Shown: piece by piece, positions 1-64,000 of the stretch
How the letters are laid out: each line of letters starts with the position of its first letter
How positions within the stretch are numbered: the first letter of the stretch is position 1
DNA from: Polytrichum commune
Taxonomy: Eukaryota; Streptophyta; Polytrichopsida; Polytrichales; Polytrichaceae
Assembly: GCA_950295325.1 (NCBI GenBank)
Contig: OX485807.1
Span: 18,075,666-18,139,665 of the forward strand
DNA: 64,000 nucleotides
Direction: 5' to 3'
Translations under genes and position numbers: made by a program
Notes under the pieces: model-generated
Databases searched by the model: none
What the model was told of the DNA's origin: nothing
Seen by the model: the letters and a program-made list of their open reading frames with translations, nothing else

Positions 1-352
1 CAAATCCAAATCGAGGTCGTAAGCCGCCTTTCTCGTAATGTTTTTGGAGCTCATGTGAATATCTTATTCATCGTCGAAGGGAAGAATGTTACGGTGCTTA
101 TTGAATAGTAGTGTATAGGTCTCCCCAACCCCCTCGCTCGATACCAAAGCGCGCACGCACATGCCGATAGTGTTGCATGGTGTTGCATATTGAGCGTGCA
201 GTGGTTATCGTATTTTGAGCATGTGATCCAAGTTCTTTTAAGCACGTCTCTTTTTGGTATCCGCTTTGGGAGTCACAACAGACCACGTACTACTCAAATG
301 TAGGTGTCGAGTTAAGATGAGTGACCGAATTCGGCATGTCTACTTCATGTGG
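1..352. repeat. Dispersed repeat family N, copy 1 (cut by the window edge)
   Basis: This segment aligns by eye, in the same orientation, with 19,438-19,822. Shared blocks include the opening AATCCAAATCGAGG-type stretch, TGAATATCTTATT, the ACCACTCAAAT-type block near 290 and GGCATGTCTAC near 335. Spacing differs by indels, so both copies are old. It probably continues left of the window. No protein motif was found, so the repeat class is unknown. Confidence 0.6.
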
Positions 353-2231
353 TCTTGTTGTGCACGTTTTCCAACTCCTTGAATCATTGTGGCCGTTGGA
401 TTGGATTGGGAAACGTCTCGTATGGTTAGCAATTTGTGTGCTGCAAAGATTGCCGTTTCCGTGTTTTGAAATCGAAGTCGAGATGCAAAAAGTTATATTA
501 GTTAGAGTATATGTTCTCTTTCTATGTAGACGATCACATAGGCCTTCGTAGTTATGTTTATTATTAAGCCTTCAAAGGCGTGCTATATTTCAAGGATCTA
601 GTTGAATCACGTCTTTCTTAGTATTTGTAATTGACTCCAAGCCTTGCCATATACCACTCAAATATAGGTGTCCAATTGAAAGAAATGACCATTATGAGGC
701 AAGGCCCGCAGACCTTCATTATATTGCTTTTGTGGAACTAAAGGCCAAAGGGCTAAAATTCAACGTTGGTGGTACATGCATTTATGTGTTTTTTTTTTGC
801 ACAAAGTGGTACACCAATTTTCATTTGTGCTTTGCTTTTGTACTTGTGTCTTGTCATCTTGGGATACATCTCCAAAATGAATCACTTGAACTCAATGAAT
901 GAAGTTCCCAAAGAATTTAAAAACTATTTGGTGGGGCTAGAGGTTACTTGCATAATTCTAACCTTGCCGCTTAAGGAATCCATCTTCCTAAACATGACAA
1001 TAAAGGAGGTCAAGGTTAAGTATCATGTATATATCAACCCATTTAGATGTTGAGTTTTGAACTTGTGATAATTTTCATCAAACACATCTTTTGAAGTGCG
1101 GTGGTATAGTGTGACTTTATGTTTCTTGAAACCAACCCATACTTATTTCATTGTAGAAATGAAGTTGAGATGGGTACTACAAACTATGCAATAGACGTGC
1201 AATCGAAGGGAGGCTCACTATTGGGGGCACCACATGGAAATTGTCACCCTTTGGATATGGTTGCCCCACCACCCATGGTCGGAACTTGATGAAACCAAAG
1301 GCTAGTTTCTAGGGATCAATGAAATCCTCTTACAATACACCCAAAAATACAACTTCGACAATGACCATCAAATATGTAAGTGCAAGGGAGAATGAAGTGG
1401 GTGTTAGATGAGGTCCACCTAACCCTTGTTATTCTATTTATTCAATTATTTGAAATCATTTTCATGGCAACCAATTTTAATTTATTGCTATTAGACTTAA
1501 TCTCACTCAACCGATTTGAATTGCTTGTAACCATATCGTGTCAACATAGGATATATCTCCAAATTGAAGAACTATGTAACTAACTTGGAAAACAATTTGG
1601 TTGAGGTAAGTTATCCACATAACAAATGTTGCAGCATGTAGAACCATCTCCTTCACTTTCAAGGAGAAGTAAGTGATGGTCAAGTCTTGTATGCACCCAT
1701 CAACTCATTTATTTTGAGTATGATCCTATTTATCCAACCAAATAATATGTTTTATTTAAATACATAAACAATTGTTTAATGATGCTTGACAACCTCTCAT
1801 CACAAGCATATGTATTGGGTGAATGTTTGTAATATCTATTGAAGGGGGGAGGGTGAAAATGTTGATTATTAGTGTGGAACTCAAGGGAATGTTGTTTTAA
1901 GCACATATAACCCTTCAATTGGGATTGGAATCTCAATTTAATATAGTGCACTTAAGTTGGGATGAACCAACGACCAACCTATTGAAGACAAGTTTTTACT
2001 ATTACCACCTTGGTAGGTTTACGAAATCAAACCAATGTGGACATGTCTTCTTCGACCCAATGTTCACAATGGACACAAAATGTCTCGTATGTATTATAGA
2101 CAGTTGTTGTAGTTCGAACTTGAGATCCTCTTCATCAAATATGTATTTCCAAGCAGCACGGTACTTATAGTGTGCTTTTAGGTTGATTTTTTTGTGAAGA
2201 TGTCATGTCATGCCATTGTAGGACACGTCTC
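353..2231. other. No gene recognised
   Basis: AT-rich sequence with only short chance reading frames. A second ACCACTCAAATATAGG-type block near 655-680 echoes the family N repeat, so part of this stretch is probably an extension of it. Nothing else was identified. Confidence 0.5.
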
Positions 2232-3274
2232 CCTAATGGAGTATTTTTGGAGTATTTTTCCTATGGAATTCATAAAACAAGTTGGTAGAGGTGTGTTACT
2301 CAAGTTACATAACAAAGGCATGTGAACCCTTAACCTTAACATCTAAGTTGGCTAAGAGGCTCCCCAACCATAAAAACATATGTTTCAAATACATATTTTC
2401 ATCGTTAGTTAATCATGTCAAAAGTGAGCCTATTTGAAGTCAACTTATTCTTCAAGTGCGCGTTCTAAACCAGTTAAACACCTTCATAATACTCAAGTTC
2501 AAATTCACATCTAGGTGGCCTTCAATGCAATAACATACGTTGTATGTTAATCATCATGTCTGGTACGAATGTGTTTTTAGTTTCACGAATCCTTAATGGA
2601 GTATTTTCCCTATAGATTAAAAAAACAATCCGGTAGAGGTGTTTTACTTACATAACAAAGGTGTGTTAACCCTTGACCCTTGAGTGTCTCAAAAGCTCAT
2701 ATTGGGCTTCTCCAAGAACAAAAACATGTATATAAGTTGCAATTTTCATTTAAAACTAATCATGTCAAAAGTGACCTTGTCTAAAATCAACTTATTCTTC
2801 AAGTGCACATTTTGAACTGGTTGAACACCTTCGTAGTACTCAAGTTCAAATGCACATCACATGTACCCTTGGATGCAAATAATACATTGTATGTTGATCA
2901 CCAATATCTAGTAGGCGTATATTTTTATTTCACGGCTCTAGAGTGGAGTATACACCCCATAGAATTCATAAAACAATTTGATAAAGGTGAGTTACTTGCA
3001 TAACAAAGGCATGTTAACCCTTAACCCTCAAGTGTCTAATGGTCCCAAATTGAGCCTCGTCAAGCAAAAAAACATGTATTTTAGCTAATTGTGTCAAAAG
3101 TGACCCTATTTGGAATCGATTTTTTCTTTGAGTGTACTTTTTGAATTAACTGAGCATGTTCATATTATTAATTGATTCAAGTTCAAGTACATAGCATGGG
3201 TGCCCTTAGATGCAAATATACACCTTATATTTTTATCATCAATGTCTAATATGAGTATATTCTTATTCCCTCCT

Positions 3275-3298
3275 TATCTATCTATCTATCTATCTATA
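3275..3298. repeat. (TATC)n microsatellite
   Basis: Five to six TATC repeats lie inside the fourth unit of the tandem array. A complementary TAGA tract occurs at 4,957-4,980. Confidence 0.9.
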
Positions 3299-3925
3299 TC
3301 CAAATAAGATAATAAACACATAAGTATATAAAATATGATTTTTGAATTGGCCCATAATAGTTGCTTACATAGTTGTATATTGAGACCTTGCGTCCTTAAG
3401 GTTAAGCATATGAGAGGTCCAAACGAGGCCTTCGCATGCACAAAAGCATTTATTTGAGCTACGCGATTTTATTTTACTTAATTGTGTCAAAATTGACCAT
3501 GTTTAGAATTGGTTTATTCTTCAAGTGCACTTTTTGAATATGATAAATACTCTTGGTGCTATGGAAGATATAAGTTAAGATATTCATTGTTGTTGCCTTT
3601 GGATGCAAATAAATTTTGATCATCTATGTCACACATGAGCAGATTTCAATATATCCTTGACATAAGACAACATTGTAAATAAAATTTTAACCCCATACAC
3701 ATATAAGAATATGTTTAAATTTTTTTAGTGATGCCCATATAAATTTGTGCATATGGCCATATATTGAGACCTTTTGTCCTTTAAGGGTTGACCCTAGGTG
3801 TCTATGAGGCCAGGTGGGGCCTCAACATGCACAAAAAAAAGTATTTGAGCTATAAACATTCATGTTTGTGGTAATTCTAAAATTAAGGATTTGGGTTCAA
3901 ATACAGATTTTGGGCGCCATTGGAT

Positions 3926-4638
3926 CCCATGGGGTGGACTCTTCACTAGAAACCTAAATGACGTGTGTGGGTCATTATAAAATTAAACCCCCTGTATACG
4001 AGAAGTTTATAGAGAAAAAACACACGTATACATACTAGTGGCATGCTAAATAATGGACTTGTGTATTTATACTAATGTTTTCAAATTAATGTAATAAATG
4101 CCTCCACTACATATACAAATTATACATCATGAATTAAGTAATACTTTAATACATATAAAATGACCTTTCACTTTTCACTAACGAAGCCATTGAAAGATTT
4201 TTATCCATAGCATATAACTCAATGATTATATATTAAAAATACAAAGACAAGAGCACAAAAACTTGGCCACAATCTAGAAAGCAAAACTAAAGGAAGTTCA
4301 TGAGAGTTTCAAAAGCCTCTAGTTGTACAAACTTAGAACCCAATTGCAAAACCTAACAAGAAGAAACATGGTAGGCATTGAGGAATATGACCATATGAAC
4401 AATGGATGAAAATGTGAAGTGGATGAAACCAACACATCTATCGTCAAAATTTTCTCTAAATCTTAGGGCCCCCTTTTGTACATCTACCTTTACTTCATAA
4501 ATTCAAAAGCATTTTTAGATGTAGACACTAAAGAAAAACAATACCTCTCCCTTGTGTATATTATATACGCTAATGCCTCAAATTACACCCCTTCTTACAA
4601 CTCACTTTAGTTCGTACGTGGTATGAAGATTCCATCCC
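3926..4638. mobile_element. Non-autonomous TIR transposon, family B, copy 1 (MULE-like)
   Basis: A ~713-bp element begins CATGGGGTGGACTCTTCACT and ends with an inverted counterpart, ATGAAGATTCCATCCC. The interior matches the copies at 5,078-5,771 and 56,672-57,381 in the same orientation, with shared blocks such as CACTACATATACAAAT, CAATGATT..CAAACAAACAAAGA, CCTAGAACCC..ATGCAAACC and CACACTAGAG. It carries no transposase motif. It sits inside a unit of the surrounding array. The flanking nonamers CCATTGGAT and GCCGTGGAT match at 6 of 9 positions, consistent with a decayed 9-bp target duplication. Confidence 0.7.
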
Positions 4639-4900
4639 TTTGGCCGTGGATGTAACTGCATACTTAATATTTTGATCATCAATCATACATTTGATAATAT
4701 TTTGATTTTCTCCCTGACATAAAACAATGTGCTAAATCAAATCCAACCTCATAATGTATTCAAAGATGATTTTATTTATTTCACAAAGCTTTTACATTGG
4801 CGTACATTGAGCCCCTTGGTGCTTTAAGGGTGAACATGTAAAGGGCATGCCACAAAACTAGTAATAATGTTTTTTTAACAAATAAAACAACCTATCCTAA

Positions 4901-5077
4901 TTTTTTGGCTAGAGTGTGCCTTGAGACATAAGTAAGTGTAGTCCCAATGGTTGGACTAGATAGATAGATAGAATAGATAGAAACTCCGGTCCCTTTAAGC
5001 AAGGGGCCGGCGTGAATAAAGTGTCCGTTCGTAATGCCAATGACCCGATGCCCACCGGACAAGGGGACATTGGGACT
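4901..5077. repeat. Spacer with (TAGA)n tract between array and family B copy 2
   Basis: A (TAGA)n microsatellite lies at 4,957-4,980. AGTCCCAATG near 4,940 and CATTGGGACT near 5,068 form a 10-bp inverted repeat around the spacer. No gene was found. Confidence 0.6.
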
Positions 5078-5771
5078 GGTTGGACTACTTCATTGGAAAC
5101 CTGAATCATGTGCATGGTTCACTATGAAATTATACCCCTGGTTTACAGATAAAAACAAATTTATATGTACTTGTGGTAGGCTAGAAAATGAACTCATGTA
5201 TTTATATTATGTTTCTCAATTTTATATGATAAAAACCTTGACTACAAAATATAAATCAATGCTAAAGTAGGCGTTCATTGCATATAAAATCCACTTTCAA
5301 TTTCTAATGAAAATGTCATTGAACATTTTTTTTCATCCATACCATATAACTCAATGATTGCATCAAACAAACAAAGAGAAAAGCACAATAACTTAGCCTT
5401 AATTTGGAAAACAAAACACAAAGGAGCTCATGACAGCTCAAAGAGCCTCCAATTTATAAATACCTAGAACCCTAATGCAAACCCTACCAAGAGATAGGGT
5501 ACTCATTAAGGACTATTACCACATGATAACAATGGATGAAATGTGAATTGGATGAAACAAACACATATGTTGTTAGATTTTTCTCTAAACCTCAAGGACC
5601 CATTTGTAAATATGCCTTTACTTTAGAAGAATTAATAACCTTTTTAAATGTACACACTAGAGAGAAATAACACCTCTTCCTTATGTATATTATTTACATT
5701 AATGCATCGAACAATACCCCTTCTTACACTCGTATTGGTTCATACATAGTGTGAAGAGTCCACCCCCCGGG
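5078..5771. mobile_element. Non-autonomous TIR transposon, family B, copy 2
   Basis: A ~694-bp copy lies about 440 bp downstream of copy 1 in the same orientation. The left end is eroded (GGTTGGACTACTTCATTGG). The right end, GTGTGAAGAGTCCACCCC, matches the inverted terminus of the family. Internal landmarks match copies 1 and 3 throughout. I see no convincing target duplication. No coding capacity. Confidence 0.65.
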
Positions 5772-7620
5772 AAATATAGTGTATGATAATATCATTATGT
5801 AATCACTAAAGATAGCCTTGATGTTGTATAGGCTCAAGGAGACAATAGCACGTGCCATGTGCGTCAAGGTAGGACCAACGAGTAAGTTCATTATGTAAAT
5901 GAATTCGTAATGTTATGGTCAATAATAACATGGCTCAATGTACAAACAACAAACAAGCTCAATAAGGCTAAAGGCTAAAGCCTAGAAGTCAACGACCAAA
6001 GTGGATGCGATGACTTACCTTAAGGTGTGGCCCACATAACGTTGTACCCCAAGAAACCCATCTTGTTCAATGTCAACAATAAGAAAGCCTAACAATCAAG
6101 TCTCATGTACATCCCCATCAGCACATTCATTTTGTGTACAATTGTATCCACTCATCTGGTCAAAAAATATACATGAACATATCCCAGTAGGATACCACAT
6201 AAACATGGACCAGAGAATGGATGGAAGCTAATGTACGATGGTCCAAAGCTTCAATGACATTATTACTCCAAGCTGCATTCTTTTGTTTTTTTTTGGTAGT
6301 GGACCAATTGGGCATCTTTACAACCAATTACTTTGATGCCATGTTTTCATCATCAATCCTTCTCCGTCTCCGTCCCCACCCTCTACAAAATATAAAGATC
6401 AACCGATTCTTCCACATATAGGTGCATTACTTTAAAGTTGGTGATGTCACCAATCCAAATGGATGGTATCATGTTCTTTTGAAATTCCTGGATGGGTGGA
6501 TGGAATTGTTGAGTACAAATGATTTGACCCTATAAGATTAGGGTTTGAGAAACACATGGGATCGTGACGGCATTGGACGAGGAGTTGGCATCAATAGAGG
6601 TTTTTGCTAACCTAGAACATGTAACTCAACCCCTTGATGGCTTTTGAGCCCTATTTGGGCCTCTAAAAAACATAGTACTTTGATATATTATACATCTATT
6701 AAAAATGTAAGAAACAACGGGCATTGATCAAATCGGGCCGACTACGCCATATCCACCAACCACAACCAATGCCAATCCAACATAGTAAGCTGCATCTAGC
6801 ACGTTGAGACGTCAATATGGGTCTCCACAACCAAATCATGCACATCAAATGGCTAGACGATGATCTATTGAGAGAATCTACTCAATAATTGACTTTTGAA
6901 CAAAGAGAGAAAGAGAAAGAGAGTGTTGTGGTTACAACACATGACAAACAACTCATGCACATCCATGATAAAAAAAAATGCAAGCATTTTCCATCACATG
7001 CTTTAGCCACGTCATTGACACGCAAGAGCGATAAATTTTTTCTTGCTATTTTGATTGGAACAGAGTGCCATAAAGGACTTTTGTCCCGTTACATGGCCGC
7101 TTACACATGGATTTGGCGGTGGTGCCAATAGAGGAACGTTGTGAAGGGGAAGATCACATGTGTTTCCGTTGCCTCTCCTCTCGTCAGTCCTCTCCTTTCC
7201 TCTCTACCATCACACCCTCTACATGCTTCTCCACCTCTAATTTATTTGTCCATCCATCCAAACTACAGTTTCACACTCCCCATGTTCACGAGGTACGAGT
7301 AAACCATCAACATGCCTTTACAACACATCCTACCATCTAATCATGGTATTGAGACATGTGTTTCAGGCCTTCCCGAGCTCCCTAAGGCCATTTTGGCGGT
7401 TTCATTTCTAGATCCTCATCCATACATGACCTTGTGCTAGTCCTCACACCCAACAAAAATCTGCGAGAAGAAGCGTCACTGACATTGGTAAACACTCATA
7501 GGTCGTTGTTCATCTTGGTGACATGGGATGCACCTAAGCTTGAGTGATTTGAGCAGTCTCTCTAGCATGGGCGAGCAAAAGGAACAATTTCCATAGCCAT
7601 AGCCACAAGAGGATTCCATG
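5772..7620. other. No gene recognised
   Basis: AT-rich spacer with short chance frames, a small GA-rich patch near 6,905-6,925 and a CT-rich patch near 7,170-7,205. I could not align it with another part of the window. Confidence 0.45.
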
Positions 7621-8225
7621 GCAACCCCCTTCCAATGTCTCACCAAGAAGGTACCTACATGGTCACAAAATGCAATGTGAAATTGTTGGGGGAAACCCTC
7701 TTCTTGGTCACCTTTCCAACATATGGCCATGAAGGTATTTATCCGGTCACAAAGGTCGATGTGAAACCACTTTTAGATCAATCAAGGCAACCTTTTTTCA
7801 ATGTTTGACCAGGAGGTACTTGTCCAGTCATTAATTTCGTTGTGAAGCCACCTTTAGATCAATCAAGGCAATCCCCTTCCAAACATATGACCGAGAAGGT
7901 AACTACTTGGTCATTAAGATCAATGTGAAGCCACCATGAGATTGGTGAAGGCGGTTTTCTTCCAACCTCTTACAAGGAAGGTATCTACACAATCACAAAT
8001 GTCGCTATGAAGCCACCTTTAGGTCAGTCAAGACAACCCCATTCGCAAGTCTTACTAGGAAGATACATGTCTAGGTAGGTCATTGTGAAGCCAAACAACC
8101 TTGGTTGGGACAACTCCCTTTGAAACTTTGACAAGGGAGGTACTTACCTATTCATGTGGATTGTTGTCAAGCGACCCCAAGTTAGTATGGGCAACCTTTT
8201 GCAAAATTTGATATGAATTTACCTT
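7621..8225. repeat. ~82-bp minisatellite, about seven and a half units
   Basis: Unit starts near 7,621, 7,710, 7,787, 7,868, 7,951, 8,033, 8,110 and 8,191 give a period of 77-89 bp, mostly 81-83. The recurring core is CAA(C/T)CCC.TTCCAA, then GAC.AAGAAGGTAC.TAC, GGTCA, ATGTGAAGCCACC and TTAGATCAATCAAGG. Frame is not kept between units and stops are common, so a repeat protein is unlikely. Units are diverged, so the array is not recent. Confidence 0.75.
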
Positions 8226-8260
8226 ACCTAGGTCGGTAAGTGGGTGGCTATCAGTAGCCG

Positions 8261-8793
8261 CCCTATCCCATGCTCCACCTACCTCAATTCATCTTAAATT
8301 GGGTGGATATTTTTTGCCAATTATAAGGCACATATGGTTTTTATTTATTATTTTACCATGTGAACTCCTCACACATTTGTAGAGTTGTCATAACTTTTTG
8401 GATACAAAGTTTGGTAACCCAACATAAAATAAATTTTCTCTTGATATGTGTTTAACATTGGGGAGTTTGGTTTCAAGGTTGGTCCCTCTTTAATTGGGTG
8501 GATTCATTTGTTTGAACTATGATGCAAGATGACAATTTTCTAAGGCTTAGAGCCTCCTTTTTTGTTGTAGAAAACATGCATTCTTAACCCAAAAAAGAGG
8601 GACCAACCTTGAAACCAAGCTCCTTAAAACTAAACACATGTCAAGGACAAAATTCTCTTAACTTGGCCCACCTCCCATGCTCCACCTACCTTGGCCCATG
8701 TCGATTGGGCAAAAACAATATGCCAAATGTAGGGCGCATATGGATTTTATTTATTATTTTACCATATGGACTCCTCACACATTTGCAAAGTTG
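8261..8793. repeat. Composite repeat: direct repeats flanking a foldback
   Basis: Direct repeats at 8,261-8,394 and 8,668-8,793 share CCCATGCTCCACCTACCT, a GCATATGG..TTTATTTATTATTTTACCAT block and CTCCTCACACATTTG. Between them lie two inverted arms, about 8,441-8,500 and 8,583-8,645, sharing TTTGGTTTCAAGGTTGGTCC with its complement and separated by about 85 bp. The arrangement is direct-inverted-inverted-direct. It could be a transposon with subterminal repeats or nested insertions. No coding motif was found. Confidence 0.65.
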
Positions 8794-8939
8794 TTATTAT
8801 TTTATTTTATTTTATTGTTAAGTATAAAAGCAATGAAAGAGAGAAACTTGTTGGAAGTGTTGCTTTTAGGCACATGCACCTTAATTACATCAAGCCAAAA
8901 TAATATGAATCCCATGAAAATAATGTGATTTATTCCGGT

Positions 8940-9190
8940 AACAAGGGTCAAGTGGAGCTCACTTGACATTTGCATGATGCCAAGGATTTTGATTCCCAAC
9001 ACCTACCATGGATGGATGGTAGGAACTCACCCCTTAGATATTTTCTTGATATCCCCTCCCAATTTAAGTTCACTAGATTAACCCACTTCTTGTGTTAGTT
9101 TGGCTTAATGGAAATCTCCATGCTCCATGTACTAATAGACATTTTCACCCTCTCCGGTGGTAAATGTTTTGAACATCTACCCTAATGGCA
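8940..9190. repeat. Dispersed repeat family U, copy 1
   Basis: Aligns by eye with 22,590-22,840 in the same orientation. Both contain GGTCAAGTG, GATTTTG.TTCCCAACACCTA and, further on, a TAGTCATTTTCAC / TAGACATTTTCACCCTC block at comparable spacing. Class unknown. Confidence 0.5.
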
Positions 9191-10446
9191 CCCTGCACTC
9201 ATACGTGGTTCGATCCCAAGATCACAACCCTTGGTCTCACCAAAAATTATTTGCATATAGTGGGTTGGCTACATCTAACGGTTGATGATTGTTAAATGGC
9301 ACCCTGACATTACCCCTCCTTTGCTTACATGGTTCAGCATTGCATAATCCTTTAGTTGCCATTTTTTTCCTTAAAATGAATACATATGAGTTGACCTACC
9401 TCACCAATGGCCCTCTCCATCCATTCTCCCCTTCTTTTATATTCATCCATACTTCGTTTACATGTGCATCATAACAAACAAGAATAGCAACTAACATAAC
9501 ATAAAATGTGTAATTAACAAAAAAAATAAAATAAAATGCTACAAGAGGCTTTTAGCCTTGGCAAATTAAGCCAGGGTTGTTGTAACGGCAAGGTCTTGGT
9601 TGGTTTTGAAGCCTACAATGTTGAGGCTGCATGCAACAATTGTTGGCACATGCCGTTGCCGCTAGCGCCCAAGTGGATCTTGGAGGTAAACATGCTCCTC
9701 TTAGATTTTGGTAACTCTAGGCCAAGGCAACCTTAGCCAAAAGGCAAATGGGTCTTAAGTGGTTCGTGTTCCTAATCAGTTTTCTATATTTAATTGGTTT
9801 GTAGTTCAATGAGATTCAAAGAGAAAACATCTTAAACACACATGTTGAGGGTTTATTGGATTAAAGTATGTGGGTCTTATTTGGTTCATTCTTCACGTTT
9901 GCCAACTTCTATCGATTACATGTACACAATGAGAATAGTGTTGCATTACCAAAACTACAATGAAGCATTAGCATAAATTGGATTGAAAATTCAAGGGGGG
10001 TGCACTCAATGTGGCATGTACGGACCCACATGGTTGCACAAAAAGGACATTGATTATGCCTAGAGGTTACAAAATATACATAAGGTACGGATATTATTTA
10101 TTCTAGCTTTGGAAAAATACCAGGCGTATTATTGATATACTCCTAGTTATGTTTCTACCTTTAGGCCCATAGTCATTTATAATGAAGTGGGTAATCTACA
10201 AGAGGTCCAAATGAATATTTCATCCAATATGTGAGTTGAATGATAATCCCACATTGTCCAAGGATAGGTTCACTAGAATTAAGTATGGTATGTTGTATGT
10301 CAAGCCCAATGTTTGACTATCTAGAGCCGGGGATAATGATTAGTAATTTACATTGATATGTGATTGTGTGGTATTATTTGGTTTATCTATGTGTGGCCTC
10401 CACATCGTCAATGAAGTCATGGTTGGGCAACATTCACACGCTAGGC
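9191..10446. other. No gene recognised
   Basis: Holds only short chance frames, including an unrecognised 66-codon frame at 9,536-9,736 whose local base composition is somewhat richer in G+C. No motif was found. Confidence 0.4.
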
Positions 10447-11020
10447 ACAAGCACAAAAAAATGCTTTGGTATACTAAAACCATCGTTCTTTTGGTCAAAC
10501 GATTGAAGATGGTACTAGAATGTTGTTTAAATTATAAAAAGATTAATGTTGCCCTTTATTGTTTTGTTAAGTACTCAAATATATAATATTAAGATAAGAT
10601 CTTCAAAACTTATAATTAAAAATAATGGTCAAAAGAAAGTGACTTGATTTGGTTTTGCATGTGAATTTCATGGCCTTAAATATTTTCCATATTTCTTGAA
10701 TTCATTATACAATTGAAGACTTTGTTATAAATGTAGAAAATTGTCGATTTAATGTAGTTTTATCATAATTTAGGCAATACTTGATCAATAATGGTTATTC
10801 GCACATGACTTGCAACATTTTCCAAAATATATAAACTTAGTTTGGAGAAAAATTTTCAACATAAATACCTTTGCTTTGTAGTTCAATATATATTTTCTTA
10901 AAATTTTCAATGAATTTATTCTACAAAAGTCAGAGTTAGTATATGGTTTGGAATCACTTTCATTTAAATATTATAAGAGATCAAGAGTTGTCTACTTCAC
11001 TATGCTTGCACCCGATTCCT
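10447..11020. repeat. Dispersed repeat family O, copy 1
   Basis: Aligns with 41,815-42,437 in the same orientation over roughly 600 bp. Shared landmarks in order are AAAAAAATGCT, GTTGTTTAAATT, TATTCAAAT.TA, TTGAATTTGGTTTTG-type, CCTTAAATATTTT, AATGTAGTTTTATCAT and TTGAATCACTTTCATT, then TGCTTGCACCC. Both copies have several stops in all frames, so the protein type, if there was one, is not recognisable. Confidence 0.65.
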
Positions 11021-13784
11021 ATCTCTCTTTGCAAAAATATTTCTTTCCTATCAATTATTAATATTATGGAACATTATATTATTGTTCTCCCTTATAAGAA
11101 TTCTCTCGGTTGCTCTTCTACCAACAAGTCGTATTTGATCCATTGAATGTAGTTACAATATCTCAAGTACACAAGAACATTTCTCTACATCGAACTCTTA
11201 TTTTTGCTAATATCAATTATCCATTTCTAATAGACCCATACAATATCACCATTATGATCTTAAAGCATAAAACTAAAACCCAACAACCAGATAAAGCAAA
11301 ACACCGAGACATTAACACCGTGGTTACTATCTCCCCAAACATCGTTTGTTGCCCATTTGGACCCAAATGACCCTCCTACTATAACAAACCAAAAACCTCA
11401 TTAACAACAATCATATGCATACATAGGCAAGACTTCCCACCCACCCACCCACACAATACCCCTTCACCCCACGACTGTGACAAATCATCTAAAAAACTTA
11501 TAACCTACACATAGTCATTGTGATGTAAGCCAACATCCTTTGGGTTCCAAATCAAATGTGGATATGTAATTATCTTAAAGTGATGAATAAGTTAGATTAA
11601 AGTTTGAAAGACAATTATCAATTAACCTTAAGATCTTAAACCTAGTAAATATCTAAATGTCCACCTCAACATAAGTTGTTGTGTATCAAACAACTTAAAC
11701 CCATCCAATATCTTCTAGTTGATCATATAAAACATCTCGATGTTATTTTACAATCAATTGTGACTATCCATGAATATTACAAGAGTTTTTCTTTTTGTCA
11801 AAACAACAAAATGAAGTTTTTACTTGTTTCACAAAGACACCTATAACTCCATGTCAAAAAATTAAAGTGCTTAATACTTTTTGGATTGTAAATAAATCTT
11901 TAATTTTGATTCAAAGGGAATCGTATTCTAAGTTGTTCCATGAAAATACCTATCATTTTTTGGGGAATAAGAATGGTATGAAATTATATGACTCTAAAGA
12001 CTATTTGAAGACCTAATTGTCAATACAAGGTTTACAAATAAGTTTGCTATATAGCAACCCGTCGTGAGCCTCTAAGTCCAATGTTTCTTACAAACCAGGG
12101 GCAACAACACCACTCACTGTCTCTCATAGTATTTGACTATCACTCAAAGTCTTAATATAGTATTTTAGTTTCAATTATCAAAAAACTAATAACTTCTAAA
12201 TCACCCTATAAAAATTAACTAAAACATAAGTCCTTTGCCTAAAGTTGAGCGGTACTTGAGTAGAATATGAAGATCTTTGAAGGGAGGAAGACGAATGATG
12301 TAGATTTCAAACATTTGAAACTTCTAGAAGTAGAAGTCGCAAGAGAGATGTCGGAGATGTAGTTAAAGTCCATATCACAGGGGTTCTTCAAGCAATAGGC
12401 GTGAGCCCCTACATTGACTTGGACCTTGCCAACTCCGAGTTAGCTCGTTTCAGTTTCGTCCATCGTGTATCTGTCTAGGAAACATATTTCAAGGACTTGG
12501 TTACCGTTCAGTGTCATCAGTCAAAAATTCATTCAAAATTGACTGAATAATCTCAAAAAGCACTTGTGGACTACAAAATTTATAGGTAAGGGATTTTCTA
12601 TTAAATTAAAAAATAATTTCCATGATATATAATAAAGTTATTTTTTTGCCAATTTCATTTGGTTATGTTAACATGTCGCCACCTCGGATATTATTCAAGT
12701 TGTCTTTTCAATCCAAAGACAATTATTGAAACCAACTTACTTCATAACCCCATTAGCTTAGTAAAATTTAAATAATAAATTCATAAATATCTTGCATTTA
12801 TTATATAGAAAAACTAAACAAACAAAGTAAGCAAAAAAAACAAAACATTCTAAAATATAAAAACACCATCAACTAAAAAATATATAGATGCCAAAAGACA
12901 AAATTAGAGGTTCCACATCTTGATTAAAATGAAGAAATGAATCTACGGATCTATAACATACTTAATGATCTATAATTTAGTAATGCACATTAATGAACCT
13001 AATCTCCAATAGGTTTTTCATAATAAAACTAAAATACGATATAATTTCAAGCTTGTGTTATTGTGTTTGAAATATTAAGAATAAATTGTTGGGATAGCAA
13101 GCATGTGTTAGGGTAGCAATGGGCTTAGGGGGTGGTAGCAACGGACTTTGGGGGACATCGGTTAGGCCTAGGAGGTGGGCAACAGTGGACTTAGCAACAT
13201 GGTTGCAAAGCAAGAGCACTAGGTCACAAATCGACATCATCAGGTCATAGAATGCCAACACGAGATCACGAAGAAGAAGCGCCAAGTTGCAAAACCATGA
13301 GATTTTGGCACATGTCCCAGTTTTAGTCGCATGCAACCTCTTGGAAGGCTAGACAACAAGTTGGGCGATGGTAATGTTTAGTTGAATTTATGATGCAACC
13401 AAAGCAAGCCATCACATAAGTTGCATAGTGCATTAACAACATGTATTTTATCCCAAATGCAGTAAACACATTGGCATGTGTTTTACTCAATTATAGGAAA
13501 CATATATTTTTATTGCAATTTTTATTTTTGTGTTCATATTTTTAATTTTTTGTAGTTTAATTCCCATGTCCTCCAAGGACCACCCAATTTGTGGAAGCCC
13601 ATGCCATGTGCCCAACCTAAAAAGCCTATTCATTTGATTTTTTGCCTTCTCAATTAGCTTCCCTCTATAGTCATTTTATTATATTTATGTCCACTACTCC
13701 CCCCCCCCCTTTCCCATCCCAATCCCGTTAACTAAAAATTTATAGAACCAATTATGCTAACAACATGGAACTCACAACAATCCA
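11021..13784. other. No gene recognised
   Basis: Very AT-rich. Contains a C-rich patch (CCCACCCACCCACC) near 11,440 and an 11-base C run at 13,699-13,709. A 92-codon minus-strand frame at 13,058-13,336 has a leucine-rich composition but no family signature, so I treat it as chance. Confidence 0.4.
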
Positions 13785-14030
13785 AGAATGCATGAAAGCC
13801 CATTGGCTTGGGGACCACAAAATGAGATCTTAAACTCTCAGCATTCTTTAATGACCTCCATAAGGTAGCTTACAATTTGATAAAATAAATTTGTAGTCAA
13901 CAATCCCCGTAGGATCCATCAATGCACTTCTAAATTTTGTAAGTCTCATAAAAAAATTCAAGGTCTCGCGTTCAAAGCTCGAGTGTAACGTGACCAACCG
14001 GAAGTAAGAGGCTCCCCACCATTGAAATGA
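13785..14030. repeat. Dispersed repeat family F, copy 1
   Basis: Aligns with 57,650-57,940. Shared blocks are GAAAGCCCATTGGCTTG, a CTC..GACATTCCT-type block, GGGATCCAT.AA, AAGCCTC.TAAAA, a TTCAAAGCTCGA / TTGAAAGCTCGA segment and GTAAGAG.CTCC. Neighbouring family G fragments near both copies suggest they once belonged to one larger element, possibly an LTR retrotransposon, but no terminal repeats were found. Confidence 0.6.
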
Positions 14031-14496
14031 ATTTATCTTAGAAGTTCATGAAGCCAGATGGTCGCATGACTAGAACACGTCCACTTGGGGTCCAAAAGGT
14101 TAATTCCCTATAACAAAGGAGTGCAACAGGCTTTGTGTAATAACAACTAATCAACATGATGATCGAGTTGGTAGAAAGATTGAGGATTACATAGCATTCC
14201 ATATTGAAATAGAAGATAAATCTCTACCATTAATGGTGTTTTCATCGCAAAGTGTGTGTTCATTTCAACTATATCATAAAGTGCAAAAGAGACATGATTT
14301 GGTGTCTCTAAGGATTGGAATGGTTGGCCACTAGATACTTTCAATGACAAGTCTATAATTTGAGATGCCCCAAGAAAAATTCACTTTACATTGGGACAAT
14401 GACAAAGTTTGCTTTAAGTATGCTTCGCATTCATTTTTTGGGAAGTCCTTGATGCTATATCCGGTTAAGATAAGTAACATAATTAGACTGGCTCAG
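14031..14496. other. No gene recognised
   Basis: Spacer between a family F repeat and a local duplication. Only chance frames were seen. Confidence 0.4.
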
Positions 14497-14840
14497 CTTA
14501 AGTGTAAAGGGGGCTTTAGCAACCTTATGAAGTAAAAATTAGCCTTATGGATATGGATTGTTGAGGATAGATATAGAATATTGAGGTAAGCAAGCCTAAT
14601 TCAAATAATCAACTTAAATGGACACTTGTATTTTGAGTGATGTGTCTACTTAAGATAAATAGTAGAATTAAGCCCACCCCCCCTTCCTCACCTTAAGTGT
14701 AAAGGGGGCCTTAGCAACCTTGTGAATTAGCAAATGGCCTTATGGGTTATTGAGGGTGGATATAGATTACTAAATTAAGCATGCCTAATTCAATTAATCA
14801 ACTTAAATGGATACCTATATTTGAGTGATGTGTGGTTGGG
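14497..14840. repeat. Two tandem ~195-bp units
   Basis: The units start at about 14,497 and 14,692. Each runs CTTAAGTGTAAAGGGGGC, TTAGCAACCTT, GCCTTATGG, GGATATAGA, AAGCATGCCTAATTCAA (AAGCAAGCCTAATTCAA in unit 1), ATCAACTTAAATGGA and ends in GAGTGATGTG. Moderate divergence points to an old local duplication. Confidence 0.7.
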
Positions 14841-14907
14841 TGTTAGATTGCAAAAGAAAGATACGTGTTAGAAATTAAAAATCATTTTTAACTATTTAAA
14901 TAAATAA

Positions 14908-15065
14908 ACCGGACTACATGCTCAAATGTGTTAATCATTCTAAATCAACATTAAACTTAACCGAGAGGAAACCTATATGTATATTTTATCAAGAACATTC
15001 ACTTTGGCAATGAATAAGATATTCATACAAGCTCCCAAAAATTATCGGGATAATGGCTACATGCA
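14908..15065. repeat. Dispersed repeat family G, copy 1
   Basis: Begins CCGGACTACATGCTCAA and resembles copies at 33,878, 52,270 and 53,765. Shared features are the GGACTAC..GCTCAA start, ACCATTCTA..TCAAT.GTCAACAT (degraded here), TTCACT and GATATTCATACAAGCTCC. Class unknown. The layout resembles LTR or untranslated retrotransposon sequence. Confidence 0.55.
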
Positions 15066-15118
15066 TGGTTTGGGTGTGCTAAGTTAATAAGGTCCCACTG
15101 TTTATCTAATGGCAACTC

Positions 15119-16494
15119 TTCACACTATGGCCGAAGGTCGAGAGGCTGTCAATTTCCACCAATCAGATTACAAGAACTGAAGAGTTCGGCCCTCTCGACC
15201 CTTCACACTAGAGGCCAAAGTCCAAAGGTTGTCGCTCTCCAAAATGCCTACATAGCAATATTTTTTTACCAAAGTGACGGACTCTCAAAAGAAGTTTGGG
15301 TCAAGCATGAATGGAAACCCAAACTATAGTCGAGAGGCCGCCGATTTTTTTTTCATACATTTTTTATAAAAAAAAACTGATAAGATTTTGGCCATTAGAT
15401 TGGATAAGTTGTTTTGGACAAGGAATAAAGTGGGATGCTTCTTCTTCCTTTGGACTTTGGGCTTGGCCTTTGGAAGCTTCACACTATGGCCATTCAAGTC
15501 GAGCTACAGTGGGAGTTCATGGCCAAAGGTTTAGACCTTGGCCTTGGCCTTTGGAAGCTTTACAATATGCCCGCCCGAAGGCTCCACTTCCTATATGTTA
15601 TTGGCAATCTATTTTTAGCCCATTCCTTTGGACTCTCAACAAAGTTAGGCCATTCAGCAATCCCACACTCTCGACTTGGATGGCCATGGCGTGAAGCGGC
15701 CGTAAGGCCCATTTTACCTCGTATCAGGGTCTGCTCCTATCTATGGGGAGAACTAGCGGCTAGTTACAAATGAACCGGTTGAGTTTGAGAACTAATTGGT
15801 TGAAGTTGGAGACTTTAGGAGGATTACCGATCATGTTAGAGGAATCTATAGAAGAATACACCTCAAATGGACAAAGCAAAACCGGAAGAGGATGTCTAAC
15901 ATGTAACTGGTTGGGTTTAGAATCACTCGGATCTTGACCGACTAAAGGCCGCTTCACACTATGGCCGTCCAAGTCGAGAGGCCGTGGGATTGAGTGGCCA
16001 AACTTTGTTGAGAGTCCAAATGGGCTGAAAATAGCCAGTAAAATATAGTAAGTGGAGCCTTCAGGTGGGCATAGTCTGAAGCCTCCAAAGGCCAAGCCCA
16101 AAGTCCAAACCTTTGGCCATGAACTCCCATGGCCTCTCAACTTGGACCGTGTGAAGCCTCCAAAGGCCGAGCCCAAAGTCCAAACCCAAAAGGAGCACCC
16201 CACTTCATTCCTTGCTCAAAATAACCCCTCCAATCTAACGGCCAAGATCTTGTCAACGATTGATTCTTTAATGAAAAAAAACCGACAGCCTCTCGACCAT
16301 ACTTTGGGTTTCCATTCCCGTCTGACCCAAACTTCCTTCGAGAGTCCGTTGCCTTCTTCAAAAAGTAATCATTTAAAATTGCAACGGCCTGTGGACTTTG
16401 GCCATAGTGTGAAGAGCCGAGAAAGCGAACTCTTAGTTTCTTGCAATTTGATTGGTGGAAATCGACGTCCTCTCGACCTTCGGCCATAGTGTGA
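15119..16494. mobile_element. 1.4-kb foldback element with ~550-590-bp arms
   Basis: The left arm (15,119-15,702) and right arm (15,948-16,494) are reverse complements along essentially their whole length. The outermost match is TCACACTATGGCCGAAGGTC and it continues without a mismatch for 26 bases. Long identical blocks recur inside, for example GAAGTTTGGGTCA, GGAATGGAAACCCAAA, GGACTCTCAACAAAGTT and GAGTTCATGGCCAAAGGTTT. The 245-bp centre holds an unrelated repeat (family H). TTATCTAAT and TTAACTATG outside the ends match at 6 of 9 positions. TIRs this long with a possible 9-bp duplication suggest a Mutator-like foldback. Open frames in both arms mirror each other and match no known protein. 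Confidence 0.8.
15761..15940 (-). repeat. Repeat family H, copy 1, in the foldback centre
   Basis: Read on the minus strand, this segment matches 53,533-53,723 and 38,395-38,592. All three share a TTTCCAA.TCCAACC.GTTACAT-type start, GATTCCTCTAA, a CTTCAACC-type block and TTCTCAAACTC. It lies wholly within the foldback spacer, so it was either captured or inserted there. Confidence 0.65.
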
Positions 16495-17019
16495 CGCGTC
16501 CTTAACTATGCCCAAAAACTAACTTCCCGGGCACTGGCACTGGCACTGGCCTGCTCCATTGCCATTGTCCTCCAATGCCTGCCTGCCTGCCTGCCCTGCC
16601 TGTCCTAAGTTAGCCTGCACACTGCAAAGATCTGTGCAGATCATGTGGACAATTGAGCCAAAAAGTACTTAAGCTCACACAAGCAAGCTAGCTAGCCAGG
16701 CTAGGCTAGGCTACACCACTCCACTTGTGAGGAGGAGTGGAGTATGGCATGGCCCGGGTGTGCTCTAAACAAACCCCCTTTAATATCGACTGAGGAATTA
16801 ACTCAACATATATAATAATAAGGTACTTGTTTTCTAGTACCTCACCCCTGCTGCTGCTGCTGCTGCTTTTCTCTTACACAGCACCTGTCCCAAAAGCTGG
16901 GTAAAGCCTTCCGACTTCGAACCGCAAACTCGTAAAGTAAGCTTACGTACTGACTCGCCCGGCCTCTTGAGGGGAGTGCGCCCTCCCCTCGATCCCCATG
17001 TTATGTTGCAGTTTTCGCT
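16495..17019. other. G+C-enriched segment without a recognised gene; (TGCC)n and (CTG)n
   Basis: Visibly richer in G+C than its surroundings. It has (TGCC)n at 16,576-16,602, (CTG)n at 16,848-16,867, and a hairpin at 16,969-16,990 (GAGGGGAG, six-base loop, CTCCCCTC). Possibly low-copy sequence, but no open frame, promoter or splice pattern convinces me of a gene. Confidence 0.45.
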
Positions 17020-17065
17020 ATAATAACTTAATTATTCGGCCCACTTCTTCACACACGATTTGGGT

Positions 17066-17140
17066 GAACTAACCCATACACTCGTTCCTTGTTGGATGCC
17101 TATACCCTGGCTTCCGAGGAACCGGTGTACGGGTTGGTTC
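17066..17140. other. 75-nt hairpin, Q unit 1
   Basis: A near-palindrome with 26-base arms starting GAACTAACCCATACACTCGT and ending GTGTACGGGTTGGTTC. The pairing uses G-T wobbles at arm positions 5, 17 and 25 and has mismatches at 11 and 18. The loop is about 23 bases with weak further pairing. Confidence 0.7.
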
Positions 17141-17382
17141 GCCCCAGCTTTCACGGCCGAGCCACATGGGTTGTGACCGTGTAATTGTGAGGGTCCTTGA
17201 CTCTCATCAGCCAATGGCCGTACCCGCACTTTAACTGGCGTGGTCGACTGGAACTTGGGTCTTGTCTATCTATCTCTTGGACTGTGCGCTCAAAACATAA
17301 ACATCGTATTGAATTTAGTAATGATTAGTAACATAACATCGTTATAACTTATTCGGCCGACTTCCTTACACATGATTTGGGC

Positions 17383-17457
17383 GAACTAACCTATACACTC
17401 GTTCCTTGTTGGATGCCTACACCTTGGCCTCCAAGGAACTAGTGTATGGGTTGGTTC
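17383..17457. other. 75-nt hairpin, Q unit 2
   Basis: Same length and position as in unit 1, but better paired: only arm position 18 is mismatched within the 26-base arms, and two wobble or mismatch sites of unit 1 (11 and 25) are Watson-Crick here. The upper part, TTGGATGCC against GGCCTCCAA, can pair further. Confidence 0.7.
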
Positions 17458-17648
17458 ACCCCAGTCTTTACACACAAGCCACAGGGGCCGTGACCGTGAC
17501 CGTGTAATTGTGAGGGCCCTTGACTCTCATCAACCAATGGCCGAACCTATACTTTAACTGACGTGGTGTGTTGGAATTTGGGTCAGGTCTATCTCTTGGA
17601 CTGTGCGCTCAAAACATAAACATCGTTTTCAGTTTAGTAATGATTAAG

Positions 17649-18370
17649 AGAGAGAGAGAGAGAGAGAGTACTTTGACAATGAAACTTGAACTAGCAATTT
17701 GTAGGATTGCTGACCATGTAGGCGATGATTCATGTACCAATACGATCCAATGGTCAAAAGTGTATGTGGAAGCAATATGACTGTCTTATATCACGTATGG
17801 TGTTGCATGGGTTGATGTAAACTAGTTATTTATGGGGGAAATTTATTACGTGCCAAAGTCACATTCATCAAAGACATTGTTGAATCCTATGTGGAAATTA
17901 CCTTTTGGCTCCAAAAATGTTGAGCCAAACATCTTATTACTTGTGTATGGTAGTACCTTATCACATGAGAGATGGCTTGGGATTCGTAGCGTGTACGTAA
18001 ACTCATCCATTGTGGATGAAAGGGCTCCAATACAAAATTCTCCAACGAGATCGAGGGTTGGTTAAATTGGATTCGACTCCACTTGACTAATTCGGGGTCT
18101 CCGACTCTATTATTGAATTCAAATCATATGAAAACAATCATTTACATTTTATAGTGAAATTCGCTTCATTTTTCACCTTCGCTATGGATGAGTTTTTGTA
18201 GACACCACAAACCCACCCCTAGTCGCGAGAGATGGGCGGCAAAAACATCCATCCAAATCAAAAAGGCGGTTTCTTCCAAGTACGTACATATGAAGCAACA
18301 TACGTAGTACTTATCCTTTGGCAGTGTTCCCATTGTATTTTGAAACCGATCAAATCAAATCAAATCAATG
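17649..18370. other. No gene recognised
   Basis: AT-rich spacer after the (GA)n tract. A 77-codon frame at 17,832-18,065 has no recognisable motif. Confidence 0.4.
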
Positions 18371-18436
18371 GCAGGGTTCGAACTTGATAACTCATGTGTG
18401 TGCAATACACTTGCAGATGGCCTAGTTAATCGTCTT
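18371..18436 (-). repeat. tRNA-like sequence, possible SINE head
   Basis: On the minus strand this contains AGTTCGAACCC (18,374-18,384 on plus), a near-perfect Pol III B-box. It is preceded at tRNA-like distance by TTAACTAGGCC, a weak A-box. It does not fold as a clean tRNA by eye, so a tRNA-derived SINE remnant is more likely than a tRNA gene. Confidence 0.35.
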
Positions 18437-18437
18437 A

Positions 18438-18520
18438 GGGCCGCTTTCCGCACGGGCCAAGAGCCGTGACCATGACAAATCTAAGGGCCCTCAAAAATCA
18501 CTTAAAGGGCGTACCGGAAG
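18438..18520. mobile_element. Terminus related to the 52,978 TIR element (family J)
   Basis: GGGCCGCTTTCCGCACGGGC followed by CAAGAGCCGTGACCATG closely matches the left end at 52,978 (GGGCCACTTCACACACGAGC, CAAGAGCCGTGGCCATG). It is preceded by TTA. No matching right end was found before 19,000, so the element is truncated or its far end has decayed. Confidence 0.5.
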
Positions 18521-19437
18521 ATAGTAATCTAATTTTGCAATTGATGGGCCTTCAAGCTTAGTTTAAAGTGAAAGTGGACCATGTTGAGAATCACAACATG
18601 TTTTTATGGACAACCCAAAACGGTGGTAGTTAAGGACCCACCATGCAAATATGATATTTCTAGGAACCAATGGAAAGTTAATTGTTTGCCACATTCTCAG
18701 CTTTTGCATCATACCCACTTCTTTTTGGATGGATCAGACATAATATCTAGTAAGCCGTGAAACATTACCCAATTGGTGTCATGCATGACACCATGTAGAT
18801 TTTTCATCAATTCAAATTTCTTTGGTTCCTCGGGCCCTCGTGGTCTAATATAAAGTGGACTTGGACCATCTCCATATGCTTGACCAATCAATAGGGGCCT
18901 AATGATATGTATTTGGGTTGATTCAACATAACTTATATTTTGATGCTAATTACATGGTCAAGACATTTAACAAATGTGTATCTAAGTTGTAAGGGGTTCT
19001 CAACAACTCCACTTTTAACTTACATGGTTGGCATGAATTTTTGGCCACATATTAGGAATACGCTTGGTGCATGTCTCTTCTCCATACACCTAGCATACTC
19101 TTAATATGTATTTTTTTGAGTTGATGATTATTTCTATTGAGAGTATACTAGATGTATACCTCCTTTTTCAATGCCATCAACAATGGTTTTGAGCTTCTAG
19201 TGACGATGTAACGTTATTCATAGTGAGTACGTGGAAAACATGTGTTCCATATGTTGAGCCTACTCCATTTCAACGAGGTCTCACTAGATCAATTCATGGT
19301 TTCATCTTGGGTTCTCATCATCCTAAAAAGGTATAAATTTGTTATGAATAAAGGTAAACGAGTGTTAAATGGTTACTTTTTCCAACTAACCCACTTTTCT
19401 TGGGATCCGAAACACATGATCAGTACGAGATGCTTGG
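18521..19437. other. No gene recognised
   Basis: May include the remains of the interior of the truncated family J element at its left side. Otherwise only chance frames were seen. Confidence 0.4.
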
Positions 19438-19822
19438 AAAATCCAAATTGAGGTTGTAGTCACCTTCCTCGTGAGTTTAGAGCTCGCATGAATATCTTAT
19501 TTATGATCAAAGTGAAGATTCTCGTGCTCATCAAATGGTCATATAGGTCCCAATGAACATGAAGAAATTGGAACCAACTCATTCACTATCCTTACTCCTC
19601 GTTATTGACCGGGTAGTCCACTGATAAGTCCCTCCAATTACGTTCACTATTGCACCTATAACAATTATCAGATTTTGAACACGAAGTCTAATCGCTTTTA
19701 CACACATGTCACTTTGGAATCCATTCTCGGAGCCACACCTAATTACACACCACTCAAATAGAAGGTGCCTAATCAAAATAAATAATCGAAGTAGGCATGT
19801 CTACCTTAAGTCACTACGGTTT
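19438..19822. repeat. Dispersed repeat family N, copy 2
   Basis: Direct-orientation counterpart of 1-352. AATCCAAATTGAGG is at its start, and ACCACTCAAAT followed by GGCATGTCTAC is at its end. About 10% longer than copy 1 because of indels. Confidence 0.6.
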
Positions 19823-20184
19823 CACTTCCATATGGACGTGTATTCATGGTCAATGGGAAACTCCACTCCAACAAAGGATTCTCCACTCCAACAAAGGATT
19901 TTGATTGTTTGATGTATGCTTATCAACGGTCCATGTGATGGTTTAGATGTGCTCATTGAACACGATTTTAGTATTATATTTAGCACGAGGTGTACAAAGA
20001 GCAAGATGGAAATTAACATATACGACAATTGCAATTGACAACACTCAAGTGTTTTTAGCAATGGTTTACGTATTTGAACCCCGGGAATCTCCTTTTATAT
20101 GTAGGTGCCAGTTGGTTTTCAAATTGAAAAATGGACTTGATAACGGGCGTTAGTTTAAAGATAGGGTCACTTTTCACACGACTG

Positions 20185-20524
20185 CACTAAATAGTGTATT
20201 TTATGTTACCGTGGTAACTTTTCCAATGACACTTCTTATGAAGTAGTTTACTAGTATTGTTGTCTCAACTTGTAGTTTATCTAAATTTCAACCGTCAAAA
20301 CAAAGTATGCTATTTTATGCATCCTAACATTTATGTGATTGTATATTGTCATGGATAAATGTAATTTGGATGAAACATCACTTAGTAAGATGTGACAACT
20401 TTTGTAAGGAATGACAAAGAATGTTAGGCTTACATTTAGTGTTGGTGGCATTACATGGGTGGTTTACAATTAGTTTTGAGCAAGACAATTACAATTAGTG
20501 GCACTAGATACAATATTTAGTATA
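20185..20524 (-). mobile_element. Short CACTA-ended TIR element, family M, copy 1
   Basis: A ~340-bp element starting CACTAAATAG and ending in a TATTTAGTATAG-type terminus. The interior is the reverse complement of the family order seen at 35,271: CATCCAAATT / AATTTGGATG, TTGTCAT.C.TT / GGAATGACAA and CAATACTAATTG / CAATTAGT.TTGAG. No coding capacity. Family described further at 35,271. Confidence 0.65.
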
Positions 20525-20730
20525 GAAATCGATGGCATCTTGTAATCGAAATTGATTGATCATCCATCGACAAGGGTTTCTCTACATATTCATCTAGGTT
20601 TCACTCAATTCCATCCACACGTATCATCCGGTAATTTTTGACAAACAATTCAAGGAGGATGGACAAATCATTGATCATGTGGTTTGTCTTCCATCTCCTC
20701 TCACCAATTACATTCCTACACTACACTACA

Positions 20731-20985
20731 TAGTCATGTTATCATGGGCCGCAGTAGTTTTCTAGAGCCCACATTTATTTCCAACCCACACTATTTTTCA
20801 AGTGAAAAAAGTTTAGTGTGGGCCACATTAATTGGTTTTTTTCTTAGAAGTTAATTTTTGTGGATACTTTATTATGTGCTATTTTTGTCATATAATTGAT
20901 ATTCAATATGTTGGTTTAGAAGTCTTCACGAAGACGTAGGGAAAGACTAAGGGTCTTAGACTTTGCTAAGGTAGGATGTTATTAG
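20731..20985. repeat. Repeat family S, copy 1 (GTGGGCCACA motif)
   Basis: Begins TAGTCATGTTATCATGGGCC and resembles 36,279-36,535. Both contain an AGTGTGGGCCACA.TAATT core and later an AAGTCTT.A.GAAGAC block followed by a GGTCT.AGAC block. A third, shorter relative is at 45,335-45,477. The core is partly palindromic, as in MITEs. Confidence 0.55.
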
Positions 20986-22589
20986 GAAGAGGAATGAATA
21001 CATGACCAATTGGACAACATGACCCCTAGTCAATAGTATAACGAGCTGACATATTGCTAGCTTGTACGGGATGGACAACATAGTTAGATCTAGGGTTAGA
21101 CGGCTAGAAGATTAGGGTTGTTGGGCAAGTTTTAAATATGAGCCTTGAGAATATAAGGAGGCAACAAAGGATGGAGGACTATCTCTTTCTCTCTCCTCTC
21201 TCACTTAGATCATAGGAAGGACCATGAGCAAAGTAGGTTGGTAATACGAATGTGTTAAGGCAACTATTAGAAATACACGCAATGCTATTTCTTTGCATTC
21301 ATGCTTGTGTAAGTGTAAGGTGTGAAGAGACGGGGTAGGTTTTAGGGAAAGGATTAGTCCATGTTAGCTACCCTATGATTAAAGCAAAATATGGGACCAA
21401 GTAAGATAGAAGGGATGCCCTGCAGGACAACATGACCAGTGCAACCAATCCCATGAATATAGTTAGCTCAATTAGGTAGGAACTAAATAGGAGAACCCAT
21501 GAGGAACCCCCTGTCAAACAACTTGATAGGAAGAAAAACCCTTTAGAAGGAACTAAACACCAACATAAGTGTAGGTAAGGGAGAGAACTTGGATGGCATG
21601 CATGATGCTCATGGTCTATATGGGTACCAAACAATACGGGACAAGAAATACTCTCCCTAGTATGTTGTGTCCCCAACCAAGGATCGAGTTAGGACTTTAA
21701 CATGAATGATAGGAAAGGGTTAGGGAAAAAACAATTAACAAACCCACATTATTAGTTGTCAAACACCTTTCTACAATGTCCAACACTATTTTGGACATAA
21801 GCCATTTTGACATGTGCGTATAAATTAATGTTCCAAGCCATCATGTACTTTTTGCTCAAAATGCCATTGTTAATATCCGAGCAATTTGAAACTTTGAAAC
21901 AACAATTACGTTACCATCCATCCTTAGTTAATTATTAAATAAAGGAGTTTTTTTTGGGGGGGGGGAAGATTTTGTTGTAAATCACTAGGTCACATCGATG
22001 ATTTGACAAACATTCTTCCTAATCGGGTTTAGACATTTCATTTGTAGATGATATATATATGGATTTCCACTAATTTTTAAGACAATGTTTGTATCCACCA
22101 AATCCATGTCATTTGTGATCAACTTCACCTTTAATTACATGCTATAACATTTTATGATTCGTGCCTCTCAAATCCCAAATGGTGTGTTGTGAGCCAAACT
22201 TACAAGATACTTAGTTATAGTGATGGCTAAAATGGTCATCAATGTATAGGTGAAAGCCTTAAGGGTAAGCTTGGACATTTTTGGAAATCCCAACACAACG
22301 GGTATTCCTATGCTCAAGAGGGAAGGATCATAATATCTTGACCTCCAATCTCCCTAGACCCACATGCTTTGCCCAATCCAAATTGTATCAACCCCAAAGT
22401 GGATAAGAGCCCCCTTCCCCTCCCCCCTAGTGGCCATTTAAGTAGCTCATATGAGGCTTTCTCACGTAACTTAGAAAACTCGGGAAGATTTTTTTGTGCC
22501 ATCAACAAGAGGACTATCTATCTATCTAGTGTGTGTGCGCGCACGTGGTAGGGCAATACATGTGGCTTGGAATACATCGTCCCACGTGA
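20986..22589. other. No gene recognised
   Basis: Contains GAATATAAGG near 21,150 followed by a CT-rich stretch, which could be part of a retrotransposon LTR, and a 10-base G run at 21,956-21,965. No paired LTR, primer-binding site or protein motif was found. Confidence 0.4.
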
Positions 22590-22840
22590 TCTTAGGGTCA
22601 AGTGCCATGCTACCTTAAAGGAATAAGGGGTGGATGGCGGATTTTGTTTCCCAACACCTATGATGGGGGGTATTATAAAAACATGCCTCCTACAAGTTTA
22701 TTGTTGATTCATCATAAGTTATCCTCAACAGACTATCTGATGCTAATTTGGTTTCAAAAAGAATCCCCAAGTTCTATATAGCAATAGTCATTTTCACTCT
22801 CCCCCATTGCAGGTCTTATGAAACACCCACCTTGTGGCTA
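22590..22840. repeat. Dispersed repeat family U, copy 2
   Basis: Counterpart of 8,940-9,190: AGGGTCAAGTGCCATG, GATTTTGTTTCCCAACACCT and TAGTCATTTTCACTCTC occur in the same order and spacing. Confidence 0.5.
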
Positions 22841-24340
22841 TAACATTATATAGATACTACAAGTTGTTTGGCGGGGGTCCTTATTAATGGGAATGATTCC
22901 CAAATAGTGGCCACATTTAGTATAAATGTAAAAGTACCCGAGTTGGTAGGATTTGCTGCAACTACTTGGCAAACCATCTAAATAATGTTATGGTTGCCCT
23001 TTGGAATTCATGTTAATGGACTCTACATGTTGTGCATGTTGGTCGCAAATTTATTTGCCAAATGTCCATATTCAAGTTTCCATGTACTTTGAATTGTTCC
23101 GGGCAGTTACATTTTTAGATACGGCAAGGAAAAGTGACATTTGGGGCTTGTTGCAACTGAAGTTGCCAAGTGTGCCTCGATACAATCATATATCAAAACA
23201 ATGCTTGGGGCCAACAAATTGTGCCAAAACAAACCACATTTTGGCCTACTAGATTTATTACTAGGACAAATATGTTATAGTGCATGGTAGCCTAGGCCGC
23301 CACTTCTCTCTTAATAGCATTGCAAGTTATTTAAGTGCCCTTTATTGGCTCTGCTTCAAACTTGAGATATAGGCATTATGGGAACGTCGCTTGAGTGGGT
23401 ATAGGAGTGGAGAATGAAACGTAGGGTGAATGTAAAAGAGTAGAGTAGAGTGGAGTAGGAGGTGAAATATGGACTTGAGCGGGTATAGGAAGTGGCGAAT
23501 GAAACGTAGGACGAATGCACAAGAGTAGAGTAGAAATTTAAAAGAGTGGTTAAAGGCGTTGAAATTGTCACAGGGGCTACACTTGCAACTACCTCTATTG
23601 CAGTAACGGAGTAGGCGGCAACATGTACCGCCTTGGCCGCAGTTGGCGCCTTGGCAATTTTTTGGGTAAATATTGAACAAAATTTATTTATTTATTTATT
23701 TATTTATTAACTTCGATTGTGGTGTCGACGCATGTGTAAATCCAATAGTGGTTACTACATTGTACAAATGGTTGTTCGTCTGGGTTTGGCACTATAAACA
23801 CTTTATAGAGACAAAGACAAACACATATTGATTTTTTTAGAGATTTATAATTTTAGAATATATATGCAATTTTTGCATGATTTATTGCCAGCAAGTTAGA
23901 ATTAACCATACATAGGTGCATTAGAATTGTAGCAGCGGTAGTTACGGCGGGCAACAACCAATATGGAGGATTAGGACTAGTTTTAGGGGGATATGCACCT
24001 CGACATACGAGTCCACCTAGGGTTAGCAAAATTTTGCTTCCTCTTGTGTTTTTCAAAGCACCTTCGCCAATTGCACCCCACTGCCAGTGCTCCAAAACCT
24101 AAGGGGAAGAAGAAAGTTGCTACTACAACACTAAATGTGCCGGTGGGTGGACAATGGTTAGATGTAGCTATGACAAACATCTTGGCCCTTTGTGAAGAGG
24201 AGTGGTGGTGATGCAACTAAGGCTTGTGAACAAAAAACAAAATCGGAAGCATATTCACACAAAATATGTGCAACATATGCATAACAAGTTGAGGAGACCG
24301 GAGGCTCACATAAAGGACAATATAAAGAAAATCTCAATAA
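22841..24340. other. No gene recognised; local ~83-bp duplication and (TTTA)n
   Basis: 23,390-23,472 and 23,474-23,535 are tandem copies sharing CTTGAG.GGGTATAGGA, GAATGAAACGTAGG and AGAGTAGAGTAG. A (TTTA)n microsatellite is at 23,683-23,709. Two modest reading frames here (23,342-23,680 minus; 23,993-24,211 plus) have no family support. Confidence 0.5.
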
Positions 24341-24429
24341 GTTGTTTGGACATTATAAAACATATATGTCTTTGCTTGGTAAAATATTACATTCTCATTA
24401 AATAGTTATAACATTACATAACTCCAAAC
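24341..24429. repeat. Short dispersed repeat family T, copy 1
   Basis: Matches 39,225-39,318: TTGTTTGGACATTAT, ATATGTCTTTGCTT, AAAAT.TTACATTCTCA and TTATAACATTA, in order. A (CA)n tract at 24,433-24,456 follows directly. Confidence 0.5.
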
Positions 24430-25126
24430 AATCACACACACACACACACACACACATTGTGATAATTAATGTAGAACTAAGATAACAATGTAACATAAAA
24501 ACAATAACATCATGTGCCAAAATTTTAAATTTCCACTCATACCCATAAATTGATTGAGGCAACACAAAGAGTACGTAACAAACACTATATATACCTCAAT
24601 CGTAGCTACCGAACCTATGAAGTAGGTCACCAAACGTCTTGTGATGACAACCTAATCAAAGCTATTTCGACGACGAATGCGAGCCTTCCGCGATTCGATT
24701 GACCTCCCGAAATGCTGTCGAAATGTTTCGACTCAAAACGATGGCTGTCAGATGGTGCTGTTGCGAAACTACCTCGTTTCGTGTAGCTGTAATACTAGCT
24801 TACTAGCCTTGAATTTTGCAAGTGCTTAATTAATATATACATATATAGAGAGAGAGTAGATTCCGAATACAAACAATTGACGAGTTTCCGCGCTGCTTCA
24901 CGAAAGGTGGAAGTGGACAGAGCTAGCACAGATCCAGCAGGGAATAAGGAGACCCAGGATTTAGGAAGCAGAGCCCCAAAATAAGAGACTTGTCACCTCA
25001 TCACAGGCACACAGGCTTGGGAAAGTCCTTTTGGAACCGCCTTCGACTTCGCCCTCGCCCTCGCCCTCAAATATAGAAGCGAGGATTTGTGGCTTCTTGT
25101 GTAGCTTATGCACATGCAAATTCTAC
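24430..25126. other. (CA)n tract and low-copy-looking sequence, no gene recognised
   Basis: After the (CA)n tract the sequence becomes less AT-rich, with three CGCCCT hexamers and then CAAATATAGA near 25,067, which looks like a TATA element. The region abuts the foldback insertion at 25,136. A promoter is possible, but no transcribed gene could be identified. Confidence 0.35.
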
Positions 25127-25135
25127 ATGTGAACC

Positions 25136-25497
25136 GCCCCGGGCTAGATCACACCTTCATTCGGTTGGGCTCCACCCTGCCTCACCCACGTCTCCTTCAT
25201 TGTCCGGTCGTCCTGTCCGCATCTGCATGGGAACTCTTATGTGTTGGGAATCAATGTGACGATGTTCAGTCACTTCAGCCGTTAAGTTCCTTTGGTATGT
25301 GAAGAGACTCCATCGATTAACTTGGGAATAATGAAAGTGATGTCAACTTGAATATTTGCAGTTTTGACTAGGTATTTGTCACATTGGTTCCCAACGAGGA
25401 AGAGTTCCCGCGTAGGTGCGGGCAGGGAGACTGGGCGGTGAAGGAGGCGTGGGAGGGGTGGGCCTTGGCCGAATGAAGGTGTGATCTAGCCCGGGGC
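25136..25497. mobile_element. Well-preserved 362-bp foldback transposon with 9-bp target duplication
   Basis: The arms are 25,136-25,260 and 25,378-25,497, with a 117-bp loop. The outer 29 bases are perfectly complementary, starting GCCCCGGGCTAGATCACACC, and the pairing continues with scattered differences to GGGAA(T/C)CAATGTGAC. The nonamer ATGTGAACC is present at both edges (25,127-25,135 and 25,498-25,506) as an exact direct repeat. Long TIRs plus a 9-bp duplication fit a non-autonomous Mutator-like element. The arms are G+C-rich, unlike the surroundings. There is no transposase. A transcript through it would form a ~120-bp imperfect duplex. Confidence 0.88.
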
Positions 25498-25814
25498 ATG
25501 TGAACCTTGTGGCGGGTTAAACCCTAAAGCATGTGTCGACGTAAAAAATGGTTAGTTGAAGGCGGTCAAAACGGCATTGGGATTATCCCGACGTCCTGTA
25601 CAAGCTTTGATGTGCGAAGTTGGTTTCTATTTTCGATTGTTTACAACCACAAGACCAGTTGTCAAGGAGGCTCCGATTTATTTGGGACACTGGTGTCCCG
25701 CCATAAGGTTCATGTGTGGAAATAAATTGACATTGCTCTCAACACCTTTCTTGTACATTGCTAGACTCTCATTGATGCACTTTACTCTCGACCAGTCAAG
25801 TGAACAACACAATA

Positions 25815-26180
25815 TGCTAAATATTGTAATTAGTGTCACCAGTTCTATTTGTCCTGCTCAATACCACCCGTGCAGTGTAACCAACACTAAATGTCAACCT
25901 AACAAAAAAATAATTTGTCATGCCTTGTTGATTTTTTGGGACATTATAGATATATAATGTTGCAATTATGTTCACTTACTAAGTGATTTTTCGTCCAAAT
26001 TTCAATCATTCATGACAATACATTTATTATGTAAATGTTAGGATGTAGAATATATCAAAAGTGGATGACCTACATGGAGTTGGATGACAATAGTTGTAAA
26101 CTTATTCATAAGAAAGTCATTAGAAAATTTACCACTTTGACATAAAATACCATATGACACTTAATACAATATTTGGTGTA
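25815..26180 (+). mobile_element. Short CACTA-ended TIR element, family M, copy 2
   Basis: A ~365-bp copy in the orientation of 35,271. TAGTGTCACCAGTTCTA is near the left end, with AACACTAAATGTCAACC, TTTGTCATGCCTTG and CCAAATTTCAATCATTCATG inside, and ATACCATATGACACTTAAT at the right end. Termini are eroded. Confidence 0.6.
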
Positions 26181-26442
26181 CTTATTGTACATAGGGATGA
26201 ATTTCTTATAGCAGGCACCGGAGAGGGGGGATTATAGTATATGAGCATACCTCTCATCCATTGAACATAAAAAGTATTGAGTTTATTTATGTCCCCCTAC
26301 ACATTTGTTGCTGATTAATCTCAAATGATCTCGAACAAACTACTTCAGGGTCTTTAGAGTGAATTATGGTGTAAACTCAAAATACAAAAATAACCTTCAG
26401 GCATGGGAAGGGTTCAATCAATGAAACCCCCATGCCTCACAG

Positions 26443-26545
26443 AGGATTTGGGCGAACCAACCCATAAACTCGTTCCTTGTTGGATGCCTAAACCCTTGCA
26501 TCCAAGGAACCAATGTACAGGTTGATTTGCCCCAACCCAGCACAT
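26443..26545. repeat. Partial Q repeat, copy 3, with 75-nt hairpin
   Basis: GATTTGGGCGAACCAACCCA followed by CTCGTTCCTTGTTGGATGCC reproduces the hairpin part of the 17-kb Q units. The hairpin at 26,454-26,528 is again exactly 75 nt, but its outer stem has more mismatches (arm positions 4, 10, 11, 14, 16 and 18). GGATGC against GCATCC in the upper stem pairs better than in the other copies. Confidence 0.7.
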
Positions 26546-26883
26546 AGGGGGTTAGCTAACCATGTTTAATTGGATGCCTTTCTGGGTTTGCGTCCATACA
26601 ATGGATGGATGAAATTTGTGGAACTTGTTCCCACAGTTGTGAACTTTGTCTCTCTCACGTTGGGAACTTTTGCAACAGTAGACCGTTACTTGATAATTTG
26701 TCACAATGGACACCAAAAGATTGATGCCATGTTTAAATTCTATCGCCACAATGTTGAATTCACACTTATATTCACCGCCCTTGCCACTACAAATCATGGA
26801 CTCCTTAGTCATAAAATACGATTTAGAGTAAGTTCTCGTTGCCCCTCCTCATAACACACAATCTAGGTTCCATATCACTAGGG

Positions 26884-27120
26884 TGTTGTGAATGGAGGGT
26901 GTGTGGTGATGGGCAGACCACATCCAAGCCCATCACAGAGCCCCATCCTACAGTCTATGAAACTGCTCGGGCAATCCAAAAGAACTTCATATAAATGAAA
27001 TTTTGGCGGATGAAAAATCAATGTTTGCAAGATGAAGGAGTTGATTTTTCATCCCATCGCATGAGGTCCATAGGAAACCTTCAAAATGCCACACAAATGC
27101 TCTCATACAACCGGCTAAAC
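26884..27120 (+). repeat. Dispersed repeat family P, copy 1
   Basis: The reverse complement of 38,075-38,298 aligns with this segment: GTTGTGAATGGAGGGTGTGT, GGGCAGACCACATCCAAGC, TCGGGCAATCCA and ATGAAAAATCAATGTTTGC. The last ~45 bp (27,066-27,110) are inverted relative to that alignment. An 11-13-base inverted repeat, GATGAAAAATCAA / TTGATTTTTCATC, lies at 27,009-27,053. Confidence 0.75.
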
Positions 27121-28046
27121 CTCATTTCATTTCATTTCAAGGTTGGTCATCAAAAGGGGCTTGGAGTTGATGGCTAGTACCCTTGGTTCTGCCTTCAGAA
27201 GGAAGATGTAGGAGTACGACCCCCCCCCCCCCGGTTGGCATCATCTCCTTAGCAAGTCCTCTTAATGAAGGACTTAGTTTGAAAAACTTCATTCAAGATT
27301 CGTGAGCGGATGAAGGTGGAGATTTTGTCCAACTGGAAGTTTTTTCAAGCTCTACCCGAGAGGAAGAGAAGCCAGAAGTTGGGACAACATAGGAACCTTT
27401 AAATTTGTTAGATCGCAATCGACGGCCGAGATCTTCCGAGCGCTCGACCACATGGGAGGCGTTCAAAACGCCTCGGTGACACGGATCCAAGTACTCTCCC
27501 GGTTGCAAGGTCAAAGGGCTTCTTGAATCAATTGTCTTGGTAATGTGGGTCGTTCCAATATGGAAGACTACCGGATGGCGTACCTTCTTTCTCTTCTTTT
27601 TCTTCTTTTTCTTCTTTTTCTTTTTCTTTTCTTTTCCATTTCTTTCAGTTCGGGCATTGGGGCCATTCAGACACCCACAAGGATGCGGTTTGACAATCAA
27701 AACTGGATGAGGAGGTCTTTTTCTTTTCTTTTCTTTTCTTTTCTTCACGGGCAGCCAATGATGCATGTGTCGTCCAATTGCAAGCGACCATATATGGCCT
27801 CCTCACAATCTTGTTCTTGCCTCCTTCAGGAGCTATCATGTGGAGAGGCCACTCAAAGCCACCATCCCCAAACTGACATAGCATTGAGAGGACATTGATG
27901 GACAATCTCCATGTGATTGAGAGGCTGGCTCACATACGAGTTGAGTGATAATGTACACAACCCACCCGAGGTAATTAATTAAGAATCCCTCGAAACCCTA
28001 GAAAAACCCTTAGTACGTGATAGCGCATTCGATCACGACAACACTT
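27121..28046. other. Simple-repeat-rich spacer, no gene recognised
   Basis: Contains CATTTCATTTCATTTCA near 27,125 (similar to the LINE tails at 37.5 and 49.85 kb), a 13-base C run at 27,220-27,232, and CTT/TTTTC-rich tracts at 27,583-27,638 and 27,718-27,746. The tracts create a lysine-rich frame on the minus strand that is not a gene. Confidence 0.6.
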
Positions 28047-28641
28047 GGGGGTTGTTTACACCATGGACCATGAAGTCGTCTCAATGCCCTGTAAAATTTG
28101 TGATTGGTTGTTGAACTCGTGCCCAAGACCACTTCGGTTTACACCAAGGAACAAAATGTCATCGTGGCCATGGAGTTTGAGGTCCCCAAAAGACATATGT
28201 TAAGGCCTGCATTATCCACTAACATGCTCCAACATGGTTTGCGGTGGGAGAGGCAAAAGAGGTGCTTTGGTAGGAAAAAGGCAAGGGGCCGTGGCAAAAA
28301 ATGTTGTTAGAATAAAATTTTTATAAAATTTTTTATTTTTATTTTTATTTTGGGGGGGGAAGAGAAGATGAAGACAAGAGAAGACAAGAAAATGGTCAAA
28401 CTTGAATTTTTTTAAACTACTCTTTTTGGGCACATATTTAAAAAAAGTCAACACGTTCTCTTTTTGGTGCATGATCATTCCTCTTGGTCCACATTCAGTT
28501 TACACCTAGCGAGGGGTCCAAAGGCTTTGTAAATTAATTATTTAAGAAATCGGTCCATGAAAGTTAGACCATCACGTTGGACCATCGAAAAAGGCCATCT
28601 TCCATGGTCGGACTTCATGGTCCATGGTGTAAAGCTACCCT
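28047..28641. mobile_element. ~595-bp TIR element, family K
   Basis: The terminal inverted repeats are about 30 bp. The left end reads GGGGGTTGTTTACACCATGG. The right end, reverse-complemented, reads GGGTAGCTTTACACCATGG. They share 23 consecutive bases ending in ACCATGAAGTC. The interior has an A/T homopolymer-rich centre with a G8 run. No transposase motif and no convincing target duplication. The GGG..TTTACAC terminus links it to the elements at 40,662 and 52,978. Confidence 0.75.
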
Positions 28642-28890
28642 CACGTGACTTGGGGCATGGAACCACAATGAAAGTTGATGACTTGCATAAGTTGGAATAA
28701 TTTGACATTGGCCAAATGCTACTAAATTGATAGAGGTAATCTTGCTACCAAAAATGTGTGCACTGCATCACCCAATGCTTACATCTCTACATTCAACTAT
28801 ACCATAGACATGTGGAAGACGGAGTTGAATATGGCGTACATGAAACACCCATTTCAAGCGTGCATGGCCCTTTTGCAAAGCTAATAGCTA

Positions 28891-29039
28891 GCCCACACTT
28901 ACTGGTGCAGACCAATAGTGAACGGTTTTTACCAGCACTGGTTACATCCAATGGCTCTCACTGATCAAATTGGACCTAAAAGTAACCCTTGCTAGTAGGA
29001 GGCATTCATAGTGGCCCACGCCAGTAAGTGTGCGTGGGC
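28891..29039. mobile_element. 149-bp MITE flanked by TA
   Basis: Imperfect inverted repeats GCCCACACTTACTGGTGC and its counterpart (reverse complement GCCCACGCACACTTACTGG) bound a 149-bp segment flanked by TA (28,889-28,890 and 29,040-29,041). The inner parts can also pair weakly, so the whole unit folds back. TA duplication suggests Tc1/mariner-type mobilisation, but a dinucleotide match is weak evidence. Confidence 0.55.
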
Positions 29040-29041
29040 TA

Positions 29042-29639
29042 TAATCCAACCATGTATCGACACACATGCACAAATAAATCTAATAATTGACAACCGTTTG
29101 TTGTGGCTTTGTATTGCATGTAAGAGATATACATGTTTTGCATTTAGTGCTAAACGGACTGTAAAACAGTGCGTCACACAACAGAGGCTTGAATTGCAAA
29201 CCAAAATCAATTTGCTTCCTATTTTTTTGCCTGCAAAACTCCCTAACGTCTTAAATATGAAACCTGAAGATCTTTGTGATGTTCCGACACCGTTAATCAT
29301 TTGTTGATGAGCATGTGACATCACTTAATGCATATCGCCTTCGACTGTCATGGGGTTACATGTCTTGGATTTTTACCTACATTTAGAGTGCACCCAACCG
29401 AAGAAGCTCAAACCACTTCCCCAACAAGTCCCCTAAACATCAATACCTAAAATCACTTACCCAATGGATGAATGTGGAATATGAATGTGAACTAAAATGA
29501 ATAAAAGTAACGTCGGGGTTTCGTTTATATACCGACGTGAATGGGAGCATGTTCTTCTGTACCATGTTCATGTTGAATCAGGTGTCACGGTAAGGGTACT
29601 TCCTCCCTCTCGGAAGGTGGGCTCTTTTAGTTTAAAGTG
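29042..29639. other. No gene recognised
   Basis: A 98-codon plus-strand frame (29,011-29,307) and its minus-strand shadow overlap the MITE and have no known domain. Nothing else was identified. Confidence 0.35.
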
Positions 29640-31735
29640 TGTGGGGCCTTACATCTAAGGAGGGGGGGGGGGGTTATGGGGGGTTGTTTGTTGTCTAACT
29701 TCCTTTTGTTTAACCCCTAAAGGACTGGGGGTGTTTTAGCTTAGGTCATGTTTTCTTGATTAGCTCTTGTAGCAAGCTCAATTTCTTATTAGTGTGGGGT
29801 AATTTTCACGATCGGCACCGTTGAAACTAAAGAAGACTTACATAGCTTGTTTATGGAAAAAAGATCAACAAGATCGCACAATTTCTGAGAAAATGCCACC
29901 GTTGAGAAGATTGATGGAAATTGTTCGGGCAGGGGGTACTTCGTACTTATGCTGGAATCAGATTGCTTAGAAGTGCTCCAAAACATCTGAAAATTTTACC
30001 ACATGTAAAGAACATTATGACCCTCATGTGGAATTTTTTTCGTGAAATTTTGAGGTGTGGAAAAAAAGATATGGGACTTTGAAGTCTCCAAGCAATGAGA
30101 TTGGGCCCAAAAACTGAAAACTCAAAGAATTCGCCAAAAATCCAATCCTTCATCATTTTCTGATCGGAAAAGACCATTGGATCCATCTCGCAAAAACAGC
30201 CAGGGTCCTCTCCCCGCAAATTTGGACTTCTTTGGAACAATCTCATCCAATTTGCACTTTTCTACAATCAAAAGCCCCCTGGGGGCCTTACGGTCCTTTA
30301 GGGGTTAATATTAGGTATGTGAGATACTTGAGGGCAATTTGATGTATTTGTTTCATGAGTGATTTGATCTCATCTTTGGGTATTTTGAGTTTTTTTCTAA
30401 GTCTTTGATTGTTTGTTCATGGATAGCTCCTCTAACGCATGTTATGATGGTGATGAGAGGGTTGACTTACCAACTTGATGTTCTAAGTGCATGTATAAGT
30501 GGTTTGTATTTAGCAGGTTTTTCTCCATGGGTGTTGTTTGGGAATTTGTCGTGGCAGTAGGTGAATTCTATGAATTGTACGATATTTTGGGGGGGGGGGG
30601 GGGAGGTGGCTATCTGCGGGGACACCTAATATGCATCGTATGTCAGGTATGAGTTTGGCTAGGCATGTGCATGGCATAGTGGGGCATGTGCATTGGAGTA
30701 GCCATTGTGGGATTGTGATGTCTTGGGGTCCGGAGTTTTGGTTGCCTGCATTGATGCGTGTGTAGTATCTCGTATGTTTATTTGATTGTAGTGTGTGCCC
30801 GATTTGGTGTACTGCTTTATTGTGGCGTTCTATTCATATTCCTTTTTATGTGGGGGTTTGAGCATGTAGAGAGTAAGTGTGGCCATGTGTCTATGGCATT
30901 ATTGGGGCATATTGTACAGTTTGGGTTTGGGTGTAAGGTAGGCTAGAATATATTTTTACAGTGGTTACATGTATATTGGGCATATCGGAATTTAAGAGTT
31001 GGTGTAATGTGGGTGTTTGTGATCCTGGGATTTTTCCAAAATCGGTTGGAGAGTTTGTGCCTAATTTGGTCATTGGATGTCCATTTGTCTATATATGTGA
31101 ATTTGGATTGGGCAAATCTTAGTTTTTGGTTCTTGTGTTATTTGTTGATGTATGCTTGTAGGTTGCGTATAGCACCCATGTGGGTACCAATTGGGACCCC
31201 GTTGAGCCAACATGGCGTAGTATGGGCCGTATGTATCCAGGGTGTGTTGGGGGGCTTTGTCTACGAGGGATCCATCATGTGCTAGTTGGTCCACGATTTC
31301 ATTGCTTGCTATGCCCGTTTGCACTCTGATTTCTTGTATTGTAATTTTGTGTGTGGACCAGGTTATTTGGTTGATTTTAGCAACAATGAGTAATTTGTCC
31401 GGGTGGTTGTGTTGGGATGATGGGTATCATATGTGATTATGTGTTAGGTATATACTATTAAGGCTATTCGTAAAGATGTGGGTGTCTTGCATATGGTGAT
31501 GTGTACTATTTATTGCTATTAGTATGGTGTTTAATTCGGCTCTGAGTATGTTTTGTAATCTCGGGAGTCTCTCCGCAATTCGAAGGTTGTTGGCGGGCCT
31601 GTAGACACCTGATCTGGCTATGTTGCATGTGCCATTATTGTCAAGGGGTATAAACGAGCCATCAATGTATATGCATTGTTGAGGTTTGAATTTAAAGAGA
31701 TGGATATTGTATAGTTCCATTGGTAAGGGTTGTGT
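29640..31735 (-). pseudogene. LINE 3' portion with RNase H domain, split by a TTAA-flanked element
   Basis: Minus-strand translation from about 31,735 gives a recognisable RNase H domain: IYIDGSFIPL (first catalytic Asp), LQNILRAELNTILIAI (Glu) and THIFTNSLNSIYL, where the usual second Asp of TDS is Asn. Downstream pieces in shifting frames follow the C-terminal region of plant RNase H-bearing non-LTR retrotransposons, including IERHNKAVHQI (about 30,800-30,832), QFIEFTYCHDKFPN and DEIKSLMKQIHQIALKYL. The reading then breaks at 30,308 and resumes at about 29,712 with LNKRKLDNK. There are several frameshifts and stops. The 5' part, with endonuclease and reverse transcriptase, is absent, so the copy is 5'-truncated as LINEs often are. 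Poly-C runs on the coding strand interrupt it at 30,589-30,603 and 29,662-29,673. Family assignment rests on recalled motif order, not a search. Confidence 0.75.
29714..30304. mobile_element. 591-bp TIR element inserted at TTAA in the RNase H LINE
   Basis: The ends are inverted: CCCCTAAAGGAC at the left and GTCCTTTAGGGG at the right, with G/C-rich blocks just inside. TTAA lies directly outside both (29,710-29,713 and 30,305-30,308). Removing the element plus one TTAA joins the LINE codons for TYLI to LNKRKL in frame, which defines the insertion independently of the TIRs. Two readings fit: TTAA duplication with CCCC termini (piggyBac-like) or TA duplication with ACCCC termini (Tc1/mariner-like). 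No transposase is visible. A 99-codon minus-strand frame inside it matches nothing I know. Confidence 0.75.
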
Positions 31736-31974
31736 TGAGTGCTTGAATGTGAAACCATTGGTCGAGACGTTCTTTCATGGACGTGGACATGCTATCTTAT
31801 TACTTTAGTTGTTGTTCATGTTCTTTATTCAATGCCACCATATGCATCTACAATTTGTTCTTCTCACATTATTGGCTTCCAACTCTTGTCAAATAGTTGG
31901 CTATGGTATTTGACGAAATCACACAACTTGTTTGTCTTAGTAGCTCTCCTCTTCAAACATGTCAATCCTAGAGT
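31736..31974. other. Spacer between two minus-strand relics
   Basis: AT-rich. It may hold the degraded 3' end of the trihelix relic to its right. Nothing specific was recognised. Confidence 0.4.
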
Positions 31975-32575
31975 ATTATCCCCCTACTTCATGATGGCTA
32001 GTTTTGAAGAATTTGGTGGATATATCACTAGGCCCACCTTTAGAAGGTGAGGTAGGGACATGGGGCGAGCTACATGGATGCCTACTACCACCACCAACTC
32101 CTTCTCCTCCTCCTCTACCAAAGCATTTGAGCGTGACATTGTCTCCGACATGTGTGGCTAAAATGGTGTGCCTACCATACCATGGCTCCATCGCCTCGTA
32201 CACTTTATTCTAATGGCAACTTTATAGTCTTTGACCATTTTTTAAACATCTATTGAGTTTGAATAATCCTTTAGCTGCTTGTATTTTTTTAAACACATTT
32301 TCCCACTTATTTGTGATTTGATCAACATCACACTCCCAAAACATTGTCACGGCATTGCATCAAATACGTTTATCTTCAAGGCGTCTTTGCCATAAAATGA
32401 ACTTGTCAATGGTAGGAGTTCAATGTGCATGCCACAATTTGTATTACGTTCACTTCTTATCTATAACTATGAGTGCCTCCAACTCCATCCGATTCGGTCC
32501 CCAAATTTTAGTTTGAGTACAAAATATTGCATGGGCCCCTTTGCTACCACGACTTCCTCGACCACCTCTAAGTCC
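31975..32575 (-). pseudogene. Trihelix / Myb-SANT-like DNA-binding domain relic
   Basis: One minus-strand frame from about 32,560 to 32,215 reads through four stops and keeps a protein-like pattern: a basic glycine/serine-rich start (RGGRGSRGSKGAH), KIWGPNRMELEALIVIDKK, LWQRRLEDKRI, FWECDVDQITNKWENVF and KKIQAAKGLFKLN. The spaced tryptophans and the final NKWENVFKKI helix are typical of trihelix or Myb/SANT-like domains, which bind DNA and also occur in proteins encoded by some plant transposons. After a frameshift it continues as KVYEAMEPWYGRHTILATH and a glycine/proline-rich tail. The stops and frameshifts make it a pseudogene. Whether it came from a host factor or a transposon cannot be decided. 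Confidence 0.55.
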
Positions 32576-33417
32576 TTGGCACATGTTACTTTAGACATCT
32601 AATTCTCATTATCAAGCGAATTTTCATGTGCTTGACTATCTTCATTTCCTTCAAAGAGCAACTTAAATGTGGACAATTGCCCATACAAAAGTCATGTTCA
32701 CACATACATAGATACTTGACTACACCACGTCACTATGGTTGGGGCTTCATAGTGTGGTTTTACGGGCAAAGGATGTTGTGCACATCCAAATGGTGGGCCA
32801 ATTTCTTTGGCCTTGCTTTCCGTTCAACCTTCCAAGAAATTTGAAAGGTTAGAGTGACATAACATATTATTTCATTCATTCGTACTTTGTGGGAGTAGAG
32901 TGGATGGAGGGGCACACCAAACTCCCACATGCTTTGCAAACAATTTTTTTTGCCATCATCTCTTACTCGAAGGTGGTAAGAAAATGGTTGCAATGAGTCC
33001 AATGACCTCATCCACCTGGGCTCAAATCCATGTGTTGATTATTTTTTAAAGAAAAAATTTAAGCTTATTTAAGTGTAGACAACTCAACAATTTTTGAAGT
33101 GTCAAGGCTAAGTACAAGCTGCACTACAAGGATCACATGGTTGAGTCACTAGCAAATCGACCGGTTTATACTTCATGTATATCAATAGTCCATATATGTA
33201 GTATTATGTAGTATAGTGCAGTGGGATGGAACCAATGGTGGCACCCACTCACAATGCAAAATGGATCTAGGAAAGTTTCCATACAATCATAATAGTTGCA
33301 ATCTTTAGGTCTACTCAACCAAAAATGAAACACATCACTTATTAAGGTTTGCATCTAGGTATGTCACCTCACAATATGGGGGTTACCTAGGCATGCATGA
33401 CTATGTTAAAGACACTA
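32576..33417. other. No gene recognised
   Basis: May include upstream remains of the trihelix relic (an ATG-starting short frame near 32,600 on the minus strand leads into it after a frameshift). Otherwise only chance frames were seen. Confidence 0.4.
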
Positions 33418-33484
33418 GCCAAGGGTCTCGAATTCGAGACCTCACCGCTTAGAAAGTGTTGGCCTAGCCACCAAGACCACACAA
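33418..33484 (-). repeat. tRNA-like SINE head
   Basis: On the minus strand: GGTCTTGGTGGCTAGGCC (A-box-like), then AAGCGGTGAGGTCTCGAATTC, with a T-arm-like palindrome TCTCGAATTCGAGA corresponding to a B-box with one inserted base. The layout follows tRNA-derived SINE heads, and the downstream body (33,350-33,417) is short. It is too divergent to be a tRNA gene. Confidence 0.45.
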
Positions 33485-33877
33485 TATAACATGCGCGCAT
33501 TGAGGCTATTAACCAATATACTGATCAATTTAGAGTAATTATGCGTAAAGTGAGTAATGAAGGGGGACCAACACAAAATAAGAGGTTGAACCCAAAGTGA
33601 TATTCTAAATTCTCTTATTAGTGTGGGCCACAATAATAATCCCTACTATGGTTCACACAATTCTTTTTACTATCCATGTTCGGCATGGTTGGGCATAGGT
33701 GAATGCACGGACGAAAGCGTCCTTCTCAACCCCTTAGGGGTTAACCTAGTAAACACCACAAACCTGGTAGTTAATCCTAATTCGGCCACTTTTCTTTACT
33801 ATGGCACCTATATATTGGTAATGTGGTTAAGTGAGGCTCCAAGTACAAATACCAAAACAGATGTGTGTTGAAAAGAG

Positions 33878-34160
33878 ACCGGACTACACGCTCAACATAT
33901 GATAGCCATTCTAACTTCAATAGTCAACATATTTGACCCATGAGCAAGAAGACTATACAACCATTCAATGAGCACAAGAATCTTCACTAAGATATTCATA
34001 CGAGCTCCATAAGTTACAAAGAAAGTAGCAACAACCTCAATTCAATTTTACCAAACATCTTCTACTAATCGCGTGTTCTCATATCAAAGGAGAAGTGGGG
34101 CTAGTAGTGGAAAAAGTAACCATTCAAGACCCGTCTACCTTAATAGCCCTTTAACTCTCG
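33878..34160. repeat. Dispersed repeat family G, copy 2
   Basis: CCGGACTACACGCTCAACAT start, CAATAGTCAACAT, CCATTCAATGAGCACAAGAA, GATATTCATACGAGCTCC and a later CCATTCAAGACCCGT block match the copies at 52,270 and 53,765 in order. Longer than copy 1. Class unresolved. Confidence 0.6.
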
Positions 34161-34731
34161 GAATGAAAGTGATTCTAGAGTCCGGAAAGAGAACATGATG
34201 ATACCATTAAAGCTATTATGAAATGAACGATCTTATCTTGTCCATGATGAGTCAAGATACGCGCACAATATGAAGTCGGCCGTGAGCCTACTTGTTAATA
34301 CTGTAAGTTTTGTCCTTTTTCCCCTGACCGGGTCCAAAGGGGTCATAGTAACTTAAGCAGGAATGAATATTGTTTTGAGGGGGGCAGCAGCCTGCCCGTG
34401 CCTGTGGCCCTGCCCCTCCTCCGCCTCCGCTGCCCCTGCCACCTCACGCTCCTCTCTCCCAAATTCCTGTCTGCCCGCCCGCAGCCCCCCACTTTCCTCA
34501 CAGCTCCAATTAATGGCATGTTTTCAACCCCCTTGGATTTTTAAATTTTTTTTAAAGTTTTATGTATTATGTTTTATTTTTTGTTTCCGTGACCGGTTAG
34601 AATTTAGGCAATGAATAAGCCTTCTCATGGATTCCACCAATTATAGACGTAGCTTTAAATTCTTCGGAGGATATTCGGAGAACTAAGCTTCCGGGCTATT
34701 GCATCCCATGAACCCGGGGAGTGGCGGGGCG
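34161..34731. other. Spacer with a G+C-rich patch at 34,378-34,505
   Basis: A proline-rich frame (34,363-34,614) is produced by a run of CCTGCC/CCGCC-type sequence, starkly different from the AT-rich surroundings. It may be a remnant of a gene-proximal or 5' untranslated region. No motif supports a coding call. Confidence 0.35.
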
Positions 34732-34865
34732 AACCGACCGTGACTTTGAGAAATGAACCTATTGAAGTTCGAGACTTGGGGATAGTTACCGAGACATGTA
34801 GATGAATGTATGGAATGTTCTTCGGATGGATAAAGAGAATAATCGAAAGATGTCAAGAAAGTGAA
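34732..34865 (-). repeat. Repeat family H, fragment (copy 4)
   Basis: Same plus-strand order as the 15.8-kb copy: TTTGAGAAATGAACC, TTGAAGTTCGAGACTT, TTACCGA.ACATGT, GAAT.TATGGAA. Diverged and shorter than the other three copies. Confidence 0.45.
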
Positions 34866-35270
34866 AAGAAAAAGAAAAACTAACTTCGGGTAGTCCGACG
34901 TGTATTTGAGCCTGTTGGTCTTACCCTGCTCAAGAATCTTCTTGGTGCAATGTGGGGAGTACTGCCTACCTTGTGAAGGGTGGGCTCTTGTTCATATGTC
35001 CAAGGAAGGTTTTGAAGTTGCATTAGCTCTCAAGCTTGCAAGAGTGAAAGCTTTAGGCTGCCACTGCGAATGTTTGAGAAACAAGCCTGCAAGCTTATCA
35101 TCACCGACCGAAAGATGTCAATATGTAACCGGTTGGTCTTGACAACAATAGGATCTCAACAAGAAGCTTATGCTCAAGAAGCTCCCCGGACACTAGAGTT
35201 ATCCATAAAGTCTCTCAAAGGGGGACGGAACCTTGGGTTTTGGTCTTCTTTGATAAAACTTTATTAAGAG
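34866..35270. other. No gene recognised
   Basis: Contains a GAAAGATGTCAATATGTAACCGG stretch near 35,110 reminiscent of the family H start. An 80-codon frame at 34,900-35,142 lacks any motif. Confidence 0.35.
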
Positions 35271-35648
35271 CTACACTAAATACGATATTTAGTGTCACCG
35301 ATTCTAATTGCCTTGTTCAATACTAATTGTAAACCGTGGTGGAGTGTCACCAACACTACATGTTAATCCAACATGATTTGTCATTCCTTGTAAATTTTTT
35401 TTGAGTATTATACATTTACGGTGTTTCAAGTACTGTCACTTACCAAGTGAATTCCATCCAAATTTCAATCATCCATGACAACATTTCAACACAAGTTGTT
35501 GACAAGAGAAGGTAGGGTTTGGGCCAATGGATGAACTCAGCCATTGTCCATGACGATATTTGTTCACTTATTCAGAAGAAGTGTCATCCGAAATGTTATC
35601 GTAGGGACATAAAATACCATCTGACATTAAATAGCATGTTTAGTGTAG
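35271..35648 (+). mobile_element. Short CACTA-ended TIR element, family M, copy 3 (best preserved)
   Basis: The left end is CTACACTAAATACGATATTT. The right end, reverse-complemented, is CTACACTAAACATGCTATTT, a match at 17 of 20 bases. Each terminus is itself nearly palindromic (ACTAAAT..ATTTAGT). The interior carries GTCACC.ATTCTAATTG, AACACTACATGTTAA, CCAAATTTCAATCATCCATG, GAGAAGGTAGGGTTT and a second GTCATCC.AAATGTTA block, all shared by the other four copies. At 378 bp it is far too short to encode a transposase. Termini resemble CACTA elements, but no clean 3-bp target duplication is visible, so the superfamily stays open. Confidence 0.75.
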
Positions 35649-36278
35649 TTAGCTCATTGTACATTGGAGCTTATTTTAAAAGTTGGGTGAAAATTTTGGG
35701 ACCTGCTCTTTTCGTATGTCAAACTTTGAGAGAATTTTAGGATCTTAGATAGGGGTTCTCTCACCAAAAATCCAAGTGACCATCAGACTTTGTCCATTTT
35801 TAGACACGGAGGATTCCATGTCACTTTCTCATCCATTTTTTAACTTCTGCACTCATGGTTTCTTCTTATTTATTTTAGGTGACCTTGTGTGAAAGCAAGT
35901 GGGACAACCACCCATTTCTCAACCAAATGATAGATTTAGCGATGGTCATGGTCAAAGACCAAAGAAAAACAAATTTCAAGGCTAGAGGCTTCCATGTAAA
36001 TGAAAAATAAAGAGGAACCAATGAACAACTAGAAGGCAACGAATGCAAAACAAGGAGGCGAGAAGTTGAGAATACAAAAACCATAGAGTGCAAAAAGATT
36101 CATAAAATTGGTTTGGAAGTTTCATGAAGTTGCTAAAGGTAAAGGTCCACTATCATGAAATTGAGGTGTGCCACATGTCAGGTCAGTTTAAAAAATCATG
36201 AACTACTTTAGAGGGTTCATGAAATTGGTACAACACTCCGGTAACATTGGTTTGGAAGGTTCATGAACTAAACTAAAT
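35649..36278. other. No gene recognised
   Basis: A plus-strand stretch at about 35,878-36,008 reads as an acidic/basic peptide (CESKWDNHPFLNQMIDLAM) after TTTATTTTAG, which resembles a 3' splice site. The reading ends at a stop after about 45 codons. I could not match it to a family. Confidence 0.3.
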
Positions 36279-36535
36279 AGTCATGTTACTATAGGCCACA
36301 AAAATTCAACCCATGCTAAATTTATAGTAGAAAATTAGCATGGGCCACAATAATTGTTTCCTATAAACAATTAGTGTGGGTGATCATTTTATTTTTTGTT
36401 ACTTCTTTCCTATAACTAATGGTCAACGTGTTGGTCAAAAGTCTTTATGAAGACTTGCAGGAAGACCCAAGGTCTCAGACCCACGTCAATTCCACCTTGA
36501 CTAGAAAATTAGTGTGGCCCACGCTAATTGTTTCC
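36279..36535. repeat. Repeat family S, copy 2
   Basis: Counterpart of 20,731-20,985: TAGTCATGTTACTATAGGCC, a GCATGGGCCACAATAATTG core and an AAGTCTTTATGAAGAC block followed by GGTCTCAGAC. A near-perfect 23-base palindrome centred on GTGGCCCAC lies at its right end (about 36,508-36,530). Confidence 0.55.
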
Positions 36536-36892
36536 ACACAAAATTTGCACCCACACTTATAGGACTATCTAGTGTAGTTAGAACCTTCATGAAATTGGGT
36601 TTGCACTTCTATGAGGTCATCTTACCAAGTTAAAATTGACTACATAGTTGATTCCAACTTGCCTATAATCAACAAATTAACATTCCTAGGGGAATGCATC
36701 CAACAGTCAAAATTTAGCACTTGACTACATTAAAACCGATGTTTTTGATGGGTCCAATAATGTATTTTAGTCAACTGCATAGTTTATTGTAATTGTAACC
36801 ACATGTTTTTTTTGGGTATTTATTTCATTTTATCATAGTTGACTACAATACATCCAACAAACTTGGTATATAGTCGATTACATTTACCTTGA

Positions 36893-37545
36893 CTTCGATT
36901 TACCTTGCCGAACAGGGATTTGCACCTAGCACAAATTGACAACCATGTGGAAGGCATCATGAGATTTATCTCATTGGGAAACCCATGACAACCCAACACC
37001 ATCAAAAATCACATTTGATGATCTCAAGAAGGCTTTTCTTGCTAAAGAGTGGAACTCATTCCATCTCTCGATGAAGGAACTAGATTACCTCCACCTCAAG
37101 GACTTTCCAAATCCGAATGTGAATTGTAGTTGGAAGCAACCATTGACACCACCACAACGCAAGATCATTGCTACTAACTGCACCTTGAACCATAGACTTG
37201 CCATTGAAAATGGACGGTGGTCAACTATCCTTATCTTTAGAGATAATTGATTATGCCACTTTTGCTCTTATGATGTAGTTGATCATGAGACACACTTTGT
37301 GATGGAGTTTCCTCTGTATAACTCCATTAGAGAAAATTTTCAATGCCTATGCAAGATTGTAAAATTTGGGAGTCTCAAGTCTTTCTTTCAAATGAACCAT
37401 GAGGTCAACATTAGCCTCTATGTCACGGAGGCTACTGCACTTCTCCACTCTGAAATTAGCCAGCTGGACACCATCATGATGTACTTTTAATTCATAAGCC
37501 TTTTGGCTTTTTGGACTTCAAAATTATTCATTTCATTTAAGATAA
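36893..37545 (+). pseudogene. 5'-truncated LINE 3' end (C-terminal zinc-knuckle region)
   Basis: Plus-strand translation parallels the relic at 49,034-49,862. It runs HLAEQ-type start, TTMWKAS, ITFDDLKKAFLAKEWNSF, LKELDYLHLKDF-type, TPPQRKIIA, NHRLAIENGRWSTI and then CHFCSYDVVDHETHFVMEF. The last segment is the CX2C-X9-H-X4-C knuckle of the family with the final Cys changed to Phe. It closes with SLKSFFQMNHEVNISLY and an in-frame stop near 37,490. The following GCCTTTTGGCTTTTTGGACTT..ATTCATTTCATTT matches the other copy's 3' untranslated end. Several frameshifts and a stop (after IFRDN) make it non-functional. Reverse transcriptase is missing. Confidence 0.75.
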
Positions 37546-38074
37546 TTAGTTAGTATTTATCCAACTTTACATGCAGTCGACTTCTTCTTTTTCTTCTTCT
37601 CATAATCATCCGAATCCAACGCATCAAATCTTAGAGTGAACCAAACTGAAAGGATCAAAGCTTGTAGTTGACCCGATTTTTTTTATTCTATTTTGGTGAA
37701 GATATTATTTTTACGGAGATTTCTTTGTAGATGTCGTATGAAGATATCAAATTTATGTTCTAGGTTTGAGTATCGGTAACACCAATATAGGGCTTTATGA
37801 AATACAAATAAAAACTTAGAAGATTTTGGTACTACACTATGGACTTTGATCAAGAATTTTGTGATTTCAACATAGTTGAACAATTTCGTGGTCAAAATTC
37901 CACACTTGCACTTGGAAACATGGCACCTTTCACACTAACACCGTGGGCTACAAGTAGCATGGGTAGAAAATATTGTGGTCAACTGTATTTTATATGTGGG
38001 TTAAAAATTTGGATGGTTGGTACATTAACAAAATAGTAATGTTTAAATATAATATGATGAAACTCCATTGGGAA
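37546..38074. other. No gene recognised
   Basis: AT-rich spacer between the LINE tail and family P copy 2, with a TTC-rich patch near 37,580-37,600. Confidence 0.4.
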
Positions 38075-38298
38075 CTCATGGAACCCTATGGGAACCTTCA
38101 AAACCCCACACAAATGCTCTCATACAATGGGATGAATAATCAACCCCTTCATCTTGCAAACATTGATTTTTCATCTGTCGGAAGTTTTTTTTACTGGATT
38201 GCCCGAGTAGTTGTGTAGACCGTAGGATGGGACTTTGTGAATGGATGGCTTGGATGTGGTCTGCCCATGACCACACACCCTCCATTCACAACGCCTCA
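38075..38298 (-). repeat. Dispersed repeat family P, copy 2
   Basis: Inverted relative to 26,884-27,120. Compared with that copy, the segment 38,087-38,130 (GGGAACCTTCAAAACCCCAC) lies in the opposite relative orientation, indicating a small inversion in one of the two. Confidence 0.75.
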
Positions 38299-38394
38299 AC
38301 GACATGGAAGGTCCATGGCTTTTTCTATGGATGGAAAGTTTACTTGGACCTCTACATGCTATAAAGTAAATAATATGTTCTCATTCAATGTTTG

Positions 38395-38592
38395 GGGAGA
38401 TTTTTGGACGTAATCGGTCAAAATCCTAGTGTTTCCAACTCCAACCACTTACATATTGTGATCTTTCACCATTTCTCTATTAAAATGAGGCAAATTTTCA
38501 TAGATTCCTCTAAAACGAAGTGTAATTTTTTGGAAGCCTTGAACTTCCACCAGTGCTTCCTCAAATTCAAGCCGAGTTCGCCTGTAATTAAC
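38395..38592 (+). repeat. Repeat family H, copy 2
   Basis: Direct relative of 53,533-53,723: GGGGAGATTTTTGGA, CAAAATCCTAGTGTTTCCAA, TCCAACCACTTACAT, TTCTCTATTAA, GATTCCTCTAAAACGA and CTTCCTCAAATTC. Confidence 0.65.
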
Positions 38593-39224
38593 GGTCAGTT
38601 CTCCACTTGGGTGCGTTGTTTCGGCCATGCTGGTTGTATTGTGGGTTCTTCTTGCAATTGATTTTTCAATTTGTGCCAAAAAAATTAAAAATTAACAGTT
38701 GGTTCTCTCCGTTCATTGTTCTCATTTTCTAAAAAAACATTTTTTGTCCCACCTCTCGGAGGTAGTAGGCCTACATAACATCCCTAGAGACACCGTGACA
38801 AAAATTCGACAACCGTACACATAATGTATTGGTTTGGTAATGTGAACCCACTTTGGTGGATCTAAAAACAAACAAACAAGTACACCCCGTCATGGTCCTT
38901 CTCGGACTTTCGGAAACCAAAGTACTATACAACTATATTTCTTTTTGTCTTGGATCCTCGCTCCCCATGATCGCGTCCCAAAAAGTTGGGTATCATCGAA
39001 TTTTTGTGGTCACTTGCATACTCTAGGCGCAAATCGCCTGTCATTGGAAGGAGCCGATTTTATGCTTATGTTGAGGCCGGCCCATGACCCTATGTTCTCT
39101 AGCCTTTTGTATGATGACAAGAGCTACATTGTTTGTGGTATTTAGTGTTGATTACTATTGGAGTTAGAAAGTGCAATAACATCATACTTTAGACTTCAAT
39201 TTTTACTCGCAAGGGGTTGAATAG
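38593..39224. other. No gene recognised
   Basis: Spacer with short frames only. No alignment was found to other parts of the window. Confidence 0.35.
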
Positions 39225-39318
39225 ATTGTTCTAGCATTATTGAACATAAATGTCTTTGCTTTTGTAAAATGTTACATTCTCAGTGAAGTGTTATAACATT
39301 ATGTGATTTCAAATAGTA
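39225..39318. repeat. Short dispersed repeat family T, copy 2
   Basis: Counterpart of 24,341-24,429, with ATAAATGTCTTTGCTTTTGT, ATGTTACATTCTCAGTGAAG and TTATAACATTATG. Confidence 0.5.
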
Positions 39319-40219
39319 CGTGACACTTAACATCATAAATGGTGTAGAAGTCTCATTTATTGGGTTCGGTTCTTGCTAATTTCACCTACACTGAAAATGC
39401 CATCAACTATAGGATGACAATGATATTACATTTTTTGAGTTGATTTAGCTTCAAAAATAACATTAGAGAATTTGAGTTAGTAGAAAGGAACTCAACCAAA
39501 ATGAATCAACCACAACATATAAGGGCATGTTTCTACTAGACTTCTTTTACTCGTGTAGGTTTGGATGTCTTGCTCTTTGAGTTCATTGCTTACCAGTCTA
39601 ATCCAAGGTGAAAACTCAACCAACTACAATATAACACAAAAATTGCTTTTAAAATCAATTTCATTTCAAGATCGCTATTAGAGACCCGGAACAGTCTAAT
39701 GAAACCCACTTATGATGATATAACCACAAACCTTTGGGAGACGTATTTTTACCATACGCCTCTTTTACCTTGGCAATACTGGTGAAGGACTGGCTCAAAG
39801 CACAAGACATCTACATTGTTTAGTGTCACATGTGTACTAGTGTCAACTAACCTATTTGGAGGTGTGTGTTAGGTTACACACCTCATGACACCTGGCCTTC
39901 AAGTGCGCTCAATAATATCTTGGCATGAGTATGTGTTATGAGGTGTATGCCTATGTTACACAATGGTCTATAAGTTGACTAGAGTGCACACAAATGACAC
40001 TTTGCATTGATATGCTAAGAAGATCTTCCTTTTGCATGCTAAAATATAAACACATGACACTTGCCATTCGTATGCTCAATAATATGTTCCCCTTTTATAC
40101 TAAAACACAAAGCTATCATGTCAAGTGTTCTAATATGCTATACTAAATGTCATAAAGTAAGTAATTTTTCAATCAAAAAAAGCTACTTATGTTGACAAAT
40201 AGAATCATATTGACAATTG
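39319..40219. other. No gene recognised
   Basis: Includes ATCAATTTCATTTCA near 39,655, like the LINE 3' tails, and ACTAGTGTCAACTAACC near 39,836, similar to the family M terminus. These may be unidentifiable scraps of those families. Confidence 0.35.
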
Positions 40220-40593
40220 CACTAAATGTGATGTTTAGTGTCATATGGTATTTATTGTCACTTTGGTAACTTTCCGGATGGCATTTCTTATGGACAAGTT
40301 TACAACTACTGTCATGGATGATGGATGAGTTCATCCACTGGCCAAAACCATGCCTTCTCTTGTCAGCAACTTGTCATGAGATATTGTCATGGACAATTGA
40401 GATTTGGATGAAAATCACTTGGTAAGTGATGGTAACTGCAAAACTGTAAATCTATAATCCCCCAAAAAATTTACAAGGAGTGACAAATAATGTTGGGTTA
40501 ATATTTAGTGTTGGTGACACTATACCGCGGTTTACAATTAGTATTGAGCAAGACAATTATAATTGGTGACACTAAATATGATATGCAGTGTAG
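40220..40593 (-). mobile_element. Short CACTA-ended TIR element, family M, copy 4
   Basis: A ~374-bp copy in reverse orientation. CACTAAATGTGATGTTTAGT is at the left. The right end, reverse-complemented, begins CTACACTGCATATCATATTT. The interior contains TTGGATGAAAATCACTTGGT and GGAGTGACAAATAATGTTG, the complements of family landmarks. Seventy bases further right begins the unrelated TIR element at 40,662. Confidence 0.7.
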
Positions 40594-40661
40594 TGGATGT
40601 GACACTTTGAGACCTCGAGGCATTGTGTTTAGGCCTTCGCAAATAGTGTGTGTGATACTGA

Positions 40662-41035
40662 GGGCCGGTTTAGACTACAATGAAGAAGTGCGTCAATCAA
40701 GAATTGTAGGGAAACGGAGCAGTAGGATTGGCTATGAAATGGGTTCTTCACCGGCCGGGGTTTACACTACATCCAAGAATCCTAGCAGAGAACTCCAAGC
40801 ATGGATGAAAAAAAATGACATGACTGCCAACATAGCAACATTTTTTTGCTAGGGAAGCTCTCCAGTGGCCAAGTTTCTTGGACAAGAAACTTGAAACTTG
40901 GCCCTCCATAGAACGCCAACTCAAGGCATTGTTTCTAATCTATTGTTTTTCCATCACCGTCACCTAAAGTAACCTTGTCTTGAGTTGAAACTCTTGACAG
41001 ACTGGAGCACTTCTCACTGTAGTCTAAGCCGGCCC
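40662..41035. mobile_element. 374-bp TIR element, family L
   Basis: The left end is GGGCCGGTTTAGACTACAAT and the right end, reverse-complemented, is GGGCCGGCTTAGACTACAGT (18 of 20), followed by GA(A)GAAGTGC in both. Inside, GGCCGGGGTTTACACTACAT at 40,752 is a second terminus-like block in the same orientation as the left end. An ACATAGCAACATTTTTTTGC stretch near 40,829 resembles the 15.25-kb foldback arm. The immediate flanks TGA and TTA are not an exact duplication. A chance 114-codon frame spans its left part. Confidence 0.75.
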
Positions 41036-41814
41036 TTAAATATCGTAAATGATGTAGCACTAGCCCGTACAATGACCACACCCCTAAAACCATGGAAAAC
41101 AAACAAAAACGAAAAACAAAGGACGTAGTACTACTACCACTACATGATATCACACTTTTGTACCATAGTACTAAGGACAACCTACTAGCATAGCCCACGG
41201 AGTCACGGACACCCTCATTGGCCCTTAAATCTTCTCCTTTCTCCTTCCAATTGTCCCTTGGCTGACAAACCCCTAGGCTAGGCAACCTCCTCCCACCACC
41301 ACCTCCTCTTCCTTTCCGCTAATCTAATGCCCAACCAATGACTCACACCCACCGCACATGTACTTTATGTTGGTTCATCCATCCCTCAAGAAATTGAGCA
41401 ATCCTTCATCCACACACATTCATCCACAAGGATGTAGGTTCATCCAATCCTACATGAAGAACATTTTGGAAGGTGGGTGGTACTACTACTACTACTAAAA
41501 AAGCCGGTCTCCCAAGTACTTTACTTCTCATTCTTTGAAGGGATTGTACACTCTTGCACGGACTCCCACCGGACTCCACTTCATGGATGTGGCTTGATAC
41601 TCGTACGGTGAGAACGGGGAGACACTTAACTTTGAGCCACTTCGACCACTATCTTTACTTCTTTTGTCATCAATCGATCATTCATTGAAAAGGCTTTGTG
41701 TATACCTTGTACCTTTACTTCACATACATGTGCACGTACATATAATATAATATAGTAACTCGTTACGGGAGTTGCTTAACCCTTAAATGTTGACTCGGCT
41801 GCAAGCATGGTAAA
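41036..41814. other. No gene recognised
   Basis: Spacer with a short (ACT)n run near 41,480. No motif was found. Confidence 0.4.
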
Positions 41815-42437
41815 GTGGATCCAAAAAAATGCTCCGGGATGCTAAAACTATAATTTTTTTTGGGGGGGGGGGGGTCAAAGGCCTATAGTAGTAGCAAAGT
41901 GTTGTTTAAATTGTTTTCTTTTCTTTTCATGGTGACCTTTATTCTTGTGTTAAATATTCAAATGTAGAGCATCAAGTTGGACTCTTGAAAATTTATCATT
42001 AAAAGTGATTCTCAAAAGCAGATGGTTGAATTTGGTTTTGGATGTAGATTGCATGACCTTAAATATTTTGAAGTCAAAATTTCTTTTCATATTCCTTGCA
42101 AGCATTATCTACTTGAGGGCATCATCCAAAAAAAAAATCTTTGTAGAAAATCATCAATGTAATGTAGTTTTATCATATTTTCAACAAATTTTAGACAACT
42201 ACTTGTCCAATATCACCTACTTGCACACCACTTACACCATCTTCTAAAATATGTAGATTTTTCTTAGAATTGTTTTTGTCATCAAAAATTGCTTGGCTTT
42301 GCATATCAATGTGTTTATTGAATGATTGTGATTTTTTCCTTCACAAAATTCAAAGTTATTGTATAGTTTTGAATCACTTTCATTAAACACTAGGCAGGTT
42401 CAGGAGCTGTCCACTTTACCGTGCTTGCACCCACTCG
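41815..42437. repeat. Dispersed repeat family O, copy 2
   Basis: Direct counterpart of 10,447-11,020. It carries a 13-base G run (41,862-41,874) and an A10 run near 42,128 absent from copy 1, so these homopolymers arose after the copies separated. Confidence 0.65.
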
Positions 42438-45334
42438 TTGGAAGTGTCCGAATGACGTTGAAGGTCCCTATGTGACACAACTTATTTTGGAGGTTTGTTT
42501 CTCCACATTTGGTAAGCAAACGAAAACCTCCATTGCATGGATGTTCAAAACTTGTAGGTGACTTGTATTTCTACAAGTTTCAATTGTCCAAGTTTTTTTT
42601 GTTTGGTTAGAATAACCAATATATGACGGGGTGACCCTGAATGTGATAGCTTTAGACCATGGCTTCTAATCAAATTTCATGCCTCATGAATCTGAATCCA
42701 AAAAAGAAATAGATCGTTTGAAGTCCAATGAACATTTCCAACGCACGTGATTGTTGGTTTTAAAGAAGGGTGCACCTCCAATGTCTCAATCACCCATTTA
42801 GGAAATTGATCCAAACCTAACTACATTATGTATCGCATTTACTATGATCCGCATTATTCATCATCAACCCACATTAATTGTGTTGTAATCATTGGTTGGC
42901 CAATTAGATTGGTATCATATGACACTTGGTGCTACATGAGATTGCTTTAATTGACATAGCACACTAATGTTAATGGCACATTAAGTCACATGTTTAGTGT
43001 CAATCATTGGGTAGAATCATGCTCATACATTACGATTTTGGGTATGGACATCTACAAGTAACGCTCATGTTTCACTCAAGTCAAATTCATCGGCTTTCAT
43101 TTGCACTATACACATGGCTTGATAAGGTACGTGGGCCTTTTGTAGTCACTATTCTCAACCAAATGCCTACATTTGAATGGTATATGGCAAGCCTTGTACT
43201 AACAAACGGACACCAAAAAAACATGATGACATTGGATTAAGAATATGCTCAACAAATAGACATCACTTTCAGTTTAATAACTTGCACAATAGGGAGGTCT
43301 ATGTGATCACAAAAAGAAAATCTTCATTTTGACCTCTTATAAGTTTTGTTCATCTTTACTCTATTTATGAAAATTATAATGACAACCTTTGTATTCTCAA
43401 ATGTTGATTGGGTGAGGCAACTCCCAAGTTGCCCACAATCAAGAATCATCTTGTGGAGTTGGAAGTGCCCATGATAGGGCCACACACCTTTACCCAAGCC
43501 TTGTGGGTGTTGGGGCTATCATAGGTGCATTGAAATCAATTGGTGGGGCCAACAACACCCTACACATGATGCGGTGGCCAATTTCCACTATTTCATTCAA
43601 CTCTTGTGCACTCCGTACAGTGGGCTTTCTTTCCATTGTTGCTTTCTTTGATGAGATTTGTGATGCTTTAGTTGGATTGTACGTCATGCACCCTCAACTC
43701 ACAACACTTTTATGATCCTTTTATGGCAATTTTTTTGAAGATTCCTTGTTTTGACATTTCACCTTTAAAAGTTGCAAGCTATCATTGCATGGTCTATGTG
43801 ACATGTTATAATACACCCCCCCCCCCAACAAGTATCACGTCCATATTTCACTTGGTCTATTCTTGTTGAAACTATTTTCAACATAAACTATCACAAAAAG
43901 GAAGTGAGATACATTTCCGTGCAATAATGGGATCAACTGTTGAATTGGCCAATTGGAATGTATCCAACCTATTTGTGTTGTAATCATTGGTTGTCCAATC
44001 TCCAATTTACTATAAATTTCACAAGAATCCTATAATTTTTCTTTGAAAGTTTAAATAGGAACCTAGCTTCCATCACATCTTGTTTTCTAGTGCAAGGCTG
44101 GGTATCTACTTAAAAGCATGGTGTGGTATTAGCTAGGACCCTATTAAAATTTTCAAAAGGAATTAAAATTTCTTACAAAAAATTAGGTTATTGGAAATTC
44201 AATTTTGGGATTGTATCATACATTTCCCCAAAAATTATCAAATATGCAAAGCATGCCATGAATATGGGCATTATTTCATGCCCCCCTTGAAAATACCCCT
44301 TCATCGCAAGTGGTTCACATCCCTACAAGAGAGTGACCCCCCTTCCCCTGGCCCAAAGTGCTCATGAACATGTTTTGAAAGAAAGTCACTAAGCATTTTA
44401 ACTTGAGGAGAAAGGGTTCAAGGAGAGCAACACACTTCACAACATGGAGTCAAATAGGTATCAAATTGCAGCACGCCACACACAAAATTGACGAGCACAA
44501 AGTGTGGCTCTTTACGGAAAATATACAATATACAAAGGTCATTAAATGAACACTCTCAACCTTTGCCAATACGGAGAGGCAAAGAGCAAGTTCTTGAGAG
44601 AAGTTCTCCATTGGAGTTTGGAAATTATTGTATGTATACAAGTGTGTCTCTCATTCATCCAACATAAAGGACTAAAATAGTATGCAACTCACATGTTAAT
44701 TTTTTTATAATTGATTCAACACTTGGTTTAGTTCTAAAGACTTTGAATTAGTCTGGTTGGAATCATTTGATATGAATTGGCAACAAACTTATAAGAGTCA
44801 AAGTTTTGTGTCGGATGGATGAGAGGTACGCATGTATGTGATGATTCCCTCTCTTCACTCCTGGGAGACACAAAACTAATAATGTCATAAGTTTTGAAAC
44901 ACATTTTAAAATATTAACGCTTCAATATAACATACCCAATACCAGGAGACTCTTGAAAAGGGTAGGGTCAATGAGCTCAAATTTGCATTGATGAGAATAT
45001 CGATGTGAGTTTTTTTCTTTGTTTTTTCAACATGTCATCAACTTGGTTAAAGAAGTAAGTGTTGTGAACAAAGCGGATGGTGCAACAAGTCTCTTGGTAG
45101 CAACATATGGAGTATCATCCATGTACATACAATTTCTCGGGATCAAAGGAGTACTTGCTCAATCTTATCTCAAGAATATTTTCACACTAATTTATCATTT
45201 TAAATTCAAAGTCAACCCTCAAGGAAGAACTTCACCCCATTCAAGTACTCCATAAATTTTTCTTCTAAAACATTCGTGTTACACTCTTCCAAAAATTCCA
45301 CTTGGTTGCCTCTCTAGCACCTCTAACTACCTTA
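42438..45334. other. No gene recognised
   Basis: Nearly 3 kb of AT-rich sequence with short unrecognised frames. The best is 70 codons at 43,503-43,715, and its minus-strand shadow also has no motif. An 11-base C run is at 43,816-43,826. Confidence 0.4.
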
Positions 45335-45477
45335 TATAGCCTATTAGTGTGGGCCCTATGACCCACATTGCTATCCAACCCATGCCATCTCTATTTGAAA
45401 ATCAACGTGTGTCACGTTATTTTTCTTCTTCTAGGAAATCGATGTGGGTGACTAATTTATTTTATACTACTTTGGGA
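45335..45477. repeat. Repeat family S, copy 3 (short)
   Basis: TATTAGTGTGGGCCCTATGA and a later ATGTGGGTGACTAATTTATT block resemble family S at 36.3 kb. It abuts family M copy 5 directly. Confidence 0.4.
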
Positions 45478-45840
45478 CTCTAAAAATGATATTTAGTGTC
45501 ACCAATTCTAATTGTCTTGCTCAATACTAATTGTAAACAGCGGTATGGTGTCACCAACACCAAATGTTAACTCAACATTTTATTTGTCATTCCTTGTAAT
45601 TTTCTGGGGGGATTATAGATTTACAGTGTTACAATTGTTGTCATTGACCATGTGGTTTTCATCCAAATTTCAATCATCCATGACAATGTTTCATCACAAA
45701 CTGCTAACAAGAGAAGGTAGGGTTTTGGCCAATGGACGAACCCATCCATCATCCATGACAATATTTGTAAACTTATTCGTAAAAGTGTCATCCAAAAAGT
45801 TACCATAGTGACATAAAATATTTAGACCACTGCCTAGTGT
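45478..45840 (+). mobile_element. Short CACTA-ended TIR element, family M, copy 5
   Basis: Interior nearly collinear with 35,271-35,648: ATTTAGTGTCACCAATTCTA, TTTGTCATTCCTTGTAATTT, CCAAATTTCAATCATCCATG, AGAGAAGGTAGGGTTTTGGC and GTCATCCAAAAAGTTACC. Both termini are more eroded than in copy 3. Confidence 0.7.
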
Positions 45841-46189
45841 CACTATGGTAGTTGGTCATAGCATAGGATCAAGGCTTACAACTCCATATAGTCAAGGCCA
45901 AGTTCTCCTTCACAATCCTAAGAAGGCAAACCAATATGTTCACAATGTCAAACATGAACGCATTTTTGTGCAACGTAAGATAGACATTTCATTAGACGAT
46001 CACATTCAAGCATTATTGCACTTGATACTATGCGCACTCAATCCATCTTCTCTAAAAAAACCAGGTGGCAAACAATGAAGTTGACCATCCAACACATGGT
46101 TAGATAGCGATTGTCGAGAGGCCTAATGAAACTTCCTTGTAGTGTTAGAGAGAAGAAACGTTGACCATGTGATCAACGTGATTGGAATG
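45841..46189. other. No gene recognised
   Basis: Contains a 77-codon frame (45,845-46,078) without a recognised domain. The C-terminal half is histidine/isoleucine/leucine-rich. Nothing else. Confidence 0.35.
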
Positions 46190-46497
46190 CCCGTTCGACC
46201 CACCCTTGGCATTAAACCCTCAGGGCATAATACCAGTGGTGCAGGACTACTAACCCCTCTCGGGGTGGGCACTATAGTGACACACTATACTAGTTCCTAG
46301 CTAGCCACTAGTGCCTTGAGGATACCGGACACGGAATCCCCCCAAAGGGCTTTAGGTACCCATACAACAAGGTCCAAGGACCCCCCACCATAGTTGGGTG
46401 GACTAAGGTGGTGAGCACCACGCCGGCATGGGGAATAGAACCCACAACCTCCTCATTGGGAGCCATGAGCCCTAACCACCAAGCCAAGCCTGTGGTG
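46190..46497 (-). mobile_element. tRNA-derived SINE (tRNA-Lys-like head)
   Basis: On the minus strand the first ~70 bases read as a degenerate tRNA: TGGTTAGGGCTC (A-box, 46,467-46,478 on plus), CATGGCTCCCAATGAGG where tRNA-Lys has its anticodon arm, and GGTTCTATTCC (B-box, 46,432-46,442, one change from consensus). A G/C-rich body follows to about 46,190. Mutations in both boxes and the extra body rule out a working tRNA gene. No poly-A or simple-repeat tail is clear. It lies about 120 bp upstream of the LINE relic. Confidence 0.6.
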
Positions 46498-46619
46498 CCT
46501 TTGTAGTGTTAAACTCTAGTCACTTGGACAATACTTCCATAATGACTTTCAGAAAGTACCCCATGATGATCCGATATAAAAAACACTCTTACATGTAGTG
46601 CAAACAAAAGGAACTACAT

Positions 46620-49600
46620 CTTCTACTCAAAAGTGACCTAAAATTATTTTGAAGGGACTCTAAGGAAAAATACGATTTGACCCTCCCATTTACACCGCAA
46701 GATTCAATAGATTATTGCACAGTAGGGGAAATATAGGCCCATATGAAAGATTTAGGAAATCACAAGGCTGGTGATAACCACGGGTTAAAACCATGCTTTC
46801 TAAAATGGGTTGCACTTGATCTATGCAAACCAATCACATCACTATTTAATTTGATGTCTAAAGAGGGTTTCCCAACTTCATAGACTATCAAATTATTGAA
46901 ATGATCTTCATTTATAGTGGAAGACACTCCCCAAGGAACTATAGGACCATCATGCTAGGAACAATCTTTGGCAAGCCTTATGACTCTGTTTTAGAAAATA
47001 TAATTGGTGGGTGGAGTTGAAAGGGGCTGGAGCGAGAAGACGAACATGTTTAAGGGAAGGTGGATTTACTTTGGACCACATCTTTGCACTACGTATTTTA
47101 ATCGAACAAGAAATATTTGTACGTCAATGTCTCTATTCTTGTTTTGTTGATTTCTAAAAAACTCTTTACACAGTCCCACGTGACAAGCCCTTGGCACGCC
47201 TCCAACGATCAGGTATACCACCTCATTTACAACATGTTGTAAGAGCCATGTACACCGCAATCTATGCAAAAGTTTGAATAAATGCCGACACAGATGATGA
47301 AGTAATGTCCAAAATTGGTGTTAAACAAGGATGCCCCCTCTCCCCCCCCCCTCCACAAACACTATTTGGCTTGTACATTGATGAATTTTAAACATATTTG
47401 GACAGGACCAATGGGAATTCTCCATGTTTATTAAACATAGTGGTTGCCATTTTTCTTTATGTCGATGACGTTGTTCTACTCTCTAAATTAGGAGCATGCC
47501 TATAAAGACTTTTGAATAAGCTATATGAGTTTTGCACTTCTTCTAGCCCTGAAGTCAATCTATATAAGACTAAAATCATGATATTTAGCCGCAAAAAAAA
47601 GGAATTTAAGCCAAGAGACATTTTATCTATACATGATTCCAATTGAGATAACCCATGAATACAAATACCTTGGGATTGATTTGTATTCACATGGCTACTT
47701 TGAGCCATCCAGTAGAAGGCAAAGAATTGCAAGTATAAAAGCCTTGATGGGCACTTAAGGAAGGAGGCTTTAGTAGATGGCAACTCAAATCCCATCTATT
47801 CAAGGCTTTGATATTTCCAACTTTCACATATAGTATTGAATTTGGGGAGGCGACATAAAAAGCTCTCATTGGAAGGTTTTGGAGAAGGGTATGAAGACAT
47901 GTGTGGGTCACTCTATAGGAATTTTGTGCACCATGTGTGGCGGAGGGGTATTGGTTTGGGGGCTATTTACTTCCAGGGCATGAAATAAAAGTCCATTATA
48001 ATTACTTAATTCTCCAAAACAACCTATTAGTTTGCACCCTACAATTAATATGTTTCCCATGTCAATGCATTTTATCGTTGTTTGTATTCCTTATAAAAAA
48101 TATAAAGTGATCCATGTCCATCCATGAAGGTGACCACTACATCATGAAAAAGTATAATTAAAACTCAATCCAAAGCTTTTAGGTTACATACTCATTACAA
48201 AGTAATCAAAAGGAAGAAATTCTAAATAAATAAAAATAAAAAACCAAGCACAAATGTGGCAATAGCCAAATGGTGGATTTGAGTAGTGTATCATGTTTGG
48301 AGTGTTTGCTAATGATATCTAAAGGTAATGGGAAGCCTTCAATAATCTAGTTGGCATGATGGGACCATTTTTGGAAGGTGTAGGATGACCCAATAAGGCA
48401 TATTGTAGGGTCACATGGCCGGACCGACATTTTAATACTATGGCATGCATTCATATGGCCAGTATTTAGTGTGGCATTGATTTCCTTTTCCACTTTTGTG
48501 ATTAAAAGTAAGTTATTTGCCCTTGAGGGCCAATTACAAACTACAAATGAAATAGGAAATTACAACCATTGGATCGGTGCGATTGTTTCAAGCAATTTGT
48601 GTGACTTTAAGTTTGAAAGGATTTTACTCAAGAAGCAATCACCACTACGAGAGGAAAACAAGAGCAAAACCCTAGCGCTTTAGAAGGCGGGGAAGATGAC
48701 CAACGACTACATCCCAAATTTTCATTCATTTCTCCATGTACACATAATTATTTTTTCATCCATCCAATGTGCGACATGCTTAGTGCATGCTTACAAGTGG
48801 AAAATACTAACATAAACCCTAAGATCTTAAACTTCAACCCCTACATTAGTTTTACTAACAGTAATGGCCCACATTTTATACCTATGTACTTTACTTATAA
48901 TGGGATTGTCTACTTTTAATGGACCCTTCATTATTTGGAATTTCTTTATAAATTTATTTCAAATGAATTGAATCCCCCCTTATTTTATGTTGCACATTGT
49001 CTATGAAATGCACTAAGTGACCCACCCTTGCATTCAAGTTGCATATGATGTCTCACGTCAAAGTTCATTCTTGGACGACCTATCATATTTTGTTGGCTGA
49101 ATTTAGAGAACTTCCCATAGAATTAAACGCTCTCAAACTCACTATCAACTTTTAGCAACGGCTTGCCTACCTATCCCCCTCTTGGTTAGTCAATAAAGCA
49201 ACCTCACTTTCCCGACATGTAGCCGAACATAGATTTAACAAATGGCACAAATCGACAACCATGTGGAAGACATCACGAGGTCTATCTCACTAGGACAACC
49301 ATGACAACCCAACCATATCATAAATTACATATGATGATATCATGGAGGTTTTTCTTGCTAAAGAGTGGAACACTCTCCATTCCTCAAGGCAGAAACTAGA
49401 TTACCTTGACCCCAAGGATTTTCTCAAACACGAATATGAATTTGTACTCAAAGCAACCACTGGCACCACCACAACGCAAGATCGTTGCCGCTGACCGCAC
49501 CTGGAACCATAGGCTAGCCATTGAAACTGGTTGATGGTCAACTATCCCTATCTACATAGATACTAGACTATGCCACTTTTGCTCCTACAATGCAATTGAA

Positions 49601-49862
49601 AACTTGGCACATTTTGTGTTGGAATGCCCCCTATAGAAGCCCATGAGAGATAAATTTCCATCACTATTTCAAAATGTAGTCCTAGGGAGCCTCACGTCTT
49701 TCATTTCATTGGACCATCAAGTTGGCATTCGCCTCAATCTAATAGAGGCAATTGTGCTTCACCACTCTAGAGAATTAGCTGGTTTGAAAACATCTTGATG
49801 TATTTTCGATCCCATTAGCCTTTTCGACTTCCTAGACTTTAAAATCAATTTCATTTCATTGC
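46620..49862 (+). pseudogene. LINE reverse transcriptase pseudogene, interrupted by a TIR element
   Basis: Plus-strand pieces in shifting frames give a non-LTR reverse transcriptase: QDSIDYCTVGEI, MKDLGNHKAGDNHG, SKEGFPTS, NYRTIMLGTIFGK, GRSTLDHIFALRILIEQE, GVKQGCPLS (47,317-47,343), FLYVDDVVLLSK with the catalytic YxDD (47,458-47,484), EVNLYKTKIMIFSRKK and YKYLGIDLYSHGYFEPS. Coding similarity stops at about 47,896, resumes at about 49,034 with YHILLAEFRELPIEL and LSRHVAEHRFNKWHKSTTMW, and ends with CHFCSYNAIENLAHFVLEC, an intact CX2C-X9-H-X4-C knuckle. Several stops, frameshifts and a poly-C expansion inside the PLSP motif show it is dead. The N-terminal endonuclease was not found. The tail ATTTCATTTCATT marks the 3' end. 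The clade was not determined. Confidence 0.85.
47901..49034. mobile_element. ~1.13-kb TIR insertion inside the LINE relic
   Basis: The LINE coding match breaks after GMK and resumes with MMSHVK. Between them the sequence starts GTGTGGGTCACT and ends AGTGACCCACCC, an inverted pair with a 10-base exact core. Outside are GAAGACAT (left) and CAAGTTGCAT (right), which could be a decayed 9-10-bp duplication of the LINE target. The interior is AT-rich with no recognised transposase. It resembles the other non-autonomous elements here in lacking a gene, but its TIR was not seen elsewhere in the window. Confidence 0.65.
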
Positions 49863-51987
49863 AAAATGTCCCCATACATAGTTTTCCACCCATCCCCCGT
49901 GTATGTGGTACCCAAGAGTACCCATCAAACCCGTCCATTTTTTGACCCCGTCGGGTGCATGAGATCATACACAAAGGGATTGTCATTGTCCAGTCTTAGA
50001 AATGGATAGGTCGAAAGTACATGCGATGCGACCTAATAGAGTTAGCTCAATTATGAATGCTAATGATCCACATGACTTTGATGTCAAACTTGGCTAATGT
50101 GGAGCTTTCAAGTCAGTTTGTAGTGAGTGGCAATCACATTTTATATATATATATATCCATATATTTTAAGGACTCCTAATAATCTAATTCATAAAGATAA
50201 TACTCCCCCCTTTTGAAAATAAGTGGTTGTTGGATGTGTCTCCAAAAATTTACTATGAGTGCCCCCCCCCAGGGCTCATATAGTGGACCACCAAAGCTTC
50301 TTTGTCATTTAGTGTTGTTTTTTAAGATTGATAATTTGTTGTCTTGGATTCCTAACACTACATAGCATGATGTTGGAATTTCATTCTCACAAAAAAAATT
50401 TGACACAAATGTGATCAAGTGGCCTCCAAATGAACCTTCCTACAATTCCAAGGGCTCTAGACTTATCCCCCAAAATGGGAACTTTGTCTCTCGGATCTAA
50501 GACTCTAAATCTTAAGGCTCGGGACTTTATTCTCACCAAAATAAAATAAAATTTGGTCAAGTGGATTCCAAATGACCCTAGTAGTGCTTCCTAGTGCACT
50601 AGAATAAATCCCCAAGACTCTAAATAAATTCTAAAAAATAAGAAATTTGTGTCTCAAATCCATGATTTAAATGCCAACTTTTTTTTTTTTTTTTTTTTTT
50701 TAATCTATGAAGGAAATATTGAGCGGAATGTGGATTTTATTCTCTAATAAATTAAAAAAAACGTGAATTTAGTGTTTTGGTGGTTCTATACACTATAAAC
50801 AAAAAATCAAAAAATGATTTTCTTAAGGAGACATTGAATTTATTGTGATCAAGTGGTCTTCAAAATGATCCAAATGGTTGTTTATGTGGTAGTGGGCAAG
50901 CAATGAACCCAATCACCCTACCCATACCATTTGAGACATGAATGCACACTCCAACCAAATATGTGAGGGCCTGTCTAAAGATGCACTTTGTCCTTAGACA
51001 TACGAACAAACTTAAGGATCATTAGTGCCATTCAATTTGCCTATGGAAGATGATAGATGCTCTTGTGCCTCTAAATATTAACTTAGTTTAAGATTCAACC
51101 TCTAAGCAAGACCATGTATGTTGAGCAAAAAATGCATTCAACAAGTGGAGGTGTGTTTGAAACAACGCTGATGCAAAAAAACACTATATTAAGTACTTTG
51201 AGATATTTTTAGCATTTAAAGACATTTACATATATGTATGAACATAGAAAAAAACATATAAATATTAGGGAATGGTGTATGAAACTCAAACATGCAAATA
51301 ATTTAGAGTGGTGATCTACATCAATCCAGGCACAAATGGAGGCACAACTCAATTAAGAACTCAAAATAAGATGGTTTCGGTAGGACAACCCAAACATGAG
51401 ACAATATTGGAGGAGAAAGGAGATATTCATAGTACGGGAATAGAAAATACAAGGCTTGGTCACGGAAAACGAGCGCCACATAACCATTATCGGAAGTGTC
51501 TAACATGCTGACGTTGGCCATTCTGGCTTTGGCGGCCAGTTCTTTTGCTCGCATCACCTCTAGAAAATCCTTGCTATGTAGATTTAGCCAAGGTTAGGAA
51601 TGAGCCCACCACAATACATTTAGGAGGCTGACAAGAGCTCAAATTATAGGAGGATTAGTACGAATGGGATGTCATTTGGGAGGAAGATTGCCTTGCACTT
51701 CTACGTAGGGCGTAGAAACACTCCAATTTGATGGATAAGACACCTTTAGAACAGGTTGGTACTGGATTGGATACAACCTACAAACTGGTGTCCTTTACAA
51801 ACGTGATAATAGGAAGATTACTTGGACCTTGAAGCGTCACGGACACTAGGTTGTTATGTTTGTCTTGGAGGTCGAGGGCTAGTCCTTGGTGGTGGGTTTG
51901 GGGCTTGTCCTTGGTTGGCGGTTTTCATGGGTTGTCCATGGCCGGTTATTGATTCATGTTTACTTTTTATGTAGTAGTGTGACGTGC
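49863..51987. other. No gene recognised; T23 tract
   Basis: AT-rich. Has (TA)n near 50,143-50,155, a C9-10 run near 50,262, a 23-base T run at 50,679-50,701 and several A-runs. The T run could be the tail of a minus-strand retroposon, but no matching body was identified. Confidence 0.4.
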
Positions 51988-52011
51988 TCGAGGGGACCTG
52001 CGTCCCCTCGA
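51988..52011. other. Perfect 10-bp stem hairpin with tetraloop
   Basis: TCGAGGGGAC, loop CTGC, GTCCCCTCGA. A similar but not identical hairpin is at 16,969-16,990. About 60 bp downstream is CAATAAAATAAAA, compatible with a plant polyadenylation region, so this may be the 3' untranslated part of an unidentified retroelement. Confidence 0.5.
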
Positions 52012-52269
52012 AGTGAGTGCATCTTCTTTGGTTTTAATGCATCGACATCGGCTTTTTGACCTCCTACTTCACCAACAATAAAATAAAACTAGAACTCGAA
52101 AAGCCAAGCCCAAGCCGGGCCGCAAACGCATGTTGACTAATGGGCCCAAAAAGAAAGCTCAAGGCAACAAATAAGGTATGCGGGCCTTACACCTATATTC
52201 AAGTGTGTGTGTGTGTGCGATTCAAAACGGATCTAAAAAATAGACACCAAAAATACACATGTATTCAAA

Positions 52270-52470
52270 AGGTTGGACTACCTGATCAAAACCTGTTAAC
52301 TATTCTAGACTCAATAGTCAACATAACTGGGGACGACCTATACGACCATTCAACGAGCACAAGAAAACGAATAGGATAACCCTACGAGCTCCAAAACTCA
52401 TGAAGCGAACGGCTATGGACACGATTTGGAAGCGGTAAGTGGCCATTCAAGGCCCGTTCACCTTCGCATA
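52270..52470. repeat. Dispersed repeat family G, copy 3
   Basis: GGTTGGACTACCTGATCAAA start, CTCAATAGTCAACATA, CGACCATTCAACGAGCACAA, ACGAGCTCCAAAACTCATG and GACACGATTTGGA, collinear with copies at 33,878 and 53,765. A (GT)n run at 52,203-52,217 precedes it. Confidence 0.6.
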
Positions 52471-52977
52471 TTACTACATCACGATTCATCACGTGAGCAA
52501 ATGACGTAGTTAACAGCATAAGAATGCGCTTAGGTCAAGTAAATACTGATTATCTTAGTAATACATTACTACTAATTAAGCAAATTAAGCCAGGTGTGGC
52601 ACGTACTACTGTGTGCCCAATAGTTTGAGTCCTGGGAAGACAGAAAGAGACAGAAAAACACAGAGTGCAGGACAAATGCTGGAAACAAGGCAGCGGGATC
52701 TACGAATGATAGAGCCACCTACAGTATGTCTAATAACATAACATACACTTATTATTATGTGTATCTTAATAGTCAAAGGCCACTCACGCCTCTCCACCAA
52801 TCGGAGGCCATGCACCTAGTTGCTCGAATCCTCATCGGGATGCCATCACTTTTCCTAACTTATTAAGTTAGGGCCCTTTTCTGCACAAAGGCAATAATGA
52901 TAATTAAGTGGGCCTTATATTTCGGTTGCTCGTTGGAAACGGACACCTAGATTTGAGTGGTGAGGTGTGGGATCTAT
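52471..52977. other. No gene recognised
   Basis: Spacer between family G copy 3 and the family J element. Only chance frames. Confidence 0.4.
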
Positions 52978-53486
52978 GGGCCACTTCACACACGAGCCAA
53001 GAGCCGTGGCCATGGAATTGTGAGAGCCCAAGAAGAAAGTGTTCAATGGGTGTCCCAAGACACCGCCAAAATTATTCATGTAGTGTGGTCACGGTCCTTC
53101 AAGTGTAGTGTGAAGTCATATGTGACTGGGCCCTCGACTGAATGCTATTCCAATGAATGTCTATTCAAGTGGGTCTTCACACATGATGAAAGAGAATAAA
53201 CCAACGATTGTGAGCGTTCGGAGTGCCATGGTCTCCCGGTTTTGTGTTAGGCTTACCTTCAAGAGGTGGTTTTGGAGAATAGTCCAAGTGACCATGAAAC
53301 GTGATCAATTTGATGCCATGTAGGAATACGTGTAGACTGTACATCCATCTTGCATTTACTTACTCCGTTGGTCCCTCAAGCGAAGTGTGAAGTAGCGAAC
53401 TTGGACCGGCTCCGGTTTTTTTTTACCAATGAGAGTGCTTGAAGTGTAATGGTCACGGGCTCTCAATCTCGTGTGTAAAGTGGCCC
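52978..53486. mobile_element. 509-bp TIR element, family J
   Basis: GGGCCACTTCACACACGAG at the left and CTCGTGTGTAAAGTGGCCC at the right match in 18 of 19 inverted positions. Just inside, GAGCCGTGGCCAT and ATGGTCACGGGCTC continue the inverted repeat. The flanks are TAT and TAA, not an exact duplication. No transposase motif. The left terminus is shared with a fragment at 18,438 and, in part, with the 17-kb Q units. Confidence 0.8.
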
Positions 53487-53532
53487 TAAGAATGGACACC
53501 ACAATACATGCGTGCAAAGATAGTATGCAAGG

Positions 53533-53723
53533 AGATTTTGGGGCATTATTGGTTGAAATTCTAGTGTTTCCAAGTCCAACCGGTTACATGTTGTGACCTT
53601 TTGGCATTTCTTTATTAATTTGCCAGGTGTTTTCCACGATTCCTCTAAAATGATCAATGATTTTCTCAAAGTCTTGTATTTCAACCTATTATTTCTCAAA
53701 CTCGAGCGGTTTATTTGCAACTA
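53533..53723 (+). repeat. Repeat family H, copy 3
   Basis: GGAGATTTTGGGGCA, ATTCTAGTGTTTCCAA, TCCAACCGGTTACATGTTGT, GATTCCTCTAAAATGATCAA and TTTCTCAAACTCGAGCGGTT. The most complete copy for comparison with 38.4 kb and the foldback centre at 15.8 kb. Confidence 0.65.
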
Positions 53724-53764
53724 GTAGTAGATCCTCCGCATTCATTGATTCAAAGAGATCGGTG

Positions 53765-54080
53765 TATGTGTTTAGAAGATTTTAACCATTCTAAGCTCAA
53801 TAGTCAACATGTTTGGACTGACCCGTATGATCATTCAAAAAGGAAGAGTATATTCACTTATGGTATTGAGTAAGATAATCACATGAGCTCTGAAAATTAT
53901 GGAGAAACCACAGACACGATTTGGATTTGCTAATCGCCTTCCACTAATATTCTACGAGAAGTGGGCGCAGGCTGGAAGTGATCGTTTAAGACCTGCTTTA
54001 GCAAGTTCTTATCTAAAGCTCAAACTATTGGTGACCAATGCTCATCCTCTCAATAAAGTCAGCGGGTCTGGACATTTATA
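53765..54080. repeat. Dispersed repeat family G, copy 4
   Basis: Lies directly after family H copy 3. CCATTCTAAGCTCAATAGTC, ATGATCATTCAAAAAGGAAG, ATGAGCTCTGAAAATTATGG, GACACGATTTGGA and a GCTCATCCTCTCAATAA end. The end block also appears near 57,545, ahead of family F copy 2, hinting that G and F were parts of one element. Confidence 0.6.
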
Positions 54081-54246
54081 AGGAATTTAAGTGATTGAGT
54101 TTTATAATAAATTGGTATTGAAACATTTCTCATAACCTTATTAGTACTTATGTATTCTTAGCCATTCATTTTTCAAGACACTTATTATCGAATGGAAGAT
54201 ATTCTCATGCCCATGATCTTCATACCCATGATCATTTGTTACTTTC

Positions 54247-54549
54247 ATGGGCATGATAACTTCATGTGGATTTCAGAGTAGTATCCTCGCCAGCGCCCAC
54301 AAGAGGTGGAAGAATTCCACGAATTGCAATCGTGTGTGCAGGCTAGGGAAGTTGCATGGGGGAGAGGAGGTGGAGATTAAGAAGAAAGAGGAGCGGGGGA
54401 AAGGGATGTTCAATTTTGTCACTGATAACGAGAGCAGTAGGAGCGCTGTTCAATTGCCCAACACGCCCGCGCAGGATGGGAAAACTCGGCCAAATAATCT
54501 CGGTACAATTACCCCAATTTTAAACATATTTATTTGTTTCCGGAAATGA
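54247..54549 (+). other. 100-codon open frame with elevated G+C, unrecognised
   Basis: Frame ATG at 54,247, stop at 54,549, lysine/glutamate-rich in the middle (EVEIKKKEERGKGMF). Base composition from about 54,290 to 54,500 is clearly less AT-rich than the flanks. No domain, signal peptide or splice context supports it, so it could be an exon remnant or chance. I assign no function. Confidence 0.2.
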
Positions 54550-55865
54550 TGATGATGGTATTTCTCTTGTAATTTGAGGGAGGATTCCTCGTCAATGATT
54601 ACTTGCATTGCTCTCTAAAATGGACTTTTGTGTGTATGGAGCTGCTCCCTCGTGAAATTTTGAGAGAGAGTTTCTTGCGTTGCTGGAATTTTTTTTGTTA
54701 AAATGACGATGGACCGGACGATGATAATTCCACGAGAGATTTCTGTTTACTGTGTCCTAAGGAATAGAGTTCCCGGGTATGGACAACATAACATTCCCGG
54801 GTATCCATGACCCATATTGTTTGAGGGACTGGGTAGGAGCAAGTATAAGAAGCAATCTGGAAGATTAATTGTCAGGCTGTGATATGAACAAGGCATGATT
54901 AGAGTTGCAGATGTGCTCCTCCACCTCTGATGCAAAGGATGAAAAATGTGCTTGATGAGCCTAGTCTTTTTGATTAAGGACATTGTTGTGTGAAAGCTAT
55001 TTCGAAGTTACCATGCCCATGAAGGTATCGAATGGAAGAAACCCAGTTCATCAATCGATCTAAGCAACATGGATCGGTGATGAAGGAATTAGAATGCAAC
55101 TTTCGATCGATCGAGACTTCGTGATAAGTACCCCATATTTATTATAAAAACCTAATTTAAAAAGTTCTACATTGTTCAACATTAAACAACCAAATAGAAG
55201 GCCTGCCGGGGGGAATGGATTTCATTATCTCAATGCTCTTGAACATCATGCAGTGTGCACCTTCTATATGTTATGACATAAGAAAAACTCTCAAGTGAAG
55301 CCAAACGTGCATAGTTCAGTCAATTATATTCATTCAAGACACATGATACTTAATCTCTACACTAGAAAGAAGAAGAGCACACACACAACCACAAGCTAGC
55401 CCCGAATTGCCTCTTTGCCAAATGCCTTGAATTACCTCCTCTTTGTCAATTTCCTTGGCAACCCAACTTGCGGTGTCCATAATAGCTTCACAACCTCTTG
55501 GTTGTGATCTTATGGAGAACCCTAAACCTCACAAGCTCCAAATCTTCCCGCCTCATTCAAACTCCATTATCCCCGTCATCCATGGTACATCTATATTTTG
55601 AGACAAATGTAGCATTTTTTTATCCATCCCCACTGAACCTACTATAGAGAAAATTAGGATGTTTGATGCACACACTATATTAAGAAAATGTTAAACCTAA
55701 TGCTATGATATTTGTAGAATGCTATATTACGTATAATTACGATATGAGCATTTAATTGTAACCATGTTACTTCAGATCCAAATGTAGGAATTATCTCACA
55801 AGATTATATTGCACCCCTTCATTGTAACTCATGTTGTTTTTTGCCTTGTGAAACTCAACGGGCCC
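54550..55865. other. No gene recognised
   Basis: Contains a short direct repeat TTCCCGGGTAT at about 54,770 and 54,793. Otherwise unremarkable. Confidence 0.4.
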
Positions 55866-56050
55866 CGGGGGTGCACGCTTCACTAAAAGCATACGTCACG
55901 TGTGTGCATCAACTTTGTTTAGGACCCCTATATACAATTATTTGGTGGAAAAGTATATGTGTATACATACAAAGTGATAGTTAAAAAATAAGAAAAAATG
56001 ACATTATGCAAAATATTCACTTGTGTATACAAAAAAATACTTGCAAAAAT
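55866..56050. mobile_element. Family B left-end fragment (copy 4)
   Basis: GGGGGTGCACGCTTCACTAA followed by ACGTCACGTGTGTG and CCCCTATATACA follows the order of the family B left end (GGGG.TGGACTCTTCACTAGA, ACGTGTGTG, CCCCCTATATAC). No right end is present nearby, so it is a truncated copy. A full copy begins 620 bp further on. Confidence 0.5.
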
Positions 56051-56671
56051 TAGGCCTCCGATATTTGTACAAGACAATACTTCATTATTGCTTGATGGAG
56101 TCATGAAGGCCTTTATTTGGAATTGGATGTAGCTCATGCAAATTGGTTCCTACCATGATTGTCGTCGTAGCTGATGCAAATACTACTTTCAAGTCTACCA
56201 TGATGTGGCTAGTAAAATTAAAAGTTCACATTGGGCCACTTGATAGTTGATACCAACATAACCCTATTTACATATTGGAAGGCTAGTTTATGAGGTCGAT
56301 TGGATTTCTATACTCTACCCACTTATTTACTATCTTCCAAGGGATTATATATACCCTCCCAAGATATCAACTTTGAAAGACTAATCACTATTGATTAATC
56401 AACTTTGATAATTGCAATGATGGTGGATAATTTGCCAACCATAAATTGGATGAAATGTGGAGATGTTGGATGATTATCTCCAACTTAAGTCACCTAGCTT
56501 TCTATGATCTCCTTTATATCTATGCTATTGTTGTAAATCTTCGTACATGTCCAATGTTCCATAGAGCATAATATACCCATAATATACTTACACTGCCAAC
56601 AAATAAAATATCCTTTGCCCTGTGTATATTTTGTAAATCATGTTTACAAATTATACCTATTATGTGCACCC
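56051..56671. other. No gene recognised
   Basis: AT-rich spacer between a family B fragment and a complete family B copy. It ends in TGTGCACCC, the target duplication of that copy. Confidence 0.4.
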
Positions 56672-57381
56672 CGGGGGTTGGATTCTTTATTGGATACCTA
56701 AATGACGTGCGTGGGTCACTATGAAATCAAACCCCCCTATATACATGAAACCTTATGGAGAAAAACAAATGTATACGTACTAATGACACGCTAGAAAAAA
56801 GATTCATGTATTCATACTTAGCTTTTCAAGTGAATGTGATAAATGCCTTCACTACATATACAAAATTTGAATCATAACCTAAATAGGCCCTTATTAAAAA
56901 TAAAAGCCACTTTCACTTTCCAATGAGAAAGTGAACGAACAAATTTTCATCCATAGTATGTAACTCAACAATTGCACCAAACAAACAAAGACTAGAGCAC
57001 AATAACCTAGCCACAATCCGGAGAGCAAAACTCAAGTGAGCCTATGATGTCCAAGAGCCTCTAATTTGTAAAACCTAGAACCCAAATGCAAACCCCAACA
57101 AAAATGAACAGGGTAGTCATCGAGGACTATTACCATATGACAACAAATGGATGAAAACGTGAAATGAATGAAACAAACACATCTCTTGTCAATTTTTTCT
57201 CTAAACCTTAGGACCTTTTTTGTACATCTACCTTTACTTAAAAAAAATTCCTTTTTAAATGCACACACTAGAGGAAAGTAACACCTCTCCCTTCTGTATA
57301 CTATGTATGCTAATGCCTCAAATAATACCCCTTCTTAAGCTCACATTAGTTCGTACGTGGTATGAAGAGTCCACCCCCATG
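56672..57381. mobile_element. Non-autonomous TIR transposon, family B, copy 3, with exact 9-bp TSD
   Basis: A ~710-bp element. The left end is CGGGGGTTGGATTCTTTA. The right end, reverse-complemented, is CATGGGGGTGGACTCTTCAT. TGTGCACCC is directly repeated at 56,663-56,671 and 57,382-57,390. A 9-bp duplication with G-rich TIRs favours the Mutator-like superfamily. Full-length alignment with copies 1 and 2 supports the boundaries. No coding capacity. Confidence 0.82.
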
Positions 57382-57649
57382 TGTGCACCCACATGCTATA
57401 AGTGCCCATTTAGACGAGTAAATGTATAGGCATGCTTACCTTAGAGCCTAAGGTGATGAGAACTCAACTCAACATGCAAGATTTGATTGTTGATACTTGG
57501 ATTCCACAAACTCTCATCTGAAGCTCAAGAGAATTTATTCACCAATCCTCATCCTCTCAATAGCTAGAGGAAGTGTGAAGTGGCCTTGCTTAAAAGTAAG
57601 ATATCAAAGGAGGGGGGGATGATATTACACAAAGGAGAATACATGACAA

Positions 57650-57940
57650 GCCCCAAAAATGTTAGAAAGCCCATTGGCTTGAATCCCACAAACCGAGAGC
57701 TTGGACTCTTGACATTCCTAAGCGACCTTCATGAGGCAACTTCAAACTTTGACCTATAGCTCATTAAAAACGGACCTAGAACTTGTTGTAATCATTCCGC
57801 ATGGGATCCATGAAGACACAATCTAAGCATTATAAGCCTCGTAAAAGCTCTTAAGCTATCGAGTTGAAAGCTCGACAAGTGTTGCAATGGAGTTGAGTGA
57901 ACAAGCTTGCGTAAGAGACTCCATTCCGCCAATGACGATG
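57650..57940. repeat. Dispersed repeat family F, copy 2
   Basis: Counterpart of 13,785-14,030: GAAAGCCCATTGGCTTGAAT, GACTCTTGACATTCCTAA, GGGATCCATGAAGACACAAT, TTGAAAGCTCGACAAGTG and GCGTAAGAGACTCC. It is preceded at 57,530-57,590 by a G-like CTCATCCTCTCAATA block. Confidence 0.6.
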
Positions 57941-58106
57941 GAGAGAGACCCCTCCCCTTTCTTAATGCTACCAACCGACCTCTCTAGTGTAAAGAGTGGG
58001 TCTTATTAACAACTTGCCAACCACAGGCTTAAAATTCCGGAACCTGATTATATTCTTGAGGGGCTTTTTCGACAAAGGGGGTTGTGCCGGACCACTCATG
58101 GCGCAT

Positions 58107-59105
58107 GAGGTGACAAAGTGACACTCGAGTCACATGTATCGTGTGATGAGATTGCGTTTCCATCATCTCTCTGATCCAATATTGTGCATGAGTACATTGC
58201 AATACGCCAGGCCCAACACCATTGTGTGCAAATATTAAAGATCTTCTCTGACTGCTCTGCCATTTCGATAGTTCATCACAGACACAATCAATGCGACAAG
58301 ATCTGTCCTTGCATGCAAGCTTTAAGCACTTTGCCATGAAGGATTGCACTTCAATCCATATGAATAGGGTCCAACTCCAAACGAGCGAAGTAAGATAGAT
58401 ATGGATTCAAGACCTTGATTGGAGCGAAATTCATCTCTCATGTATTTGAGTAAGATATGGATTCAAGACCTTGTTTGGAGCTTAGATAATCTCTTGTGTA
58501 TTTGAGATCTTTTATATATATATATTCTTGCACCAGTTTTTGAGGTGACAAAGTGACATTGAAGTTCATCATCTCCTGTTTGGAGCACAACATATTACAA
58601 ACATGCCAGACATGCCATCATCATTGTGCACAATTTTAAAGAGATGTTCTGTCCGCTGATCCAGCATGTCAATATTTCATCAAATGATCAAAAGCGACAA
58701 GCTGTTGCATGCGCTCTTGAATGCAAGTTTATAAGTAAATTGTGAAAATTCGCGGAGCATTATGACCAAAGGTCCAACAACTCCAACTAAGCAAAGTATA
58801 GTATGGATTCGAGCCTGATTCGAGAACTCATATTTATGGAATTGAATTAATCTCTCATGAAGTTGAGACCTTATTCTTGGACTACTCGTGAGGTGCGAAA
58901 ATGTATTGGGTATTGAGGACACTTGTGATCTCATTGTCTGATGTGCAACAAAACGCAATACTTACAAACATGCCTGTTGGCCTGGGCAGACCATCATTGT
59001 GCACAATAATAATTAAAGAGATTTTCTGACCACTGCAGTATCATTTCATTACATGCCCAAGGCGACTAAAGGGTCTGTCCTTGATCATAAATTATAAAGT
59101 ATTTA
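58107..59105. repeat. Three diverged tandem copies, 435 / 348 / 216 bp
   Basis: Starts at 58,107, 58,542 and 58,890. All begin GAGGTG.(C/A)AAA.TG and share TGCCA/TGCC..CATCATTGTG(C/T)(A/G)CAA, TTAAAGA..T.TTCTG, a CATGC..GCGAC(A/T)A(A/G) block and GTATGGATTC. Copy 1 contains a further ~55-bp internal duplication (GATATGGATTCAAGACCTTG twice, 58,398-58,508), which explains its length. No protein family was recognised. Confidence 0.65.
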
Positions 59106-59954
59106 TATATGTAATTTGCAAAGGATTGTTGAGCCTTTTCACCATCACCTTGTCAGGCGATAGTATCATTGACACTTGGCAAGGACCTGGATGCACTTCT
59201 CTCTTAATTTCTACTCTGGGTGACTGCCGCGGCGTTGGGTTAGAATTATTCTATGCTCAAATTTTGGAGGTTGCACCTGAAAGGGAGCTGTTACATATTA
59301 TGTAACACCCGAAGCAAACTCCATCGGTGATGAATTCAGTTTACTTTTATGATAATACACCCAATACTGAAGAAGATCATAATGGGGTGATGTTTAGTGG
59401 GTGAAGTCGCTGATTGCTATGTAGTGACCGAAGAATTTTACTTTTAGTCAAATTAACACCTAAATCAGGGCTAGATGATAAAAGACCTCATATTATATAA
59501 CACTGATATGTGCAACTAGGTTACCCCACACTAATTTATCTACACTACTTTGGATATTTTTTACTGCAGTAAGAAAATATATGAAACATTTTTTAATGTG
59601 GTTGTCGGATGGATTTTTAAACCAATTTGCGAGTAGTTTATGTGATATGATTTCGCCCCAAGGTAATTTACATGGCTAAAGAGCAACCTGTTTGCATAGG
59701 CAACCTAATTGCACATATCATCATACGTAGTATGCTAGCATTCAACCATGATGAATCATCAACAAACCTATACAGATTGACATGTTTTTATTGCACCTGC
59801 CATGATAGGCATTGGGATACGAAATCCGATCATAATGTTTCTGCAGGTAGTATACATACATACATATTGTATTGTATATACAATATATGCAGGTTATATA
59901 TATATACACACACACACACATATATATATATATATTCGCAGAACTGCTCAGAAC
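59106..59954. other. No gene recognised; (TA)n(CA)n(TA)n tract
   Basis: A compound dinucleotide tract at 59,895-59,935 creates isoleucine/tyrosine/threonine-rich chance frames on both strands. A 74-codon frame at 59,081-59,305 is unrecognised. Confidence 0.5.
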
Positions 59955-60157
59955 AACTTTGCAGTTACACTGCACCTGGATCGACATCGGACAATATTGT
60001 TGAACATAATGAAAGGGCTTTCCTTCCAGTTCTGTGGGTATGTTTGTATCACTTAAGTAGTGGTTGAACTCATCAGAATTTGCAGTTACATAGCACCTGC
60101 AGCCACATTGAACAACGGCTATGAACATGATGGAAATGGTTCCCCTTCCAGTAATTT
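59955..60157. repeat. ~70-bp direct repeat pair
   Basis: Near 59,957-60,030 and 60,079-60,157: GCAGTTACA, AGCACCTG / TGCACCTG, GAACA.AATG.AA / GAACATGATGGAAA, and CCTTCCAG in the same order. An old local duplication. Confidence 0.55.
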
Positions 60158-61413
60158 AATCAAAAGAGGGCTTGGATCGACCATAGTATACTGGTGTATG
60201 TTGTACATGAGCACACAATTGATGCTAGTCCGCATTTAATTTCTATGAGGTACTTACTTATACCCTGCCCTAGCTAGCTTGCACTGTGATCTGGTGTGAT
60301 GCTTTTGAGATTCGTAGGTGATGATGGCTCTGTGACTCGATCGTACCCAGTGTACAGTGGAGGTGAATTTATCGTAATTTGTTGCTGGTAATCTGGGTGG
60401 ATGTACCCGTGTTGCTTTGTACAATCATACTAAACGCCTTGTATGCGCAGATTGAAGCTTTGACAAAGACAATATGGACGTATGTGAGATACTGCAGGGA
60501 TTTTGGCAGTGGGCTTATCTGAGCTTTTGATTGCAGGTTGGCGAGTGGGATTAGATTTGCTGCAACAGTAAAGATATAGTCCCCCCCCCACCCCCTGGAC
60601 CGGCCCTCGTCCGTTGAGAGTTGAGGAACACAGAAATGTACAAGTTCCCAATGGTCCTGGACTCCCAATGTGGATATCAGGAAGTGTAACGTTCCAAGAC
60701 AATATAAGCTATCACAATCTACCCAAAAAAACACATCACATTGTACGATTTACAAAATAAATTGTATGTATGAGGAGGTTCGAATCGGACTACAAAAGCG
60801 TTTGGAGGTGAATGCCTCTCGCTCAATGTAACATTGCCAGGTTGTTTCTTAGTGGAAGGGGTACTATGTGGCACATGTGGACATACAAAGAGGTGGTTGA
60901 TAAAAACTTGATAAAAGTAAGTATACATATGGGAGGGATATTGTTCTACCTAGTTTTGTACAAATAAATAGGGTAGAGGTTAGTATAACTTAAGGCCCCT
61001 CTGAGGTTTCACATGAAGAGCCTCTTCATCAACAAGCTACATATTTCATCGAGATATGTCATGTACCTCCCAAAAGTTTATATATGGTAAAGCAAATACT
61101 TGTCTTCCCTCTCCCTTGCCCCGGCGTCATATTTCATTGACTTTGTCGATACAAAGTGATTAATGAGCATATTTCCAAGGAACATCAACTCTTTTTGTTT
61201 TCCCAATTGCTTATCGTTTACATTCGTACATTGTCGAGACAATTTACTCCATTAGTTCAAAATTTCCATACGCATACATGAGACTATTATGTAGTCTATG
61301 ATAAGTATGTATAGTTTCTGTTTTGGTCATTACTTATTTATGTGTTTATATTTTTGGATGTAAAAAGAGGGTTTCAATAAGGGTTCCCCGCATGTGCATG
61401 GGCTCCGACTCTC
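60158..61413. other. No gene recognised
   Basis: Includes a 121-codon minus-strand frame (60,369-60,734), the longest in the right third of the window apart from those created by the 59.9-kb repeat. It has no identifiable domain, and a C9 run lies inside it. I do not call it a gene. Confidence 0.4.
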
Positions 61414-61698
61414 TCGGGGGGTTCACTGGCGAAAATCGTAGAACAACGTGCGATTAAAAATAGGGTCCAATATATTCATTGTAGATAAATTTTATAAAAA
61501 ATGTACATGTAAAATAGGGGATTTTAAAATAGTGAAACATGTTTACATGTAAAATACCATCACATATAATATTTTCAGGCTTTTTACATTTAAAATACCA
61601 TCACCTTATAATCTTCTCTGCAAGGTAAATAACCCCCCGAAGAAATAGGTCCCAAATGCACGTGTATGCAAAATATAAGAGAGAGTGAACCCCCCGAG
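61414..61698. mobile_element. 285-bp MITE with exact 9-bp target duplication, family D
   Basis: TIRs share CTCGGGGGGTTCACT (left TCGGGGGGTTCACTGG; right AGTGAACCCCCCGAG). CCGACTCTC is directly repeated at 61,405-61,413 and 61,699-61,707. The interior is AT-rich with two TTACAT(T/G)TAAAATACCATCAC repeats. The GGGGGGT..TTCACT terminus and a 9-bp duplication make it look related to family B, perhaps a shorter derivative. Confidence 0.82.
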
Positions 61699-61707
61699 CC
61701 GACTCTC

Positions 61708-62538
61708 AAAGAAGAGTGCCACTGAGCGCCAACCACTAGTTGGAAACCGCCGCTCTTTTATGCAACCCACCTTGCTGGGTTGCTTGACATAGTGGTTCAC
61801 ATTTTTAGAAAAAAAATACAAGATTAGAATGAAGCATGAGAGTCCTCTCGCCAATTTAGTGAACCCATTGAAAGGCAAGTGTTGATATATAGGAGTTGAC
61901 GAACATGCGCTTTGTAAGGAGGCCACTTTGGTTAGAGTAGGACAACAAGTGCTTCATCTCATATGTGAAATGCATGGATGATGATGAAGTAAGGTAGATT
62001 GTGCAGAAACCAACACCCTAAAACCTGCACAATAACTAAATATTGGTTAAGAGAAAGTCCACCACATTAACATCAAGCCCCCGTGATGGTTTTGGGTCGT
62101 CCACCGATAAAACCTGGAACCCTTACAACTTTTGCATACATAATTCAAATTAGACATACTCTTGTCATCCCCTGTTAATCGCAAATGCCAATCATCGTAC
62201 ACTTTTACCTCTAATAATAGCACCTATGCTCAGTACTTAAAGTGTCTGTTTTAGCACCATCATCCACTTTACACGCAACCATGCAGCAAATTTCCATGGT
62301 AGAAGTCTGTTTTTAACAAGGAGCTCATCATGCATACTGACCTCAAGCGTACACAGTTCCAACAGCATGTGCTTGATTGATGTGCTGAAGCAAGGACTTC
62401 CGTATCCCCCACCAACCCTGGTGCACCTTTTCGCACTCAAGGGCTACGTTGCTCTGAAGAGATCAGGTGTTGCAAATCGAACTGGTTGCAGACACTGATC
62501 AATCAATTATCATGCAGGATTAACATGCGTATGGTAGC
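61708..62538. other. No gene recognised
   Basis: The minus strand of 62,237-62,440 contains a short VGGGYG-bearing frame that I considered and rejected. A weak partial unit of the duplication at 62,539 may begin near 62,476. Confidence 0.4.
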
Positions 62539-63185
62539 ATTGCTAATCCGTTTGGAGTAATGAACCAGAAAATGTCATGTATGTGGAGGATGATGAGACG
62601 CTTAATCAGGGTTCCTCCAACCCTCCTACTAGGCAGAGCATGCTGTTCTTGTTGCACAAAAATTCCATATAGCCGTGTGAATGCTACCTAGGTCAACATT
62701 GACAGGAAAGGACATGAATCTGGAGGTTGAGACGATTGCTACAACTGGGAATGCAGATTGATGCTTCACACTACACGAACTTTTTGAATGCGCTTTTACC
62801 CATTCTTGCACAAAGAAAGTATAGTGTGTGCTTCGAAAGAGAAGCAACTGGTTGCGCACTACGTTCCATAGCACATGATTTTGCGCGCATGACATCATTG
62901 CTAATCGTTTTGGAGCAGTGAATCAGAAAGCGTCAATTATGTGGAGACGGATGACAGGGCACTTTATTAGGGTTCCTCCAACCCTCCTACTAGGCATAGC
63001 CTGCTGCTTTTGCTGGACATATCCATTAGCTGTGTGGATCCTACGTCAACATTGACATGAAAGAACAAAAATCTCGAGGTTGAGATAACTTAGTATTACA
63101 GCTGGGAGGCAAACTGGTGCTTCACACTCCATGGACTGTGAGTGCGCTCAACTATACTCGCACAAAGAAAGCAGTGCCTACTTTT
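62539..63185. repeat. Two tandem ~357-bp units, second shorter
   Basis: The units start at 62,539 and 62,896 with CATTGCTAATC. Both contain TTTGGAG.A(A/G)TGAA(C/T)CAGAAA, GGGTTCCTCCAACCCTCCTA, the AGGTCAACATTGACA / ACGTCAACATTGACA block, GAGGTTGAGA and TGCTTCACACT, with CGCACAAAGAAAG / TGCACAAAGAAAG at the end. The conserved stretches are not in a shared open frame across both units. Confidence 0.7.
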
Positions 63186-64000
63186 GGCTTCTTCTATGAA
63201 CTGGGTTGAGGCAGTGGGGAGGGAGGCAACAAATCTGCACACACTGCCCACTGCATCCACCACAGAAACAGGGTCTTCAATGGTTTCTAATAACTGACCT
63301 GAGAGTAAGTGGCAAGTAGATCAAAGATAGGGGACAAGAAGTAGGGAGTGAGAGAGAGAGAGAGAGATGGAGAGGGGGGGGGGGGGGAGAACCAAATAGT
63401 CTGTTTTTTATGTCCTGCGCATTCTTTGAAGATGGAATGAATTTCAATAGGATAAGCAAAACCTCGGTTGCATTTGAGCATGAGAAATGAGGCTTCCTGC
63501 ACCAACCTTCATTCCAGACGACACACGAGAGGCAGAATTCGAACATGTGTTAGAAAGAAACTCGACCCCATAATTGAGTGACAGAAAGCAATATCCAATG
63601 ACAACACACCCCCCTGCCCAGCGTTCTAGGTCGCAGACTTTTGCAACTATGTGCTGCAAAACTCGTCACCACACTCTCAAAGGAAAGGAGTGGCCGCATT
63701 AGCAAACTCAACGTTGCTTTTTCCATCATTAAAGTGAAAGAGTGATGATTGAACGGGTATCTGTTTCAGGCTGACACATCCACAAGGACCTGCCCAGACC
63801 TACACAGAAGACACTAGGTAAATCGGAGCACCTCAAAAGTAATTAAGGTCGAGGAATCCATAGCCGACCAGGTCCATTTAACTGCTCACGAAGCTCATGT
63901 AATGCCGACATGGGTGAGATGTATATTTCTCAGGGGAGTGGAGTTAAGGTTTACGTGGCGGTGGCTTGGAATTGATTATCCTCATAAGAGTTTTGATAAT
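63186..64000. other. No gene recognised; (GA)n and G14
   Basis: A (GA)n tract at 63,349-63,367 is followed by a 14-base G run at 63,374-63,387. The last ~200 bases are less AT-rich and could approach low-copy sequence, but no frame or splice site is convincing before the window ends. Confidence 0.45.

Follow-up and report, generated by a model that had tools for sequence, protein, structure and literature searches.

The 64,000-nucleotide window analysed here, from the moss Polytrichum commune, holds a copy of a repeat that is interrupted by a short insert with C-rich inverted termini, and the question that it raises is which kind of transposon the insert belongs to and what mobilised it. A first-pass annotation made from the letters of the window favoured piggyBac, on the ground of a TTAA duplication, and added that a TA duplication with ACCCC termini (Tc1/mariner) fits equally well; the letters of one copy by itself are the same under both readings. 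The piggyBac transposons are valued for their scar-free excision, and their best-known hosts are animals, fungi and protists.

The insertion and its host repeat

The window comes from contig C5 of an assembly of 408 Mb; of the 64 contigs, seven (C1-C7) have the size of chromosomes (42-78 Mb). The insert is 591 bp long (29714-30304), is bounded by inverted termini (CCCCTAAAGGACYG) within duplicated TTAA, and lies on the minus strand in the orientation of the full-length element A described below. Its left end reads CCCCTAAAGGACTG (29714-29727) and its right end CGGTCCTTTAGGGG (30291-30304); the inverted repeat of this copy is perfect over 12 bp and has one mismatch over 14 bp. The two copies of the target-site duplication occupy 29710-29713 on the left and 30305-30308 on the right, and the bounds and inverted termini given in the first-pass annotation are exact. 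A near-perfect palindrome, GCCCCCTGGGGGC, is found just inside one terminus (30274-30286) and is also present in element A, at one of its two ends. The longest open frame within the 591 bp is 104 codons, counted stop to stop.

When the insert and one TTAA are removed, the joined flanks match 39 other LINE copies at 77-83%. The comparison of empty and filled sites that the first-pass annotation had proposed was made for the window insertion alone, with 24 of these 39 paralogues, and it agrees with a four-base duplication: all 24 align straight across the join and carry the tetranucleotide once. Today it reads TTAA at 8 of these empty sites, TTAG at 14 and otherwise at 2; 16/24 no longer read TTAA. 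A minus-strand peptide, IHQIALKYLTYLI/LNKRKLDNKQPP (the slash marks the join), crosses the junction and is recognisable in all 24 paralogues compared, with scattered substitutions, small indels and a few stops. The earlier argument that the LINE is in frame again without the element and one TTAA therefore holds, and the peptide reads across the join as claimed.

The window copy of the LINE is decayed, with stops elsewhere. Its remnant upstream of the insertion (in the sense of the LINE) includes an RNase H-like part at 31070-31774 on the minus strand, delimited by open reading frames and by a sub-threshold match to RNase_H (31427-31774, minus strand; 17.1 bits, below the cut-off of 25.8). Pfam returned no family for the two neighbouring minus-strand frames, and 31070-31426 was without a match. 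The sub-threshold RNase H match and the look of the peptide together suggest that the host repeat is a LINE. Two poly-G runs, of 12 bases at 29662-29673 and of 15 bases at 30589-30603, flank the insertion within the decayed repeat.

A full-length element with the same ends

The Pfam family PF13843 (piggyBac transposase) has 118 matches above cut-off in the genome, belonging to at least four lineages (A to D), and 19 of the 118 are free of stops over 344 or more of the 349 model positions. The same family gave no match in 14 control genomes, which say little because those named are prokaryotes. One match (C2:2250172-2251296) sits between two exact sites of TTAA plus terminal inverted repeat. 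The element so bounded, element A (locus L009, C2:2246618-2252353), is 5,736 bp long, has TTAA on both sides and ends in a perfect 14-bp terminal repeat, CCCCTAAAGGACCG; it has its 14-bp termini in common with the 591-bp insert, of which the left terminus in the window copy differs from CCCCTAAAGGACCG by one mismatch.

The transposase frame of element A is uninterrupted (783 codons stop to stop, 770 from the ATG). The 770-aa protein matches Pfam DDE_Tnp_1_7 (E 1.3e-69), and the only solved structures that it matches at E 0.001 are piggyBac (6x67, E 3.5e-30) and piggyBat (9c0f, E 2.3e-28). In the alignment to 6x67, residues D436, D517 and D634 align with D268, D346 and D447, the catalytic triad of T. 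ni piggyBac (PMC7351741). These three aspartates and D637 are invariant in eight aligned moss proteins from the four lineages, as are C738, C741, C749, C752, C762 and H767; against Pfam zf-Tnp_2 the C-terminal domain reaches E 0.079, which is below the cut-off. An AlphaFold model of the 770-aa transposase with eight moss sequences has a mean pLDDT of 38.7, too poor to use. Two more copies of this transposase are 99-100% identical, one base shorter and split between two frames; the next are 96% and 94% identical, followed by fragments.

Among known systems, piggyBat (PDB 9c0f), whose host is a bat, is like the moss element in having a piggyBac superfamily transposase, with a score similar to that of piggyBac itself, and unlike it in host and sequence. 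T. ni piggyBac has C-rich terminal letters, as has the moss element. The latter further resembles T. ni piggyBac (IFP2; PDB 6x67/6x68) in its TTAA target, in the three aligned aspartates and possibly in a Cys/His-rich C-terminal region. The two differ in that their similarity is moderate (E 3.5e-30 over about 400 aa), in the length of the transposase (770 aa against a 594-residue chain) and in the size of the element (5.7 kb against 2,472 bp; PMC10140906). In T. ni piggyBac internal repeats bind the cysteine-rich domain; in the moss element exact words revealed no internal repeat common to both ends. Those of at least 9 bases that occur at both ends of element A are the 14-bp terminal repeat and one 9-mer at unlike places, a comparison that could miss a degenerate repeat. 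Subterminal repeats do not define the piggyBac superfamily as a whole, for which four groups of end organisation are described (PMC8086355).

Aligned by blastn in the orientation of element A, bases 1-185 of the insert correspond to A 1-185 (95.1% identical; 30120-30304 of the window, minus strand) and bases 186-591 to A 5331-5736 (95.8% identical; 29714-30119, minus strand), both without gaps. The deletion join, as placed by blastn and the junction letters, lies at 30119/30120 (minus strand), and a 600-602-bp form of the insert keeps about nine more bases at this point. Judged by this alignment, the insert is element A without its middle, a non-autonomous piggyBac element. It has the properties of a MITE, being short, without coding capacity, present in many homogeneous copies and derived from an autonomous element.

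The other lineages, B (L082-L084), C (L085-L086) and D (L005-L008), are 32-37% identical to A in the eight-protein alignment. Lineage B has frames of 934-949 aa, stop to stop, and in the stretches examined (L082-L084) no clear pair of TTAA and terminal repeat was found. Lineage C (L085:62-6360, L086:29-5683) has frames of 1,099 and 1,125 aa with a long N-terminal extension, in TTAA-bounded elements of 6,291 and 5,647 bp whose termini read CCCCTAAA.../...TTTAGGGG. The transposase frames of lineage D are 564 aa long; the end GCATTTAGGGG plus TTAA, which includes TTTAGGGG, occurs at four sites with four different flanks, and the other (left) end was not found in the stretches examined. Over the stretches aligned, L005 is 98-99.8% identical to each of the three other lineage D sites, and these copies look recent. 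An adjacent open frame of 392 codons, cut by the locus edge, was seen in L005 and L006.

The coexistence of these lineages bears on which enzyme moved the MITE. That it is a piggyBac element mobilised in trans mainly by lineage C or D is unlikely, though either lineage may cross-mobilise it: both lineages have CCCCTAAA/TTTAGGGG next to TTAA, so that the first eight bases are in common with the MITE, and of the 19 uninterrupted, near-full-domain matches five carry the 564-aa frame of lineage D and one (C2:2250172) is lineage A. However, the termini of C and D differ from the MITE beyond these first 8 bases, whereas lineage A is matched over all 591 bp.

Copies of the MITE, target duplication and age

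A genome search yielded 95 candidates, of which 40, including the query, were scored. All 40 match the 591-base query over at least 585 positions; identity to it is 96-98% in the other 39, which are spread over all of C1-C7. The size of the family is a lower bound because only 40 of the 95 candidates were scored. The word TTAACCCCTAAAGGAC has 200 exact sites genome-wide against 0 for the reversed control, and given this excess and the 39 further copies, the termini are not a product of chance. Among the 100 sites of this word listed on C1-C3 there are 26 left-right neighbour pairs, spaced 358 to 1,251 bp.

For the scoring of flanks, the 40 copies were picked for similarity in the element body, irrespective of what adjoins them. 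TTAA adjoins the left end in 38/40 copies, the right end in 38/40, both ends in 36/40 and at least one end in 40/40; in each of the four remaining copies one flank reads TTAA and the opposite flank TAAA, AGCA, TTAG or TTTA. Genome-wide there are 168 exact matches to the 14-bp terminus CCCCTAAAGGACYG, 2 of them preceded by VTAA, and among the 78 such termini listed on C1-C3 TTAA precedes 71 and is absent from 7. The target-site duplication is TTAA, and a TA-only duplication of the mariner type is excluded.

These counts decide between the readings with which we began. A Tc1/mariner-type MITE, with ACCCC...GGGGT termini between duplicated TA, is extremely improbable, because the outer T (39/40 copies) and the outer A (40/40), which a TA target does not require and which would be free under such a duplication, are nearly fixed; in addition, the matching long copy encodes a piggyBac and not a mariner transposase. 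The opinion that mariner fits equally well thus has to be given up, while the TTAA reading of the first-pass annotation is borne out by the flank counts, by the single tetranucleotide at the empty sites and by the piggyBac transposase in the long copy. Its proposals to look for a multicopy family with these termini and for a long copy encoding a DDD transposase both led to a positive result, namely the 40 scored copies (39 besides the query, at 96-98% identity) and the 5,736-bp element A.

Plant Stowaway and Tourist MITEs are short, bear terminal inverted repeats and reach high copy number; their duplications are TA and TWA and their partners are mariner or PIF/Harbinger elements, whereas the moss MITE has TTAA and a piggyBac partner. 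PIF/Harbinger elements also combine C/G-rich termini with a T/A-rich target, but a Tourist-like origin with a 3-bp TWA duplication deserves hardly any credence: four bases are duplicated and not three, a 3-bp duplication would leave asymmetric termini (ACCCC...GGGG), and the partner is piggyBac. Contamination with animal or fungal DNA, or an assembly artefact, which would suit a superfamily best known from animals, is a negligible prospect in view of the copies on all seven large contigs, the position of the window copy inside a host repeat whose homologous empty sites are found on several of these contigs, the LEAFY matches on C1 and C7, and the plastid rbcL contig that belongs to the assembly.

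The LEAFY family is represented by six exon matches at three loci (L087, L088 and G000:C7:8635861-8637757) on C1 and C7, and two of the six contain TAG. The domain of L088, the one locus of the three that was compared, scores 218.7 bits against 4bhk (FLORICAULA/LEAFY homolog 1, presumably from Physcomitrella) and 171.1 against Arabidopsis LEAFY. Both L088 and 4bhk have D in MRDYVHCY, where Arabidopsis and two further chains have H or Q; this residue alone is not decisive because the L087 copy has H in MR[D/H]YVHCY. Judged by the LEAFY domain of L088, the host is most likely a moss, and the number of chromosome-sized contigs, seven, may fit Polytrichaceae. On contig C8 a full-length rbcL lies beside an accD-like frame (accD by reading of the frame), and two rbcL-family nuclear fragments (G000:C3:14137891-14138196 and C2:70106055-70106189) are perhaps transfers of plastid DNA.

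The age of the family was judged from those of the 40 copies that are under 650 bp, a set of 34 that leaves out five copies of 921 bp and one of 1,251 bp. Their mean difference is 2.8% (range 1.0-4.9%), and 141 of 190 variant bases are confined to one copy, a pattern that suggests a burst from few sources. The 34 MITEs differ by 4.7% from the ends of the element A copy; since this exceeds the 2.8% among the MITEs, the copy is a relative and not the direct parent. The MITE family is probably young and recently mobile.

The six long copies owe their length to tandem duplication of an internal 330-bp unit, of which the 921- and 1,251-bp forms have one or two additional copies (detail in L036 and L048). 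TTAA is found on both sides in 5/6 of them, and L035 has TTTA on the right. These longer forms look mobile too because they are found at different places; it looks as though the duplicated forms either transpose or arose repeatedly. MITE forms of 920-1,251 bp were seen at L034, L035, L036, L039, L040, L048 and L054, with 330-bp units that start inside the terminal repeat.

Two further loci show other arrangements. At L013:798-2533 (G000:C2:63707397-63709132), an intact 602-bp copy is followed by four further tandem repeats of a 400-bp unit, which consists of the last 132 bp of the MITE and its right flank; nested insertion into TTAA was considered for this array and rejected in favour of local tandem duplication of the MITE end and flank. 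At L055:201-810 (G000:C1:23948266-23948875) a MITE of 602 bp lies between TTAA tetranucleotides; its terminal repeat is nearly that of the window MITE, and its interior has no match to it. This group appears to be older, because other genomic places match it at only 65-84%.

A piggyBac system in a moss

The insert is almost certainly a non-autonomous piggyBac MITE, derived from a 5.7-kb autonomous-type element of this genome, or from one closely related to the copy observed, through loss of about 5.1 kb of internal sequence, and dispersed to TTAA sites by cut-and-paste. What the data establish directly is the family with its TTAA duplication, the empty site, the common ends and the transposase gene with its DDD residues. 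The assignment to piggyBac rests on short C-rich terminal inverted repeats that start with CCC beside TTAA (CCCCTAAAGGACYG), on the TTAA target-site duplication seen in the flank counts and empty sites, and on a DDE_Tnp_1_7 transposase with a DDD triad in an element that has the ends of the MITE. From known piggyBac biochemistry, the lineage A transposase would bind the 14-bp CCCCTAAAGGACCG ends of its own element and, in trans, those of the MITE, and would cut via a TTAA hairpin intermediate; the excised element would be joined to a new TTAA and the donor sites repaired without a scar. Hairpin chemistry and scar-free repair are described for T. ni piggyBac (PMC7351741).

The element is a further case of a known superfamily. 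Many piggyBac-related MITEs of insects and corals are TTAA-flanked, and the moss MITE differs from them in host lineage. Such MITEs of piggyBac-like elements in insects and corals are the subject of PMC9033116 and PMC2872659.

For plants, the relevant passages of two reviews place piggyBac-like elements there and name no land plant (PMC8086355, PMC10140906). PiggyBac is listed among plant superfamilies in PMC10794571, red algae serve as the plant example in PMC12732532, and a survey that includes land plants counts PiggyBac among the superfamilies in all groups studied (PMC4438587). Traces appear in a fern repeat table (1,230 PiggyBac fragments, 0.00%; PMC6890710) and in a grass repeat table (one 75-bp PiggyBac fragment; PMC8319324). 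A Physcomitrella paper of 2017 states that moth piggyBac as a tool was not yet tested in that moss (PMC5505980). A literature search combining piggyBac with moss, bryophyte, Physcomitrella, Sphagnum or land plant found no native bryophyte system described in the titles and opening lines of abstracts of the papers listed, in a collection to which most subscription journals do not belong. The first-pass annotation was fair in saying that reports of piggyBac from land plants are not general: the reviews give no detail, and the fern and grass tables show traces.

The chance that no land plant has had a native piggyBac system worked out before is about even. The present one would bring together four or more transposase lineages within one moss nuclear genome, of which three have the terminal motif TTAA-CCCCTAAA in common. 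Lineage D copies that are 98-99.8% identical at four sites, and the young burst of lineage A MITEs, suggest that mobility is recent, and the system would hence be a candidate for a scar-free transposon native to mosses.

A land plant here presents the complete set-up of a transposon group otherwise found mostly in animals. Since one moss combines an open full-length element with its MITE and several coexisting lineages, the plant branch of piggyBac becomes directly testable: did it arrive by inheritance from algae or by horizontal transfer, is it active, and can the moss enzyme be used in moss genetics? Other plant MITEs with TTAA flanks, which can readily be classed with TA or TWA elements, may also be piggyBac.
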